From positions 124,001-188,000 of the forward strand of contig NZ_JAEQNA010000004.1 of NCBI RefSeq assembly GCF_016722895.1: a DNA stretch of 64,000 nt, in the 5' to 3' direction. This DNA comes from Ramlibacter aurantiacus (lineage in GTDB: Bacteria > Pseudomonadota > Gammaproteobacteria > Burkholderiales > Burkholderiaceae_C). Positions 1 through 64,000 of the stretch are shown here, piece by piece (positions within the stretch are counted from its first letter, which is position 1; every line of letters starts with the position of its first letter). The translations under genes and the position numbers were made by a program. A model generated the notes under the pieces. That model saw only the letters and a list, made by a program, of their open reading frames with translations. It did not search any database and had not been told where the DNA came from.

Positions 1-468
1 CACCATCCAGGACAGCCAGTTGGCCAGGCAGCCCCCGCCCAGGTGCGCCAGCTGGGCACCGCGGCCCTCCACGTCCTCCGCCGGCTTGGGATGCCGGTGG
101 GTCAGGATGGCGTAGGACATGTCGGTGGTGAAGTACCCGGTCAGCAGCCGTCGGCCCAGGGGCAGGTGCATCAGGTAGTCACGCAGGTGCAGGCTGAACA
201 CGACGAAGCGCAGGTTGACGCAAAACGCCGTGGCCAGGATCACCCAGACCGGCGTGCCGGCCACCAGCAGCGGCAGGGCCGCCAACTGCGAGCTGCCGGC
301 GAACACGATCAGCGCCATGGCGAATGCCTCGACCGTCGACAAGCCCGACTTGGCCATTGCAACGCCGGTCATCAGGCCCCAGGCAGCGATGCCGGGCGTC
401 TGGGGCAGCATGTCGCGCACACCCACCATGAAGTCGGGTCGACGGTAGACGGCCGGCTGCCAGAACAT
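1..468 (-). CDS. AzlC-family branched-chain amino acid exporter subunit (3' end outside the window)
   Basis: The first 156 residues are visible and the gene runs off the left edge. The hydrophobic protein carries the N-terminal AzlC pattern, including the segment GIAAWGLMTGVAMAKSG and then FAGSSQLAALPLL. AzlC is the large membrane subunit of the AzlCD exporter, which moves branched-chain amino acids (and toxic analogues) out across the inner membrane. An AzlD partner would be expected just beyond the left edge. The ATG at 468 is preceded by GGAG six bases upstream, and the fmt stop and this start share one base (TGATG), so it is probably translated by coupling to fmt. The substrate is inferred from the family only. 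Confidence 0.8.
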   Translation of the reverse strand, partial: MFWQPAVYRRPDFMVGVRDMLPQTPGIAAWGLMTGVAMAKSGLSTVEAFAMALIVFAGSSQLAALPLLVAGTPVWVILATAFCVNLRFVVFSLHLRDYLMHLPLGRRLLTGYFTTDMSYAILTHRHPKPAEDVEGRGAQLAHLGGGCLANWLSWMV

Positions 469-1430
469 CAGCTCGCTCCAAGCCGCGAACCGACGGTGAC
501 GGGGAAACCGCGCAGGAAGGCTTCGCAGGGCAGTCGTTTGCCACCCGGCCGCTGCAGCTCGGTCAGGCGCAGCGCTCCCGTGCCGCAGGCGACCGTGACG
601 CCCGTGGCATCGACTTCGAGGATTTCGCCCGGCTGCGCCGGCACACGCGGCGGATCGGCCACCTCGGCTCGCCACAGCTTGACCACCTCACCCGCCAAAG
701 TGCTGCTCGCCCCGGGAAACGGATCGAAGGCGCGGATGCGGCGTTCGATCACCGGCGCCGGCAGCGACCAGTCGACGGCGGCTTCGGCCTTGTCGATCTT
801 GTTCGCATAGGTGACGCCGTCGGTCGGCTGCGGCACCGGCTGCAGCCGGCCGGCCTGCGCATCGCGCAGACATTCGACGACCAGGCGCGCACCGAGCTCG
901 GCCAGCTTGTCGTGCAGCGTGCCCGTGGTGTCGACGCGCTCGATCGGCAGTCGCTCCAAGCGCAGCATCGCGCCGGTGTCCAGGCCCTCGTCCATCTGCA
1001 TGATCGTGATGCCCGTGTCCGCGTCGCCGGCCTCGATGGCGCGATGGATCGGCGCTGCGCCGCGCCAACGCGGCAGCAAGGAGGCATGGATGTTGAGGCA
1101 ACCCAGGCGCGGCAGCTCGAGCACCCAACGAGGAAGGATCAAGCCATAGGCGGCGACCACCATCACGTCGGCGGCCGCCTGCTCCAGCGCCATGCGAGCG
1201 ACCTCGGCATCTTCGGGATAGCGGCCGTCCAGCCGCAGGCTGCGGGGCTGGCACACGGGCAGGCTCCGGTCCAATGCGAACTGCTTCACGGCGGACGGCT
1301 GCAGCTTCATGCCCCGACCGGCCGGTCGGTCCGGCTGCGTCAGCACCAGGGCGACCTCGTGGCCTTCGGCGTGCAGGCGCTCCAGCGCGGCGCGGGCGAA
1401 CTCGGGGGTGCCGGCGAAAACGACCCGCAT
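468..1430 (-). CDS. fmt: Methionyl-tRNA formyltransferase
   Basis: This cytoplasmic enzyme formylates the amino group of Met-tRNA(fMet) using 10-formyltetrahydrofolate, making initiator tRNA. The protein has 320 residues, close to the family's usual 310-320. It begins [12 protein letters not shown], the typical Rossmann-fold start. The basic tRNA-contacting loop [13 protein letters not shown] lies at about 32-44. The catalytic Asn-His-Asp set is present as N113 and H115 in [13 protein letters not shown] and D151 in DEGLDTG. A longer reading frame upstream is a shadow inside def, so the ATG at 1430 is chosen. It lies 19 bases after def, forming the classic def-fmt pair. Confidence 0.98.
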
Positions 1431-1449
1431 CAGGCGCTCACGAATTCGG

Positions 1450-1962
1450 CTAGGCACGCACGGCTTCGCGCCGGCTCTTGAGCATCTTGCTGCGGATGCG
1501 GTTGCGCTTGAGGGGTGACAGGTATTCGACGAAGACCTTGCCCATGAGGTGGTCCATCTCGTGCTGGATGCAGACCGACAACAGCCCCTCGGCTTCGATC
1601 TCCCGCTCCTGGCCGCTGTCATCGAGCGCCCGCACCTTGACGGCGACGGAACGCTCGACGCCGTCATAGATGCCGGGGACCGACAGGCAGCCTTCGTCGC
1701 CCACCTGCGTGTCTTCACTGGCCCAGACGATCTCCGGGTTGATCAGGACGAGCGGGCGGTTGCGCTCCTCCGACACGTCGATGACGACGACCCGCTCGTG
1801 CTCGTCGACCTGCGTGGCCGCCAGTCCGATGCCCTGCGCCTCGTACATGGTTTCGAGCATGTCGGCCACCAGTTGGCGAATGCGGGCGTCGACGGCGCCG
1901 ACGGGCTTGGCGACGATGTGGAGCCGGGGATCAGGGAAAACGAGAATGGGTTTGATGGCCAT
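1450..1962 (-). CDS. def: Peptide deformylase
   Basis: This metalloenzyme removes the formyl group from the N-terminal methionine of new proteins, reversing the step prepared by fmt. The protein has 170 residues. All three family motifs are intact: GIGLAATQ at 44-51, EGCLS at 90-94 with metal ligand C92, and HEMDH at 134-138 with two His ligands and the catalytic Glu. The start at 1962 ([14 protein letters not shown]) matches the usual N-terminus; an upstream extension has no family similarity. It is the first gene of a leftward def-fmt-azlC unit and is divergent from the LysM gene across 136 bases. Confidence 0.98.
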
Positions 1963-2033
1963 GGGTAGCGGGTGCGGTGTCGCTATTTTCCGCCACTTTG
2001 GGGGGCGGGTCGCGTGCAAGGGCGCCAATAACG

Positions 2034-2063
2034 TTGCCGGATCAAGGACTTGGGGCCCAGAAT
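2034..2063 (+). promoter_or_regulatory. Candidate sigma-70 promoter of the LysM-dprA unit
   Basis: TTGCCG at 2034-2039 and CAGAAT at 2058-2063 are separated by 18 bases, with CGCGCG after the -10 element. It lies 35 bases before the ATG of the LysM gene, in the def/LysM divergent gap. Four of six and four to five of six consensus bases match, so this is a modest prediction. Confidence 0.4.
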
Positions 2064-2098
2064 CGCGCGTGATTCAAGAAGAGCTTGGAAAAAAATTC

Positions 2099-3310
2099 AT
2101 GGTGCCACGCCCCAAGGCCGTCTCCCGTTTCGCACTCACCGGCCTGGCCGGCACCAGCCTGCTCCTGGGCTTGGTCCTCCCCGCAGCCCAGGCCCAGAAC
2201 TTCCCCATCACCCCCAGCCAGCGTGCGACGGCCCAGCAGGTGGCGCAAGCCGGTGTGCCACTGTCCGAGCTCGCACCCAACGCTCCAGACAGCTACACCG
2301 TCAAACGCGGCGATACGCTGTGGGCCATTTCCGGGCTGTTCCTGCGCACGCCATGGCGCTGGCCGGAGCTGTGGGGAATGAACCTGGACCAGGTGCGCAA
2401 TCCGCACCTGATCTTCCCCGGTCAGCAGCTGTTCCTCGAAAAGATCGATGGCCGTGCCCGCTTGCGGATGGGGCAGCCCGCGCCGGACGCTGGGCTCGAC
2501 ACCGTGCGCCTGTCGCCCCGGACCCGGGTCGAACCCTTGCCCGAGGTGGCGCTACCGACCTTGCAGCCGCACCTGATCGAACCTTTCCTGGCCGAGCCGC
2601 TGGTGGTGGACGAGGGCGTGCTCGAACGCGCGCCCCGCATCGTGGCCGCGCCGGACACACGGGTGATGATCACCCGTGGCGACCGGGCCTACGCACGTGG
2701 CACGCCGGGCGCGCCGCTCATGGAAGCGCCACAGCGCAGCGGCGACGACTACCGCGTCTTCCGCAGCGCCAAACCGCTGCGCGACCCCTACACCCAGGCA
2801 ATCCTGGGCTACGAAGCGCACTATCTCGGTCGTGCGGTCCTGGTGCGCGGCGAGACGCAGGACACCACCCGCGGCGAGGCGCTGCCCGTTCCGGCGTCGC
2901 TCGACATCGTCTCGGCGCGCGAGGAAATGCGCGTGGGGGACCGTCTGCTGCCGGAGCCGCCGCGCGAGCTGGTCAACTACGTCCCGCGCGCCCCCCAGAC
3001 ACCCATCCAGGGCGCGGCCGTCATGTCGATGTACGGCACGGCGGTGGGCGTGGCCGGGCAAAACCAGGTCGTGACCATCAACAAGGGGCGCGCCGATGGG
3101 CTCGAGACCGGCCACGTGCTGGCCATCTTGAAGGAAGGTCGGCAATTGGTCGATCGCTCACCCAGCGGCGAACGCGAGCAGATCAAGCTGCCCGATGAGC
3201 GGAATGGGCTGCTGATGATCTTCCGCACCTTCGACCGCGTGTCGTACGGACTGATCGTCGAGACCTCCGAAGGCGTGAGGATCGGCGACCGCTTGGTCAA
3301 CCCGCGCTGA
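2099..3310 (+). CDS. Secreted LysM peptidoglycan-binding protein
   Basis: The predicted protein has 403 residues. It has an N-terminal signal peptide (hydrophobic core about 12-30, likely cleavage after AQA at 31-33). A single LysM domain spans about 65-115 (SYTVKRGDTLWAISG through PGQQLFLEK), a fold that binds N-acetylglucosamine in peptidoglycan. The rest (about 120-403) has no motif I can name. It probably works in the periplasm at the cell wall. The ATG at 2099 is preferred because the signal peptide follows directly; an in-frame GTG at 2069 would only add ten residues. The dprA gene follows after 14 bases, an arrangement common in Burkholderiales. The exact role is unknown. Confidence 0.85.
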   Translation: MVPRPKAVSRFALTGLAGTSLLLGLVLPAAQAQNFPITPSQRATAQQVAQAGVPLSELAPNAPDSYTVKRGDTLWAISGLFLRTPWRWPELWGMNLDQVRNPHLIFPGQQLFLEKIDGRARLRMGQPAPDAGLDTVRLSPRTRVEPLPEVALPTLQPHLIEPFLAEPLVVDEGVLERAPRIVAAPDTRVMITRGDRAYARGTPGAPLMEAPQRSGDDYRVFRSAKPLRDPYTQAILGYEAHYLGRAVLVRGETQDTTRGEALPVPASLDIVSAREEMRVGDRLLPEPPRELVNYVPRAPQTPIQGAAVMSMYGTAVGVAGQNQVVTINKGRADGLETGHVLAILKEGRQLVDRSPSGEREQIKLPDERNGLLMIFRTFDRVSYGLIVETSEGVRIGDRLVNPR

Positions 3311-3324
3311 CCGGATCCTGGGCC

Positions 3325-4452
3325 ATGGCGCCACGGGAGCTCCGTGCCTGGCTGCGGCTCGCGCTGACTCCGCAGGTGGGCCGGACCACGGCCCGTCGCC
3401 TATTGGCCGCCCTTGGCCTTCCGGAACAAGTGTTCGAGGCCTCTGCGGCTGCGCTGTCCCAGCTGGCCACGCCGGCCCAGGTCGCCGCCTTGCGAGCCAA
3501 GCCCGAAGGCCTGGACGCGCTCGCGGACCGCACGGACGAGTGGCTGGCCGAGGCGCCGGGCCAGCGCCGCCTCGTCACACTGGCCGAAGCCGACTACCCG
3601 GCCGCCCTGCTCCAGATCGAAGACCCTCCCTTGATGCTGTGGCTGGCAGGGGCCCGGCTGCACCGGGCTGGCGGCCTGTGCTGGCCCGAGGCGATCGCGG
3701 TGGTGGGCAGTCGCAACCCGACGCCGCAGGGCAAGCTGAACGCCCACGCATTCGCGCGCAGCTTCGCCGCCTCCGGCTGGACCGTGGTCTCCGGCTTGGC
3801 ATTGGGTGTGGACGGCGCCGCGCATGAAGGGGCCCTCGAGGGGGCTGGGCCTGAGCGGTTGGCCACCTTGGCCGTGGTGGGCACCGGACTCGATCGGGTC
3901 TACCCGCGGCAGCACCTGGACCTGGCGCACCGGATCGCCGAGCGCGGGCTGTTGATCAGCGAGTACCCGCTGGGCACGCCGCCGCTTTCCGAGAATTTTC
4001 CGCTGCGCAACCGGCTGATATCCGGGCTGAGCCGCGGCACCCTGGTCGTCGAGGCGGCCTTGCGATCCGGCTCGCTGATCACGGCTCGTATCGCGGCCGA
4101 GCAGGGGCGGGAGGTCTTCGCCATTCCCGGTTCGATCCACTCGGCGCAGGCGCGCGGCTGCCATGCGCTGCTGAAACAAGGCGCCAAGTTGGTCGAAACC
4201 GCGCAGGACGTGCTCGACGAGTTGGTGACCGGCCACACACCTCCAGGCCCGAGCCAGCCTGCGAGCGTGCCCGCCGATGAGCTCGATCCGGTCCTCGAAG
4301 CAGCCGGTTTCGATCCCGTGAGCTTCGATGCGCTCCAGGCCCGCACGGGCCTGCCGACGCAGACGCTGCAGGCGCACCTGCTGGAACTCGAATTGTCCGG
4401 TGCCCTCGCTCGCTTGCCTGGCGGGCTGTTCCAGCGCCTGGCCACTACGTGA
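3325..4452 (+). CDS. dprA: DNA-processing protein DprA (Smf)
   Basis: DprA binds incoming single-stranded DNA during natural transformation and loads RecA onto it. The 375-residue protein has an N-terminal SAM-like helical region (1-80). The Rossmann-like core follows: GSRNPTPQG at 128-136, SGLALGVDGAAH at 156-167, NRLISGLS, and GSLITARIAAEQGREVF. A C-terminal winged-helix domain of about 60 residues ends the protein. All conserved core motifs look intact, so the gene is probably functional. It sits 14 bases after the LysM gene. recA, its functional partner, lies near the other end of the window, and the cell also carries pilin genes, which fits competence capacity without proving it. Confidence 0.96.
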   Translation: MAPRELRAWLRLALTPQVGRTTARRLLAALGLPEQVFEASAAALSQLATPAQVAALRAKPEGLDALADRTDEWLAEAPGQRRLVTLAEADYPAALLQIEDPPLMLWLAGARLHRAGGLCWPEAIAVVGSRNPTPQGKLNAHAFARSFAASGWTVVSGLALGVDGAAHEGALEGAGPERLATLAVVGTGLDRVYPRQHLDLAHRIAERGLLISEYPLGTPPLSENFPLRNRLISGLSRGTLVVEAALRSGSLITARIAAEQGREVFAIPGSIHSAQARGCHALLKQGAKLVETAQDVLDELVTGHTPPGPSQPASVPADELDPVLEAAGFDPVSFDALQARTGLPTQTLQAHLLELELSGALARLPGGLFQRLATT

Positions 4453-4517
4453 GACGCTGAGGCACGGGCCCCTGCGGCGCACCGGCAACAGCGGCTCAGT
4501 CACCGCACCTTATGGGC

Positions 4518-4523
4518 TATATT
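4518..4523 (+). promoter_or_regulatory. -10 element (TATATT) six bases before the smg start codon
   Basis: TATATT followed by GGCCCC ends six bases before the ATG at 4530. A transcript started from it would begin at or next to the A of the start codon, so smg may be read from a leaderless mRNA. I see no good -35 element. Confidence 0.35.
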
Positions 4524-4529
4524 GGCCCC

Positions 4530-5024
4530 ATGTTTGATGTGCTGGTGTTCGTCTACGAAAACTACTGGCGCGGGGACGCCTGTCCCGAGCCGGAGCGGTT
4601 GGAACGCAGGCTCAGTGCCCATGGCTTCGAGCCCGACGAAATCCAGCAGGCGCTGGCTTGGCTCGACGGGTTGAACCTTGCCGCACAAAACACCGAGTTG
4701 TCACCCGAAGGGAGGGCGGCCATCGGCGACGCGCCCCCTGGCCGGCAGTCACCGGCCAGCCTGCGGGTCTACTCGGTATCCGAGCAGGACCACCTGGGCG
4801 CCGAGTGCCTCGGGTTCATCAGCTTCCTCGAGTCAGCGGGCGTGCTGCCGGCACCCCTTCGGGAGATCGTCCTCGATCGCGCCATGGCCGCACCCGGGGC
4901 GCCGGTCAGCCTGGAGGAACTGAAGATCATCGTCCTGATGGTGTATTGGAGCTGCGGGGAGCAGCCCGATGCACTGGTGCTCGATGAGCTCTGTGATGAC
5001 CGCCAGGGGCGGCTCGCCCACTGA
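4530..5024 (+). CDS. smg: Smg family protein (DUF494)
   Basis: This 164-residue acidic protein starts MFDVLVFVYENYW, the hallmark of the Smg/DUF494 family, and contains the family's C-terminal segment ELKIIVLMVYWSCGEQP. The molecular function of Smg is not established. It is found beside dprA in many beta- and gammaproteobacteria, as here (77 bases downstream). The second ATG at 4530 is chosen over one six codons earlier because the family begins there. No ribosome binding site is obvious, in line with the very close upstream -10 element. The DUF1631 gene converges on it 24 bases away. Confidence 0.93.
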   Translation: MFDVLVFVYENYWRGDACPEPERLERRLSAHGFEPDEIQQALAWLDGLNLAAQNTELSPEGRAAIGDAPPGRQSPASLRVYSVSEQDHLGAECLGFISFLESAGVLPAPLREIVLDRAMAAPGAPVSLEELKIIVLMVYWSCGEQPDALVLDELCDDRQGRLAH

Positions 5025-5048
5025 GTCCTGGGCGCGCCCCGTTGAATT

Positions 5049-7706
5049 TCAGCTGAACAAACGCCCGGGGTTGGCGTCGAGCTTGGCGAGTGCATCGCGG
5101 GTGGCACGCACCGTGAGCGCTTCTTCTTCCGCCGGCAGGATGAGGCCGGCCTGCAGGTATGCCGCCAGTCGGCCGGCCTGAATGAGGAAGCTGCGCCCGG
5201 TCACCGATGCGAACAGGTGCAACTGCGCACGCTCGCTGCGCCACGCGTACTGCACCTGGTGCATCTGGCCGTTGTGATCCAGGCTGAACCAGGTGCCCGG
5301 CTGCAGCTCGCGTGCCCAGGCCAGCATGGCGGCATTGGGCGTCGCTCCGCCGTCGGTGATGACGTCGATGCCTGAGGTGTCGATGCCCAGCATGAGTTCG
5401 ATGCTCTCGGCCACCAGCGGCAGGTCGCCTTCCGGATCGTCCCCGACGAAGTCTTCCAGATTCGCAAGCCGCTGGGCGATCGCTTCGATCCGCTCCGAGG
5501 GAATGGCCGCCGTCTTCGACTGGAAGGCATCGGCGAGGGTGTCGCCAATGCGCTTGATGTGCTCTTCCTGCTCGGCCGCCTCGAGTCCCAGGAGCGACAT
5601 GCCTTGGCGCAAGCGCTGCAGCAGGCCTGGCAGGCCCTGGATCACCTGCGCGCGTTCGGCACGGTTGGGCTTGGCACTCGCCGCCCAGACCAGTTCCGAC
5701 GCCGACTTCTTCAACGCCAGGGTTTCGGCATGCTGCGGCCCGTTCTTGACCGCGGCGATCGCCATGACCTCGGCCCATACCTTGAACAGGAATTCGCGGA
5801 TCTCGTCGCGTACCGGCATGTCCTCGAGCATCTTGCGCAGCTCGATGGTGTAGCGGACCGCCATCGTCTCCTTCTGCTCGACCTGCTGGGCCACACTGAC
5901 CAGGCGCTGGGTCTGGCCCCGCTCCGTGAGGAAGCGCGACAGGAACTTCTGGAATTCATCGAAGGCCAGCTGAAAGACCTTGCGACCGGTTTCTGGGTAC
6001 TGCTCGATGAGCTGCACCACCCGCCGGATTTCCCCTTCGAGCGCGGTGCCACCGATGGCGCTGGCGTCGAAGCCCAGGACGCAAGAGCCCATGCGGTCGA
6101 TCAACTGGCGCGCCGGATGCTGCAGGCTGCCGAAGAACTCCGGCTCGGCGAGCGCAACCCGCAGCACCGGCATCTGGAGCCGGGCGAACCAGACCCGCAC
6201 CGCCGGCGGAATGCGCTCTTCCGCGAGGATGCTCTGGAACATGAGCGCGACGATCTCGATGACCGCCTTTTCGCCTGACGTGACGGCCTGCTGTTTAAGC
6301 TCGCCGGTGCGTTCACGCAGCTCCCGCGCCACCTGCTGGACCGCGGCGTTGTCATAGGACTGCCCCACCGAGTCGTCACCGCCGCGCTCCTGCACCCGCG
6401 TCTGGATCTGGGTGCCCTGCATGCTGATGGCCTGGGACAAGGCGGGCGAGGCCGCAATCGGTCGGTCGGAATCGAATCCCGCGACACGTTGGGTGAGCAG
6501 GCGTTTCAGCTGTCCGATCACGCCTTGGGCCTTGACGCGTGCGCGGCCCATCGGAGAGGTGGTGGTCGTGGTCAGCCCCGCGTCGCCGGTGCCGCTCCAT
6601 CCGGGGCTGGGATGCTCCACCGAGCCTGCGGCGCCGGCGTCGGTTGCACGCGCCCCGGCGGCTCCCGTCGGGGGCACGGGAGGCAGCACCGGAAAGGCGC
6701 CTGGTTGTCCCGCAGCGAAGGGACTGGTGTTGAACGCTCCGGCAGGAAGGCTCACGGGTGCTGGCCTGCCCAGGGAAGCGTCGGCCGCCGGGACACCGCT
6801 GAATCCCGCTGCGCGGCCGCCGCCTGGCGCCCCGGCAACCGACGATGGACCATCGAACGGGGGCCTCGCCACCACGTCCATGCCACCCTGGAACCCACCG
6901 CCCCCTGCCGGGTTGTTCCCCGCGGCGTGCGACGTACCCGGGGCCCCGCCGTTCGAACCGGAGGCGCCCCAACCGGACGGAACACCAGCGCCCCCCGAAC
7001 CCTGCGCCGGCTGGCTGTCACCGAACGTCATCTCCGGCGCCCGCCGCGCCGGGCCCGATGCGCCCCGCTTGACGCGGCGGTTGAGGTTGACATCGGGCAC
7101 CACGCCAGCCCGGACCAGCTCCGTGTTGACCTGGCGATAAGCGTCCACTGCCGCAGGCACCACATGCTGCTGAATGACATCGCCCACCAGCAGCCAGGTA
7201 TGGCGCGGCAACTCGCTGTCCATCCACTGGTCGATCAGCACCAGCGCCAGTGCTTCGGGACGAAGGATGTCGTCGCTGGCGAAATCGTCACCGCCCTCCA
7301 ATTGCTGGATCCGGATCTTGAGGTCGTTGAGTTCCCACGTCGCCTTCTCGTGGATGGCCATGGCCAATCGCGACGCGATGATCTTCTTTTCGACGACGTC
7401 ATCGCCGATCAGCTCGAGCCCGAGCGGGACGGCCGGCACGATTTGGCTCGGTGCGCGGGGCCGGCTGGCGGCCTTCAAGGCGCGGCGAACTTTCTCGGTC
7501 CAACGGGTGCGCTGCTGATCGAACTGCAGCATGGCATCTCGCCGGATCTGCGCCTCGCGGGTCGAGGGGCTGCGGTCCACCAGCTCCAGCAGGCGCGAGC
7601 CGATCGCACTCGCCATGGGCTCCACGCAGGCCTCCACGGCGGCCACGAACTGCTCGCGCGCCTTGCGCGCCAGCGGCACGGGAGAATCGGAGCCCGGAGC
7701 GTTCAA
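5049..7706 (-). CDS. DUF1631 family protein
   Basis: This large cytoplasmic protein of 885 residues belongs to the uncharacterised DUF1631 family, seen mainly in beta- and gammaproteobacteria. The N-terminal part (about 1-215) and C-terminal part (about 380-885) are helical and look conserved. They are joined by a Gly/Ala/Pro/Ser-rich linker (about 225-375) of low complexity. The start is a TTG at 7706: the secF stop codon is part of a TGAGG sequence whose GAGG lies five bases before this TTG, an apt Shine-Dalgarno site, which suggests coupled translation. It is the last gene of the yajC-secD-secF operon. A role linked to the Sec machinery is suggested only by position. Confidence 0.85.
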   Translation of the reverse strand: MNAPGSDSPVPLARKAREQFVAAVEACVEPMASAIGSRLLELVDRSPSTREAQIRRDAMLQFDQQRTRWTEKVRRALKAASRPRAPSQIVPAVPLGLELIGDDVVEKKIIASRLAMAIHEKATWELNDLKIRIQQLEGGDDFASDDILRPEALALVLIDQWMDSELPRHTWLLVGDVIQQHVVPAAVDAYRQVNTELVRAGVVPDVNLNRRVKRGASGPARRAPEMTFGDSQPAQGSGGAGVPSGWGASGSNGGAPGTSHAAGNNPAGGGGFQGGMDVVARPPFDGPSSVAGAPGGGRAAGFSGVPAADASLGRPAPVSLPAGAFNTSPFAAGQPGAFPVLPPVPPTGAAGARATDAGAAGSVEHPSPGWSGTGDAGLTTTTTSPMGRARVKAQGVIGQLKRLLTQRVAGFDSDRPIAASPALSQAISMQGTQIQTRVQERGGDDSVGQSYDNAAVQQVARELRERTGELKQQAVTSGEKAVIEIVALMFQSILAEERIPPAVRVWFARLQMPVLRVALAEPEFFGSLQHPARQLIDRMGSCVLGFDASAIGGTALEGEIRRVVQLIEQYPETGRKVFQLAFDEFQKFLSRFLTERGQTQRLVSVAQQVEQKETMAVRYTIELRKMLEDMPVRDEIREFLFKVWAEVMAIAAVKNGPQHAETLALKKSASELVWAASAKPNRAERAQVIQGLPGLLQRLRQGMSLLGLEAAEQEEHIKRIGDTLADAFQSKTAAIPSERIEAIAQRLANLEDFVGDDPEGDLPLVAESIELMLGIDTSGIDVITDGGATPNAAMLAWARELQPGTWFSLDHNGQMHQVQYAWRSERAQLHLFASVTGRSFLIQAGRLAAYLQAGLILPAEEEALTVRATRDALAKLDANPGRLFS

Positions 7707-7713
7707 GCAGGCC

Positions 7714-8667
7714 TCACACGGTCGCGCCCGCGTTGGGGTCGTTGGGATCGCCTTCCTTGCGCACGGGCGCCTTGACCAGATCCTCGCGCTTGACCCCCAG
7801 CCACATCGCGATCGCAGCGGCCACGAACACGGACGAATAGATGCCGAACAGGATGCCGATCGTCAAAGCCAGGGCGAAGTAATACAGCGTGGCGCCACCG
7901 AAGATCAGCATGGACAGGACCATCAGCTGGGTGGAGCCATGGGTGATGATGGTTCGGCTGATGGTGGAGGTGATCGCGTGATCGATCGCCTGCTCGGTGC
8001 TCATCTTTCGATAGCGGCGGAAGGCTTCGCGGATCCGGTCGAAGATCACCACGGACTCGTTGACCGAATAGCCCAGCACCGCCAGCACCGCCGCCAGCAC
8101 CGCCAATGAGAACTCCCACTGAAAGAAGGCGAAGAAGCCCAGGATGATCACCACGTCGTGGAGGTTGGCGATGATGCCCGCCACCCCGAACTTCCACTCG
8201 AAGCGGAACGCCAGGTACACGACGATCCCGATGATCACCATGGCCAGCGCAAGCAGTCCGTCGACGGCGAGTTCCTCGCCGACCGAGGGCCCGACGAATT
8301 CGGTGCGCTGGAGCGACACCGACGGGTCGGCCTCGCGCAGAGACGCCATGACCTGCTCGCTTTGCTGCGCCGAACTCACGCCGCGCTGTGCCGGAAGGCG
8401 GATCATCACGTCGCGCGCGGTGCCGAAGCTCTGGACCTGCACATCGCTGAAACCGAGCGCGGCCACCCGCTGGCGGATGCGCTCGATCTCGGCGGGCTGG
8501 CTGTAGCTCACCTGCATCACGGTGCCGCCGGTGAATTCCACCGACAGGTGCAGCCCGCGCGTGACCAGGAAGAAGACGGCGGCGGCGAATGTGACGAACG
8601 AGATGATGTTCAACAACAGCGCATACCGCATGAACGGGATGTCGCGGCGGATCCTGAAGAACTCCAC
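7714..8667 (-). CDS. secF: Protein translocase subunit SecF
   Basis: SecF is an inner-membrane partner of SecD in the SecDF-YajC complex, which uses the proton motive force to help pull secreted proteins through SecYEG. The 317-residue protein starts MEFFRIRRDIPFMRY, with a first transmembrane helix at about 17-40. It then has a periplasmic domain and five further helices in the C-terminal half. Conserved RND-like features include EFTGGTVMQV near residue 50 and NESVVIFDRIRE. The gap to secD is 12 bases and to DUF1631 seven bases. Confidence 0.97.
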   Translation of the reverse strand: MEFFRIRRDIPFMRYALLLNIISFVTFAAAVFFLVTRGLHLSVEFTGGTVMQVSYSQPAEIERIRQRVAALGFSDVQVQSFGTARDVMIRLPAQRGVSSAQQSEQVMASLREADPSVSLQRTEFVGPSVGEELAVDGLLALAMVIIGIVVYLAFRFEWKFGVAGIIANLHDVVIILGFFAFFQWEFSLAVLAAVLAVLGYSVNESVVIFDRIREAFRRYRKMSTEQAIDHAITSTISRTIITHGSTQLMVLSMLIFGGATLYYFALALTIGILFGIYSSVFVAAAIAMWLGVKREDLVKAPVRKEGDPNDPNAGATV

Positions 8668-8679
8668 TTGATGCTTTCC

Positions 8680-10566
8680 TTATCGCCCGTCGGCCCCGGT
8701 TATAGCGCTGTCGGCCGAAGGCCGCCAGACAGTGCCGATGGAGACCGACTTGAGCTTCTTCTGGCGACCGTACCAGAGATTGACGAGACCTCGCGAAAAG
8801 AAGACCGCAGAAAACATGGACGTGAGGATGCCGATGGTGTGGACCACCGCAAACCCGCGCACGGGCCCCGAGCCGAAGGTCAGCAAGGCCACCCCGGCGA
8901 TCAGTGTCGTGATGTTCGAGTCCAGGATGGTGGCCCACGCGCGCTCGTACCCGGTGTGGATCGCTGCCTGCGGCGCCGCCCCGCCTCGCAGCTCCTCGCG
9001 GATGCGTTCGTTGATCAGGACGTTGGAGTCGATGGCCATGCCCAGCGCCAGTGCCATGGCGGCCATGCCGGGCAAGGTGAGCGTGGCCTGCAGCATGGAC
9101 AGCACCGCGACCAGGAGCAACAGGTTCACGGCAAGTGCCAGGCCCGAGATCAAGCCGAACACGGCGTAGTAAACGGCCATGAAGGCGATGATGGCGGCAA
9201 AGCCCCAGGCCACGCTCTGGAAGCCTTTGGCGATGTTCTCGGCGCCCAGGGTGGGGCCGATGGTCAGCTCCTCGATGATCTCCATCGGCGCCGCGAGCGA
9301 TCCGGCCCGCAGCAGCAAGGCCAGGTCGTTGGCTTCGCTCACGGTCATCGAGCCGGAGATCTGGAACCGATTGCCGAGCTCCCCCTGGATCACGGGAGCG
9401 GTCAGCACCTCGCCGCGACCCTTCTCGAACAGCAGGATGGCCATGCGCCGCTTCAGGTTCTCGCGGCTGACGTCGCGCATGATCCGGCCGCCCTTGGCAT
9501 CGACGGTCAGGTCCACCTTGGGTTGCTGGGTTTGCGAGTCGAAGCCGGGCTGGGCGTCGGTCAGGCTGTCGCCCGTGAGGATCACCTGGCGCTTGACGAT
9601 GACGGGGCGGCCCTCGCGGTCGAAGAAGCGCTCGGAGCCGAACGGCACCGGCCCGGTGCCCAGTTCGGCGGCGCGGCCTTCGGCGCTCTCGTCCACCAGC
9701 CGCATCTCCAGCGTGGCCGTACGACCCAGGATGTCCTTGGCCTTGGCCGTGTCCTGCACGCCCGGCAGCTGCACGACGATGCGGTCCAGGCCCTGCTGCT
9801 GGATCACCGGCTCGGCGACACCCAGTTCGTTGATCCGGTTGTGCAGCGTGGTGATGTTCTGCTTGAGTGCCTGCGCCTGGACGTTGCGCGCGGCCTCGGG
9901 CCGCAGGGTGGCCACCAGCCGGGTCTCGTCACCCACGGTGCGATCGGCAAGCTGGAATTCCGGGAACTGGTCCTGCACCAGGCGGCGGATGCGTTCGACG
10001 GCTTGCGCGTCACGCGCCACCACCTCCACCTGCTGGCCCTGCCGGGCGATGCCACCGTGCCGGATGTCGGCTTCGCGCAGCCGGGTGCGCAGGTCGCCCG
10101 AGAAGGCTTCGGCCTTCTTGGTCAACGCCGCCTGCATGTCGACCTGCAGCATGAAGTGCACGCCGCCGCGCAAGTCCAGGCCGAGGTACATGGGCTCGGC
10201 GCCGAGGGCCGACAGCCAAGAGGGCGACGCCGACACCAGGTTCAAGGCCACGATGTACCCGGGGTCGGCCGGATTGGGCACCAGCGTCGACTGAAGCAGG
10301 TCGCGCACCCGCAACTGCATGTCCGGCGTGTCCACCCGCACCCGGATCGACGTGCCTTCCAGCGCCACCGATTCGGGCTTGATGCCGGCTTGCGAGAGCG
10401 CCTGCTCCACCCGCGCCATCGTGCCGGTGTCGACCCGGACGGTGGCCTTGCCCGCGGACACCTGCACGGCCGGCGCTTCGCCGAAGAAGTTGGGCAGCGT
10501 GTAGACGATGCCCACCAGAAGCGCGACCAGAAGGATCGCGTACTTCCAAACCGGGTAACGGTTCAT
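8680..10566 (-). CDS. secD: Protein translocase subunit SecD
   Basis: SecD forms the SecDF proton-driven accessory motor of the Sec translocon. The protein has 628 residues: helix 1 at about 8-27 (MNRYPVWKYAILLVALLVG), a large periplasmic P1 region with the family motif LGLDLRGGVHFMLQVD near 130, and five helices from about 450 on. The C-terminal half contains GMAIDSNVLINERIREELR, the conserved helix-4 segment with the proton-relay Asp. It follows yajC after seven bases and precedes secF by 12, the canonical order. The start MNRYP fits the family. Confidence 0.98.
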   Translation of the reverse strand: MNRYPVWKYAILLVALLVGIVYTLPNFFGEAPAVQVSAGKATVRVDTGTMARVEQALSQAGIKPESVALEGTSIRVRVDTPDMQLRVRDLLQSTLVPNPADPGYIVALNLVSASPSWLSALGAEPMYLGLDLRGGVHFMLQVDMQAALTKKAEAFSGDLRTRLREADIRHGGIARQGQQVEVVARDAQAVERIRRLVQDQFPEFQLADRTVGDETRLVATLRPEAARNVQAQALKQNITTLHNRINELGVAEPVIQQQGLDRIVVQLPGVQDTAKAKDILGRTATLEMRLVDESAEGRAAELGTGPVPFGSERFFDREGRPVIVKRQVILTGDSLTDAQPGFDSQTQQPKVDLTVDAKGGRIMRDVSRENLKRRMAILLFEKGRGEVLTAPVIQGELGNRFQISGSMTVSEANDLALLLRAGSLAAPMEIIEELTIGPTLGAENIAKGFQSVAWGFAAIIAFMAVYYAVFGLISGLALAVNLLLLVAVLSMLQATLTLPGMAAMALALGMAIDSNVLINERIREELRGGAAPQAAIHTGYERAWATILDSNITTLIAGVALLTFGSGPVRGFAVVHTIGILTSMFSAVFFSRGLVNLWYGRQKKLKSVSIGTVWRPSADSAITGADGR

Positions 10567-10573
10567 GACGCCC

Positions 10574-10906
10574 TTACTTGATGGTGCCCTTGGGCAGGAC
10601 CTGCACCACGGCGCTGCGCTGCACCTGGATTTCGACGCCGTTGGCGATTTCGACGGTCAGGTAGGGGTCGCCCAGGCGCGAGACGCGCCCGAGGATGCCG
10701 CCAGCCGTCGCCACTTCGTCACCCTTGGCCAGGGCCTCGACCATGGCGCGGTGCTCCTTCTGGCGCTTCATCTGCGGGCGGATCATGATGAAGTACAGGA
10801 CCACGAACATCAGCACCAGCGGCAGCATGCTGACCAGCGTCGACTGCATGTCGCCTCCGGCGGCTGGGGCAGGGGCGGTCTGGGCGATGGCGGAAGAAAT
10901 GAACAC
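10574..10906 (-). CDS. yajC: Preprotein translocase subunit YajC
   Basis: YajC is a small single-span inner-membrane protein that associates with SecDF. The protein has 110 residues: a short periplasmic N-terminus FISSAIAQTAPAPAAGG, one transmembrane helix (MLPLVLMFVVLYFIMI) followed by RPQMKRQKEH, then the conserved cytoplasmic GDEVATAGGILGRV segment. The start is a GTG at 10906: it gives the usual family N-terminus and has CAGGAG five bases upstream. It is the first gene of the yajC-secD-secF-DUF1631 unit. Confidence 0.96.
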   Translation of the reverse strand: MFISSAIAQTAPAPAAGGDMQSTLVSMLPLVLMFVVLYFIMIRPQMKRQKEHRAMVEALAKGDEVATAGGILGRVSRLGDPYLTVEIANGVEIQVQRSAVVQVLPKGTIK

Positions 10907-10987
10907 GTCGGCTCCTGGACGATTTCTGGTGCGGGACAACCGTGCGGTCAGGCGCAAGTGCGCCGGCCGTGGCGGCGAAAACCGGGC

Positions 10988-10993
10988 ATTGTA
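10988..10993 (-). promoter_or_regulatory. -10 element of the yajC-secDF operon
   Basis: TACAAT followed by GCCCGG on the minus strand lies about 82 bases before the yajC GTG. The hexamer matches five of six consensus bases. No convincing -35 hexamer stands 16-18 bases upstream. Confidence 0.4.
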
Positions 10994-11045
10994 TGTCCCG
11001 GCTGACGCCCGCTTCAGCAAGGGGGCAGCCGCCCCCCGCGTCGCA

Positions 11046-14000
11046 TCAGGCGACCAGCCGGCCGGGCTCTCGAGCCGCTCGCCACTGCTGCATCAACTCG
11101 GCCCAGCGCGCGAGCGTCGGTGTCAGGTGCCGCTCCTTGACGTGGCCGAAACCGCGGATCTGCTCGGGCAGGCGGGCGATCTCGAGTGCGAGCGCATGGT
11201 TGTGGAGATCGAGCGTGCCCAGGATCTCCTCGATGTCCTGCCGGTAACGAGCGATCAGCTCGCGTTCGGTGCGACGTTCGGCCGTCCGGCCGAACGGATC
11301 GAACGGCGTGCCGCGCAGGCCGCGCAGCCGCGCCAGCAGCCTGAAGGCGATGGCCATCGACGGACCGAACCGGCGCTTCTGCAGCTCGCCCCGCTCGTTG
11401 CGCCGCGCGAGCAGCGGCGGCGCAAGGTGGTAGTGGACCTGGTAATCGCCCTCGAACTGGCTGGCGATGCGCTCCCTGAAACCGGCGTCGCCGTGCAGCC
11501 GAGCCACTTCGTATTCGTCCTTGTAGGCCATGAGCTTGAACAGGTACCGGGCCACCGCCTCGGCCAGCGCGGCCTGGCCCAAAGGCGCCTCCGCCTGCCG
11601 CACCCGCTCGACCAGCGCCCGATAGGCTTCGGCGTAAGCGGCGTCCTGGTAGTCGGTGAGGAACTGCACCCGGCGTTCCACCATCGCCGGCAGGGTCTCG
11701 CGGCGGTGCAGCTGCACCACCCGCGAGGGCGCCAGCAGCCGCTCGACGGCCGCCGCATCGTGCGCGGCGCGGCGCCCCCAGGCGAACGCGAGCTTGTTGG
11801 CTTCGACGGCCACGGCATTCAACTCGATCGCGCGCAGCAGCGCCTCCAGCGCCAGCGGCACCCAGCCGCGCTGCCAGGCGTATCCGAGCAGCATCGGATT
11901 GGCGTAGATGGCGTCCCCCATCAGCCGCTGGGCCAGCTCATCGGCATTGAACGTGCCCAGGCGCTCCGGCCCAACCGCCTGGGCAACCTCGGCCGTGCAA
12001 GCCTCTCCCGGGTTGGCCCAGTCGGGCTGGCGCACGAACGCCGCGGTAGGGCCGCTGTGGGTGTTGAGCACCACACGGGTGCGATCGCGGCGCATGCGCC
12101 ACACGGTTTCGGCACTGGCGGCCACGATGGGATCGCAGCCGATTACCAGCTCGGCCGCGGCGAGTCCGACGCGGGTGGTGCGGATGTCCTGCGGCTGCCG
12201 GCCGATCAGCACATGGCTCCAGGTGGCGCCACCTTTTTGCGCCAGCCCCGCCGCGTCCTGCGTCACCACGCCCCGGCCTTCCAGGTGCGCGGCCATGCCC
12301 AGCAGTTGGCCGATGGTGATGACCCCGGTGCCGCCCACGCCGGCAACGACGATGCCCCAGGGCTGATCCAGCGGCGGCAATTGCGGCATCGGCAGCTCGC
12401 CGCCTTCGAGCGGGGACGGCTGGGCGGACTTGTCGGGCTTGCGCAGCCGCCCGCCTTCCACGGTCACGAAACTCGGGCAGAAGCCCTTGAGACAACTGGT
12501 GTCCTTGTTGCAGGTGCTCTGGTTGATGGCGCGCTTGCGGCCAAAGGGCGTTTCGAGCGGCTCCACGGACAGGCAGTTCGACTGCGCGCCGCAGTCGCCA
12601 CAGCCTTCGCACACCAGGTCGTTGATCACCACGCGCAGTGCCGGGTCGGGCATCTTGCCGCGCTTGCGCCGGCGCCGTTTCTCGGTGGCGCAGGTCTGGT
12701 CGTAAACGATGGCGGTGGTGCCGGCGATCTCGCGCAACTCGCGCTGGATGCGGTCGAGCTCGGCCCGGTCGAACACCGGCACGCCGTCCAGCCAGTCCGC
12801 GCCTTCGTAGCGGCGGACATCGTCCGTCACGATCACCAGCCGCGCCACGCCTTCGGACAACAGGCTCTGCACGATCTGGCGCACCGAATGCCCCTCGGGC
12901 CGCTCGCCCACCGGCTGGCCACCGGTCATGGCGACGGCGTCGTTGTAGAGGATCTTGTAGGTGATGTTCACCCCGGCCGCGATGGCCTGGCGGATCGCCA
13001 GCAGGCCGCTGTGGAAGTAGGTGCCGTCGCCCAGGTTGGCGAAGACGTGGGTCTCGTGGGTGAAGGGCTGCTGGCCGACCCAGGCCACGCCCTCCCCGCC
13101 CATCTGGCTGAAGCCGGCGGTGCGCCGGTCCATCCAGGTAGCCATGTAGTGGCAGCCGATGCCGGCCATGGCGCGCGAGCCCTCCGGCACGACCGTGGAG
13201 ATGTTGTGCGGGCAGCCCGAGCAGAACCAGGGGGCGCGCTCGGCGCATTTTCCGGCGCCCTGCATCGCAGCTTCCTTGGCCTGCATTTCGGCCAGGCGGG
13301 CGTCCAGCCGGGCGGCGGTGCCAGCGTCGACACCCAGCTTCTTCAGCCGCCGGGCGATGGCCCGCGCGATCAAGGGCGGCGACAAGTCGGCGTTGGCGCG
13401 CAGCAGCGTGTGCGGCGTGGGGTTGGGCACGGACCATTCACCGCCGCCGCCTTCGACGTCGTCGAACTTGCCCAGCACGTTGGGCCGCACGTCCGGGCGC
13501 CAGTTGTAAAGCTCCTCCTTCAGCTGGTATTCGATCACCTGGCGCTTTTCCTCGACCACCAGGATTTCGCGCAGGCCCGACGCGAAGGCGCGGGTGATCT
13601 GCGCTTCGAGCGGCCAGACCACGGCGACCTTGTGCAGTCGGATGCCCAGGCGCCGGCATTCGGCGTCGTCCAGCCCGAGGTCGGCCAGCGCCTGGCGGGT
13701 GTCGTTGTAGGCCTTGCCGCTGGCGATCAGGCCCAGCCGGTCGGCCGGGCCTTCGATGACGTTGTGGTTGAGCCGGTTGGCGCGGATGTAGGCCAGGGCG
13801 GCATACCACTTGAACTCGTAGAGCCGAGCCTCCTGCTCCAGCGGATGGTCGGGCCACCGGATGTGCAGCCCGCCGGGCGGCATCTGGAAGTCGGTGGGCA
13901 ACCCGATGCGCACGCGATCGGGGTCGATGATGGCCGTGGCGCTGGATTCGACGATCTCCTGGATGGTCTTCATGCCGGTCCAGACGCCGGCGTAGCGGCT

Positions 14001-14603
14001 CATGGCGAAGGCGTGGATGCCCAGGTCGAGGATCTCCTGCACAGAGGCCGGGAAGAACACCGGAAAGCCGCAGGCCTTGAACAGGTGGTCGCTCTGGTGC
14101 GCGGCGGTGGAGCTCTTGGCCACGTGGTCGTCACCGGCCACCGCGATCACGCCGCCGAGCGGCGTGGTGCCAGCCATGTTGGCGTGCTTGAACACGTCGG
14201 CGCAGCGGTCGACGCCGGGGCCCTTGCCGTACCAGATGCCGAAGACGCCGTCGAAGCGGTTGGCCCCGGCGGGCGCGAAACCCAGTTGTTGCGTGCCCCA
14301 CAGCGCGGTGGCGGCGAGTTCCTCGTTCACGCCCGGCTGGAACACGACGTCGTGCGCGGCCAGGTGCGCCTTCGCGCTCCACAGGGCCTGGTCGTAGCCG
14401 CCCAGCGGCGAGCCGCGATAACCGCTGATGAACCCGGCGGTGCGATGGCCGGCGCGTTCGTCGCGCCGGTGCTGCAGCATCGGCAGCTTCACCAGCGCCT
14501 GCACCCCGCTCATGAACGCACGACCCACGTCGAGCGCGTACTTGTCGTCCAGCGAAACGGTCTCGAGGGCCTGTCGGACATGGTCGGGCAACGGGGCATT
14601 CAT
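11046..14603 (-). CDS. Indolepyruvate ferredoxin oxidoreductase, fused alpha-beta type
   Basis: This enzyme oxidatively decarboxylates aryl-pyruvates such as indolepyruvate and phenylpyruvate to acyl-CoA, passing electrons to ferredoxin, in aromatic amino acid breakdown. The protein has 1185 residues, typical of the one-chain form. The N-terminal part holds the pyrimidine-binding domain (SGYRGSPLGGYDQ, FQPGVNEELAATA). The middle holds the TPP-binding domain (CSGCPHN, GIGCHYMATWM, FANLGDGTYFHSG). The linker has clustered cysteines (CEGCGDCGAQSNC; CNKDTSCLKGFCPSF) expected to hold iron-sulfur clusters. The C-terminal part holds the gamma-type domain (GIVVAGVGGTGVITIGQLLG). It is divergent from an Lrp/AsnC regulator, the likely controller. 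Confidence 0.95.
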   Translation of the reverse strand: MNAPLPDHVRQALETVSLDDKYALDVGRAFMSGVQALVKLPMLQHRRDERAGHRTAGFISGYRGSPLGGYDQALWSAKAHLAAHDVVFQPGVNEELAATALWGTQQLGFAPAGANRFDGVFGIWYGKGPGVDRCADVFKHANMAGTTPLGGVIAVAGDDHVAKSSTAAHQSDHLFKACGFPVFFPASVQEILDLGIHAFAMSRYAGVWTGMKTIQEIVESSATAIIDPDRVRIGLPTDFQMPPGGLHIRWPDHPLEQEARLYEFKWYAALAYIRANRLNHNVIEGPADRLGLIASGKAYNDTRQALADLGLDDAECRRLGIRLHKVAVVWPLEAQITRAFASGLREILVVEEKRQVIEYQLKEELYNWRPDVRPNVLGKFDDVEGGGGEWSVPNPTPHTLLRANADLSPPLIARAIARRLKKLGVDAGTAARLDARLAEMQAKEAAMQGAGKCAERAPWFCSGCPHNISTVVPEGSRAMAGIGCHYMATWMDRRTAGFSQMGGEGVAWVGQQPFTHETHVFANLGDGTYFHSGLLAIRQAIAAGVNITYKILYNDAVAMTGGQPVGERPEGHSVRQIVQSLLSEGVARLVIVTDDVRRYEGADWLDGVPVFDRAELDRIQRELREIAGTTAIVYDQTCATEKRRRRKRGKMPDPALRVVINDLVCEGCGDCGAQSNCLSVEPLETPFGRKRAINQSTCNKDTSCLKGFCPSFVTVEGGRLRKPDKSAQPSPLEGGELPMPQLPPLDQPWGIVVAGVGGTGVITIGQLLGMAAHLEGRGVVTQDAAGLAQKGGATWSHVLIGRQPQDIRTTRVGLAAAELVIGCDPIVAASAETVWRMRRDRTRVVLNTHSGPTAAFVRQPDWANPGEACTAEVAQAVGPERLGTFNADELAQRLMGDAIYANPMLLGYAWQRGWVPLALEALLRAIELNAVAVEANKLAFAWGRRAAHDAAAVERLLAPSRVVQLHRRETLPAMVERRVQFLTDYQDAAYAEAYRALVERVRQAEAPLGQAALAEAVARYLFKLMAYKDEYEVARLHGDAGFRERIASQFEGDYQVHYHLAPPLLARRNERGELQKRRFGPSMAIAFRLLARLRGLRGTPFDPFGRTAERRTERELIARYRQDIEEILGTLDLHNHALALEIARLPEQIRGFGHVKERHLTPTLARWAELMQQWRAAREPGRLVA

Positions 14604-14722
14604 GGCGTGTCTCTCTCCGGTAGCGGGTCGGGTCAGTGTAGGTGGGCAGCGCCGATCGTTGATTGCTTTCTATGTACGTTTACGACTAGTATTTGAAAGA
14701 CTATTGCTGCAATGGGCACCCG
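14604..14722. promoter_or_regulatory. Divergent control region between the indolepyruvate oxidoreductase and Lrp genes
   Basis: The 119-base gap contains an AT-rich patch at about 14657-14710 that stands out from its GC-rich surroundings. GACTA occurs twice in the same direction 15 bases apart (in CGACTAGTA and AGACTATTG). On the minus strand TTTCAA and TACATA are 16 bases apart and could be a weak promoter for the oxidoreductase. Lrp-type regulators commonly bind such AT-rich gaps beside their own gene; binding here is inference. Confidence 0.35.
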
Positions 14723-15202
14723 ATGGAAAGACTCGATAAGTTCGACTGGCTCATCCTGCGCGAGCTGCAGAACGAGGGGCGCCTGACCAACGCCGAACTG
14801 GCACAGCGGGTCGGGCTGTCGGCGGCGCCCTGCTGGCGCCGCGTGCGGGCGCTCGAGCAAGCCGGCCTCATCACCGGCTACCACGCGGTGATCGACCGGC
14901 ACAAGGTCGGGCTGGGCGTGCTGGCCTTCGTGCGGATCGATGCGGAACGCAACACCGCCGACGGCACCCGGCGCATGGAGGAAGCGATCCGGCGGCTGCC
15001 GCAGGTCATCTCGTGCCACTACATCAGCGGCACCGGCACCTTCGAGCTGCAGGTGGTGTCGCGCGATCTGGACGCCTTCTCGCAATTCGCTCGCGAGGTG
15101 CTCCTGAACCTGCCCAACGTGAAGGACCTGCACACGCGCTTTTCGCTGGGCGAAGTCAAGGCGGCCAGCATCTGGCCGCTGGAGCCTCACGCGCCCGCCT
15201 GA
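14723..15202 (+). CDS. Lrp/AsnC family transcriptional regulator
   Basis: The protein has 159 residues. The N-terminal helix-turn-helix covers about 5-55 (LDKFDWLILRELQNEGRLTN, then ELAQRVGLSAAPCWRRVRAL). The C-terminal ligand-binding RAM domain follows (about 70-150, with VISCHYISGTGTFELQVV). Such proteins form octamers that bind amino acids and switch metabolic genes. The start at 14723 (MERLDKFDW) is preferred over an upstream ATG because it gives the family N-terminus. It is transcribed away from the indolepyruvate oxidoreductase gene, so an aromatic or branched-chain amino acid is the likely signal. Confidence 0.92.
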   Translation: MERLDKFDWLILRELQNEGRLTNAELAQRVGLSAAPCWRRVRALEQAGLITGYHAVIDRHKVGLGVLAFVRIDAERNTADGTRRMEEAIRRLPQVISCHYISGTGTFELQVVSRDLDAFSQFAREVLLNLPNVKDLHTRFSLGEVKAASIWPLEPHAPA

Positions 15203-15211
15203 AATGCCCGC

Positions 15212-16381
15212 TCAACCGGGCGGCGGACCGCCTCGAGGCCACAGCACCCACATCCGCACCGGCTGCTTGAGCCGGCCGGCCAGCTCGCCGGCTTCCTGCC
15301 CCCAGCCGGTGAACCAGTCCACCCGCACGGCCCCGACGATGGCACTGCCGGTGTCCTGGGCCAGCACCAGCCGGCGCAATTCCAGCTGCGGCCCGGTGGA
15401 AGCGAGCCAGACCGGCGTGCCGTAGGGAACGCTCTCCCTGTCGACCGCGATCGACCGGCCCGGCGTGAGCGGCACCCCCTGCGCACCCCGCGGTCCGAAA
15501 GCGGCATCGAACCCCGCGAGCGGCTCTTCGCGGAAGAAGACCACCCGGGGGTTGCTCCACAGCATCTCCTGCACCCGCTGCGGATTGGCGCGCACCCAGG
15601 CCTTGATGCCGGGCCAGGAGGCGTCGCGCACCGCCCCCTGCTGCAGCAGCCACGACCCGACGCTTCGATAGGGCTGGTCGTTGGTTGCGGCGTAAGCCAG
15701 CCGGACCAGCTTCCGCTGGCCATCGGGCTCGGTCAGGCGCAGCCGGCCCGACCCCTGGATCTGCAGCACCAGCGCGTCGACCGGATCGGCCAGCCAGGCG
15801 ATCTCGCGCCCCTGCAACTGGGCGCGCACCACCGGCTGGGTGTCGATCTCCTGCCGGGTGTGCCAGGGCCGGCGCTGGCCCAGGCCGGGTGGCGGTGCGT
15901 ACAGCGGCACGCCGAACCCCGGTGCGGCCTGCCGGCGAGCCTCGAACACCGGTTCGTAATAGGCCGTGAGCAGGCCCTCCGCGGCGCCACCGTGCGATTC
16001 CACGCGATACGGCTGCAGCTGGCGGCGCAGCCAGGCCCGCTGCTCCTCGGGCGGGGCGATCGCGAGCTGCCGCACCTGCGGGCACAGCGCCGCCAACGGC
16101 GCCGGTGGCCGCTCGCAGCTCTTGAGCCAGGCGTTCCAGGCCTCGTGCAGCGCGTCCTCCTCGAAGCCCGGAAGCTCCTCCCAACCCACCGGTACCCAGC
16201 GGCTGCGGCCACGCACGAGCACCGGCCCATCAGCCGGAGCCGCGGCCGGTGCCGCCACATCCGCCGCAGCTTGCGGCGGCACCGGCCCGGCCGGACCCTG
16301 TTCGACGATCAGCGGCACGCCGCCGCAGCCCGCCAGTGTTCCTAGAATCGCGGGGCCCAACCACCGCCACGTCTGTCTCAT
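15212..16381 (-). CDS. mltA: Membrane-bound lytic murein transglycosylase A
   Basis: MltA is an outer-membrane lipoprotein that cleaves peptidoglycan glycan strands, forming 1,6-anhydro-muropeptides. The 389-residue protein starts with a lipoprotein signal peptide ending in the lipobox LAGC (C19). An Ala/Pro-rich linker follows, then the MltA beta-barrel region (LLTAYYEPVFEARR, DPVDALVLQIQGSGR) and the C-terminal 3D domain with its Asp residues (LVLAQDTGSAIVGAVRVDWFTG). The ATG at 16381 has AGGA eight bases upstream; longer readings lose the signal peptide. It converges on the Lrp gene nine bases away. Confidence 0.96.
   Translation of the reverse strand: MRQTWRWLGPAILGTLAGCGGVPLIVEQGPAGPVPPQAAADVAAPAAAPADGPVLVRGRSRWVPVGWEELPGFEEDALHEAWNAWLKSCERPPAPLAALCPQVRQLAIAPPEEQRAWLRRQLQPYRVESHGGAAEGLLTAYYEPVFEARRQAAPGFGVPLYAPPPGLGQRRPWHTRQEIDTQPVVRAQLQGREIAWLADPVDALVLQIQGSGRLRLTEPDGQRKLVRLAYAATNDQPYRSVGSWLLQQGAVRDASWPGIKAWVRANPQRVQEMLWSNPRVVFFREEPLAGFDAAFGPRGAQGVPLTPGRSIAVDRESVPYGTPVWLASTGPQLELRRLVLAQDTGSAIVGAVRVDWFTGWGQEAGELAGRLKQPVRMWVLWPRGGPPPG
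16343..16348 (+). promoter_or_regulatory. -10 element (TAGAAT) inside the mltA signal-peptide region, pointing at the 44-residue gene
   Basis: TAGAAT followed by CGCGGGG lies on the plus strand 31 bases before the ATG at 16380. It is antisense to the mltA signal-peptide codons. Five of six consensus bases match. No clear -35 is visible. Confidence 0.35.
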
Positions 16382-16514
16382 GCTGTTGATCCTGCTCGAA
16401 GCCTTGCTCGCCCTGGTGGTTCTGGTGGCCATCGTCTGGTGGACCATGTTCTCTGGCCGCCCGCGGGGCGAGCCGCCGCCGGCGGACGACAAGCGCGGCG
16501 ACGACCAGGCCTAG
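16380..16514 (+). CDS. Predicted 44-residue single-span membrane protein
   Basis: The reading frame encodes one strongly hydrophobic helix at about 2-24 (LLILLEALLALVVLVAIVWW), then MFSGR and a charged Pro/Asp/Lys/Arg tail. This is what a small inner-membrane protein looks like, with a positive inside tail. Its ATG overlaps the divergent mltA start codon by two bases (CATG), so the two genes cannot both have separate leaders in the usual sense. A TAGAAT box lies 31 bases upstream. No Shine-Dalgarno is obvious. I do not recognise a named family. The composition argues for a real gene more than chance. Confidence 0.5.
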   Translation: MLLILLEALLALVVLVAIVWWTMFSGRPRGEPPPADDKRGDDQA

Positions 16515-16528
16515 GTCGCCCAGGCTGC

Positions 16529-17158
16529 CTAAGCCGCATCACGCAGCGCATTGGCCAGCTCCACGGCCGATTTCACTTCCATCTTGTCGAACACCCGCGC
16601 GCGGTGCACTTCGACCGTGCGCACGCTGATGTCCAGTTCGTCGGCGATCAGCTTGTTCGGCAATCCCCGGGCGACCAGCCGCATCACGTCGAGCTCACGG
16701 TGGGTGAGCTCGGCCAGTCGGTCGCGCAGGCGCTGCGCCTGGCGCCGGCGCTCCAGCACCTCGGCCGAGCGGGCGAGGGCCTGCTCGATGCGATCGACCA
16801 ACGCATTGTCGGAAAACGGTTTCTCGCAAAAGTCGAACGCGCCCCGCTTGACCATGCCCACCGCGGTCGGCACGTCGGCATGCCCGGTGAGGAAGATCAC
16901 CGGCATCACCTCCACCAGCCCCAGCTCGGCGAGCTGATCGAACAGGGCCAGACCGCTGACGCCCGGCATCCGCACGTCGAGAAGCAGGCAGCAGGCCTGC
17001 GCCGGCTTGAAGCCGCGCGCCAGCATGGCCTCGAACTGCGTCCCGCTGGCGAAGGTGTCGCTTGCAAGCCGTCGTGAGCGCAGCAGCCAGGCGAGCGCTT
17101 CGCGCACGCTGGCATCGTCATCGACGATGTAGACGATGGCGTCCTGGACGGGCTGCAT
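16529..17158 (-). CDS. FixJ/DctR-type response regulator
   Basis: The 209-residue protein has an N-terminal receiver domain with acidic pocket D13-D15, phospho-acceptor D61 (LLLDVRMPG), the switch Thr in FLTGHAD and Lys in CEKPF. A LuxR-type helix-turn-helix occupies about 145-205 (LTHRELDVMRLVARGLPNKL then IADELDISVRTVEVHRARVF). This layout is that of FixJ and of DctR from Rhodobacter. The start at 17158 is ten bases after the stop of the kinase gene, so the two form an operon. DctR in other bacteria turns on C4-dicarboxylate uptake; that function is inferred here because no transporter gene is adjacent. Confidence 0.92.
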   Translation of the reverse strand: MQPVQDAIVYIVDDDASVREALAWLLRSRRLASDTFASGTQFEAMLARGFKPAQACCLLLDVRMPGVSGLALFDQLAELGLVEVMPVIFLTGHADVPTAVGMVKRGAFDFCEKPFSDNALVDRIEQALARSAEVLERRRQAQRLRDRLAELTHRELDVMRLVARGLPNKLIADELDISVRTVEVHRARVFDKMEVKSAVELANALRDAA

Positions 17159-17168
17159 GGCGGAACGG

Positions 17169-19304
17169 TCAGGCGGTAATGGGGGCGGGTGCGGGCATGC
17201 TGGGCGCGGTGTCGGACGCTGGCAGCGTGAACCGGAAGATCGTACCTTGGGGCAGGTTCGGCTCGAATCCGAGTGCGCCGCCGTGCTGCTCGATGACCGT
17301 GCGGCACAACGACAGGCCCAGGCCCATGCCTTCGGCCTTGGTCGTGAAGAAGGGCGTGAACAGCTGCTGGCGCACCTGGGGCGAGATGCCGGGGCCGATG
17401 TCGACGACGGCGAACTCCACCCAGGCCTTGCCACCGAGCTCCCCCGGGCGCACGCGCCGTGCCTGGATGGTGAGGGCCGGCCGCAGCACCCGGCCCGCGT
17501 CCATGGCCTGCATGGCGTTGCGCGCCAGGTTCAACAGCACCTGCTCGACCATGGTGCGGTCGCAGGTGACCTGGGGCAGCCCGGCCGGCAGGCGGGTGAG
17601 CACCGTCACCCCCAGCTTGCGCGCCTGCAGCGTGACCAGCGGCATCACCGCCTCCACCAGCGCCTGCGGCGACACCGGCTCGCGCGCCTGGTCGCGGCGC
17701 CGGACGAAGTCGTGCACGCTGCGGATGACCTTGCCGGCGCGCTCGGCCTGCTGCGCGATGCGCTGGAGGGCGCCTTCCAGACCATCGGAATCGCCGTTCC
17801 GAAGCAAGTTGAGCGAGCCCGTCGCGTAACTGGCGATCGCCGCCAGCGGCTGGTTCAGCTCATGGCTCAGCAGCGAAGCCATTTCACCCACCGTGGCCAG
17901 GCGGGCCGTGGCCTGCAGGCGCTCCTGGCTGGCCCGCGACAACTCCTCGATCCGGCGCTGCTCGCTGATGTCCAGGAACGCGCTCATCCAGCCGGTCTGC
18001 GTGCCCTGCGCGTTGATCAGCGGGGCCTCGATGATCAGCACCGGAAAGCGCGAGCCGTCCTTGCGCATGAAGACCGACTCGAACCCGTCGCGCGGCGGGG
18101 TGTGCTGGCCGGCCAGGCGGATCTCCTGGCGCTTCTGGTATTCGCCCGCCAGCTCGGGCGGCCAGTAGGGCGCGGGTAGCGGCCGCCCCAGCAGCTCGTC
18201 GGCGGTGAAGCCCACCATCTCGCAGAAGGCCGGATTGACATAGGTGATGCGCCCTTCGAGGTCACGCGCGCGCAGGCCGGTGACGAGCGAGTCTTCCATC
18301 GCCTTGCGAAAGGCCAATGCGTCGGCCAGGTCCTGTTCCACCTGCACCCGGCGGCGCATGTCCTTGACCAGCATGGTGAGCACCACCATCAGCGTGATGG
18401 ACATCGCCGTCACGAGCGCGGTGAGCACGTTGGGGAACAGGTCGGGCGCGATGCGCCAGCTGTCCAGGCGCAACAGGATGGTGGTGCCGGGCAGGTCCAG
18501 CAGCTGCTGGGCCGAGAAGGTGCGGCTGCCCCGCTGGGCAATGCCATGCAGCGCCAGCCGGGTGCCGTCGGGCTCGTTGAACGACACCTGCTGGCTGCGC
18601 GAGAGCTGCGGCCCGACCATGCCGACCAGCAGCTCGTTGAGCGAATAGGTGGCCACCGCATAGCCGGTGACCTCGCCGGCGTGGACCAGCGGCAGGCACA
18701 GGTCCATCACCTCCATGCCCATGCCGTCCGGCTGCGGCAAGAAGTAGCTGGCCGAGTAGGCCGCGCCGCCCAGGCGGCGCGCCTGCGCACAGGCCAGCTG
18801 CAGGTCGGGCTGGATCTGCGCCCGGCCCAGGCGCTCGAACACCGGCGCCCGGTACGGGGTCTCGGCCACGGCGATCGTGCGCAGCCCGGGGTCGCGCCAC
18901 TCCAGCCGCAGCCACTCCCGCATGTCGCGCAGCAGCTGAGCGGCCTGGCTGTCCCAGTCGGTGACGTTGTGGCTGGTGCTGTGCAGGGCCTGCAGCGTTT
19001 GCGCGTTGCGAGCCAGGCCGGACCGGATGTCACCGGCCGCCGCCGCCGCGTCGCGCTCGAGGCCGCCCTGGACCTGGCTGGCCTCGTAGCGACCGGCCAG
19101 CCAGACGAGCGTCCCGAGGAGCACCGCAACCAGCGCCAGCAGCAAGGTCCACAGCAGCCAGCGCGAATCGAAGAGAACGGACCACACCCGGAACACCGTC
19201 GGGGCCCTCCCCTCGAGGGCGCGCCACCGGGGAGACGGCGAAGCCGGCTGCGCAGCACCGGCAGGGCCTGCCGAGGCGAGCTCGACGGGATCGCTGTCTG
19301 GCAT
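17169..19304 (-). CDS. PAS-domain sensor histidine kinase, DctS-like
   Basis: The 711-residue inner-membrane kinase has transmembrane helices at about 48-70 and 293-313 flanking a periplasmic sensor region. A PAS domain follows (about 335-452; ITYVNPAFCEMVGFTADELLG). The HisKA domain has H481 in LLSHELNQPLAAIASYA, and the HATPase domain has DIGPGIS and GMGLGLSLCRTVIEQHGG. The order matches DctS, sensor for C4-dicarboxylates. The cognate regulator follows after ten bases. Oddly, residues 26-41 (RWRALEGRAPTVFRVW) are encoded by what looks like a copy of an intergenic repeat (see 19182-19228). The annotated start may therefore be too far upstream, or the repeat has been absorbed into the gene. 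Confidence 0.9.
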   Translation of the reverse strand: MPDSDPVELASAGPAGAAQPASPSPRWRALEGRAPTVFRVWSVLFDSRWLLWTLLLALVAVLLGTLVWLAGRYEASQVQGGLERDAAAAAGDIRSGLARNAQTLQALHSTSHNVTDWDSQAAQLLRDMREWLRLEWRDPGLRTIAVAETPYRAPVFERLGRAQIQPDLQLACAQARRLGGAAYSASYFLPQPDGMGMEVMDLCLPLVHAGEVTGYAVATYSLNELLVGMVGPQLSRSQQVSFNEPDGTRLALHGIAQRGSRTFSAQQLLDLPGTTILLRLDSWRIAPDLFPNVLTALVTAMSITLMVVLTMLVKDMRRRVQVEQDLADALAFRKAMEDSLVTGLRARDLEGRITYVNPAFCEMVGFTADELLGRPLPAPYWPPELAGEYQKRQEIRLAGQHTPPRDGFESVFMRKDGSRFPVLIIEAPLINAQGTQTGWMSAFLDISEQRRIEELSRASQERLQATARLATVGEMASLLSHELNQPLAAIASYATGSLNLLRNGDSDGLEGALQRIAQQAERAGKVIRSVHDFVRRRDQAREPVSPQALVEAVMPLVTLQARKLGVTVLTRLPAGLPQVTCDRTMVEQVLLNLARNAMQAMDAGRVLRPALTIQARRVRPGELGGKAWVEFAVVDIGPGISPQVRQQLFTPFFTTKAEGMGLGLSLCRTVIEQHGGALGFEPNLPQGTIFRFTLPASDTAPSMPAPAPITA
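19182..19228 (-). repeat. Copy B of a small GC-rich palindromic intergenic repeat, inside the kinase gene
   Basis: Read on the minus strand it starts GGTGGCGCGCCCTCGAGGGG and matches copy A (19398-19441) at about three quarters of positions by eye, with two or three single-base gaps. It encodes kinase residues 26-41. Elements of this type recur between genes in Burkholderiales genomes. Confidence 0.55.
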
Positions 19305-19397
19305 CTCAGTTTTCCACGATGCTGCGCATCAGCCGCGATGCATGGAAGCAGACCCGGCGACCGCGGGCCACCGCGGAACCGGCTTGACCAGGCCGCT

Positions 19398-19441
19398 GGT
19401 GGCGCCCCTCGAAGGGAGGCGCCGAAGGCGCTTCGGGGTGG
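19398..19441 (+). repeat. Copy A of the small GC-rich palindromic repeat, downstream of the nitrilase-family gene
   Basis: It starts GGTGGCGCCCCTCGAAGGGA and ends CTTCGGGGTGG, in opposite orientation to copy B. Its inner part can fold on the minus strand into a hairpin of about eight pairs (GGCGCCTC against GAGGGGCGCC-type arm). It lies ten bases past the stop of the leftward Nit gene, so it may act as a transcription end or RNA-stabilising hairpin. Confidence 0.55.
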
Positions 19442-19450
19442 ACTTTCACT

Positions 19451-20275
19451 TCAGAGGACCCGGTGTTCGAGCGCGGGCAACTGCCGGCGTGCCTCGGCCT
19501 GGCGCGACTCGTCCAGCGTGGCCATGACCGCGCCGGCCCCGTCCTCTTCGCGGCACGCGGCCACCCGGCCCCAGGGCTCGATCACCATCGAGTGGCCCCA
19601 GGTGCGCCGGCCGTTCGCATGCAGGCCGCCCTGGGCCGGCGCGATCACCCAGGCCAGGTTCTCGATGGCGCGTGCCCGCAGCAAGACCTCCCAATGCGCC
19701 TGCCCCGTGGTGTGGGTGAAGGCACTGGGCACCAGCAGCACCTCGGCACCCGCGGCGGCCAGGCGCCGGTACAACTCGGGAAAGCGCAGGTCGTAGCAGA
19801 CCGACAGGCCGATGCGCCAGGAGCGGCCGTCGCGCGAGGCCAGCTCGAAGGTGGCAGGCTCGACCCCCGCCTCGATCACCTGCGATTCGTCGTAGCGCTC
19901 ACGGCCGTTGTCGAAGCGGAACAGATGGATCTTGTCGTAGCGCGCGACGCAGTCACCGTTCGGCGAGTACACCAGTGTCGTGTTGCGCACGCGCTGCTCG
20001 TCCCCGGCGCGCAGCGGCAGCGTGCCCCCGACCAGCCACACCCCGGCCTCGCGGGCCGTGCGGGCCAGGAAGTCCTGCACCGGTCCGCTGCCGGGTTCTT
20101 CGCGCACGCCCAGCTTGTCGGCGTCGCGACGGCCCATGAGGCAGAAGTACTCGGGCAGCACCACCAGTTCGGCGCCCTGGCGCGCGGCCTGGTCGACCAG
20201 CCCGCGGGCGGTGGCGAGGTTGTCGTCCAACTCGGTGGACGAGACCATCTGGATGGCGGCGACCTGCAGCGGCAT
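19451..20275 (-). CDS. Carbon-nitrogen hydrolase (Nit1/omega-amidase type)
   Basis: This cytoplasmic amidohydrolase of the nitrilase superfamily has 274 residues. The Glu-Lys-Cys catalytic triad is visible: E42 in VVLPEYF, K115 in ARYDKIHLFR, and C160 in LSVCYDLRFPELYR. The YDKIHLF and YDLRFPELYR segments are typical of the Nit branch that hydrolyses deaminated glutathione or omega-amides, a metabolite-repair role. The start lies two bases after the yhdP stop, so it is co-transcribed with yhdP, a pairing common in Burkholderiales. Substrate is inferred from family only. Confidence 0.93.
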   Translation of the reverse strand: MPLQVAAIQMVSSTELDDNLATARGLVDQAARQGAELVVLPEYFCLMGRRDADKLGVREEPGSGPVQDFLARTAREAGVWLVGGTLPLRAGDEQRVRNTTLVYSPNGDCVARYDKIHLFRFDNGRERYDESQVIEAGVEPATFELASRDGRSWRIGLSVCYDLRFPELYRRLAAAGAEVLLVPSAFTHTTGQAHWEVLLRARAIENLAWVIAPAQGGLHANGRRTWGHSMVIEPWGRVAACREEDGAGAVMATLDESRQAEARRQLPALEHRVL

Positions 20276-20277
20276 GC

Positions 20278-23200
20278 CTAGCTCCCTTGCGCCATGGCGG
20301 CGCGTGCGTTCGCGTCCCGCGCCAGGCGGGACTCCTGGCGCCGCACGCGGGTCACGCGCGGGTCGCTCCAGGTGCCGTCGACATGGAATTCCTGCGTGGC
20401 CGCCCGCATGAGCGGCTCGCGCAGGAACATCTGGGCGAGGAAGGTGCCCAGGCCGATGGCGGGGTTGATGACGGTGGCGACCAGCGACGCCGTGCCGGCG
20501 TTGATCTCGGGCACCACGATCACCCGCAGGTCCTGCGTCTCGCGTGCCAGGTCGGCGCTGCCGTCCATCAGCACCGCGGCATTGACGCCCTTCATCTGCA
20601 GGTTGTTGGTGCTGGCGACCCCCTGCTCGATCTTCATGTGTCCGCGCACGAAGTCGAACGCGAAGCCGTCCGAGAATACATCGCGGAAATCCAGGGACAG
20701 GCGGCGGGGCAGGGACTGCAGGCTCAACACCCCCAGCAGCTTGGCCGGGCCGGGTTCGGCCTTGAGGAACTGGCCCGCCTGGATGCCCACGTCGACCTCG
20801 CCGGTGAGGCTGGGGTAATCCAGCGCCAGCGGAGACCCCATCCAGGCGACCTCGCCTTCGAGCTGGCCCCTGCCGCGACGGATCACGTCATGCATGCCCA
20901 GCCGCGACAGCAGCGCGCCGGAGTCCGAGATGTCGAGCTTGAAGTTCATCGCCGTGCGCCGGCGTTCGCGTGCGCCGGCGCGCGCGGGGGCCCAGTTGCC
21001 GCTTGCGCTGAACACGGCCTCGGGCATGGACAGCCGCAGCTTGTTCAGGCGCCACTCCGGCGCTCCCGCGGCCGTGGTCGTTCCGCGGTTGGTGGCCTCG
21101 ATCTCCAGCCGGCCGAGCCGGCGGCCGCGCAGCTCGAAGTCGTCGACCACCACGTCGAGCGCCGGAATGCTGGAAGGCTGCTGGTCGAGCAGCGACTCGA
21201 CCTCGTCGGTATGGGAGGCGGCGATCGACAGCCGGGCCAGCCGGGCCAGCACCCGCCCCGGGTTGCCATCGGACGGCTGGCGGTATTCGACATAGCCACC
21301 GAGTTGGTCGGCGTCCACGTTGGCGCGCCAGACCGGTCCCTCGCGCGAGCCGCCCACCACCACCTGGTCGAGCGTGCGGCCCTGCATCTTGAGCTCGCGC
21401 GCCCGCACGGCCAGGATGGTGGGAAGGTAGTCCGACCCCGCGGCGCCGCCGGCGGACGCTTCCCGCGAAGCGGGACCGGCCGCGGGCGCCAGGCCCGACA
21501 GGGCCTCCTGCCAGGCGTCCAGGTTCACGCTGTCCAGACGCACGTTGGCCAGCACGCCACGGGCGGGCAAGGGCGCCGATTCGCCGGCACCCAGGCCCAC
21601 GCCGATCGCCCCGCGCAACACCCGCGCCTGCGGGCCCGACACGTCACGCTCGAAAACCGCCAGAACCAACTGCCCCAGTCGCACCGACACCCGGTCGGTG
21701 GAGGGCGCACCCGGCAGCGCCCTCACGCCCACGTGCACCGGCAGGGCCGCCTCGGCCGCCTTGGCCAGGGGCGCCGGCAGGTCCAGTGCCAGGCCCTGGA
21801 GGTTGCTGTCGATGCCGAGGTCCACCCCGCTGTCGCGGATGTCGATCAGCGCCGTGTAGGCCGCGCTGCCGCTGGCGCGGCGCGCCAGCCGGGTCACCGC
21901 CCCCAGCTCGGCGGACCCGGCAAGGCCCTCGGCACTGGCCGTGCCCTGCAGCCGCAGCTGCACGGGTGCCTCGGCGGCGCTGGCGGCCGCACGGGTGCCG
22001 CCATCGATCCGCACCTCGCCGCCCAGGGCCCGGGCCTGCGCGCCCGCGATCGAGAACCCGCCTTCGTGGAAGGCCACCGTGCCCCGTGTGCGCGACAAGG
22101 CCGGCACATCGGGCCGCAGGCGCAGCTCGTTGCCGGAGAGAACGACGCTCCCCTGCACCTTCGAGTCCGCCAGATGCGCCAGGGGCAGCGCCAGCCGCAA
22201 CCGCACATCCGCCGGGCCGTCCACCGAGGCTTGCGCCAGCGGCTGGCCGACCCAGGCCGCCACCGGCATGGCGTTGAAGACGGCCACCGATTCGGCCAGC
22301 GGCCCGCGAACCAGCCCGGTGACATTGACCGTGCTGCTGGAGAAGTCGGGGATGCTGGCATCGGCCTGCACCAGCAGCCCCGGGAATCCGGCGAACCGTC
22401 CCTGCGCGCCGCGGACGAACATGCCGTTGCGCTCGAACAGCAGCTCGCCCGAGAGCTGCGCCAGCGTCGGCCACTGGCCCTCGGCGGAGGGCGCGACCGC
22501 TGGCGGCGCGAAGGCATAGGTCAGGTCGCGCACCTTGGCGCTGATGCGGAATTCGCCCTGGCGCGGATCAGCGAAGGGGAAGTGGTGCAGGTCACCACGG
22601 ACACGGATGCGCCCATCGCTGATGCGACCACCCTGCACCGATGCGCGCACGTAGTCCAGCGTGCCTTGCCCGATCGAGAGCGGCAGGTAGCGCACCACGC
22701 GGGCGCCGTCGGCCTGCGTGATCGCGATGTCGAGGTCGAGCAGGCCGGGTTGGTCGGGTCGCCTGGCTTCTGCGCTGCGCCAGCTCGCCTGGCCGTGCGC
22801 CCGCAGGTCGGCGTTGCGCAGCTCCATCCCGCGGGCCTCGACGTTGAGGCGCCCGCCGGCGATGCGCCACTGCAGGTCGGTGGCCAGCTGCTCGATGGGC
22901 ACCAGGGGCTCCTGCAGGATGCCGGCGAGGTCCACGGCCCCGCCCTGGACCCGCACGCGCGCCTTGCCGCCCGTGTCGGAGGCGTCGAACTCGACATCGG
23001 CCCCGCGCACGCCCGGCACCCCGCCGCCGGCGGCCAATGCCAGCTGCGTCGCCCGCCCGCTCGCGCTGTACCGTGGGCCACCCGCGGCCAGCTGCCATCG
23101 GGCCTGCAAGGACTCCACCGCGCCCGAGGGCGCATGGCGCGCCAGCAGGGTCTGCCATCGCGCATCGACAGGCAGGTGGCGCGCCAGCTGGGCGACCGCG

Positions 23201-24306
23201 CCGATGTCCAGCCGATCGGCGCCCACGCTTCCGTGGGCCGGCTGGCGGCCCAGGGCCTGCTGCCAGTTCAAGCTGACATCGCCGCCCGGCCAGCGCGGTC
23301 CGCCTTGGAGCTGGAACCGGAGGCGGCGGGTCTGCAGGTCGAAACCCCGAGCGGTCCAGTGGCCGTCGACACGACCCGACAACGCGTCCAGCGCCAGGAC
23401 CGGCCGATCGGGTGCGAACCGGGCCCGGACCTGCCGCAGGTCGACATCGGCGGCTCCACCGACCGCGCGCCCCTGCTCGATGTCGATCCAGGCGCGCAGG
23501 GCGCCGCGCGCGTCCCGCAGCGACGCGCCCCAGCCGGTGTGATCGCGCAGCCGCGACAGATCCAGCGAGGCGACATCCGCATGCAGCTGCCCGGTCCAGT
23601 CGCTCCATCGGCCGGGATGCACCGACCACAGGGGCTGGCGGAACACACCGCTTACCTGGAAACGGCTGCCCCATTCGGGCGGCGGGGTCGCATCGAGCCG
23701 CATCGAATGACGGCGCGCGCTGTTGCGGCTGACGAAGCGGATGTCGCTGAGCGCCAGCGCCGGCGATGCCGGGCGCGTTTCGTCCACGAAGCGCAGCAGG
23801 CCACCGAGCACCAGCACCTCCTTCTGGCGAAAGAACCAGTCCGCCGCGCGATCGTCCTCGCCGCGCTCACCGGACAGCTCCAGCCCCGCCACCTGAAAGC
23901 GCCCGTCGGGCATCCTGCGAACCTCGAGTTCGGGGCTTTCGATGACCAGCTGCTCGAAGCCGAGGTTCCACAACGAGCGCGGCGACACCGCCGCCACCAC
24001 CCGCGCCAGGCGCAGGGCTTCGCGGGCCTGGGCATCGTGCAGGACCACGTCACGCAACTCCAGGGTGGGCATCAGCCCGTCGCTGCGGGCGGAGACAGAC
24101 CCGATGCGAACCGGAACCCCCAGCGCCCGCGTGGCCTGCATTTCCAGGCGCGGAGTGAGCTCTCCGATGCGCGGCACAATCCACCCGTGCAACGCGCCCC
24201 AGGCGAGCGCGAGCACCACCCAGAACGCGACCAGCAGCCACCACAACGCGCTGGCAAGGGCAGAAAAAACGCGCAGCGCGCGCGAAGGCAGCAGCGAATC
24301 GTTCAT
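20278..24306 (-). CDS. yhdP: YhdP family intermembrane lipid-transport protein
   Basis: YhdP is an AsmA-like protein anchored in the inner membrane that spans the periplasm. With TamB and YdbH it moves phospholipids to the outer membrane in enterobacteria. The protein has 1342 residues, near the family length. An N-terminal transmembrane helix lies at about 18-42. A very long beta-rich region follows, and the C-terminal AsmA-like end has GLGTFLAQMFLREPLMRA and FHVDGTWSDPRV. The start at 24306 (MNDSLLPSR) is used because earlier codons run into glnE's control region. Only 24 bases separate it from the divergent glnE start. Confidence 0.93.
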   Translation of the reverse strand: MNDSLLPSRALRVFSALASALWWLLVAFWVVLALAWGALHGWIVPRIGELTPRLEMQATRALGVPVRIGSVSARSDGLMPTLELRDVVLHDAQAREALRLARVVAAVSPRSLWNLGFEQLVIESPELEVRRMPDGRFQVAGLELSGERGEDDRAADWFFRQKEVLVLGGLLRFVDETRPASPALALSDIRFVSRNSARRHSMRLDATPPPEWGSRFQVSGVFRQPLWSVHPGRWSDWTGQLHADVASLDLSRLRDHTGWGASLRDARGALRAWIDIEQGRAVGGAADVDLRQVRARFAPDRPVLALDALSGRVDGHWTARGFDLQTRRLRFQLQGGPRWPGGDVSLNWQQALGRQPAHGSVGADRLDIGAVAQLARHLPVDARWQTLLARHAPSGAVESLQARWQLAAGGPRYSASGRATQLALAAGGGVPGVRGADVEFDASDTGGKARVRVQGGAVDLAGILQEPLVPIEQLATDLQWRIAGGRLNVEARGMELRNADLRAHGQASWRSAEARRPDQPGLLDLDIAITQADGARVVRYLPLSIGQGTLDYVRASVQGGRISDGRIRVRGDLHHFPFADPRQGEFRISAKVRDLTYAFAPPAVAPSAEGQWPTLAQLSGELLFERNGMFVRGAQGRFAGFPGLLVQADASIPDFSSSTVNVTGLVRGPLAESVAVFNAMPVAAWVGQPLAQASVDGPADVRLRLALPLAHLADSKVQGSVVLSGNELRLRPDVPALSRTRGTVAFHEGGFSIAGAQARALGGEVRIDGGTRAAASAAEAPVQLRLQGTASAEGLAGSAELGAVTRLARRASGSAAYTALIDIRDSGVDLGIDSNLQGLALDLPAPLAKAAEAALPVHVGVRALPGAPSTDRVSVRLGQLVLAVFERDVSGPQARVLRGAIGVGLGAGESAPLPARGVLANVRLDSVNLDAWQEALSGLAPAAGPASREASAGGAAGSDYLPTILAVRARELKMQGRTLDQVVVGGSREGPVWRANVDADQLGGYVEYRQPSDGNPGRVLARLARLSIAASHTDEVESLLDQQPSSIPALDVVVDDFELRGRRLGRLEIEATNRGTTTAAGAPEWRLNKLRLSMPEAVFSASGNWAPARAGARERRRTAMNFKLDISDSGALLSRLGMHDVIRRGRGQLEGEVAWMGSPLALDYPSLTGEVDVGIQAGQFLKAEPGPAKLLGVLSLQSLPRRLSLDFRDVFSDGFAFDFVRGHMKIEQGVASTNNLQMKGVNAAVLMDGSADLARETQDLRVIVVPEINAGTASLVATVINPAIGLGTFLAQMFLREPLMRAATQEFHVDGTWSDPRVTRVRRQESRLARDANARAAMAQGS

Positions 24307-24330
24307 GGAAACTCTGAAGTGGCAGGAATT

Positions 24331-27096
24331 ATGAGCCCCGGTGCCAACGCCGATCCCGAGCAGCCTCCAGAGGTCCTGCCACCCCAAGGCCTTTCATCAC
24401 AGCCGCTGTCCGGCCATTCCAGGCTGGTGCAACGCCTGCGCCGACGCTACGGCGACGACCTGGGGCTGCTGCCTCCGGGCGCTCCCGTGCGTGAGAGCTT
24501 TCGCATCGCCTTCGAGCGCCTGTGCGCGCGCGGCGAGCCGACCGCCACGGCGCTGCGCATCGTGCGCCAGCTCACGCTGGAACGCCTGGTGGGCCTGGAC
24601 TGCGACCACGGTGCCCCCCTCGAGACCGTGACCACTGCCATGACCGAGCTGGCCGAGTTCGCGCTGGACCAGGCCTGCCTCGAGAGCTTTGCCCAGCTCG
24701 ACACCGTCCACGGCGAGCCCCGCGGCGAATCGGGCGAACGCGCCCGGCTCTGGGTGGTGGGCATGGGCAAGCTCGGCGCCCGCGAGCTCAACGTGTCCAG
24801 CGACATCGATCTCATCTATGTCTACGACCACGACGGCGAGACCACCGGCGTCGACGGGCGCGCACGCATCACCAACCACGAATACTTCGGCAAGGCGGTC
24901 AAGCTCGTCTATGGGCTGCTGGGCGAAACCACCGAACACGGCTTCGTCTTCCGCATCGACCTGGCGCTGCGCCCGCATGGCAATTCGGGCCCGCAGGCGA
25001 TTTCACAGGGCGCGCTGGAAGACTATTTCCAGGTGCAGGGCCGCGAGTGGGAGCGTTTCGCCTGGCTCAAGAGCCGCGTGGTCGCGCCGCGCGCCGCCAT
25101 CGAGGACGGCAGCGCCCAGGCCCTGCGTTCCAGCGTGCTGCCCTTCGTGTTCCGCCGCTACCTCGACTACAACGTCTTCGAGTCGCTGCGCGACCTGCAC
25201 CGGCAGATCCGCGAGCACGCGGCGCGGCGTGCGGCCGGGCGGCCCGAGCGGGCCAACGACGTCAAGCTGTCCCGCGGCGGCATCCGCGAGATCGAGTTCA
25301 CGGTGCAGCTGTTGCAGGTGGTGCGCGGCGGCCAGTTCCCCGAGCTGCGGACCCGCCCCACCCTGGACGCGCTGCAGCGGGTGGCGGCCGCCGGGCTGAT
25401 GGCGCCCGAAACCGCGAACGACCTGGCGGCGGCCTATGTGTTCCTGCGGCAGGTCGAGCACCGTATCCAGTACCTGGACGACCAGCAGACGCATGTGCTG
25501 CCCATGGCCTGCGATCCACAGGCCGACGGGGACCTGAACTGGATCGCGCGAACCCTGGGCTTTGGCGATTGCTGCGACTTCCTGCGCGAGCTGGACCGCC
25601 ATCGCGAGCTCGTGGCGCAGGAGTTCGACCGCCTGCTCGGCGGCGCCGACAGCTGCAAGGGCTGCCACAACGGCCGGCGGACACCCACGCTCGACTTCGA
25701 AACCCTGCTGGCGGAACTGCCGGGGCGCCTGCGCGAGCGCCTGCAGGGCTGGCGCGAGCACCCGCGCGTGCTGGCGCTGCGTGACGATGCCCGGGGCCGA
25801 CTGCTGCGCCTCGTCTGGCGCACCGCCCAGTGGCTGCAGGAAGGTCGGGTCACCGAAGACGCTGCGCTGCGCATGGCCGACTGGATGGAGCCGCTGCTGC
25901 GGCGCGAAAGCTACCTGGCGCTGCTGCTGGAGCGTCCCGGCGTGCACGAGCGGCTGCTGCGCCTGCTCGGCGCCGCCCGGTGGCCGGCGCGCTACCTGCT
26001 CAAGCACCCGGGGGTGATCGACGAGCTGGCGGGTGAGGCGTTCCTGGACGAGCGCTTCAGCCCCGCCGACTTCGAGCGCGAGCTGGACGAGCGCCGCGCA
26101 GCCCTGGCCCGTACCAACGAGGACGACGACGAAGCCCTGCTCGACCTGCTGCGCCGCGCGCACCACGCCGAAGTCATGCGAACGCTGGCGCGCGACCTGG
26201 AGGGCCGGTTGACGGTGGAGCAGGTGGCGGACGACCTGAGCGCGCTGGCCGATTCGGTGCTGCGCGTCACCGCGGCCTGGGTCTGGCAGCGGCTGCGCAA
26301 CCGCCACGACGAGCAGCCGCATTTCGCGATCATCGGCTACGGCAAGCTCGGCGGTAAGGAGCTCGGCTACGGCAGCGACCTGGACATCGTGTTCGTCTTC
26401 GAGGATCCGCACGAGTCGGCCCCGGAGACCTATACCGCCTTGGTGCGCAAGCTGATCAACTGGCTGACCACCAAGACCGGCGAGGGTGACCTGTTCGAGA
26501 TCGACACGGCGCTGCGGCCCAACGGCAACTCGGGCCTGCTGATCACCACGTTCCAGGCCTATGCCGACTACCAGCAGAACCGCGGCAGCAACACCGCGTG
26601 GACCTGGGAGCACCAGGCCATGACGCGCGCCCGCTTCATCATGGGCGAACCCACGCTGGCGCCTCGCTTCGACGCCGTGCGGCAGGCGGTGATCACCGCG
26701 CCGCGCGACCAACACGCACTGCGCCAGGAAATCGTCGCCATGCGCGAGAAAGTCCGCGCCGCACACCCGGTGCGCGGCGGCGGCTTCGACATCAAGCACA
26801 GCCCCGGCGGCATGGTCGATGCCGAGTTCGCGGTGCAGTACCTGGTGCTCGCCCACGCCGCCACCCACCCGGAGCTGATCCCCAACGTGGGCAACATCGC
26901 GCTGCTGCAGCGCGCCGAGGCCGGTGGGCTGCTGCCGCCGGAGGTGGGCCAGGCCGCCGCCGCCGCCTACCGCAGCCTGCGGCGGGTGCAGCACCTGGCG
27001 CGCCTGAACGAGCAGCCGACGCAGGTCGAACCCGCCCAAGTGGCAAAGGAACGGGCAGCGGTGCTGGCGTTGTGGAACGCCGTCTTCACCGGATGA
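24331..27096 (+). CDS. glnE: Bifunctional glutamine synthetase adenylyltransferase/adenylyl-removing enzyme
   Basis: GlnE adds AMP to, or removes it from, glutamine synthetase in response to PII and glutamine. The 921-residue protein carries two nucleotidyltransferase domains. The N-terminal de-adenylylating domain has GMGKLG at 144-149 and SSDIDLI at 156-162. The C-terminal adenylylating domain has GYGKLGG from 669 and GSDLDIV about a dozen residues later. Both keep the metal-binding Asp pair. The central PII-deaminase linker contains LGFGDCCDFLRELDRHR. The ATG at 24331 has AGGA four bases upstream. The frame stays open for 4 kb further upstream, but that part is antisense to yhdP and is not coding. 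Confidence 0.97.
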   Translation: MSPGANADPEQPPEVLPPQGLSSQPLSGHSRLVQRLRRRYGDDLGLLPPGAPVRESFRIAFERLCARGEPTATALRIVRQLTLERLVGLDCDHGAPLETVTTAMTELAEFALDQACLESFAQLDTVHGEPRGESGERARLWVVGMGKLGARELNVSSDIDLIYVYDHDGETTGVDGRARITNHEYFGKAVKLVYGLLGETTEHGFVFRIDLALRPHGNSGPQAISQGALEDYFQVQGREWERFAWLKSRVVAPRAAIEDGSAQALRSSVLPFVFRRYLDYNVFESLRDLHRQIREHAARRAAGRPERANDVKLSRGGIREIEFTVQLLQVVRGGQFPELRTRPTLDALQRVAAAGLMAPETANDLAAAYVFLRQVEHRIQYLDDQQTHVLPMACDPQADGDLNWIARTLGFGDCCDFLRELDRHRELVAQEFDRLLGGADSCKGCHNGRRTPTLDFETLLAELPGRLRERLQGWREHPRVLALRDDARGRLLRLVWRTAQWLQEGRVTEDAALRMADWMEPLLRRESYLALLLERPGVHERLLRLLGAARWPARYLLKHPGVIDELAGEAFLDERFSPADFERELDERRAALARTNEDDDEALLDLLRRAHHAEVMRTLARDLEGRLTVEQVADDLSALADSVLRVTAAWVWQRLRNRHDEQPHFAIIGYGKLGGKELGYGSDLDIVFVFEDPHESAPETYTALVRKLINWLTTKTGEGDLFEIDTALRPNGNSGLLITTFQAYADYQQNRGSNTAWTWEHQAMTRARFIMGEPTLAPRFDAVRQAVITAPRDQHALRQEIVAMREKVRAAHPVRGGGFDIKHSPGGMVDAEFAVQYLVLAHAATHPELIPNVGNIALLQRAEAGGLLPPEVGQAAAAAYRSLRRVQHLARLNEQPTQVEPAQVAKERAAVLALWNAVFTG

Positions 27097-27107
27097 GCCG
27101 CGGCGCT

Positions 27108-27124
27108 GGCGCCACAATGGCGCC
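27108..27124. other. Perfect inverted repeat between glnE and the efflux operon
   Basis: GGCGCC, five bases, GGCGCC, 11 bases past the glnE stop and 22 bases before the efflux ATG. The loop forms CACAAT, which resembles a -10 element, so the site could be a promoter, an operator or a short hairpin. I cannot tell which. Confidence 0.3.
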
Positions 27125-27146
27125 CGACCGCTAAAGGAGCAGCTTG

Positions 27147-28589
27147 ATGAAGAGACTTCGGCTGGTCGCGTTGCTGCTGCCGCTTGGCCTGGGGGCCTGC
27201 ACGCCATTGCGGCCGCCGCCGATCGAGCCACTGCCGGCCTTCGAGGCGCCACCGCAATGGGCAACCCCGCTACCGCATGGCGGTCGCGTGGCGGACCTGC
27301 AGGCGTGGTGGCGGCAACTGGGCGACCCGGTGCTGACGCGACTGCTCGAAAGAGCTCAGCGGGAAAGCCCCAGCCTCGACGCCGCCCTGGCCCGGCTGGA
27401 ACAGGCGCGGGCCGCGCGCCGCAGCGCCGAGGCGGCCCTCCTGCCGACCCTGGACGGCAGCGCCGCCCTCAGCCGTGGCAATGCCCAGCCCCCACTGCCC
27501 CTGGCCACCACCGCGCAGGTGGGTGTGCAGGCCGGCTGGGAGATCGATCTGTTCGGCGCCCGCCGCGATCGCGTCGACGCGGCCCAGGCCCGCGTGCGCA
27601 GCGCCGAGGCCGGCTGGCACGAGGCCCGGGTGTCGGTGGCCGCCGAAACCGCCGCCAGCTACTTCCGGCTGCGCGCCTGCGAAATGCTCCTCGGGGTCGC
27701 CGAGGCCGATCTGCGCTCCCGCGCCGAGACCGCCCGCCTCACCCAGCTCAGCCAGCAAGCGGGCTTCACGCCCCCCGCCACGGCCGCCCTGGCGCGTGCC
27801 AGCCGTTCCGAAGGCGAGGTGCGCCGGGCGGTGCAACGCGCGCAGTGCGAAACCGAGCGACACGCGCTTTCCGCGCTGACCGGCGTGCCGGTCGCCGAAC
27901 TGCGGGCCGACCTGGCCGAGCGCCAGGTCCCGGTCGGCGCCGAGCTGTTCACGGTGTCCGCCCTCCCTGCCGAGGTGCTGGCGCAGCGCCCTGACCTGTA
28001 CCAGGCCGAGCAGGCCATCGAGGCGGCGCGCGCCGAGATCGGCTCGGCCTGGGCCGACCAGTACCCGCGAGTGACCCTCGGCGGCTCCATCAATGCCGGC
28101 CTGGTCCATTTGCGCGGCTCAACCACGGACGCGCAGACCTGGACCTTGGGGCCGCTGGCCGTGTCGGTGCCGCTGTTCGACGCCGGCCGCCGCGCCGCCA
28201 ACCTGGACGGCGCCCGCGCGCGCTACGACGAGGCGGTGGCGGTGTACCGCGGGCGGGCGCGGCAGGCGGTCAGCGAGGTCGAACAGGCCCTGGTCGCGCT
28301 GGAGAGCGCTCGCACCCGCAGCGAAGCCGTGCGCGGCGCTGCCCAGGATTTCCGCACCTCCTTCGAAGCGACCGAGGCGCGCTACCGCGCCGGGCTGGCC
28401 AGCCTGGTCGAACTCGAAGACGCCCGGCGCAGCCTGCTGGCCGCCGAGACCGCGCTGGCCGAGCTTTACCGCGACTTGCAGCTGGCCTGGACCCGCCTGT
28501 ACCGCTCCGCCGGCGGTGCCTGGCAGCCAGGCACCGGCACGCCCCTTGCGCAACGCAGCGGCGCCCTCCAACCTGGAACCTCCCCATGA
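27147..28589 (+). CDS. RND efflux outer-membrane lipoprotein (NodT/TolC family)
   Basis: This is the outer-membrane channel of a tripartite efflux pump. The 480-residue protein has a lipoprotein signal peptide with lipobox LGAC (C18). Two repeated outer-membrane efflux domains follow, with typical segments LQAWWRQLGDPVL, LPTLDGSAALS, GWEIDLFGARRDRV and VLAQRPDLYQAEQAIEAARA. The ATG at 27147 has AGGAG seven bases upstream and is preferred to a TTG one codon earlier. Its stop overlaps the start of the adaptor gene (ATGA), so the three pump genes form one operon. Substrates cannot be read from the sequence. Confidence 0.95.
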   Translation: MKRLRLVALLLPLGLGACTPLRPPPIEPLPAFEAPPQWATPLPHGGRVADLQAWWRQLGDPVLTRLLERAQRESPSLDAALARLEQARAARRSAEAALLPTLDGSAALSRGNAQPPLPLATTAQVGVQAGWEIDLFGARRDRVDAAQARVRSAEAGWHEARVSVAAETAASYFRLRACEMLLGVAEADLRSRAETARLTQLSQQAGFTPPATAALARASRSEGEVRRAVQRAQCETERHALSALTGVPVAELRADLAERQVPVGAELFTVSALPAEVLAQRPDLYQAEQAIEAARAEIGSAWADQYPRVTLGGSINAGLVHLRGSTTDAQTWTLGPLAVSVPLFDAGRRAANLDGARARYDEAVAVYRGRARQAVSEVEQALVALESARTRSEAVRGAAQDFRTSFEATEARYRAGLASLVELEDARRSLLAAETALAELYRDLQLAWTRLYRSAGGAWQPGTGTPLAQRSGALQPGTSP

Positions 28590-29776
28590 CATCGACCGAC
28601 CGATTTCCCGGCGTCCTCGGGCTCGGGCTCGCGCTCCTGGCGCTTGCGTTGCTGGCCGGCTGCAGCGGCGAGCGTGGCGCCCCAGCGCCCGCCACCGAGA
28701 AACAGGCGCCCAGCGCCAATCCGTCGCTGACGGTGAACACCACCACCGCCCAGCGCACCACGGTCGTCGAGACCCTGGCCGCCAACGGCAACCTGGCGGC
28801 CTGGCAGGAGGCGATCGTGGGCGCCGAGACCGGGGGACAACGCCTGGTCGAGGTGCGCGTGAACGTCGGCGACACCGTCAAGCGAGGCCAGGTGCTGGCC
28901 ACCTTCGCGCGCGAAACCGTGAACGCCGAGGCGGCGCAGGCCCGCGCCGCGCTGGCCGAAGCCGAAGCCGCGGCGGCCGACGCCAAGGCCAATGCCCAGC
29001 GTGCCCGCAGCCTGGAAGCCACCGGCGCCTTGTCGGAGGCGCAGATCAACCAGTACATCACGGCCGCCCAGACCGCCGAGGCGAGGGTCCAGGCCGCGCG
29101 GGCGGCGTTGCAGGCACGCGAGGTGCGCCAGGGACAGCTGCACGTGGTGGCGCCGGACGACGGCATCATCTCCAGCCGCACGGCCACGGTGGGCGGGGTG
29201 GTCGGATCCGGCACCGAACTGTTCCGGCTGATCCGCCAGGGCCGGCTGGAGTGGCGTGCGGAGGTCACCGCCAGCGAGCTCGGGCGCCTGCGGCCCGGAA
29301 CGCCGGCCCAGGTCACCGCCGCCAGCGGCGCGCAGCTGCAGGGGCGGTTGCGCACGATCGGCCCGACCGTCGATCCCCAGACGCGCCAGGCCCTGGTCTA
29401 CGTCGACGTGAAACCGAGCTCCGGCGATGGCGGCAAAGCGCTCCCGGGGATGTTCGCGCGCGGCGTGTTCGAGCTGGGCAAGCGGCAGGCGCTCACGGTC
29501 CCGCAATCTGCCGTGGTCGTGCGCGAGGGCTTCTCGTACGTGATACGACTGAACCCGGACAACCGGGTCACCCTGCTGCGCGTGCGCACCGGCCAGATCG
29601 TGGGCGACCGCATCGAGATCCTGGAGGGGCTGGCGCCGGATGTGCGCATCGTCGCCTCGGGCGGCGGCTTCCTCAACGAAGGCGACCTGGTCCGCGTGGC
29701 GGAGCCGCCGTCCGCTGCGGCCACCGGCAATGGTCCGGGCAACGGCGCCGTGAACGGCCCGGCGGCAGCCCGCTGA
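28586..29776 (+). CDS. RND efflux periplasmic adaptor (membrane fusion protein)
   Basis: The 396-residue lipoprotein has a signal peptide with lipobox LAGC at 23-26. The adaptor fold follows: lipoyl/barrel-sandwich halves (VRVNVGDTVKRGQVLATF and VVAPDDGIISSRTATVGGVV) around an Ala-rich helical hairpin at about 110-180, then beta-barrel and membrane-proximal domains. It links the inner-membrane pump to the outer-membrane channel. The start overlaps the previous stop by four bases, and the pump gene follows after 18 bases. Confidence 0.95.
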   Translation: MTSTDRFPGVLGLGLALLALALLAGCSGERGAPAPATEKQAPSANPSLTVNTTTAQRTTVVETLAANGNLAAWQEAIVGAETGGQRLVEVRVNVGDTVKRGQVLATFARETVNAEAAQARAALAEAEAAAADAKANAQRARSLEATGALSEAQINQYITAAQTAEARVQAARAALQAREVRQGQLHVVAPDDGIISSRTATVGGVVGSGTELFRLIRQGRLEWRAEVTASELGRLRPGTPAQVTAASGAQLQGRLRTIGPTVDPQTRQALVYVDVKPSSGDGGKALPGMFARGVFELGKRQALTVPQSAVVVREGFSYVIRLNPDNRVTLLRVRTGQIVGDRIEILEGLAPDVRIVASGGGFLNEGDLVRVAEPPSAAATGNGPGNGAVNGPAAAR

Positions 29777-29794
29777 CGGCCACGGAGATCGGAG

Positions 29795-32700
29795 ATGAAC
29801 GTTTCCGCCTGGTCCATCCGCAACCCGATTCCGGCAGCCATGCTGTTCGTGTTGCTCACCTTCGCCGGCCTGTTCGCTTTCCAGGCGATGAAGGTGCAGA
29901 ACTTCCCCGACATCGACCTGCCCACCGTCAGCGTCACCGCCACGCTGCCCGGCGCCTCGCCGGCGCAGATGGAGACCGACGTCGCGCGCAAGATCGAGAA
30001 CCGGCTGGCGACGCTGCAGGGCATCAAGCACATCTACACCCGGGCGCAGGACGGCCTGGCGCTGATCACGGCGGAATTCCGCTTGGAAAAGCCCACGCAG
30101 GAGGCGCTGGACGACGTGCGCTCGGCGATCTCGAGCATCCGCTCGGAGCTGCCTTCGGACCTGCGCGATCCGGTGATCCGCAAGCTCGACCTGGCGGGGC
30201 AGCCGGTGCTGGCCTTCACCATCGCCTCGGCGCGCATGGATGCCGAGGCGTTGTCCTGGTTCGTCGACAACGAGGTCTCGCGCAAGCTGCTCGCGGTGAA
30301 GGGCGTGGGCGCGGTGACGCGGGTGGGGGGCGTCACGCGCGAGGTGCAGGTGGCGCTCGACCCGCAGCGCTTGCTGGCCCTGGGCGTGACCGCGGCCGAC
30401 GTGTCCCGCCAGCTGCGGCAGATGCAGCTCGAGGTGGCCGGCGGCCGCACCGAGCTCGGCAGCGGCGAGCAGCCGGTGCGGACCCTGGCCACCGTACGCA
30501 CGGCCGACGAGATCGCGCAGATCCGCGTGCCGGTGTCGGGTGGTCGGTCGGTACGCATCGCCGACGTGGCCACCGTGACCGACACCCATGCGCAGCCCCG
30601 CTCGGCGGCGCTGCTGGACGGGCGGCCGGTCGTGGGTTTCGAGGTCGCGCGCAGCAAGGGCGAGAGCGAGGTCGAGGTGGGCGCCGGCGTGCAGGCGGCG
30701 CTGGCCGAACTGAAGGCGGCCCATCCCGGTATCGAGCTGACCCAGGCCTTCGACTTCGTCACCCCCGTGCAGCAGGAGTACGACGCCTCGATGAAGCTGC
30801 TGTACGAGGGCGCCATCCTGGCGGTGCTGGTGGTCTGGCTGTTCCTGCGCGACGGGCGCGCCACCTTCGTATCCGCCGTGGCCCTGCCCATGTCGGTGCT
30901 GCCGGCCTTCGTGGGCATGTACCTGCTCGGGTTCTCGATCAACGTGGTGACGCTGCTGGCGCTGTCGCTGGTGGTGGGCATCCTGGTCGATGACGCCATC
31001 GTGGAGGTGGAGAACATCGTGCGCCACCTGCGCATGGGCAAGACACCGCTCCAGGCCGCGATGGAAGCCGCCGACGAGATCGGCTTGGCGGTGATCGCGA
31101 CCACGTTCACGCTGGTCGCGGTGTTCCTGCCGACGGCCTTCATGAGCGGCATCGCCGGCAAGTTCTTCAAGCAGTTCGGCTGGACCGCCGCGCTGGCGGT
31201 GTTCGCCTCGCTGGTGGTGGCGCGGATGCTCACGCCCATGATGGCCGCCTACATGCTCAAGCCGATGCCGCCTGCCGAGCGCGAACCGCGCTGGCTGGGC
31301 GCCTACCTGGTGGCCGCACGCTGGTGCCTGCGCCACCGCATCAGCACCATGGTGCTGGCCACTTTGTTCTTCTTCGGCTCGGTCGCCTTGATCCCGCTGC
31401 TGCCCACCGGCTTCATTCCGCCCGACGACAACTCGCAGACCCAGGTGTACCTGGAGCTTCCGCCGGGCGCCACGCTCGCGCAGACCCGCGACGCTGCCGA
31501 ACAGGCGCGCGCCCTGATCACGCGGGTGCCGCACGTGGAGAGCGTCTACACCACCATCGGCGGCGGGACGGCTGGCGCCGATCCCTTTCTGCCGAGCACC
31601 AGCGAGGTACGCAAGGCGACACTGACCGTGCTGCTGTCCGAGCGCCAGCAACGCCCGCGCAAGCAGCCGATCGAAAACGACATCCGGCGCGCCCTGGAGC
31701 CTCTGCCCGGTGTCCGCACCAAGGTCGGCCTCGGGGGTTCGGGGGAGAAGTACATCCTGGTGCTGTCCGGCGAAGATCCTCAGGCCCTCACGGCGGCGGC
31801 CCGCGAGGTCGAGCGCGACCTGCGCACCATCCCGGGCCTGGGAAGCATTTCATCGACGGCCAGCCTGGTGCGGCCCGAGGTCGCGGTGCGACCCGACTTC
31901 GCCCGGGCCGCGGACCTGGGCGTGACCACCGCCGCCATCGGCGAGACGCTTCGCATCGCCACCCTGGGCGACTACGAGGCGGCCCTGCCCAAGCTGAACC
32001 TGGCGCAGCGCCAGGTGCCCATCGTGGTCAAGCTCGAGACCTCGGCGCAGCAGGACCTCTCGGTGCTGGAGCGGCTGCAGGTGCCGGGAGCGCGCGGACC
32101 GGTGATGCTCAAACAGGTGGCTCAGGTCGAGTACACCGGCGGGCCCGCCGTCATCAGCCGCTACGACCGCTCGCGCAACATCAACTTCGAGCTGGAGCTT
32201 TCGGGGCTGCCACTGGGCGACGTCAAGGCGGCCGTCGAACGCCTGCCCTCGCTGCAACGGCTGCCGCCGGGCGTACGAGTGGTGGAGGTCGGCGATGCCG
32301 AGGTGATGGGCGAGTTGTTCGCAAGCTTCGGCCTGGCCATGCTCACCGGGCTGACGTGCATCTACATCGTGCTGGTGCTGCTGTTCAAGGACTTCCTGCA
32401 CCCGGTGACCATCCTGGCGGCCCTGCCGTTGTCGCTGGGCGGCGCGTTCGTCGGGCTCCTGCTGGCCGGCAAGAGCTTTTCGATGCCTTCGCTGATCGGG
32501 CTGATCATGCTCATGGGGATCGCCACCAAGAACTCGATCCTGCTGGTGGAGTACGCGATCGTGGCCCGCCGCGACCACGGCATGAACCGACTGGACGCGC
32601 TGCTCGACGCCTGCCACAAGCGAGCGCGGCCGATCATCATGACCACCATCGCAATGACCGCGGGCATGCTCCCGATCGCCGTGGGCTGGGGTGCGGCCGA

Positions 32701-32890
32701 TCCGAGCTTCCGCTCACCCATGGCCATCGCCGTGATCGGCGGCCTGATCACGTCCACCGTGCTGAGCCTGCTGGTGATCCCGGTGGTCTTCACCTATGTC
32801 GACGACTTCGAGCACCTGGTGCGCCGCGGCGTGCGGCGGCTGCGCGGCCGCAAGGCCGACGCACCGCCCGTGCCTACCCCTGCGCCCTAG
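29795..32890 (+). CDS. RND efflux pump, inner-membrane transporter
   Basis: The 1031-residue protein is a proton-driven HAE-type RND transporter. It begins NVSAWSIRNPIPAAMLFVLL (helix 1), has the first periplasmic loop (FPDIDLPTVSVTATLPGASP), and the helix-4 segment LVVGILVDDAIVEVENI with the proton-relay pair D399-D400. A second pseudo-repeat follows, ending with GIATKNSILLVEYAIVARR and the last helices. Cluster type (multidrug or other) is open. The start MNVSAW has GGAGAT just upstream. Its stop codon shares two bases with the stop of the convergent rfaE2 gene (CTAG). Confidence 0.96.
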   Translation: MNVSAWSIRNPIPAAMLFVLLTFAGLFAFQAMKVQNFPDIDLPTVSVTATLPGASPAQMETDVARKIENRLATLQGIKHIYTRAQDGLALITAEFRLEKPTQEALDDVRSAISSIRSELPSDLRDPVIRKLDLAGQPVLAFTIASARMDAEALSWFVDNEVSRKLLAVKGVGAVTRVGGVTREVQVALDPQRLLALGVTAADVSRQLRQMQLEVAGGRTELGSGEQPVRTLATVRTADEIAQIRVPVSGGRSVRIADVATVTDTHAQPRSAALLDGRPVVGFEVARSKGESEVEVGAGVQAALAELKAAHPGIELTQAFDFVTPVQQEYDASMKLLYEGAILAVLVVWLFLRDGRATFVSAVALPMSVLPAFVGMYLLGFSINVVTLLALSLVVGILVDDAIVEVENIVRHLRMGKTPLQAAMEAADEIGLAVIATTFTLVAVFLPTAFMSGIAGKFFKQFGWTAALAVFASLVVARMLTPMMAAYMLKPMPPAEREPRWLGAYLVAARWCLRHRISTMVLATLFFFGSVALIPLLPTGFIPPDDNSQTQVYLELPPGATLAQTRDAAEQARALITRVPHVESVYTTIGGGTAGADPFLPSTSEVRKATLTVLLSERQQRPRKQPIENDIRRALEPLPGVRTKVGLGGSGEKYILVLSGEDPQALTAAAREVERDLRTIPGLGSISSTASLVRPEVAVRPDFARAADLGVTTAAIGETLRIATLGDYEAALPKLNLAQRQVPIVVKLETSAQQDLSVLERLQVPGARGPVMLKQVAQVEYTGGPAVISRYDRSRNINFELELSGLPLGDVKAAVERLPSLQRLPPGVRVVEVGDAEVMGELFASFGLAMLTGLTCIYIVLVLLFKDFLHPVTILAALPLSLGGAFVGLLLAGKSFSMPSLIGLIMLMGIATKNSILLVEYAIVARRDHGMNRLDALLDACHKRARPIIMTTIAMTAGMLPIAVGWGAADPSFRSPMAIAVIGGLITSTVLSLLVIPVVFTYVDDFEHLVRRGVRRLRGRKADAPPVPTPAP

Positions 32891-33381
32891 CCCGCCCGGA
32901 CCCGCTGGACGAAAGACGTGGTCGAGTACCCCTCGACGAAGGGGATGGCGAGCGAGCGGCCACCCCAGCCCTCGACCAGTGCCGTCTCGGCCAGTCGCCG
33001 CATGTCGTAGTCGCCGCCCTTCACGTAGATGTCGGGCCGCAACTCGGACAGCAGTTGCACCGGGGTGTCTTCGTCGAACCAGGTGACCAGCCCCACCGAC
33101 TCGAGGGCGGCGACCATCACCGCGCGATCCTGCTCGTTGTTCAATGGCCGGTCGGGTGCCTTGCCCAGTCGGCGCGCGGACGCGTCGGTGTTGAGGGCGA
33201 CCAGCAGGCACGCCCCCAGCTCACGCGCTTGCGCCAGGTAGGTGACGTGACCGCGGTGCAGGACGTCGAACACGCCGTTGGTGAACACCAGCGGCCTGGG
33301 GAGACGGCGCGCCGCAGCGGCCGCCTGGTCTCTCGGAACGATCTTGCGCAGGAACGCGGCGGCGGCGTTCGCGTGCGGCAT
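32887..33381 (-). CDS. rfaE2: ADP-heptose pathway adenylyltransferase RfaE2 (stand-alone HldE C-domain)
   Basis: The 164-residue enzyme transfers AMP to D-glycero-beta-D-manno-heptose 1-phosphate, a step to ADP-heptose for the lipopolysaccharide inner core. The nucleotidyltransferase signature is clear: FTNGVFDVLHRGHVTYLAQA, with the HxGH motif, and VKGGDYD later. It corresponds only to the C-terminal half of E. coli HldE; the kinase half (rfaE1) must be elsewhere, as is usual in Burkholderiales. Its start codon overlaps the stop of the upstream ferritin-like gene by one base, suggesting coupled translation. Confidence 0.95.
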   Translation of the reverse strand: MPHANAAAAFLRKIVPRDQAAAAARRLPRPLVFTNGVFDVLHRGHVTYLAQARELGACLLVALNTDASARRLGKAPDRPLNNEQDRAVMVAALESVGLVTWFDEDTPVQLLSELRPDIYVKGGDYDMRRLAETALVEGWGGRSLAIPFVEGYSTTSFVQRVRAG

Positions 33382-34244
33382 CAGGCGGGGCTGGGGGTCG
33401 CGTCGGCAGGCTGCTGCATCGCGGCCAGCATCTCCTTGCGATAGCGATTGAGCTCCTGCACGCTCTTGAAGCTGCGGTTCATCAGCAGGCTCATGTTGTG
33501 CAGGATGCGCTCGATGACCTTGTTCTCCCACTGCAGGTCGAACTTGATCTGCTTGTCCAGCCAATGCTCGAGCCACTCAGGATCGGGCAGGCGGCTCTGG
33601 ATGGTGTCGCGCGGGAACAGGTCCTTGTTCACGTGCAGGTTGGTCGGATGCAGCGCCTGCGCGGTGCGGCGAGCACTGGCCATGAGCACGCCGATCTTGG
33701 CGAAAGCGGCCTTGGCCTCGCTGCCGAACTTGTTCACCGCGCGCTTCATGTAACGCAGGTAGGCGCCGCCATGCCGCGCCTCGTCCTGGCTCAGCGTCTG
33801 GTAGATGTGCTTGATGACGGGCTCGGTGTGCCATTCGCTGGCCCGCCGGTACCAGTGATTGAGGCGGATCTCGCCGCAGAAATGCAGCATGAGCGTCTCG
33901 AGCGCCGGGGCGGGCTCGAACTCGAAGCGGATCTCGTGGAGCTCCTGCTCGGTGGGCACGAGGTCCGGTCGGAAGCGCTTGAGATACTCCATCAGCACCA
34001 GCGAATGCTTCTGCTCCTCGAAGAACCAGATCGACATGAACGCGGAAAAGTCGCTGTCGTCACGGTTGTCCCGAAGGAACATCTCGGTGGCCGGCAATGC
34101 CGCCCACTCCGTGATGGCGTTCATCTTGATGGTCTGCGCCTGTTCGTCGGAGAGAAGGGAACCGTCGAACTGGCTCCAAGGAATGTCCTTGTCCATGTCC
34201 CATCGGACGGACTCGAGTTGTTTGAAGAGTTCGGGGTAGAGCAT
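33381..34244 (-). CDS. Ferritin-like diiron protein of unknown substrate
   Basis: The 287-residue helical protein shows two ferritin-like metal motifs. The first is EEQKH in FFEEQKHSLVLMEYLKRF and the second is DEARH in SQDEARHGGAYLRYM. Two further acidic helices supply likely ligands (TEWAALPATEMFLRD; ETLMLHFCGEIRLNHW). This spacing is that of four-helix diiron carboxylate enzymes such as acyl-ACP desaturases and AurF-type oxygenases. No signal peptide is seen. The start MLYPELFKQLES at 34244 is chosen over an upstream ATG because the extension is basic and low-complexity. Its stop is fused to the rfaE2 start. An oxygenase or desaturase role in envelope lipid chemistry is possible but unproven. 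Confidence 0.85.
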   Translation of the reverse strand: MLYPELFKQLESVRWDMDKDIPWSQFDGSLLSDEQAQTIKMNAITEWAALPATEMFLRDNRDDSDFSAFMSIWFFEEQKHSLVLMEYLKRFRPDLVPTEQELHEIRFEFEPAPALETLMLHFCGEIRLNHWYRRASEWHTEPVIKHIYQTLSQDEARHGGAYLRYMKRAVNKFGSEAKAAFAKIGVLMASARRTAQALHPTNLHVNKDLFPRDTIQSRLPDPEWLEHWLDKQIKFDLQWENKVIERILHNMSLLMNRSFKSVQELNRYRKEMLAAMQQPADATPSPA

Positions 34245-34551
34245 GGTGGGTCCGAAAGAAGATCGCCGCAATTTTAAGCGGCACCCCTCGCCGCAGGGGC
34301 GAGCAGGGCCATGCCCCGCACGGAGCATGCTGGCCTACAAACTCTTACGCTTGCCCAGCCGCCAAGGGGAACCGCTGGCTGATGGGCGGTATCCATGATG
34401 GCTTGGGAGCAGGACCGGTGACTCGATGACCCGTTTCCTGCCGCGGAGCCTTCCAGGTCCTTGGACCCGGACGCAATCCTGGGGCGACTCTTCTCCTCCT
34501 CCCTCCCTCCCTCTTCGCTCTGGGGCGCTTCGCGGCGTTTTTATGCTGCGG
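34245..34551. other. 307-base non-coding stretch with structured and pyrimidine-rich segments
   Basis: No credible gene is present. The segment 34428-34445 offers small stems (GCAGGA with TCCTGC; GGTC-CTTG-GACC nearby). From about 34489 to 34520 the plus strand is a pure pyrimidine run of CTCC/CCCT repeats. The minus strand there has three GGG runs plus GG, which could form a G-quadruplex. A plus-strand terminator follows directly. A plus-strand small RNA would explain the terminator, but I cannot place its promoter. Confidence 0.35.
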
Positions 34552-34581
34552 GCAGCCGTGCCGCAAAGGCCGGCTGCTTTT

Positions 34582-34582
<1 letters not shown>
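34552..34582 (+). terminator. Rho-independent terminator on the plus strand
   Basis: GCAGCCG (34552-34558) pairs with CGGCTGC (34571-34577), then TTTTT follows and meets the end of the leftward GST gene. On the minus strand the T-run is missing after the stem, so it works rightward only. No annotated rightward gene lies upstream within 1.6 kb. Confidence 0.6.
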
Positions 34583-36691
<2,109 letters not shown>

Positions 36692-36701
36692 GCGTCCAGC
36701 T

Positions 36702-37262
36702 GTGGCGCTCAAATCGACCATCTTCAAGGCCAGCCTGCAGCTGGCGGACATCGACCACGGCTACTACGCCGACCATGCACTGACCCTGGCACGCCACCCC
36801 AGCGAGACCGACGAGCGGATGATGATCCGCCTGGTGGCGCTGGCGCTCAACGCCCACGAGCTGCAGTCCACCTGCGATGGCGACGGCCAGCTGGCGTTCG
36901 GCGCGGGGCTGTCGGATCCGGACAACCCGGACGTCTACCTGCGCGACTTCACCGGCCGCACGCGCCTGTGGATCGAGGTTGGCCAGCCGGAGGACAAGCC
37001 GCTGGCCAAGGCCTGCAGCAAGGCCGACCGGGTACGGGTGTATGTGTTCTCCTCGGCGGCGGAGATCTGGTGGCGTGGCATCGAGGGCAAGCTCACGCGC
37101 CTGGCATCGCTGGAGGTGTTCCGCATCCCCGCGGAACAGAGCCAGCAGCTGGCTGCCATGGCGGCACGCAGCATGCAACTTCAGGCGACGGTACAGGACG
37201 GTGCGTTGATGCTGGGGGATGGGACGCGCAGCATCGACGTGGAGCCCGTGCGCTGGAAGTAG
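36702..37262 (+). CDS. yaeQ: YaeQ family protein
   Basis: The 186-residue protein closely follows E. coli YaeQ: MALKSTIFKASLQLADIDHG at the start, LARHPSETDERMMIRLVALAL, LWIEVGQPEDKPLAKAC and AAEIWWRG in the middle, MQLQATVQDGALML near the end. YaeQ has a PD-(D/E)XK nuclease-like fold; its role is not established. The start is a GTG at 36702. Genes for purB and yaeQ are probably co-transcribed. Confidence 0.95.
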   Translation: MALKSTIFKASLQLADIDHGYYADHALTLARHPSETDERMMIRLVALALNAHELQSTCDGDGQLAFGAGLSDPDNPDVYLRDFTGRTRLWIEVGQPEDKPLAKACSKADRVRVYVFSSAAEIWWRGIEGKLTRLASLEVFRIPAEQSQQLAAMAARSMQLQATVQDGALMLGDGTRSIDVEPVRWK

Positions 37263-37269
37263 ATGGATT

Positions 37270-37668
37270 TCAGGACCGTTCGCGATAACGGTTGAAGCGC
37301 CAAGCGTCACCGTGCAGCGTGATGCGCCGCCAGGTCTGGCGCTTTTCCGCCGGCGTCATCTCCGGCCAGCGCTGCACCTCCTCGAAGCTGCGGCCGCAGC
37401 CCTTGCACGACTCGTCCCCCTGGCTGGTGGAGCAGATCGCGATGCAGGGTGTGTCCGGCGTGGTGTCGTACCAGGCCTTCCAGGCGGCATACGCGGCGGG
37501 CGGAAAGCCCTTCTCGGCAGCCTCCTCCTCGCGATAGAAAACCATGAGCGCATACACCTCGGCCAGCGCGCGCAACTCGGGCGCGAGCGTCACGCCATCG
37601 GGCGACGGCTTGCGCTCGCGCCAGTAGTTGATCGCGGCCTCGATGTCGGTGATGTGGATGGCGGCCAT
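37270..37668 (-). CDS. DUF3717-DUF1289 two-domain small protein
   Basis: The 132-residue protein starts with a DUF3717-like helix pair (ITDIEAAINYWRERKPSPDG). It ends with a cysteine-rich DUF1289 domain: CIAICSTSQGDESCKGCGRS, then EVQRWPEMTPAEKRQTWRRI. The four cysteines suggest a metal site. Both domains are uncharacterised, so I give no function. The start at 37668 (MAAIHITDIEAAI) has the family N-terminus. It converges with yaeQ seven bases away. Confidence 0.85.
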   Translation of the reverse strand: MAAIHITDIEAAINYWRERKPSPDGVTLAPELRALAEVYALMVFYREEEAAEKGFPPAAYAAWKAWYDTTPDTPCIAICSTSQGDESCKGCGRSFEEVQRWPEMTPAEKRQTWRRITLHGDAWRFNRYRERS

Positions 37669-37712
37669 GGCGGGGGTCGTAGGGGACGCGGATGATAGCG
37701 CCGGGCTGCTGC

Positions 37713-37718
37713 TATCCT
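37713..37718 (+). promoter_or_regulatory. -10 element (TATCCT) seven bases before the membrane-protein start at 37726
   Basis: TATCCT followed by GCCGCGC ends directly before the ATG, the same geometry as at purB and smg. A leaderless transcript is possible. Confidence 0.3.
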
Positions 37719-37725
37719 GCCGCGC

Positions 37726-38079
37726 ATGAAGCTCATCGCGAAATGGTTGCTCAGCGCCATCGCCCTGTTGTTCGTGGCGAACATCTACACCGGGGTAAGC
37801 GTGCCCGACTTCACCACGGCCCTCCTGGCCGCGCTGGTGCTCGGCCTGTTGAACATGCTGGTACGGCCGGTCCTCGTCGTGCTCACTTTTCCCGTCACGC
37901 TCGTCACGCTGGGCCTGTTCCTGTTCGTGATCAACGCGCTGATGTTCTGGGCGGCCTCGGGGCTGCTGCAAGGCTTTCAGGTGCGCGGGTTCGGGGCCGC
38001 GCTGCTGGGGTCGCTGATCTATTCCTTCCTCGGCGTCATCATCGATTCAGCGCTCGAGCGCCTGTTCTCGAAGAAGTGA
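37726..38079 (+). CDS. Phage holin family 4 / YvlD-type membrane protein
   Basis: The 117-residue protein is nearly all membrane: four hydrophobic helices at about 5-22, 31-52, 56-78 and 90-110. The PVLVVLTFPVTLVTLGLFLFVINALMFW region (two adjoining segments) is typical of the family named after mycobacteriophage holins and B. subtilis YvlD. Bacterial members are chromosomal and not known to be lytic. The last 33 bases overlap the end of the convergent M48 gene. Confidence 0.88.
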   Translation: MKLIAKWLLSAIALLFVANIYTGVSVPDFTTALLAALVLGLLNMLVRPVLVVLTFPVTLVTLGLFLFVINALMFWAASGLLQGFQVRGFGAALLGSLIYSFLGVIIDSALERLFSKK

Positions 38080-39552
38080 CTCCACCTGCCGCGTGCGGGT
38101 GTCGATGATGGACGCCTCGATGTGGTCCGCTCCGCTGCGCCGAGCGAGTTCCTGCGCGGCGCGCAGCCGGTCCATGGCACCCGCATAGTTCAGCCAGGCC
38201 ACCTGCGCCTCGGCCTCGGCACGCACCGCACGCAGCGCCTGGCCGTCCGCCGCGCTCGCACGCGCCAGCATCTGCCAGGCGGTGCCGTCCTGCGGATGCT
38301 CGGCGACCCACGCCTGCAAGGCCTGGGAAGCTTGCCCTGCCCGACCCTCCTTGATGGCGAGCTGGGCGCCAAACAGCAGCTCCGGCCGGGCAAGCCGGGC
38401 GGCGCTGGCCAGCGACACAGCAGGGCTGCTGGGTGCGCCCATCACGGCGAATTCCATGGCCAGCAGACGTAGCAAGCGTTGATTCGCTCCATCCGCCCCG
38501 AGCAGGGTGCCCAGGCGAACACGCAAGCGTTCAGCCACATCCATTTCGCCGCGCCGGGCGGCGGCCAGTGCGCCGGCGTACACGGCCGGCGTTATGCGCA
38601 AAGGGTCGGCCGAGGAAGCGGACGAATTCGCCTCACGTACCAGGGCCGCCAGCGCGTCGGTCCCATGGGTCGAGAGCACCCGGGCCCGCGCGGCCATCAG
38701 GGCGTGCTCGAGGTCCGCCGGTGCCGCGGCGCGCTCTTCGAGCACCTGCCGCGACTGCATCTCGGCCATGCGCTCGGTCGTCAAGGGGTGTGTGCGCAGA
38801 TAGCTCTGCGCCGACCCGGCTTCATTCAGCCGGGCGCTCTGTTGCAAGCGCTCCAGCATCCCGGCAAACCCCTGGGGCCGGAAGCCCGCCTGCGTGAGCA
38901 CGCCGAAGCCGACGCGGTCGGCTTCCCGCTCCATGTCGCGCGAGAAACTGAGCTGGTTCTGCACGGCCAGCGCCTGTCCGCCGGTGACCACGGCCTTGCC
39001 TGCTTCCGGGCTCTTGCTGGCGGCCAGCGCGGCCAGGATCATGGCGCCGATCATCCACGGCGCCTGCTGCTTCTCCCGCGTCATCAGGCGCGAGATGTGG
39101 CGCTGGGTCACGTGACTGAGCTCGTGCGCCAGCACCGACGCCAGCTCGTCCCGACTGCCACTGGCGGCGATCAGCCCCAGGTGGACGCCCAGCCAGCCAC
39201 CGGGCAGGGCGAAGGCGTTGATGCTGCGGTCCTTCCCCAGCAGCACGCGCCAGGCGAAGCGCTCCTCCAGCTCGGGACCCAGATCGCCGCGCTGGCGGGC
39301 CGCCGCCATGAGCGGCTGCCAGATGCCCTGGACGTAGTCCATCAGCACGGGGTCGTCGATGTAATCGGGGTCGCGGAACAGCTCGCGGGCGACGCGGTCA
39401 CCAATGCGGCGCTCGGCACTGAGCGAGATCTCGGTGGCGTCGCCCAGGCTGGGCAGTTGAGCCACGGCGGGGGGCGCCTGCCAGGCCAGGATCAACGCAG
39501 CGGCCAGGGCAGCGATGCCGCTGCGACGGGCTCGTATCATGGAACGAAACAT
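38047..39552 (-). CDS. Periplasmic M48-family metalloprotease with TPR-like C-terminus (BepA-like)
   Basis: The 501-residue protein has a signal peptide (about 1-32, AVAQ cleavage). The M48 protease domain has zinc motif HELSH at 143-147 and third ligand E210 in [10 protein letters not shown], followed by helical repeats (about 290-480). The architecture is that of E. coli BepA (YfgC), which checks folding of the LptD barrel and outer-membrane proteins. The start at 39552 ([10 protein letters not shown]) is my choice; ATG at 39540 would shorten it by four residues. Only 18 bases separate it from the divergent moaC start. Its 3' end overlaps the holin-family gene. Confidence 0.93.
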
Positions 39553-39570
39553 CCAGAGGTTCCAGGCAAC

Positions 39571-40068
39571 ATGAGTGGACTGACGCATTTTGACGCCCAA
39601 GGGCAAGCCCACATGGTCGACGTGTCCGGCAAAGCGGTGACGCATCGTGTCGCCACCGCAAGCGGGCGTATCCACATGCAACCGGCCACTTTGGCGCTGG
39701 TGCAATCGGGCACGGCGAAAAAGGGCGACGTGCTCGGCGTGGCGCGCATCGCGGGCATCCAGGCTGCCAAGAAGACGAGCGATCTGATTCCCTTGTGCCA
39801 TCCGATTCCCCTGACCCGCGTGGCGGTGGAATTCGCCATCGATGAAGCGGCAAGCGCCGTGACCTGCGAGGCAACCACCGAGACGGTGGGGGTGACGGGC
39901 GTGGAGATGGAGGCGCTCACCGCGGTACAGGTGGCCCTCCTCACGATCTACGACATGTGCAAGGCGGTGGACCGGGGAATGGTGATGGATGGGGTGCGGC
40001 TGATTGAGAAGCGCGGGGGCAAGAGCGGGGACTGGCATGCGCCTGCCCGGCCTGAGTCAGGCGAGTAG
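39571..40068 (+). CDS. moaC: Cyclic pyranopterin monophosphate synthase
   Basis: MoaC converts the GTP-derived MoaA product to cyclic pyranopterin monophosphate in molybdenum cofactor synthesis. The 165-residue protein is of standard length. Conserved stretches are [52 protein letters not shown] and [11 protein letters not shown] with the active-site Asp and Lys. The reading frame is open far upstream but that part is antisense to the protease gene. It is isolated from other moa genes. Confidence 0.97.
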
Positions 40069-40103
40069 GCTCCACGACCGTTGCATGAATGCTCCAGCAT
40101 GCC

Positions 40104-40132
40104 GTGACATATTGTTACGGATGCCGGATACT
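40104..40132 (+). promoter_or_regulatory. Candidate sigma-70 promoter of the first pilin gene
   Basis: GTGACA (40104-40109) and GATACT (40127-40132) are separated by exactly 17 bases. Five and four of six bases match consensus. The leader would be about 28 bases long. This contrasts with the sigma-54 type promoter of the second pilin. Confidence 0.4.
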
Positions 40133-40166
40133 GCGGCTCGAATCCATCTGGCCGCAGCCGAAGTAC

Positions 40167-40691
40167 ATGACCCGCTCCCGACCATCCTTATCCAACGGCT
40201 TCACGATCGTCGAGTTGCTGATCGTCGTGATGGTGATCGCCATCCTCGGAGCGCTCGCGCTGCCTGCCTATCGGGACAACAGCAACAGGGCCCGGATGTC
40301 CGAGGTGCTGCTGGCGACGGCGCCATGCCGACTGGCCGTGAGCGACGGCTGGTTGCGCGAGCTCAGCTCGCCGGGTGCCGGGAACTGGGGCTGCGAACAT
40401 TCGGTAGGCACCAGCAAGTACGTGGACCGCGTGCAGACCACCCACGACGGCGAAATCCGCATTCGCGTCCGTGGCCTGAATTCGGAGCTGAATGGACTTC
40501 ACATCTACCTGAAGCCCTACGAAACCGCGACGCCTCCCGCCACCGGCGGAGGCGTCTTCGTCGCAGGCAAGTCGGTGCGTGCGTGGAAGTGCGGTGTCGA
40601 CGCCAGCGACACCGCATCCCAGGCCCTGATGAACGTGCTGCCGGGATCGTGCCGCGAGCTGATCGACATTCGCGGCACCTGGAGCCCGTAG
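40167..40691 (+). CDS. Type IV pilin-like protein (minor or divergent PilA paralogue)
   Basis: The 174-residue prepilin has leader MTRSRPSLSNG, then the cleavage/methylation site FTIVE (G11/F12, Glu at mature +5) and a hydrophobic helix ending LGALALPAYRDN. The globular part resembles the second pilin (50092-50604): ARMSEVLLATAPCR, NWGCEHSVGTSKYV, GEIRIRV, KCGVDAS, LPGSCR. Four cysteines fall in matching places, suggesting two disulfides including a C-terminal D-loop. The gene is separated from its paralogue by a glycan cluster. It may be a donor or variant pilin, or a minor pilin. Confidence 0.88.
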   Translation: MTRSRPSLSNGFTIVELLIVVMVIAILGALALPAYRDNSNRARMSEVLLATAPCRLAVSDGWLRELSSPGAGNWGCEHSVGTSKYVDRVQTTHDGEIRIRVRGLNSELNGLHIYLKPYETATPPATGGGVFVAGKSVRAWKCGVDASDTASQALMNVLPGSCRELIDIRGTWSP

Positions 40692-40753
40692 CAAAACCAG
40701 GGCGCGGCCGGCTTGTCCACTGCTAAGCTTCCGGTTTTCGTGCTGCGATTGCG

Positions 40754-41692
40754 ATGAAGACCGTCGTCCTGATGTCCACCTACAACGGCGCCCGGTTCAT
40801 CAGGGAACAAGTGGCGTCCATCCTCTCGCAGTTGCCGTCGAACGGACTGCTACTGGTGCGGGACGACGGTTCCCGTGACGACACCGTCGACGCCATCGAA
40901 GCGTTCGCCGATCCGCGCATCGTCATCGAGCGCGGGGCCAACATAGGGTTCGGCGCGAGCTTCCTCACCCTGCTGTGCCAAGCTCCGGACGACGCCGACC
41001 TCGTGATGTTCAGCGACCAGGATGACGTGTGGCTGCCGGGCAAGATCGCTCGGGCCGGGGAGTACCTGGGCACGTGCGGGGACACGCCGGCCCTGTACTG
41101 CACGGCGCAGCGCCTGGTCGACGAGTCGTTGGCGGTTCTAGGGACAAGTCCACCATGGCCCCGGGGACCCTCGATGGCGAGCGCCGTCGCCGAAAACATC
41201 GTGACCGGCTGCACGGCCGCACTGAACCGCTCGGCACTCGCCTTCCTTAAGAAGGGGGGAATTCCGCGGGAAGTCCGGTTCCATGACTGGTGGATGTACC
41301 TGGCCATCAGCACCGTGGGCCGCGTCCTCGTCGACGATGAGCCGACCATCCTGTATCGCCAGCATGGCCGCAACACCATTGGCCGCGGCGCTGGCTGGTG
41401 GGGCCGGCATGTGCAGATCGTTCGCTTCCTGATTCGCAACGATTGGGTCGGCATGCTGCTCGGTCAGGTCCATGCGCTCTGGCGGTGCTATGGACCCCAA
41501 CTCGCCCCGTCCCAACGGCAACTCATCGAGCGCTATTTCTATTTTCAGGAGGGCCGGGCGCATTTCCGCTGGCGATTGGTATTCAGCTTGCAGCGCTGGC
41601 GCCAGAGCGCAGGGCAGGAGCTGATGTTCCGCGGCCTGCTCATGCTCCATCGGCTGGGTTGGCGGCCTGAGCCGCGCCAGCCAGCCTGCTGA
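40754..41692 (+). CDS. Family 2 glycosyltransferase (rhamnosyl/alpha-L-transferase type)
   Basis: The 312-residue protein has the GT2 nucleotide-sugar fold: VVLMSTYNGARFIREQVASI at the N-terminus, LLLVRDDGSRDDT, and the metal motif in MFSDQDDVWLPGKI. HDWWMYLAISTVG is typical of O-antigen and rhamnan transferases. No membrane helix is seen. It probably adds one sugar to a lipid-linked glycan at the cytoplasmic face. Its last 53 bases overlap the end of the next, convergent glycosyltransferase. Confidence 0.9.
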   Translation: MKTVVLMSTYNGARFIREQVASILSQLPSNGLLLVRDDGSRDDTVDAIEAFADPRIVIERGANIGFGASFLTLLCQAPDDADLVMFSDQDDVWLPGKIARAGEYLGTCGDTPALYCTAQRLVDESLAVLGTSPPWPRGPSMASAVAENIVTGCTAALNRSALAFLKKGGIPREVRFHDWWMYLAISTVGRVLVDDEPTILYRQHGRNTIGRGAGWWGRHVQIVRFLIRNDWVGMLLGQVHALWRCYGPQLAPSQRQLIERYFYFQEGRAHFRWRLVFSLQRWRQSAGQELMFRGLLMLHRLGWRPEPRQPAC

Positions 41693-42626
41693 CAACTCGC
41701 GACGGCGCCGGACCGTACTCGTTCAGGCAAAAGGATCGCACGCCTTCGAACAGCGCGCGCAGCTTGCGCCCCTTGCAGGCTTCGAACAGCGCCACGGTCA
41801 CCACCGTCGCCGCCAGCACGGCAACCAGGCGCAGGCACAAGCGCGGCTCGCGCAACCCGTGGGCCGCGACGATCCGCAGGGTGTTGCGCGCCATAAAGTA
41901 CCGTCGCAGCGCGGAGTGGTTGGTGCTGTGGAGCGTGATCCCCAGCAAGCGATGCCTTCGCAGGTGTCCTAGCGAATGACGGGCGACGCTGCCCGGAGCA
42001 CGAAGGATGCGCCATCCCGCGAGTCGACAGCGGATTGCGAGGTCGTGGTCGACGCCGTCGATGAACAGCCGCTCGTCCGCGCCGCCGACCCCGACCACCG
42101 CCGCCACGCGAGTGGCGCAGCCGGTCGTGATGACGGAATCCACCTCATGCACGCTCTCGTCATGCGACGAGGACGGCTGGCCATAATCGGCGCCGGTCTG
42201 GCGGTCGATGAAGCGCATGCCGACCAGCGCTGCGCGGCCAACGACTTTTGGATCGCTCAAGACCAGCCGCATGGCACGCGCGGCGCCCTGAAGAATCTCG
42301 GTGTCCTGGTCGAAGGTCCAAAGCCAAGGCACCTCCAGATCGGTTGCCACGGCGAGCGCCTGGTTGATTGCGGTGGCGATGCCGCGGTTGTCGGAGTTGG
42401 CCACCCATCGGCATTTCAGAGACTCAGCTATCTTGCGGATTCGCTCCTGCGCCTGGCTGCCGTTGTCGATCACCAGTACGTCCAGGCCCTCGACCCGCAA
42501 AGCCGACAGACCCGCAGTGAGCTGGCCGAGATCGGGCTCGTAGCAGATGACCGCTGCGAGCAACGAGGCGCCCGCTTGCGAATCGTCGACGAACTTGCGA
42601 CCCATGTCCGGAACGGCACTCGCCAT
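41640..42626 (-). CDS. Family 2 glycosyltransferase (rhamnosyltransferase-like)
   Basis: The 328-residue protein shows LAAVICYEPDLGQLTAGLSA, VLVIDNGSQAQE, NRGIATAINQAL and the metal motif WTFDQDTEIL, as in rhamnosyltransferases. A family-typical ITTGCATRVAAVVGVGGADE and FIDGVDHDLAIRCRLAGW follow, then a hydrophobic C-terminal segment (about 275-295). The start at 42626 is chosen; ATG at 42605 is also possible. It faces right-to-left between two rightward genes, so the cluster is not one operon. Confidence 0.88.
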   Translation of the reverse strand: MASAVPDMGRKFVDDSQAGASLLAAVICYEPDLGQLTAGLSALRVEGLDVLVIDNGSQAQERIRKIAESLKCRWVANSDNRGIATAINQALAVATDLEVPWLWTFDQDTEILQGAARAMRLVLSDPKVVGRAALVGMRFIDRQTGADYGQPSSSHDESVHEVDSVITTGCATRVAAVVGVGGADERLFIDGVDHDLAIRCRLAGWRILRAPGSVARHSLGHLRRHRLLGITLHSTNHSALRRYFMARNTLRIVAAHGLREPRLCLRLVAVLAATVVTVALFEACKGRKLRALFEGVRSFCLNEYGPAPSRVVSRLAGAAQAANPADGA

Positions 42627-42761
42627 CACAGGCCTGGCCTTGCAGGCACAGGAAAGGGCGCCCGGCCGTCGCAATTGCTCTGATATCCTGTGCCGCCGCA
42701 CACCGGTACCTTGCTCCATGCAGACGAAGCCTCGCTGTTCGTGTGCCCGACAAGGTGGGCG

Positions 42762-43484
42762 ATGCCTGCTGTCCCATCGATCGTTGCCGCCATGATCCCT
42801 CGACTGCTTCGCGCGCTCACACGTCGCACCCCCCTGGCCCAGAACTTTGTCGGATTCGACAAATACCGCAAGGCCGGGGCCTACCACTGGCGAGAACTGG
42901 AAGTGAACCCCGAGTACCGCGAGCTGATGGACGAAGTGGCCAAGCATATGGCACCTCGCCTGTCGGTGTTCGACATCGGCTGTGGGGATGGCGCCTACCT
43001 GGGCACCCTGGCCGGCTGCTTTGCCAAGGGCGTCGGTATCGATGCCGAAGGCGAGGCCATCCGCCAGGCCAGGAAGCAGTTCGAGCGCCGGGGCATCCAC
43101 AACTGCCAGGTGCACCACTTGCGCATCGACGAGGCCCGACAACATTTCGCGAGCACGTCCGAACGCTTCGACCTGGTGTGGAGCATGGACGTGATCGAAC
43201 ACCTGCCGCAGCCGGACGAACTGCTCTGCCTGGCGCAGGAAGTGATGGCCCCTGGTGCGACCCTGGTGCTCGGCACGCCGCTGTTCATCCGCCCGGACCT
43301 GGTCTCGCCGTACCACGTGCGGGAGTTCACCGCGGAAGAGATCCGCGAGCTGCTCGCGGCCCGGTTCGACATCAAGTCCGAATCGAAAATCGTGCAGACG
43401 CGGCGTGATGGGCAGCGGTACCCGGACAGCTATTACGTGGCCACATGCGAACGTCGGGCCATTCCCAACTCGACAAGCCGCTGA
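42762..43484 (+). CDS. Class I SAM-dependent methyltransferase
   Basis: The 240-residue protein has the SAM-binding motif VFDIGCGDGAYLG, an acidic loop GVGIDAEGEAI, and the post-motif FDLVWSMDVIEHLPQPDELL, typical of small-molecule or sugar O-methyltransferases (UbiG/Methyltransf_11 type). The ATG at 42762 has AAGGTGG just upstream; ATG at 42792 is an alternative. A TATCCT box lies at 42684-42689. It overlaps the flippase gene by 40 bases, so the pair is translated from one message. It probably caps or decorates the glycan made here. Confidence 0.85.
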   Translation: MPAVPSIVAAMIPRLLRALTRRTPLAQNFVGFDKYRKAGAYHWRELEVNPEYRELMDEVAKHMAPRLSVFDIGCGDGAYLGTLAGCFAKGVGIDAEGEAIRQARKQFERRGIHNCQVHHLRIDEARQHFASTSERFDLVWSMDVIEHLPQPDELLCLAQEVMAPGATLVLGTPLFIRPDLVSPYHVREFTAEEIRELLAARFDIKSESKIVQTRRDGQRYPDSYYVATCERRAIPNSTSR

Positions 43485-44875
43485 GCCTGGCCGCCGATGC
43501 CGCGCCCGCGCCGTCGCCGGGCTGGCGTTCCGTCCTGGGGAAAGCCATTGCCGCCAACGGCATCCTGCTTCTGGCCGGTGTTCTCTACACCAGCGTGCTC
43601 GCGCTGGCCTGGGGTTCTGCATCCGCCGGAGCGCTGATCTTCCACTTCGCGGCCTACGCCAGCGCGCCGTTGCTGCTGACCGGCGCCGACCAGCTGGCGC
43701 TGCGCTTTGGCTCGGGGCAGTCGACCGCCTCCGACGCGCGGCTTTTCACCGGCCTGTTGGTGGTGAAGCTGCTGGTCGGGCTGCTGATCGTTCTCGCAGT
43801 GGGCGTCGCACTGTCCCGATATGAAGCCGCAGGCAACGGACCATGGCCCTTCCAGCTGTCGCTCATGGTGCACGCGGGGCTTGCACCACTGGCAAACGCG
43901 TGGGCCGCGCGAGTCCTGTTGATCCATGGCCGGCACAGGGATCAGCTCGCCGTCGAGCTCGGCTACCTGCTTTTGTGCAGCCTGTGGACCTGGGTGGCCT
44001 CACGCACCCTGGCCCGCGATCCGCTGACCGGACTCGCCGCGGGCCTGGCGGCGATTTCCGTAGCCAGCCTGGCCGTTCGCCTGGCCTTGCTGGCACGCCG
44101 GCAACCACGGCTGGCCCGACGCATGCGCCAGCAACTCAGGCAGCCACTGCATTGCCTCGGAGCGATCGCGACACCGACGCATTGGCACTACTTCTGGCCG
44201 ATGTCCTTCACGGCCGTGTCCGGCTTCATCAAGGATGCCTTTCCCGTGATCGCCGTGGGCGTGGGAGCGACCACCGGGGTGCTGGCCGAGTTCAGGCTGC
44301 TGCAGCAGGCCTTCCGGTCGGCCGCGGGCTTGATCCCCGAGGCGATGGAGTGGGCGCGCCCGAGCTTCAGGCGAGCCTTGCGAACCGACCCGGCCTTGTT
44401 CGCCCGCGGGTATCGACGCTGGGCCCGCAGCTGCCTGGTGCTCACGATGCTCGCGGCCCTGGGCCTGTGCGCCGTTGCTTCGGCCATGCTGCCCCTGCTG
44501 GGCCTGTCGTTCGGCAACGGCATCTTCTGGTGCGCCGCGATCCTGGGGGTGGACCTCATCGCTGCGTCCGCCTTGCAGATCGAGTACCAGGTCTACGTGC
44601 TGCGTGAACGCATTGCCGCCTTGGCCGGCCTGTCGGCGCTGCGGCAGGTGCTGACCATCGCCACGTCCTGGCTGCTGGTCGACTCCTTCGGCCCTGCCGG
44701 GGTCGCGGCAGGCCTGGCAATCGGAACCGTCTGTGCGTGGGCCGGCTTCATGTGGCTTGCCTGGCGCCAGCAGCTGAGGGCGCCCGCCGACCTGCTCGAA
44801 TCCGCGCTTCTTCTGCTGGCCGCAAGCGGCCTCCTGATCACTGCCGCCTGGTGGACAAGCCCATGGATCCGATGA
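43445..44875 (+). CDS. Polysaccharide flippase (Wzx/MATE-like)
   Basis: The 476-residue integral membrane protein has about twelve hydrophobic helices and few charged loops, matching oligosaccharide flippases of the MOP superfamily. These move lipid-linked repeat units from the cytoplasmic to the periplasmic leaflet. A conserved-looking loop is LLQQAFRSAAGLIPEAMEWA. The start at 43445 lies inside the methyltransferase gene; ATG choice is uncertain by some tens of bases. The stop overlaps the next start (ATGA). Confidence 0.82.
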   Translation: MRTSGHSQLDKPLSLAADAAPAPSPGWRSVLGKAIAANGILLLAGVLYTSVLALAWGSASAGALIFHFAAYASAPLLLTGADQLALRFGSGQSTASDARLFTGLLVVKLLVGLLIVLAVGVALSRYEAAGNGPWPFQLSLMVHAGLAPLANAWAARVLLIHGRHRDQLAVELGYLLLCSLWTWVASRTLARDPLTGLAAGLAAISVASLAVRLALLARRQPRLARRMRQQLRQPLHCLGAIATPTHWHYFWPMSFTAVSGFIKDAFPVIAVGVGATTGVLAEFRLLQQAFRSAAGLIPEAMEWARPSFRRALRTDPALFARGYRRWARSCLVLTMLAALGLCAVASAMLPLLGLSFGNGIFWCAAILGVDLIAASALQIEYQVYVLRERIAALAGLSALRQVLTIATSWLLVDSFGPAGVAAGLAIGTVCAWAGFMWLAWRQQLRAPADLLESALLLLAASGLLITAAWWTSPWIR

Positions 44876-46500
44876 CCAGCCCACCCATCGCTCCGTTTCG
44901 GCTCGACCACTTCGCCGGGCCGCCGGGCCCGAACGCGTCCTGGCTGATCCTCGGCAAGGGACCATCCTTCGCGGCGTTCGACCCCGAGATCGGTCGCTCG
45001 CACCACACCTTCGTGCTGAACCATGCCATGCGCGGCCTGTCGGTCGACGTCGGCCACGCCATCGACCTGGAGGTGTTCTCGCACCTGGAGCCGCACGAGC
45101 TGCAGGGCGTGCGCTTCCTGTGCATGCCCTGGGTGCCGCATGTGCGCAGGCAACGCATCGGCCGCAGCGACCAGGCCCTTTTCGGGCCGGGGAGACAGAC
45201 ACTTGCCGAGCTGGCGATCTCGCACCCCGTGCTTGCCCGCTACGCCTCCGCCGGGCGCCTGCTCTCGTACAACCTGTGCAGCGCGCCCGCTCGCCTGCGC
45301 AACCCTGGGCTGCCCGATATCGAGGGGCGCACCTTCAGTGCGGCCGTCGCGATGCGACTGCTGGTCGCAGCGGGCGCCTCGGAGATCCGCACCCTGGGAG
45401 TCGATGGCGGCTCGGCCTACGGTTCGTCCTTCAGCGACCTGGAAGGCAGGACCAAGCTGCAGACCGGCCAGCAGCGCTTCGATACGCAGTTCGATGAAAT
45501 GGCCGAGACACTTAGCCGATACCCCGTGACCTTCGGCCCGCTCGACGCCCAGGTGCCGGCCCGGGTGTTCGTGGGCGCGGAGCCCGAGCAGGACCTGGCT
45601 TTCCAGGTGCTGGCGCATTCGATCCGGCGCCGCAGCAGCATCAGCGTACGCGTTGAACGGCTCGATGCCAGCATCAGCGCCGCAGGGCTGGACGTGCCGG
45701 TGCCGGCCGCCCCCGCCAACCGTGGGCGCACGCCGTTCTCCTTCCAGCGCTTCCACATTCCGCGCCTGTGTGGCTATCAGGGCCGCGCCGTCTACCTGGA
45801 CTCGGACATGCTGGTGCTGTCCGACTTGCGCGAGCTGTGGCTGTACCCGATGCAAGGCCGGCAGATGCTGTCGGCCGCCTCGCGCGCGGGCGACCACCGG
45901 CCCCCGCAGTTCAGCGTGATGCTGATCGACTGCCAGGCCCTGCCCTGGGACTTGAACGAGATCGTGCAATCGCTCGACGCGGGCTCGGTGTCCTACGAGG
46001 ACCTGATGTTCCGGATGTCCACGGTCGATCGACACGCTGCCGCGCTGCCCCGGGAGTGGAACAGCCTCGAACACCACGAAGCCGGCCGCACGCGCCTGAT
46101 CCACTTCACCGAGATGGACCGGCAGCCGTGGCTGAATGCGTTCCACCCGCTCGCGTGCCTCTGGTGCCAGGCACTACTGGACGCAATCGCCGATGGCGCG
46201 ATCAGCGCAGCCGACGTCGCCACGGCCGTGGCCGCAGGCCACGTGCGCCCCAGCCTGCTGGCGCAGGTGCAGCGCCAATGTCCGGACCCGCTCACCCTTC
46301 CGTTCGGAATCCTGATGCAGGACGTCGGCCGCTTCACCGCGCCACACCGCCAGGACGCCGCATGGCGCACGCGGCTGCACTACCAGCTGGCGCGTTGGCA
46401 GCGGCTGGCGCGACACTGGGCCGCCCATCACGTGGCACGGCCGATGGTTCGCCTGCGAAGCCGGCTGCACGCACAGCTCGTCTCGCTCCTGTCGAAGTAG
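44872..46500 (+). CDS. Two-domain protein: MptE/DUF115-like domain fused to a family 8 glycosyltransferase
   Basis: The 542-residue protein appears to be a fusion. Residues about 10-220 (SWLILGKGPSFAAFDPEIG, FVLNHAMRGL, IRTLGVDGGSAYG) resemble the 6-hydroxymethylpterin pyrophosphokinase-like/DUF115 fold found in some glycan-modifying enzymes. Residues about 225-440 form a GT8-like transferase: VFVGAEPEQDLAFQVLAHSI, the metal motif YLDSDMLVLSDLRELW, and HFTEMDRQPWLNAFHPL. The C-terminal 100 residues are Arg/His-rich. The start at 44872 overlaps the flippase stop. A cytoplasmic sugar transferase is likely; what the first domain does is unknown. Confidence 0.75.
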   Translation: MTSPPIAPFRLDHFAGPPGPNASWLILGKGPSFAAFDPEIGRSHHTFVLNHAMRGLSVDVGHAIDLEVFSHLEPHELQGVRFLCMPWVPHVRRQRIGRSDQALFGPGRQTLAELAISHPVLARYASAGRLLSYNLCSAPARLRNPGLPDIEGRTFSAAVAMRLLVAAGASEIRTLGVDGGSAYGSSFSDLEGRTKLQTGQQRFDTQFDEMAETLSRYPVTFGPLDAQVPARVFVGAEPEQDLAFQVLAHSIRRRSSISVRVERLDASISAAGLDVPVPAAPANRGRTPFSFQRFHIPRLCGYQGRAVYLDSDMLVLSDLRELWLYPMQGRQMLSAASRAGDHRPPQFSVMLIDCQALPWDLNEIVQSLDAGSVSYEDLMFRMSTVDRHAAALPREWNSLEHHEAGRTRLIHFTEMDRQPWLNAFHPLACLWCQALLDAIADGAISAADVATAVAAGHVRPSLLAQVQRQCPDPLTLPFGILMQDVGRFTAPHRQDAAWRTRLHYQLARWQRLARHWAAHHVARPMVRLRSRLHAQLVSLLSK

Positions 46501-46504
46501 GCGG

Positions 46505-47662
46505 TCAGAGTTTCCTGGCCCAGGGCAGGGCCGCCCCCGCGCGCAGGCGCTGGCAATCCAGCGAGAAGCCTGCGCCGAGCACCTTGTCCACATCGCCGAT
46601 CCGCTCGGCCGACAACGCGCGGTGATGCTTGTAGAAGACCGACCGGTCCGAGGTGACGTACACCTTCATGTCCGCACCCTGGTAGTGCCGCATGAACCCG
46701 TCACCTGTCGGGACGACGGTGGACAGGCCAGGCGGAAACTGGCGCGGGCAAAGCGCCTCGAGCCGCTCGAAGGCGGCCAGCGACCGCGGCGGCACCTCGA
46801 GCGGCACTCGCTCTTTGGCGTCAACTGGTGCCAGGGGACAGATCCAGAACCCGGAATTCATCGCCGCATCGCCGGTGCGCGCCTTGAGCGTGCGGCACGC
46901 GGACGCGTCTGCGACGCCCAGGTGCCACTGCTGCAGGAATTGGTCGATGACCGTCAAGGTCTCTGCGCTGGGTTGGCCGCCAGGCCCTGCCCCTGCGGCG
47001 AGCGCCGGCACGATCACGCGCAAGGCTGTCGACGCCGCCAGGAAGGCCCGGGCACGCTTCACGTCGGCGGCGTGCTCACCCACTCCTTGCAGCGTACTGA
47101 GGTTGATCCATCGTGCCGATGCGGGGAACTGCGGCGCCACCAGCGAGTAAGAGATCATCGACACGCCGACGTAGGTCGCTGGCTCCCGCCGGGCCTGCTC
47201 GTCCAGCTCGACCTGCAGGTACGGTCCCTGGCCCCAGTCGATGAACGACCAGCTGCTACCCGGCTGCCACGGCGGGTTCTGCAGCAAAGCCACGCCCTGC
47301 AGCAGCACGGCGCCGGCCGCCAGCGTCAGGCGGAACGAGCGGCTGGCAGGAAGGGCGTGGATCAGCGCGACGCAAAGCACGCCCACCAGCAGCAGGACGG
47401 GAATGAAGTAGCGGCCGTTGCCGGTGGTGGCCAGCCAGGGGACGAAGGCCAGCCAGAGGAAGGCCAGCAGGGCGACGAGCACGGCCGGCAGGCGGCGCCC
47501 GGTCTTCAGCCCCGCACCGATGGCCACGGCCATCAGCACCAGCAGCAGCGCGAAGCGCAGGTCAGGGGCCATGACCTCGATATAGACCCAGGCGTCGGGG
47601 AAAGCCATGGCCAAGGGCCGCAGCAGCCATTCCAGCCAGGTTTCGGGCACGAACCGGTTCAT
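46505..47662 (-). CDS. C-terminal part of a split GT-C-type membrane protein
   Basis: The 385-residue frame starts MNRFVPETWLEWLLRPLAMA, has four hydrophobic helices (about 37-165) and then a soluble periplasmic-type domain to the end. The beginning is what follows the FGNPVYPSYDDLF motif in intact relatives of ArnT/GT39-like membrane glycosyltransferases, and that motif ends the preceding frame. The two frames overlap by ATGA. One extra C in the C6 tract at 47688-47693 would join them as ...LFAPPAGVAGVDAMNRFVPETW... It is either a pseudogene, a phase-variable gene, a sequencing slip, or truly two coupled genes. Confidence 0.7.
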   Translation of the reverse strand: MNRFVPETWLEWLLRPLAMAFPDAWVYIEVMAPDLRFALLLVLMAVAIGAGLKTGRRLPAVLVALLAFLWLAFVPWLATTGNGRYFIPVLLLVGVLCVALIHALPASRSFRLTLAAGAVLLQGVALLQNPPWQPGSSWSFIDWGQGPYLQVELDEQARREPATYVGVSMISYSLVAPQFPASARWINLSTLQGVGEHAADVKRARAFLAASTALRVIVPALAAGAGPGGQPSAETLTVIDQFLQQWHLGVADASACRTLKARTGDAAMNSGFWICPLAPVDAKERVPLEVPPRSLAAFERLEALCPRQFPPGLSTVVPTGDGFMRHYQGADMKVYVTSDRSVFYKHHRALSAERIGDVDKVLGAGFSLDCQRLRAGAALPWARKL

Positions 47663-48483
47663 GGCGTCCACTCCAGCCACTCCCGCAGGGGGGCGAACAG
47701 GTCGTCATAGGACGGGTAGACCGGATTGCCGAACAGGCGCCAGAGCTGAAGGCCCCAGGGCGCATACAGCACGAGGAAAGCGGCCGCGGCCGCGGCGCCG
47801 CCGGCAAGGATCGCGAGCACACGAGCTTTGGTGGTCGTCGCCGACGCCGCCCAGAGCAGCGGCAACAGCACCACCAGTGGACCATTGCTCAACTTCAGCG
47901 CCGTGGCCACGCCGGCGAGTGCGCCGGATGCCCACAGGGCACGAGCAGGGGTGAGCCAGTTCGCGCGATCGGCGTCGAACGGCGCGACCGCGAACGCCAG
48001 GGCCCAGGCCAGGGGGACAGCGGCGACCAGGTCATTGGCCGTGGTTCCGAGACTGAGCAGGATCACGCCGCTCATCACCGCCAGGGCCGTCGCCAGCAGG
48101 CGCATGGCGACATCGAAGGCGCTGGCGCCCGGCATGCAGGCCCTGGCGATCAGCCAGACGGGGGGGACCACCAGGAGTTGCAGCACGGCCAGGACCATGC
48201 CGGCGGTCAGGCCGGAGACACCCGCCGCGGACAACCGGTACAGCGGCCAGTACGAATAGGGGTACTGGTAGCTCTGATAGGACGCCGCCAGGAAATCCTG
48301 GTCGAAGCGCGGCGCGTCGGCCACCCAGCCCAGGTAGATGTGGTGGTTGAGCGTGTCCGAGCTCAGACCCAGGCCACCACCGGCCCAGGGGATGGAGACG
48401 AACAGACAGGCCGCCGCCACCAGCACGATGGCCAGCTCCGCGGACGCGAGGCGCCCGGCCCGGCGCGGTGGCGCTTCACTCAT
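47659..48483 (-). CDS. N-terminal part of a split GT-C-type membrane protein
   Basis: The 274-residue frame has about seven hydrophobic helices. Its first periplasmic loop, GGLGLSSDTLNHHIYLGW, carries an Asp where GT-C glycosyltransferases keep their catalytic acid. It ends LFGNPVYPSYDDLFAPLREW and stops early, next to a run of six cytosines. The start overlaps the upstream GT2 stop by eight bases, placing it in a leftward operon with that gene. Together with the next frame it would make a protein of about 660 residues, a normal size for a lipid-linked-sugar transferase. Confidence 0.7.
   Translation of the reverse strand: MSEAPPRRAGRLASAELAIVLVAAACLFVSIPWAGGGLGLSSDTLNHHIYLGWVADAPRFDQDFLAASYQSYQYPYSYWPLYRLSAAGVSGLTAGMVLAVLQLLVVPPVWLIARACMPGASAFDVAMRLLATALAVMSGVILLSLGTTANDLVAAVPLAWALAFAVAPFDADRANWLTPARALWASGALAGVATALKLSNGPLVVLLPLLWAASATTTKARVLAILAGGAAAAAAFLVLYAPWGLQLWRLFGNPVYPSYDDLFAPLREWLEWTP
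47688..47693. repeat. G6/C6 homopolymer at the break of the split membrane protein
   Basis: Six C on the coding (minus) strand in TTCGCCCCCCTGCGG. Gain of one base restores a single frame through both halves. The tract is long enough for slippage but short for a classic contingency locus. Confidence 0.6.
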
Positions 48484-49738
48484 GGCCGGGCCTGCGCGCG
48501 AGCGAGCGGAAGGCGAAATGCAGGGCGCCGGCGAACAGCGATCCGGCGATGGCCTGCACGCCGACGACCATCAAGGTGACAGCCGGAATCGCTTGCCGCA
48601 TGACCTCGGTGGGATCGAGGGCGCCGAATCCCCCGGCGCCCCATGCCGAAACCAGTCGCGCCGACCAGACCAGCCCGGCCAGCGCCAGCCCGAGGCCGAG
48701 GACCAGGCCGAATTCGACCCGCGCTCGCCGCGCGACCCGCTCCAGCCACGGCGGGCTGGGCACGATGCCGGTCACCACCCCCGCCCACTTGGTGAGGAAG
48801 GCCAGCTGGATGAACTGGAGGCCCAGGATCACCGCGGCTGCCATGTAGAGCAGCGAATGGATGCCGAAACTAACGGGTCCCAGGTGCCAGGGGCCCGTGG
48901 CCGCCAGGCCGAACCCGGCCGCACCAGAGAGCAACAGGAGCGCACCCGGGATCAGGAACAGCCACCTCGGGCTGTACAACAGCATGAACAGCAGGTGCCT
49001 CCACCCATCGCGCCAAGTCCGCAGGTGCGGCGGCCGGCCCCGCCCGTCGGGCCGCAGGCTGGCCGGCACTTCGGCGATGCGGAGGCGGGCGAGCGCAGCC
49101 TTGGCCACCATCTCGCTGGCGAACTCCATGCCGGTGGTCGTCAGCGCCAGCTGCTGGATGGCTCGCCGATCGAATCCCCGCAGGCCACAGTGGAAGTCAC
49201 CGATGGAGATGCGGAAAAACACCCGCCCCAGGAAGCTCAACACGGGGTTGCCGAGGTAGCGGTGCGTCAGGGGCATGGCGCCGGGAGCGATGCCGCCGCG
49301 GAAGCGGTTGCCCATGACGAGCTGCGCGCCCTGGCGCAGCTGCGCCACGAACGGCGCCAGGGATGCGAAATCGTAGCTGTCATCCGCGTCGCCCATGACC
49401 ACGTAACGACCCTGGGCCTGTCGGATACCTTCGGTCAGCGCGGCACCGTAGCCGCGGATCTCGGCCCTCACCACCCGTGCGCCAGCGGCCGTGGCCCGTT
49501 CGGCCGACCCGTCGCTCGATCCGTTGTCGACCACCAGCACTTCGCCAGTGATGTCACTGGCGGCGAGGAAGGCCCGCGCCATCTGAACGCAGCGGCCGAC
49601 CGTGTTGGCCTCGTTCAGGCAGGGCATGAGGATCGTCAGCTCGAGCTCCCCACTTGCGTCGAGCGGATCAGGGCAGGCGACACCGGCGCCAAGGGCGCTG
49701 CGCGCGGCGTCGGCATTCGGTGCCTGGAGTATCTGCAT
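48476..49738 (-). CDS. Membrane-anchored family 2 glycosyltransferase (dolichyl/undecaprenyl-phosphate type)
   Basis: The 420-residue protein begins with a GT2 domain: LTILMPCLNEANTVGRCV, VLVVDNGSSDGS, RGYGAALTEGIRQAQGRYVV and MGDADDSYDF with the metal motif. It continues with four hydrophobic helices from about 258 on. This pattern is that of DPM1/GtrB-like enzymes, which load a sugar on undecaprenyl phosphate, supplying a donor for GT-C enzymes on the periplasmic side. The downstream gene is such a GT-C-like protein. It is the first gene of the leftward operon, and a group II intron remnant ends six bases before its start codon. Confidence 0.9.
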   Translation of the reverse strand: MQILQAPNADAARSALGAGVACPDPLDASGELELTILMPCLNEANTVGRCVQMARAFLAASDITGEVLVVDNGSSDGSAERATAAGARVVRAEIRGYGAALTEGIRQAQGRYVVMGDADDSYDFASLAPFVAQLRQGAQLVMGNRFRGGIAPGAMPLTHRYLGNPVLSFLGRVFFRISIGDFHCGLRGFDRRAIQQLALTTTGMEFASEMVAKAALARLRIAEVPASLRPDGRGRPPHLRTWRDGWRHLLFMLLYSPRWLFLIPGALLLLSGAAGFGLAATGPWHLGPVSFGIHSLLYMAAAVILGLQFIQLAFLTKWAGVVTGIVPSPPWLERVARRARVEFGLVLGLGLALAGLVWSARLVSAWGAGGFGALDPTEVMRQAIPAVTLMVVGVQAIAGSLFAGALHFAFRSLARRPGHE

Positions 49739-49744
49739 GCTGGA

Positions 49745-49821
49745 ATCGGGATAGGAGGGCCGCTATCGTAGCGGCCGCCCCTCCCACACCACCCGGCGTG
49801 CGGGTCCGCACCGGGCGGTTC
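49745..49821 (-). ncRNA. Domains V and VI and 3' boundary of a group II intron remnant
   Basis: The 34 bases at 49788-49821 fold on the minus strand as domain V does: a lower helix, a two-base CG bulge on the 3' side and an upper helix TGCG/CGCA with a tetraloop. Directly after comes a long stem with an unpaired A eight bases from its end, as in domain VI with its branch-point. The sequence ends CCCGAT at 49745, matching the AY ending of group II introns. Domains I-III are missing, so it cannot splice by itself. Confidence 0.75.
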
Positions 49822-49833
49822 GAGCGCTTGAGG

Positions 49834-50041
49834 TCATGAGAGACGAGGCAGGCCGAGTCGGTCGAAGTGGGCGATGGTCAGCACGCGGTCGATCTCTCCG
49901 GCGCTGTTGCGCCCGGCGGCCCGACTGCACGCAGGCGCGGGCTTGCCGCACCGCGTCCTGTGCCCGCCGGCCCGCGCGGAAGCCGTGGCTGTGATCGCTG
50001 AAGGTTGGATCGATGCAGGAGTGCGCCCACGCTGGGCGCAC
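49834..50041 (-). pseudogene. Group II intron reverse transcriptase/maturase fragment, internally deleted
   Basis: The minus-strand frame from 50041 reads CIDPTFSDHSHGFRAGRR and DAVRQARACVQSG, a hallmark of the first reverse transcriptase blocks of intron-encoded proteins (usual form DPTFSDHSYGFRPGR). After about 45 residues the frame and homology break. A second frame ends FDRLGLPRLS and a stop at 49834, which fits a maturase C-terminus 12 bases before domain V. Most of the roughly 400-residue enzyme, including the catalytic YADD block, has been lost. The remnant abuts the pilin terminator on its 5' side. Confidence 0.8.
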
Positions 50042-50045
50042 AAAG

Positions 50046-50076
50046 AAAAAAGGGGCATGCAGCGCACGCCCCTTTC
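50046..50076 (-). terminator. Rho-independent terminator of the pilin gene
   Basis: On the minus strand AAAGGGGCGTGC, loop GCT, GCATGCCCCTTT forms a 12-pair stem (one G-U), followed by TTTTTTC. It begins 16 bases after the pilin stop codon. It is the clearest terminator in the window and fits a strongly expressed single gene. Confidence 0.9.
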
Positions 50077-50091
50077 AGATCGATAAATCGA

Positions 50092-50604
50092 TTAGGTCGG
50101 GGAGAACGTGCCGTCCGGCGTCACGGTTGCCTTGCACGAGCCGGGGAGGAACTTGCCAACCGTCGACAGGTCGGCAGTAGACCCCACGCCGCAGCTCCAC
50201 TGACCCACCTGAGCGGGGATTGCTGCCTTGGTCAGCGCGCCGCCGGTGTTGGTCTGCGGTGCCAGGTAGACGTACTTGTCGTCCAGCGCGGTGTCGATGC
50301 CGGGGTTGATCTGGACGCGGATCTGGCCGTTCTCGCTGGTCGAGATCTGCTTGATGTACTTGCTGGTCTGGACCGAGCTCTCGCAGCCCCAGCCGCCGGC
50401 GCTGACGCTGGTCGACGATGCCGATTGGTACGCCTCGGTGATGGTGGTGCGGCAGGCCGAAGCTGCCAGGACCACTTCGGACATCTTCGCCCGCTTGGTG
50501 TAGTCCTGGTATGCCGGCAGTGCCACGGCGGCCAGGATGCCGATGATCGCGACGACGATCATCAGTTCGATCAGGGTGAAACCCTTTTGCATTTGACGCT
50601 TCAT
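50092..50604 (-). CDS. pilA: Major type IV pilin
   Basis: The 170-residue prepilin has the short leader MKRQMQKG, cleavage/methylation site FTLIE (G8/F9, Glu +5) and the helix [22 protein letters not shown], all classic for type IVa pilin. The globular domain has four cysteines: ASACR, GWGCESS, SCGVGS and LPGSCK; the last two likely form the D-loop. The start has GGAG six bases upstream. A sigma-54 promoter, tandem upstream repeats and a strong terminator surround it, as expected of the main fibre subunit controlled by a PilSR-type system. The nearby ATPase gene reads towards it. Confidence 0.95.
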
Positions 50605-50646
50605 GAATATCTCCGGAAGTGAGTTGGTGGAGCGGAACCGATGTAT

Positions 50647-50661
50647 GCAATGGCTGTGCCA
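50647..50661 (-). promoter_or_regulatory. Sigma-54 promoter of pilA
   Basis: TGGCAC (50656-50661), five bases, TTGC (50647-50650) on the minus strand matches the -24/-12 consensus fully, with the invariant GG and GC in place. Start of transcription would be near 50636, giving a leader of about 32 bases. RpoN-dependent pilA transcription is known in Pseudomonas and others. Confidence 0.85.
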
Positions 50662-50675
50662 GCCCGGATACGTCC

Positions 50676-50691
50676 GTAAACAAGCGTTTAC
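50676..50691. promoter_or_regulatory. Inverted repeat between the pilA enhancer repeats and the -24 element
   Basis: GTAAAC-AAGC-GTTTAC, a perfect 6+6 inverted repeat in an AT-rich patch, 15 bases upstream of the -24 box. It could be a regulator site or help bend DNA; the protein is unknown. Confidence 0.45.
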
Positions 50692-50716
50692 AACCGCTTT
50701 CCACGGGCCTGGCTCA

Positions 50717-50761
50717 ACAATTCCGTCAGACCGGCGCACCCGTGGGACAAATTTGTCAGAC
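50717..50761. promoter_or_regulatory. Tandem upstream activating repeats of pilA
   Basis: ACAATTCCGTCAGAC (50717-50731) and ACAAATTTGTCAGAC (50747-50761) agree at 12 of 15 bases and start exactly 30 bases apart, about three helical turns. The second includes the palindrome GACAAATTTGTC. They stand about 80-125 bases before the expected transcription start, where a PilR-type enhancer protein should bind. Confidence 0.6.
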
Positions 50762-50771
50762 GTGACCACGG

Positions 50772-53102
50772 CTAACGCAGACACACCGCCCGCACCTGCG
50801 CCATGTCCGTTTGCCCCGCGAGCACTTTCCCGATGCCATCCATCTTCAGTGTTCGCATGCCGCCCTCCAGCGCCGCGGGAAGCAGTTCGCTGACCGGCGC
50901 GCGCCGCTGGATCAGCGCCCGCAATCGCGCGTCGACCAGCAGCAACTCGTGCAAGCCCAGGCGACCGCGGTAGCCGCTTCCGCGGCAGGCTTCGCAGCCC
51001 AGCGGGCGATAGAACTGCAGCCGCCCTTCATGCCCGAACCGGGCCATCCACTGCTGGCGCAGCCGGTCGGCCGATCCGCCATCGGCGCGCCAGGCCGCCG
51101 TCCCGCGCAGCTCCTCGCTGTACTCGCCGACCAGTGCATCCACCGCCGCCTTGTCCGCCTCGAACGGCTGCTTGCACGCGCACAAACGCCGCGCCAGGCG
51201 CTGCGCCAGGACGCCCAGCAGGGCGTCGGCGAAGTTGAACGGGTCCATGCCCATGTCCAGCAGCCGGGTGATGGATTCGGGCGCGGAGTTGGTGTGCAGC
51301 GTCGAGAACACCAGGTGCCCGGTGAGCGAGGCCTCCACGCTCATGGACACGGTTTCGCGGTCGCGCGATTCGCCGATCATGATGATGTCCGGGTCGGCGC
51401 GCAGGAAGGCGCGCATCAGGCCGGCAAAGTCCAAACCGGCCTTCTTGTTCACCTGCACCTGGCGCAGGCCCTTCTGGGTGATTTCCACCGGGTCCTCGGC
51501 GGTCCAGATCTTGACCTCGCTCGTATTCAGGTGCGACAGGACGGCATGCAAGGTGGTGGTCTTGCCCGAGCCGGTGGGGCCGCACACATAGAACAGGCCA
51601 TGCGGATGGGTGATGACCGACAGCAGGCGCCGCTGGTTGTCGGCGCTGAGTTCCAGTGCGTCCATGGGCATGGGCTCGCCCGAGGACAGCAGGCGGATCA
51701 CCACGTCTTCGACCCCGCCGGCGCTGGGGATGGTGGCGACGCGCAACTCGATGTCCAGCGGCCCGAACCGGCGAAAGACGATCTTGCCGTCCTGCGGCCG
51801 GCGGCGCTCGGAGATGTCCAGGTCGCACATGATCTTCAGCCGCGTGACCAGCGCGCGCCTGAACGGCGCAGGCACCTCGGTGTACGGCTGCAGCACGCCG
51901 TCGATGCGAAAGCGGATGGCGGTGCGGCCCCGGCCGGGCTGGGGCTCGATGTGGATGTCCGAAGCGCCCTGCTGGTGGGCCTCGACGATGCACTTGTTGA
52001 CGAACTTGACCAGCTCGTTGTCGGCCGCGGCGGATTCGAGCAGCGTGTCGGCCTCGTCCTCCAGCGGGGAGGCGGCATCGGACAGCATGCCGTCCAAGGC
52101 CCCTGGCTCGGTGCCGTACAACTGGGCCAGCGTCTGCTCGAATTCGAGCTGCGTGGTGACGCGCCAGGCCAGGCGCCCGGCGCGCGGGAAGACCTGGGGC
52201 ACGACGCGCGAGCGGCGCACCGCCTCCGGGTCCAGGCACAGGATCACCAGCCCCTCGGGCGACTCCTCCAGCGGCATCCAGCCGTGCGACTGCACGAACT
52301 CACGCCGCAGCAGCCCCTGCAACAGCGAGGAGCGGATGCGGGCGCGCCGGTAGGGTTCGTAGGGAACGCCGAAGTGGCGTGCCAGCGAGGCGCCGATCTG
52401 CGCCGGGCGGACCTGGCATTCGGACTGCAGCACCTGCTCGACCTCCTGCCGCTGCTGCCGCGCCAGCTGCGTGCAGCGGTGCAGTTCGTCGGCAGCGACC
52501 ACGCCGTCGGCGACCAGCCCGTCGTAGCGCGTGGCCATGGCCCTTGGATGAAGGGCCTCCTGCAGCCGTCGCCTCAGGGCCGTGGCCAGGGTGCCGGCGA
52601 GCTCGGCCGCCGCGTCGAATTCGAGGGCGGAGAACGGCCGCCCCTGCAGCTGGTTCATGACCTGGAGCACGCCGTACGAAGTGCCTGCCTCGACGATGGG
52701 CAAGGCCATCATCTCGCGGGTGCGGTAGCCCGAGCGCCGGTCGACTTCCCGCAGGAAGGCCAGCTCGGGATGGATCTGGCGCAGCGCATCGGCGTCGTAC
52801 ACATCGGCGATGTTCAGCGCTCGCCCGGTCATGGCCACGAAGCCGGCAATGCTTCGAGGCCCCACCCGCAGGCGCAGGGCGCGGGCGGTCTGCAGGCCGG
52901 TGTTGACCTTGGCGACGATGGCGCCGACGTCCGCATCGGCCAGGTACAGGGTGATGCGCTCGGCACCGAGGGCGCGGCAAATGTCGGGGCTGACGTCGCG
53001 CACCAGCTGCTCCACGTCCTCGCTGGCATGGATGCGGGTGGTCACCAGCTGCAGGTCGCGGAAGAACAAGGCCTCGGCCGGCAAGGTGGCCGCGCCGTTC
53101 AC
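50772..53102 (-). CDS. GspE/PilB-family ATPase with N-terminal GAF domain
   Basis: The 776-residue protein starts with a GAF-type sensor domain (about 15-180; [40 protein letters not shown]). A GspE N-domain-like region follows (about 195-330), then the secretion ATPase: Walker A GPTGSGKT at 508-515, Asp box TAEDPVE, Walker B region [12 protein letters not shown], His box [12 protein letters not shown]. The zinc cysteines are CAC at 641-643 and CEAC at 703-706. Such ATPases power pilus or type II pseudopilus assembly from the cytoplasmic face. The start is a GTG at 53102 whose last bases form the stop of the phosphodiesterase gene (GTGA). GAF domains often bind cyclic nucleotides, and a cyclase and phosphodiesterase are encoded just upstream. 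Confidence 0.92.
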
Positions 53103-53869
53103 AGGTCGAGCTCCTGGCCTGCCTGCAGCCAGCGGATGTCGCGCGGCGGGTGGAAGGCCCGGATCTCGGCCAGGATGGCCTCGGTCTCGGCCGGCTTGGT
53201 GTGGGTGATGTAGATCGGGAAGGGCCGCTCGTCCGACAGCGCCCGCAGTTCGCCGGCCAGGGTGCGCGGCGACAGGTGGCAGCTGCGCTCGGCCAGGTCC
53301 TTCTCGCGCTCGCTGAAGGCGGTCTCGATCACGAGTGCGCCCACGTCGATCTGGTTCACACGCTGCCACAAGAGCGGGTTGGGGCCGGTATCGCCACTGA
53401 ACACCCACCAGGGCCCCACCGGCGCGGCCACCGCGAAGCCGACGGCGGGCACGGTGTGCACCGCGGGCAGCACCTCGATGCGGTGGGTTCCGATGGCCAG
53501 CGCCTGGCCGACGTCGATCTCATGGAAACTGAGGAAGGGCCGGTCTCGCTGCGGCAGGCAGCTGAAGTCCGGCCAGATGACGCCGTTGAAGATGTGCGCA
53601 CGCAGCGCGTCGATCGTGGCTCCCAGGGCATGCACCCGCAGCGGGGCCCGCAGCCGCGATCCGACCGCATCGACCATCAAGGGCAGGGCGCACACATGGT
53701 CCAGGTGGGCATGCGTCAGCAGCACGTCGGTGATGCGACTCATCTCCTGCAGCGAGAGGTCCCCCACGCCGGTGCCGGCGTCCACCAGCAGGTCGTCGTC
53801 GACCAGGAACGAGGTGGTGCGGCACTCGGCGGCGATCGCCCCCGAACAACCCAGCACGCGGATCTTCAT
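53099..53869 (-). CDS. Metallo-beta-lactamase-fold 3',5'-cyclic-nucleotide phosphodiesterase (class II-like)
   Basis: The 256-residue protein begins MKIRVLGCSGAI and has the metal motif HAHLDH at 53-58, further ligands in AVHTVPAVGF and FSGDTGPN, and a final THTKP. This pattern is that of class II cAMP phosphodiesterases (yeast Pde1, Vibrio CpdP) within the metallo-beta-lactamase superfamily. It should hydrolyse cAMP or cGMP in the cytoplasm. AGGAGG five bases before the ATG is the strongest ribosome site in the region. It lies ten bases after the cyclase gene and overlaps the ATPase gene, so synthesis and breakdown enzymes are made together. Confidence 0.85.
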   Translation of the reverse strand: MKIRVLGCSGAIAAECRTTSFLVDDDLLVDAGTGVGDLSLQEMSRITDVLLTHAHLDHVCALPLMVDAVGSRLRAPLRVHALGATIDALRAHIFNGVIWPDFSCLPQRDRPFLSFHEIDVGQALAIGTHRIEVLPAVHTVPAVGFAVAAPVGPWWVFSGDTGPNPLLWQRVNQIDVGALVIETAFSEREKDLAERSCHLSPRTLAGELRALSDERPFPIYITHTKPAETEAILAEIRAFHPPRDIRWLQAGQELDL

Positions 53870-53879
53870 GGAGGCCTCC

Positions 53880-56144
53880 TCACTTGCCGTCGAAATGGGT
53901 GGCGCCGTCCCAGGCGGGATCGAAGCCATGCGGGCGCCGCGCTTCCAGGCGCGCCGCATAGAAGCGGTACAGGGGACGCTCGCCGTGTCGCTGCGCCAGC
54001 CCCCGCAGCAGCAGCTCGCCCGATTCCCAGTTTTGCGCGCGCCAGGAGCGCAGGAACGCCTGCCAGGCGCGCAGCTCGTCGACCACCTCGGGATCGTCCT
54101 CGCTGCCGGGCGCGAGCGGCTGATGGATCGTGAGGGCACTTGCGCGGCCGTGCACGCGCACCTTGTCCAATTCCTGCCAGGTGAAGCCGGGCGCCAGTCG
54201 ACGGGTGTTGTCGCTGGCGACGATGGGCACGCCATAGCGCTTGGACAGGCCCTCCAGGCGTGCGCCCAGGTTGACCTCGTCGCCGATCACGGTGTAGGCA
54301 CGGCGCACGTCCGAGCCCATGTCGCCCACGCACATGATCCCGGTGTTCAGCCCGATGCCGACCTGGATCACCGGCAAGCCCTGGGCCTGGTGCTCGCGGT
54401 TGATATCGTCCACGGCGATGCCGATGGCCAGCGCACAGCGCACCGCCAGGGCGGCGTGGTCCGGTATCTCGACCGGGGCGCCCCAGAAGGCCATGACGCA
54501 ATCGCCCATGTACTTGTCGATGGTTCCCTGGTGCCCGCGGATCACGGCACTGAGGCGGTTGAACACGCCATTGAGCAGGGCCTGCAGCTGCTTCGGTTCC
54601 ATCTGCTCGGACAGGCGGGTGAAGCCGCGCATGTCGCAGAACATCACGGTGAGCTGGCGGTTCTCGGCCGCCATGCTGTAGTTCTCAGGGCTCTTGACCA
54701 TCTCGTGCACCAGCTCCGGTGGCACGTAGGTACCGAACAACTGCGCCAAGCCACGCTTGCTGCGGCTTTCGACGAAGTAGCCGTAGCTCATGTTCAGCGC
54801 GAAAGCCGACAGCGCCATGGCCAGGAAGGCCGCCAGCGGCAGCACCAGGCCGGCACTGGCATACAGCCAGAAGTTCAGCCCCGCGCCGGCTGCCAGCACG
54901 GCGGCGCTCACCAGCACCGCTGGCGCCGCCGACAGCACGGGCAGCAGCAGGGCCAGCAGCAGGCCCCCGACGAGCAGCTGCAGGAGGTCGTAGCCGAGGG
55001 CGTAGTCGGGCTCGACCAGGGCTCGGCCGTCGAGGAAGGCCGACACCAGGTTGGCATGCGTCTCCACCCCCGGGAACGTCTCGCCCACCGGCGTGGCTCG
55101 CAGGTCCTTCAGCCCTGGGGCCGTGGTGCCGACCAGCACCACCTTGCCATCGAGGCTGTGCGGCGCCAGGCGACCCTGCAGCAGGTCGGACGCCGAGACG
55201 TAGCGAAACGAGCCGCCCTGCGGCCCGCCCGGCCCCCGGAAGGGCACCAGGGCGCTCACGCCCAAGGCCACCGGAAGCTCGATGAAGCGGCTGGCCAGCC
55301 GCAGCCGCACCGCTTCCAGCGAACCTCCGCCGCCGCCGGCCACGACGGGTTCGACCTCGGGCAGGCCCATGAGAACCCGGAACACCGCCAGGGACAGCGC
55401 CTCGTAGTACTGCCCCTGGTACTCGGCGAGCAGCGGCACGGCACGCACCACGCCATCCGGATCGATCACCGGATTGATGAAGCCGCCCATGGGTGCGGCC
55501 GCGACCAGCCGTTCGATGTTGGCGCCGTAGCCACTCCAGCTGGTGAAGGCGATCGGCTGGCCCCGCAAGCTGGCGGCCGGCATCGCCGGCGGCGGCAGCA
55601 CGCCGGAGGCACGACCTTGCGAGTCGTCGGTGAAGTAGTAGCCCAGCACCGCGGGACGGCCCCTCAGCGCCTGGGCGAACAGGCCGTCGTAGTCCAGGCC
55701 GTTCTCCAGCTGGGTCAGGCGGCGAGCGAATCGAGGCTCGTCCCGCAGTTCGCCGAGTGCCAGCTCACGCAGCCGTCCCAGCCCCGAGCTCTCGTCGGGC
55801 TCGGCGAAGATCATGTCGAAGCCCACGACCGCGGCGCCCTGCCGCTCGAACAATTCGTCGGTCAGGCGGGCCATGTGATGCCTGCCCCAGGGCCATCGGC
55901 CGACCTCGGCCAGGCTTTTCTCATCGACATCGACGATGACCACGCTGGCGTCCGTGGTGCGCGGCATGGTCGCCCGCAGGCGGGTGTCGTAGAGGATGTG
56001 ATCCAGCTGGCGCAGCAGTGTCCACTCGAAGGTGCCGCTGGCGTGGAGCAGGGCAAGCAACAGGGGCAGCAGCGCCACGGCGAACCGCGGCCAGTGCCGC
56101 AGCCTGGGAGAGCCGGGCGGCAAGCGCCGGGCCACGGGGTTCAA
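53880..56144 (-). CDS. CHASE2-domain adenylate cyclase (class III)
   Basis: The 754-residue membrane protein has one helix at about 21-36, a periplasmic CHASE2 sensor domain (about 45-375; VDVDEKSLAEVGRWPWGRH, GFDMIFAEPD) and three helices at about 385-455. The class III cyclase domain follows (about 492-650). Metal Asps are D504 (FCDMRGF) and D548 (KYMGD). K544 and the Thr in AYTVIGDEVNLGARLE favour ATP over GTP, so cAMP is the likely product. The reading starts at a TTG (56144) that overlaps the FHA gene stop; GTG at 56135 is an alternative. The trigger sensed by CHASE2 is unknown. Confidence 0.92.
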   Translation of the reverse strand: MNPVARRLPPGSPRLRHWPRFAVALLPLLLALLHASGTFEWTLLRQLDHILYDTRLRATMPRTTDASVVIVDVDEKSLAEVGRWPWGRHHMARLTDELFERQGAAVVGFDMIFAEPDESSGLGRLRELALGELRDEPRFARRLTQLENGLDYDGLFAQALRGRPAVLGYYFTDDSQGRASGVLPPPAMPAASLRGQPIAFTSWSGYGANIERLVAAAPMGGFINPVIDPDGVVRAVPLLAEYQGQYYEALSLAVFRVLMGLPEVEPVVAGGGGGSLEAVRLRLASRFIELPVALGVSALVPFRGPGGPQGGSFRYVSASDLLQGRLAPHSLDGKVVLVGTTAPGLKDLRATPVGETFPGVETHANLVSAFLDGRALVEPDYALGYDLLQLLVGGLLLALLLPVLSAAPAVLVSAAVLAAGAGLNFWLYASAGLVLPLAAFLAMALSAFALNMSYGYFVESRSKRGLAQLFGTYVPPELVHEMVKSPENYSMAAENRQLTVMFCDMRGFTRLSEQMEPKQLQALLNGVFNRLSAVIRGHQGTIDKYMGDCVMAFWGAPVEIPDHAALAVRCALAIGIAVDDINREHQAQGLPVIQVGIGLNTGIMCVGDMGSDVRRAYTVIGDEVNLGARLEGLSKRYGVPIVASDNTRRLAPGFTWQELDKVRVHGRASALTIHQPLAPGSEDDPEVVDELRAWQAFLRSWRAQNWESGELLLRGLAQRHGERPLYRFYAARLEARRPHGFDPAWDGATHFDGK

Positions 56145-56779
56145 ACCCGGACGAACTGCATCTGGGTGCCCGCAAGGTCGAACACGTCGCCATCCTTCAG
56201 GGCGACCGGATCGGCGCCGATCGGGTCGCCATTGAGCCGCGGCCTGGCTTCACCATCCACATGGCTGATCGCATAGCCCTGCGCCCGTCGGGTGATGGCC
56301 GCGACCGCGACGCCGGGCTTGCCGATGGTGGTGACCAGCTTCACCAGCGGCACCTCACGCCCCGCCGCGGAACCCGAGACGACCCGGATCAGCGCCCGCC
56401 CTTCCGGGCCGCCGAGCGCCTCCTCGACACCAGCTGGTTCAGCGGAGCCGACCGACTGCGCGGAACCGGCCCTTTCCTGCTGCGCGGCAGCGGCTTCGGA
56501 GATGAACTTGATCTTGTATTTGCCGACCTCGACGGTGTCGTTGTGCTGCAGCATCTGGCGCTTGACCGCCTTGCCGTTGATGTAGGTGCCGTTCGTGCTG
56601 TTGAGGTCTTCCACGAACACGGCACCATCGACCATCTGCACGATCGCGTGCTCGCCACTGACCGCGAGGTTGTCGATGACGATGTCGTTGTAGGGACGGC
56701 GCCCGAGGGTGGTGCGCTCCTTGGTCAGCTGAACTTCCTTGATGACGACACCGTCGATCGAGATGATCATCTTCGGCAT
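56141..56779 (-). CDS. FHA-domain protein with two FHA-like domains
   Basis: The 212-residue soluble protein has a clear first FHA domain (about 20-90: TTLGRRPYNDIVIDNLAVSG, EHAIVQ, LNSTNGTYINGK), which binds phosphothreonine peptides. A second, more divergent one follows (about 128-210: TTIGKPGVAVAAITRRAQGY, then LNGDPIG). A Ser/Glu/Ala-rich linker joins them. The gene lies between a PP2C phosphatase gene (46 bases upstream) and the cyclase gene (overlapping), which points to threonine-phosphorylation input to the cyclase or ATPase. Confidence 0.9.
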   Translation of the reverse strand: MPKMIISIDGVVIKEVQLTKERTTLGRRPYNDIVIDNLAVSGEHAIVQMVDGAVFVEDLNSTNGTYINGKAVKRQMLQHNDTVEVGKYKIKFISEAAAAQQERAGSAQSVGSAEPAGVEEALGGPEGRALIRVVSGSAAGREVPLVKLVTTIGKPGVAVAAITRRAQGYAISHVDGEARPRLNGDPIGADPVALKDGDVFDLAGTQMQFVRV

Positions 56780-56825
56780 GACCCGGCTCCTGTCCTTCTG
56801 GTCTTGGTATGGCTGCTTGCGGTGC

Positions 56826-57611
56826 TCATTTTCCCAGCAAGCGTGCGATCAGTCCGCGGCGTCCGCTCCCAGCTTGCGCATACGCCAACACGACCGAGAC
56901 ATTGTCGCGCCCGCCGTTGGCATTGGCTGCGTCGATCAAGCGGTCAGCGCGTTCTTCCAACGGTGCACGCAGCGCCAGGATGGCTCCGATCGCGCTGTCG
57001 TCGAGCATGTCGTTCAGTCCGTCCGAGCACAGGAGGTAGCAGTCGCCGGGTTCGACGCGTTGCTCGCCAATCTCCAGCATCACGGTGTCCTCCACGCCCA
57101 GCGCACGGGTGACCAGGTTGCGTTGGCTGGAGATGGCGGCCTCGTCCGGCGTGATCAACCCGGCGTCGAGCTGCTCCTGAAGCAGGGAATGGTCGCGCGT
57201 CAACTGGGCAAGCTGCCCCGCGCGCAGGCGATAGCAGCGTGAATCACCGATATGCCCGAGCACCAGCCGATCGCCCTGGAACACCGCGACGACCAAGGTG
57301 GTGCCCATGCCGGCATAGGCCGAACTCGCGTTGGCGGCCTCGAAGACGGCTCGGTTGGCGTTCTCGACGCAGATCTCCAGGGCCCTGCGCACTTCGCGCA
57401 GGTTGGCCTGCTCGCCAGCTTCCGCCAACCAGCGCCCCAGCTCGGCGCGGATGAAGGTGGTGGCCATCCCGCTGGCGACTTCACCAGCGTTGTAGCCGCC
57501 CATGCCATCGGCCAGCACGGCCAGGCAGGCCTGCTCGTCGACGGCAACGGCATCCTCGTTATTGGGCCGCGCCAGTCCGGTATCGCTGCGGGAACAGAAT
57601 TGGTATTGCAT
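56826..57611 (-). CDS. PP2C-type serine/threonine protein phosphatase
   Basis: The 261-residue protein has all PP2C metal motifs: ARPNNEDA, LADGMGGYNAGEVAS, HIGDSRCYRLR, LLCSDGLNDML and GGRDNVSVVL. Such enzymes (Stp/PrpC type) remove phosphate placed by Hanks-type kinases. The start at 57611 (MQYQFCSRSDTG) fits the family; a longer frame lacks similarity. No Ser/Thr kinase gene is in the window. It is the first gene of the leftward signalling operon. Confidence 0.94.
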   Translation of the reverse strand: MQYQFCSRSDTGLARPNNEDAVAVDEQACLAVLADGMGGYNAGEVASGMATTFIRAELGRWLAEAGEQANLREVRRALEICVENANRAVFEAANASSAYAGMGTTLVVAVFQGDRLVLGHIGDSRCYRLRAGQLAQLTRDHSLLQEQLDAGLITPDEAAISSQRNLVTRALGVEDTVMLEIGEQRVEPGDCYLLCSDGLNDMLDDSAIGAILALRAPLEERADRLIDAANANGGRDNVSVVLAYAQAGSGRRGLIARLLGK

Positions 57612-57698
57612 AGAAGGGGTCAGACCTCGGGATCCGAGACGCCCCGATGCCGAAGAAACGAGCCCCCTGCACGCAGGCAACCGCCGGGCCGCGGCCGG

Positions 57699-57704
57699 AT
57701 CATA
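57699..57704 (-). promoter_or_regulatory. Candidate -10 element of the PP2C-to-ATPase operon
   Basis: TATGAT followed by CCGGCC on the minus strand, about 88 bases before the PP2C start. Five of six bases match. The 221-base gap 57612-57832 that holds it shows no gene. Confidence 0.35.
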
Positions 57705-57832
57705 GCCTTCGTCCGAAAGCGCTCCGGCCCCCATTTACCCCATGAGTTTGCGCCTGGCAGTCGGCACGAAGAGGCGGGTGGTTACCCGGGCGGAGGGCAC
57801 GCACCCGTTCGGAGGTGCCAGGGCCGCCGCGA

Positions 57833-58537
57833 TCAGGCGGCTGCCGAGCCGCCGCGACGCGAGTACTGGATGCCCTTGCCGATCGCGAGCACCAACAAGG
57901 CACCCGCGGCCGCCGCGGCGTATTCCCAGACCTTCTGGTCCGGCAGGAACGGCTTCGCGGCCGGATCGGTGTAGGCCATCTGTCCAGCGATCCACCCGAG
58001 CAGCATGCCGCCCAAGGTGATGATGATGGGGAATCGGTCCATCAGCTTCAGGACGATCTGGCTGCCGGCCACGATGATCGGGATGCTGACCAGCAAGCCG
58101 AAGATCACCAGCCCGAGCTGGTGGCTGCCTGCGCTTTCGGCGGCGCCGGCAATGGCCAGCACGTTGTCCACGCTCATCACGAGGTCGGCGACGATCACGG
58201 TCTTCACCGCGCCCCAGAGCTTGTCGCTGGGGCTGATGTTGGCGTGTTCATCCTCGTCGTGGGGCACGAGCAGCTTCACGCCAATCCATATCAGCAGGAC
58301 TGCACCGACCAGCTTCAGGTACGGAACAGCCAACAGGGCGAGGGCGAAGGCGATCAGGATGACGCGCAGGACGATGGCGCCGGCGGTGCCATAAATGATG
58401 CCCATCTTGCGCTGCGCCGGCGGCAGGCCACGGCAGGCGAGCGCGATGACGACGGCGTTGTCGCCGCCGAGCAGGATGTCGATGAGGATGATCTGGCCAA
58501 CGGCGATCCAAAATGCAGGGGAGGCGAGGGCTTCCAT
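57833..58537 (-). CDS. TerC/YjbE-family membrane protein
   Basis: The 234-residue protein has about seven hydrophobic helices with the two TerC acidic signatures, LIDILLGGDNAVVIALA and VIVADLVMSVDNVLAIAGA, which hold the conserved Asp residues thought to bind metal. Family members export manganese or load it onto exoenzymes. A short charged loop (HDEDEHANISPSDKL) separates the halves. The start at 58537 (MEALASPAFWIAVGQ) is the family N-terminus. I see no yybP-ykoY-type riboswitch upstream. Confidence 0.92.
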   Translation of the reverse strand: MEALASPAFWIAVGQIILIDILLGGDNAVVIALACRGLPPAQRKMGIIYGTAGAIVLRVILIAFALALLAVPYLKLVGAVLLIWIGVKLLVPHDEDEHANISPSDKLWGAVKTVIVADLVMSVDNVLAIAGAAESAGSHQLGLVIFGLLVSIPIIVAGSQIVLKLMDRFPIIITLGGMLLGWIAGQMAYTDPAAKPFLPDQKVWEYAAAAAGALLVLAIGKGIQYSRRGGSAAA

Positions 58538-58571
58538 CTTGTTGCTTGGGTTGGGGAAGTGGATGGATGAA

Positions 58572-58600
58572 GGGCCGATCGTCCACGTGACGACCGGCCC
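58572..58600. terminator. Strong 12-pair hairpin between sucD and the TerC gene
   Basis: GGGCCGATCGTC, loop CACGT, then GACGACCGGCCC forms a 12-pair stem with one G-T pair, 32 bases past the sucD stop. Neither strand has a proper T-run after it, so it may be a processing or stability hairpin, or a weak terminator. Confidence 0.5.
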
Positions 58601-58632
58601 CCCGGCAGCTTGGCAGCGGCCTGTCGATCTCG

Positions 58633-59526
58633 TTACAGGAGCGACTTCAGCAGCTTGGCCATTTCGGACGGATTGCGGGTCACCTTGAAGCCGCACTCCT
58701 CCATCACGGCGAGCTTGGCATCGGCGGTGTCGGCACCGCCGGAGATCAACGCTCCGGCGTGGCCCATGCGCTTGCCCGGAGGCGCGGTGACGCCGGCGAT
58801 GAAGCCGACCACGGGCTTTTTCATGTGGTTTTTGCACCAGCGCGCGGCGTCGGCTTCGTCAGGGCCGCCGATCTCGCCGATCATGATCACCGCCTCGGTG
58901 TCGGGATCGTCGTTGAACGCCTGCATCACGTCGATGTGCTTCAAGCCGTTGATCGGATCACCGCCGATTCCCACGGCGCTGGACTGGCCCAGGCCGATTT
59001 CAGTGAGCTGCGCCACCGCTTCGTAGGTCAGCGTGCCCGAGCGAGAAACCACGCCGATGCGGCCCTTGCGATGGATGTGGCCGGGCATGATGCCGATCTT
59101 GATCTCGTCGGGCGTGATCAGGCCGGGGCAGTTCGGGCCCAGCAGCAGCGTCTTCTTGCCGCCGGCGGCCTCCTTGGCCTTCATGCGGTTGCGCACCTCG
59201 AGCATGTCGCGCACCGGGATGCCTTCGGTGATGCAAATGGCCAGGTCGAGGTCGGCCTCCACCGCTTCCCAGATGGCGGCGGCCGCACCCGCCGGCGGCA
59301 CGTAGATCACCGAGACGGTGGCGCCGGTCTGCGCCGCCGCTTCCTTGACGGTGCCGAAGATCGGGATGTCGAAGATCTTCTCGCCGGCCTTCTTCGGGTT
59401 CACGCCCGCCACGAAGCAGTTCTTGCCGTTGGCATATTCCTGGCACTTCTGGGTGTGGAACTGGCCGGTCTTGCCCGTGATGCCCTGGGTGATGACCTTG
59501 GTGTCTTTGTTGATGTAGATCGACAT
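58633..59526 (-). CDS. sucD: Succinyl-CoA synthetase alpha subunit
   Basis: With SucC this makes succinate and ATP (or GTP) from succinyl-CoA in the citric acid cycle. The 297-residue protein begins [20 protein letters not shown] with the CoA-binding fold. It has GPNCPGLI and the phospho-histidine H256 in [14 protein letters not shown]. Length and motifs are normal. It is ten bases downstream of sucC. Confidence 0.98.
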
Positions 59527-59536
59527 GGGAATTCCT

Positions 59537-60700
59537 TCAAGCCTTCACTTGGGCGACGACCTTCTGCGCCGCCTCGGCCATCGTGTCCGCGCTGATGATG
59601 GGCAAGCCCGACTCGGCAAGCATCTTCTTGCCCAGTTCCTCGTTCGTGCCTTTCATGCGCACGACCAGCGGCACGTTGAGGTTGACGGCCTTGCACGCGG
59701 TGATGATGCCGGTGGCGATGGTGTCGCAACGCATGATGCCGCCGAAGATGTTGACCAGGATGGCCTTCACCTTGGGGTTCTTGAGCATGATCTTGAAGGC
59801 CTCGGTGACCTTCTCGGGCGTGGCGCCACCACCCACGTCGAGGAAGTTGGCGGGCTCGGCACCGAACAGCTTGATGGTGTCCATGGTCGCCATGGCCAGG
59901 CCGGCGCCGTTGACCAGGCAGCCGATGTTGCCGTCCAGGCTGATGTAGGCCAGGTCGAACTTGCTGGCCTCGATCTCGGCGGGATCTTCCTCATCGAGAT
60001 CGCGCAGGGCGACGATCTCAGGATGGCGGAACAGCGCGTTGGAGTCGAAGTTGAACTTGGCGTCCAACGCGACGATGTGGTTCTTGCTGTCGCGATTGAG
60101 CGGGTTGATCTCGACCAGCGAGGCGTCCGTTTCCATGTAGCAGCGATACAGCTTCTTGAACACGTCCACCGCCTGCGCCGTCGACTCCGCCGGCAAGCCG
60201 ATGCCATTGGCGATCTCCTGGCCCTGCGCATCGGTCAGGCCGGTGAGCGGATCGACGTACACCTTGATGATCTTCTCGGGGGTGGCGTGCGCGACCTCCT
60301 CGATGTCCATGCCGCCTTCACTGGACGCGATGAAGGCGACCTTCTGGGTGGCCCGGTCGGTGACCACGGAGACGTAGTACTCCTTCTGGATATCGGCACC
60401 GTCTTCGATGTAGAGGCGCCGCACCTTCTGCCCCTCGGGGCCGGTCTGGTGGGTCTTGAGCTGCATGCCCAGGATCTCACCGGCCAGACGCTTCACATCT
60501 TCGATGGACTTGGCCACCTTGACGCCCCCCCCCTTGCCACGGCCACCGGCGTGGATCTGCGCCTTCACGACCCAGACCGGGCCGCCGAGCTTCTGCGCGG
60601 CTTCCACCGCCTCCTGCACCGTGAACGCGGGGATGCCGCGGGGCACAGGCACGCCGAAGTTGCGCAAGATCTCCTTGCCTTGGTACTCGTGAATCTTCAT
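59537..60700 (-). CDS. sucC: Succinyl-CoA synthetase beta subunit
   Basis: The 387-residue ATP-grasp subunit begins [20 protein letters not shown]. It has the nucleotide loop [16 protein letters not shown], the metal-binding EINPL, and [18 protein letters not shown] with FLDVGGGA, typical of SucC. The start at 60700 matches the E. coli enzyme. It is divergent from argC across 156 bases; TACAGT with CGCGGGC on the minus strand at 60785-60790 may be its -10 element. Confidence 0.98.
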
Positions 60701-60821
60701 GAGGGTTCTCTGGGGAAACTTGGGGGGAGTGCCCGGCGCATGGCTGAGGCAAGCCGGGGACCGGGTGCCGAATAGCAGCCCGCGACTGTAGCATGGGGCC
60801 ACTCACCTCCCCCCGCTGGCA

Positions 60822-60827
60822 TACATT
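60822..60827 (+). promoter_or_regulatory. -10 element of argC
   Basis: TACATT followed by GGCGGG, 29 bases before the argC ATG. Four to five of six bases match the consensus; the -35 region is not convincing. Confidence 0.35.
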
Positions 60828-60856
60828 GGCGGGTCAACCGTTTTCTGGACAAGAAC

Positions 60857-61777
60857 ATGCCAAGAGTTTTCATCGATGGCGAAGCAGGCACGACCGGCCT
60901 GCAGATCCGCGAGCGGCTGCTCGGCCTGCCCGAGGTCGAGGTGGTGAGCATCGCAGCGGACCGGCGCAAGGACCCCGCCGCCAAGCGCGAACTGATGGCC
61001 GGCGTCGACCTGGTGATCTTCTGCCTGCACGACGACGCGGCGCGCGAATCGGCCGCGATGATCGACGAGATCGAGCGCAGCCAGGGCCGCGGGCCGCGCA
61101 TCATCGACGCCTCGACCGCGCACCGCACCTCCGAGGGCTGGGTGTTCGGCTTTCCCGAGCTGGCACCGGGGCAGCGCGAGGCGGTGCGACAGGCACGCCG
61201 GGTCAGCAACCCCGGCTGCTACGCCACTGGAGCGATCGCGCTGGTGCGGCCGCTGGTGGATGCCGGCCTGCTGCCGCGCGACTGGCCGCTGGCGCTTCCC
61301 TCGGTCAGCGGGTATTCGGGCGGCGGGCGGGCCATGATCGAGGACTACGAGAATGGCCGCGCCGCCGCGTTCGAGTTGTATGCCCTGGGCCTGAAGCACA
61401 AGCACCTGCCCGAAATCATGAAGTACACCGGCCTGACCCGCCGCCCGATCTTCATTCCCTCGGTGGGGAATTTCCGCCAGGGCATGCTGGTGCAACTACC
61501 CTTGCACCTGGACCTGCTGCCGGGCGCGCCCACCGCCGAGGACCTGCACGAGGCGCTGGCCCGGCACTACGCCGGCAGCGAGTGGGTCACGGTGGAGCCG
61601 CCCACCGAGAACGGCAAGCTCGACGCCCTGGCGCTGAACGACACGAACAAGCTGGAGCTGCGCGTCTACCCCAACATGGACTACCACCATGCCGTGCTGG
61701 TGGCGCGGCTGGACAACCTGGGCAAGGGCGCCAGTGGCGCCGCCGTGCAAAACCTGCGGCTGATGCTGGGTGTGTGA
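60857..61777 (+). CDS. argC: N-acetyl-gamma-glutamyl-phosphate reductase, type 2
   Basis: ArgC reduces N-acetylglutamyl phosphate with NADPH in arginine synthesis. The 306-residue protein is the shorter type 2 form. It has the Rossmann start [29 protein letters not shown], catalytic C121 in SNPGCYATG, and [14 protein letters not shown]. The start MPRVFIDGE matches the family. It is not next to other arg genes and converges with recX 20 bases away. Confidence 0.96.
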
Positions 61778-61797
61778 GCGAGGACGGCCGGGCAACC

Positions 61798-62244
61798 TCA
61801 GTCGTCTGCATGGCCGCCGATCACCTGGCGGATCACCTCGGCTCCGAAGCCGCGGGCGGCCAGGAAGCGCGACTGCCGAGCGCGCCCGGCTGCATCGGCT
61901 GCCGGCCCATCGAATCGCTTGCGCCACACTTCCCGCGCCCGGGCCAGTTCGGTCGGCTTGAGTTGCGCCAGGGCCTGGCTCACCTGATCGGCAGCCAGGC
62001 CCTTCGCCTGCAGCTCCTGGCGGATGCGCAGGGCGCCGAGGCGACCTGCGCGGCGATGCAGCACCGACTCCAGCACCCGCTGCTCGTCGATGAAGCCCTT
62101 GGCCTGGAGTTCGTCCAGCGCGCGCTGCAACTGACCAGGCTCCTGCTCGTGCCTGGCGAGCTTGCGTTCGAGTTCGGCGCGGGAGTGTTCGCGCATCGAC
62201 AGCAGGCGCAGGGCCCGTCCCTTGAGCGAGGGCTCCTGCGGCAC
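61798..62244 (-). CDS. recX: Regulatory protein RecX
   Basis: RecX binds RecA filaments and limits their activity. The 148-residue helical protein shows three-helix repeats: LKGRALRLLSMREHSRAELE, KGFIDEQRVLESVLHRRAG and RLGALRIRQELQAKGL. The start is a GTG at 62244, five bases after the recA stop, so it is read with recA. The end, FLAARGFGAEVIRQVIGG, is normal. Confidence 0.95.
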   Translation of the reverse strand: MPQEPSLKGRALRLLSMREHSRAELERKLARHEQEPGQLQRALDELQAKGFIDEQRVLESVLHRRAGRLGALRIRQELQAKGLAADQVSQALAQLKPTELARAREVWRKRFDGPAADAAGRARQSRFLAARGFGAEVIRQVIGGHADD

Positions 62245-62249
62245 GGGGA

Positions 62250-63311
<1,062 letters not shown>

Positions 63312-63408
63312 GGTTTTCTCCTTGTGGATCAGTGACTTGCGTGTGTTCATCCAGTGGTTTCCGGGGGTGGCGCCTGGATGCCTGACCAGTACTGTAAGCG
63401 CAGCTTGC

Positions 63409-63424
63409 CTGTAATCCATTCCAG
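63409..63424. promoter_or_regulatory. LexA-like SOS box between recA and the MarR gene
   Basis: CTGT-AATCCATT-CCAG matches CTGT-N8-ACAG at seven of eight key bases. It lies in the 145-base gap and could act on recA (about 98 bases before its ATG) and on the divergent MarR gene (33 bases before its ATG). A weak TACAGT -10 for recA is close by. Confidence 0.6.
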
Positions 63425-63456
63425 TTTTTGGTCAGTTTGCCTTACGATTTGCCGCG

Positions 63457-63936
63457 ATGGAAACACCCTTCGAGTCCGGCTGGCGAGCGTCACACCTGGG
63501 CCGCCTGCTCGGCCTTGCGTCGCGCCGCTTCGACGAGCGCGTGCTGCACCTGATGGCTCACGATCTGGACGTGCCGCTGGCGCTGTCCAACCTGGCTGCG
63601 CGTGGACAGGTGACGGCGGCGCACATCCATATCACGCGCCACCTGGCCTTGTCGGGCTCCCGCCTGACCGATCTGGCACAGAGCGCGGGCATGAGCAAGC
63701 AGGCGATGGGCGACCTGGTCACCCAGTGCGAAGCCTGGGGCCTGGTGGTGCGGGTGCCGGACCCGACAGATGCCCGCGCCAAGCTGGTGCGCTTCACGGC
63801 CGCTGGCGAGGCTTGGCTGCAGGCGTTCCGGCTGGCGGTCGCGCAGGTGGAAGCCGAGTTCAGGGCCGAGGTGGGCGACGCGGTGGCCACCGTCATCACC
63901 ATCGGCCTGGAAGCCTGGGCTGCTCCCGCGGCCTGA
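63457..63936 (+). CDS. MarR family transcriptional regulator
   Basis: The 159-residue protein fits the MarR winged-helix fold: N-terminal dimer helices (about 8-50), HTH at about 65-95 (LTDLAQSAGMSKQAMGDLVT), wing VVRVPDPTDARAKLVRFT and a C-terminal dimer helix. These usually repress nearby genes and release DNA on binding small aromatic compounds. No target is visible in the window because the region to its right is cut off. It is divergent from recA. Confidence 0.88.
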   Translation: METPFESGWRASHLGRLLGLASRRFDERVLHLMAHDLDVPLALSNLAARGQVTAAHIHITRHLALSGSRLTDLAQSAGMSKQAMGDLVTQCEAWGLVVRVPDPTDARAKLVRFTAAGEAWLQAFRLAVAQVEAEFRAEVGDAVATVITIGLEAWAAPAA

Positions 63937-64000
63937 GGCTCGCCTGGCGAGCGACGATGAAAGGACGCAGGTCGCTCAGCCGGGCCTGTAGAGATTGAGC

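Follow-up and report, generated by a model that had tools for sequence, protein, structure and literature searches.

The window, i.e. the whole analysed stretch of 64,000 nt from Ramlibacter aurantiacus, carries on its minus strand a pilA-like type IV pilin gene with its intrinsic terminator, followed by a family 2 glycosyltransferase gene (Table 1). The pilA stop codon and the glycosyltransferase ATG are 353 nt apart. An initial annotation had read 49745-50041 of this spacer as a decayed group II intron, and we confirm at exactly this place a relic of 297 nt (50041-49745, minus strand). Its 3' end (49745) is followed after six bases by the glycosyltransferase ATG (49738), just as the annotation had stated. 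Without the relic the spacer would measure 56 nt, and the one plain effect of the relic is this longer gap between the two genes.

Table 1. Features of the pilA-glycosyltransferase spacer and further intron relics of the R. aurantiacus genome. Positions refer to the window unless a contig (C1, C12) is named.
Feature	Position	Strand	Support or remark
Family 2 glycosyltransferase gene, 420 aa	48476..49738	-	Pfam Glycos_transf_2, 6.5e-25
Domain VI hairpin, unpaired A at 49752, end ...CCCGAT at 49745	49748..49785	-	RF00029, 3' end alignment, fold, pair counts
Domain V stem with two-base bulge	49788..49819	-	RF00029, fold, pair counts
Maturase C-terminus (RNSAGEIDRVLTIAHFDRLGLPRLS, stop TGA 49836-49834), different frame, intron positions from about 1670	49834..49913	-	BLASTP, blastn
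Reverse transcriptase (RT) scrap (IDPTFSDHSHGFRAGRR...), intron positions about 811-913	49914..50014	-	TIGR04416, BLASTP, blastn
Intron 5' terminus (GTGCGCCCAGCGTGG...), intron positions 1-27	50015..50041	-	C1 relic, G045 intron, class C consensus
pilA intrinsic terminator, insertion target; T tract reaches the intron 5' end	50048..50076	-	Terminator scan (stem of 13 pairs with T run)
pilA-like type IV pilin gene, 170 aa, upstream neighbour	50092..50604	-	Pfam Pilin 1.1e-12, N_methyl 3.4e-10
Second relic, 394 nt (L012)	C1:1389224-1388831	-	Keeps domain I, RF02001 87.4 bits
Third relic, 263 nt	C12:14054-14316		5' end weakly supported
More decayed relic (L013)	C1, about 1188.2 kb		Behind a three-tRNA cluster (Rfam)

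Remains of a group II intron in the pilA-glycosyltransferase spacer

The Rfam model RF00029 (Intron_gpII) matches 49820-49745 on the minus strand over its whole length (model positions 1-77) with 39.2 bits and an E-value of 3e-6 in 551 bases (cmscan, E-value mode). An Infernal search with Rfam models had been proposed together with the initial annotation, and the match ends at 49745 as foreseen, if under the gathering score. It stays 0.8 bits below this score (40), which is why the run over the whole window at gathering thresholds lists no match. In the 5.1-Mb genome three RF00029 matches are found at E ≤ 1, all of them under gathering and the window relic being the best. As a reference we used the intact intron (1,834 nt) of a congener, G045. 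Among 11 loci searched jointly at E ≤ 0.01 the model lists three (L143, L137 and the C1 relic of Table 1) and misses all G045 copies, the intact ones included. RF00029 is generally weak on this intron lineage; hence a low score alone is no sign of decay. Six further matches from the E-value mode (ASpks, DapZ, STnc320 twice, SECIS_2 and sR30) are far under their gathering scores and were dismissed as chance.

The 87-nt stretch 49736-49822, comprising domains V and VI, is predicted to fold with a z-score of -3.97, and none of 200 shuffles was equally stable. The two-base bulge of domain V, domain VI and the unpaired A eight bases before the intron end had all been noticed in the initial annotation and agree with RF00029 and with the fold. 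The domain V triad is CGC, as is usual for group IIC. We aligned nine 3' ends, namely three relics of R. aurantiacus (the one on C12 placed manually) together with six copies of the congeners G045, G049 and G056; the extraction pattern missed the C1:1188 relic as well as the G019 and G035 copies. Using a structure derived from the relic's own fold, which biases the test in its favour, the 19 named pairs of domains V and VI are formed in 171 of 171 cells, compared to 39-56% of the cells in slid controls. Four of the 19 pairs are changed on both sides (covariation; shuffled mean 0.8).

The intron protein is reduced to two scraps, well below the TIGR04416 cut-off. The RT scrap scores 24.8 bits with this family (E 1e-5, profile positions 89-121; cut-off 300 bits) and is identical to an intact intron protein in 20 of 36 residues (BLASTP, single comparison, E 2e-10). 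The underlying DNA is 67% identical to the intact G045 intron over 103 nt (blastn). The maturase end shares 19 of 45 residues with an intact intron protein (BLASTP, single comparison, E 6e-8) and stops at the same terminal serine, while its DNA matches at 80% over 137 nt, continuing into domain V. Pfam gives no match in either relic frame. RT residues, then a frame change, then a maturase C-terminus with stop codon is what the initial annotation had described. Each of these elements is borne out, and so is its expectation of a reverse transcriptase match within 49834-50041. Small open reading frames listed here (49763-50067) are scraps and should not be annotated as genes.

The relic keeps both intron termini. 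It begins with GTGCG at 50041 and ends with AT at 49745, in line with the group II end consensus GUGYG ... AY (PMC4028801). GTGCGCCCAGCGTGGGCGCACTCCTGC at 50041-50015 agrees in 25 of 27 bases with the beginning of the second relic of this genome, on C1, and in 18 of 19 with that of the intact G045 intron. The class C boundary consensus, GUNYGCCNRGCAUGG ... CCUACYCGAU (PMC4028801), is matched at 14 of 15 positions at the 5' end. At the 3' end, CCTATCCCGAT has one base in excess of the consensus, as have the six aligned congener copies. The 5' block is short (27 nt); allowing one mismatch, the published class C consensus for this end occurs once in the window (1.32 expected), and an ad hoc 5' pattern with up to three mismatches twice (1.45 expected). 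Since the motif alone is not significant, the case for the 5' end rests on its position and on the second relic.

Three blocks are collinear with the G045 intron: relic positions 1-19 correspond to intron positions 1-19, 28-130 to 811-913 and 129-265 to 1670-1806. The last 11 nt correspond to the last 11 of the intron. Between the blocks there are two internal gaps of about 0.78 and 0.76 kb, so that 297 of 1,834 nt (16%) are retained, with deletion lengths measured against a homologue from another species and not against the parent copy. The initial annotation was right about a deletion, but had assumed one instead of two; likewise, its statement that the 3' half remains holds for the 3' end but overlooks the surviving 5' terminus at 50041. 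Domains I-IV give no Rfam match in the window relic, and the alignment with the G045 intron shows this region to be absent. Hence we class the element as a relic and not as a working intron.

Assignment to group IIC and further copies

Class C introns are described as inserting behind Rho-independent terminators (PMC3522654 and PMC4424553). As expected for group IIC, the window relic stands directly behind an intrinsic terminator. This terminator of pilA, a typical IIC target, was like the 5' terminus absent from the initial annotation. Searching six genomes for the intron 5' end yielded 20 places in four genomes, 18 of them with enough upstream sequence, among these both R. aurantiacus copies with a clear 5' end. 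Without a random control for either count, a hairpin is predicted just upstream in 18 of 18 cases, and at least five T are present in the last 16 bases before the intron in 17 of 18, the exception in G056 having four. The other two R. aurantiacus relics also lie behind a hairpin with T run.

Moreover, the best match of the intact G045 protein (508 aa) among solved structures is the GsI-IIC RT (6ar1, 445.9 bits), followed by 7uim (308), 5hhj (263), 5hhl (258), 6me0 (136.9) and LtrA (120.6 bits); the protein lineage is thus read by best match on the intact relative's protein and not on the relic. Rfam finds domains I-IV in the congeners' copies, with group-II-D1D4-3 above gathering in seven congener loci and in the C1 relic. 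Judging from its sequence features, the relic belongs to the group IIC (class C) introns. It resembles GsI-IIC and B.h.I1 (as named in PMC4424553) in terminator site, class C 5' end, domains V/VI and, by best match, the protein lineage of its intact relative. In contrast to these it has lost the larger part of domains I-IV and of its protein, and no activity on its own is expected.

The R. aurantiacus genome, a draft of 28 contigs with 99.78% completeness, contains four recognisable intron copies, the window relic and the three others of Table 1. No intact TIGR04416 intron protein was found in it, the only match being the window scrap. The 394-nt relic on C1 is flanked on one side by the terminator of a presumably rplS-like gene and on the other, after 8 nt, by the ATG of a gene that we take from its motif to be NUDIX-like. 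At the 3' end it is identical to the window relic in 108 of 110 positions; both probably stem from one recently active lineage. Of the three tRNA genes ahead of the relic at 1188.2 kb on C1, the outer two seem by eye to be identical.

A TIGR04416 protein over the cut-off occurs in 10 of 60 genus genomes. The relic DNA is matched in 5 of these 60 and, at family level, in 44 of the 399 genomes sampled; both counts include the own genome, and the two sets overlap. As up to 12 candidates per genome were scored for the genus and two for the family, copy numbers are lower bounds. G045 has 14 copies of the intron 5' end with at most one mismatch, several of them near contig ends; this congener looks like a case of recent expansion.

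Inactivated class C fragments have been described before: those of So.gl.I1 left in the genome of S. glossinidius (PMC3522654) are comparable to the window relic. In R. aurantiacus, by contrast, our search revealed no full-length copy, and the window fragment keeps both ends. In the literature searched we found no report of a group II intron in Ramlibacter, nor one linking a group II intron with a pilin, a terminator and a glycosyltransferase. Judged from titles and the opening of abstracts, what it held on intron fragments, downstream genes and promoters was off topic.

Insertion into an older spacer and decay

Three of the relatives have 100% matches to named loci, from Ramlibacter rhizophilus (G017), Caenimonas sedimenti (G018) and R. 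ginsenosidimutans (G008), which makes Ramlibacter in the GTDB sense the probable genus. All 60 genus genomes have a pilB-like match, with paralogues counted. Of the 30 loci from the pilB search one is the window's own; the others come from 29 different genomes. In 13 of these 29 the glycosyltransferase follows pilA; the remaining 16 reach a contig end, have a second pilin next or show no match within the stretch. A terminator is seen by eye in all 13 pilA-glycosyltransferase loci, and none of the 13 has an intron in the spacer. In the 13 relatives, 73-175 nt separate the pilA stop from the codon at which glycosyltransferase homology begins (query residue 19-33). In the window residues 19-33 are 407-449 nt away from the pilA stop, or 110-152 nt when the 297 nt are subtracted. 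As this corrected distance is within the range of the relatives, the intron entered an old pilA-glycosyltransferase spacer. No empty site was seen in the same species.

The glycosyltransferase is not universal, being found at E ≤ 1e-60 in 31 of the 60 genus genomes with the own one counted, and the relic lies on its upstream side. To this extent the location at the edge of an accessory cluster, as proposed in the initial annotation, is justified. However, the same gene order without intron in 13 of 29 loci indicates that the insertion makes no border of its own.

Taken together, it is almost certain that a group IIC intron inserted behind the pilA terminator and was afterwards cut down to the 297-nt relic by two internal deletions. 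The identity of the element, both ends, the site, the missing middle and the lack of an intron in the relatives read are observed. A mobile intron of ~1.8 kb with RT/maturase would have entered the spacer directly behind the pilA intrinsic terminator, presumably by reverse splicing and co-directional with both genes. Two internal deletions would then have taken most of domains I-IV and most of the open reading frame, the order of events being our inference. What survives is the first 27 nt, a piece of about 100 nt from the RT region, and the 3' end carrying domains V/VI. Owing to the loss of domain I, with the exon-binding sites, and of the protein, the relic should neither splice nor move on its own; this loss of activity, like the absence of an important function, we infer. 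What we describe is ordinary decay of a mobile element of a well-known kind. The Ramlibacter genome thereby retains a clear fossil of a retroelement that seeks terminators, and the case illustrates how such an element can move a pilin gene and the glycosyltransferase gene that follows it further apart.

Alternative readings and neighbouring observations

One may ask whether GC-rich DNA merely resembles an intron by chance, given that the stretch is indeed GC-rich, RF00029 remains below gathering, the RT match is short and the 5' motif alone is not significant. Yet several independent features stand in proper intron order (RT scrap, maturase end, domain V, domain VI, 3' end), the relic matches the intron of a congener by blastn with E 1.1e-31, the pairs are kept with covariation and the blocks are collinear with an intact intron. 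Chance is therefore refuted, its probability being negligible: 50041-49745 is a remnant of a group IIC intron. A short, non-autonomous intron, still mobilised in trans by the protein of another intron, would account for the two preserved termini, the intact domains V/VI and the several short, internally deleted copies in the genome. This is nevertheless very improbable, since the three relics compared have each their own deletion points. The same deletion form is absent among the matches listed for the 60 genus genomes (up to 12 candidates each) and the 399 family genomes (two each). Listed matches outside the own genome begin at relic position 126 or later, with the sole exception of an RT-region match in G056 (query 31-100) inside an intact intron. 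Moreover, domain I is gone and, as stated, an intact TIGR04416 protein was not found. The differing deletion points and the lack of a second listed copy of the deletion form disfavour a family of mobile mini-introns.

Unlikely as well, if to a lesser degree, is a co-option of the relic as leader of the glycosyltransferase gene, with the domain VI hairpin or a hidden promoter setting expression after the intron had ended read-through from pilA. The short distances to the start codon, here and at the NUDIX-like gene on C1, would suit this idea. Domains V/VI are the best-kept part between the two relics and fold stably, and the complete relic, extended into the beginning of the glycosyltransferase gene (321 nt), has a fold z-score of -2.63. 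Furthermore, an active outward promoter is reported for the IIC-attC intron S.ma.I2, likewise a IIC intron ahead of a co-directional gene (review PMC8876359). In contrast to S.ma.I2 the window site is a terminator and not an attC, no promoter was found and the intron is mostly deleted, perhaps including any outward promoter. A scan of 49600-50200 for sigma-70-type promoters gave 0 sites, leaving the promoter supply suggested in the initial annotation unsupported. A TACGAT in the domain VI loop was considered as -10 element and rejected as no fitting -35 was seen by eye. By eye there is also no Shine-Dalgarno-like stretch near the glycosyltransferase ATG. The likeness of the two relics is accounted for by their recent common origin, and since IIC introns land behind terminators, a following gene nearby is to be expected anyway. 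An effect of the relic on the glycosyltransferase is unproven and we see no sign of function, though the domain VI hairpin so near to the start codon might affect translation. The more general notion that IIC introns nested behind terminators, when they decay with their ends preserved, provide co-directional genes (the glycosyltransferase gene, the NUDIX-like gene on C1) with domain V/VI hairpins as new 5' leaders and change the coupling of these genes to the gene before the terminator is, to our estimate, slightly less probable still. The decayed insertion described above would matter more only if transcript mapping showed the relic driving or insulating the glycosyltransferase gene.

In several relatives (spacers of L145-L173) a -10-like hexamer (TANNNT or GATAAT) is seen by eye within a few bases upstream of the glycosyltransferase start codon, an arrangement that would fit a leaderless transcript. 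Behind the glycosyltransferase gene of the window two open reading frames of 274 and 391 aa (46505-48483, minus strand) overlap, by eye with ATGA. Neither has a Pfam match at E ≤ 0.01. Both have matches, with their order kept, at all nine loci of relatives that were tried (eight genomes), and they may represent two halves of one membrane sugar-transfer protein.
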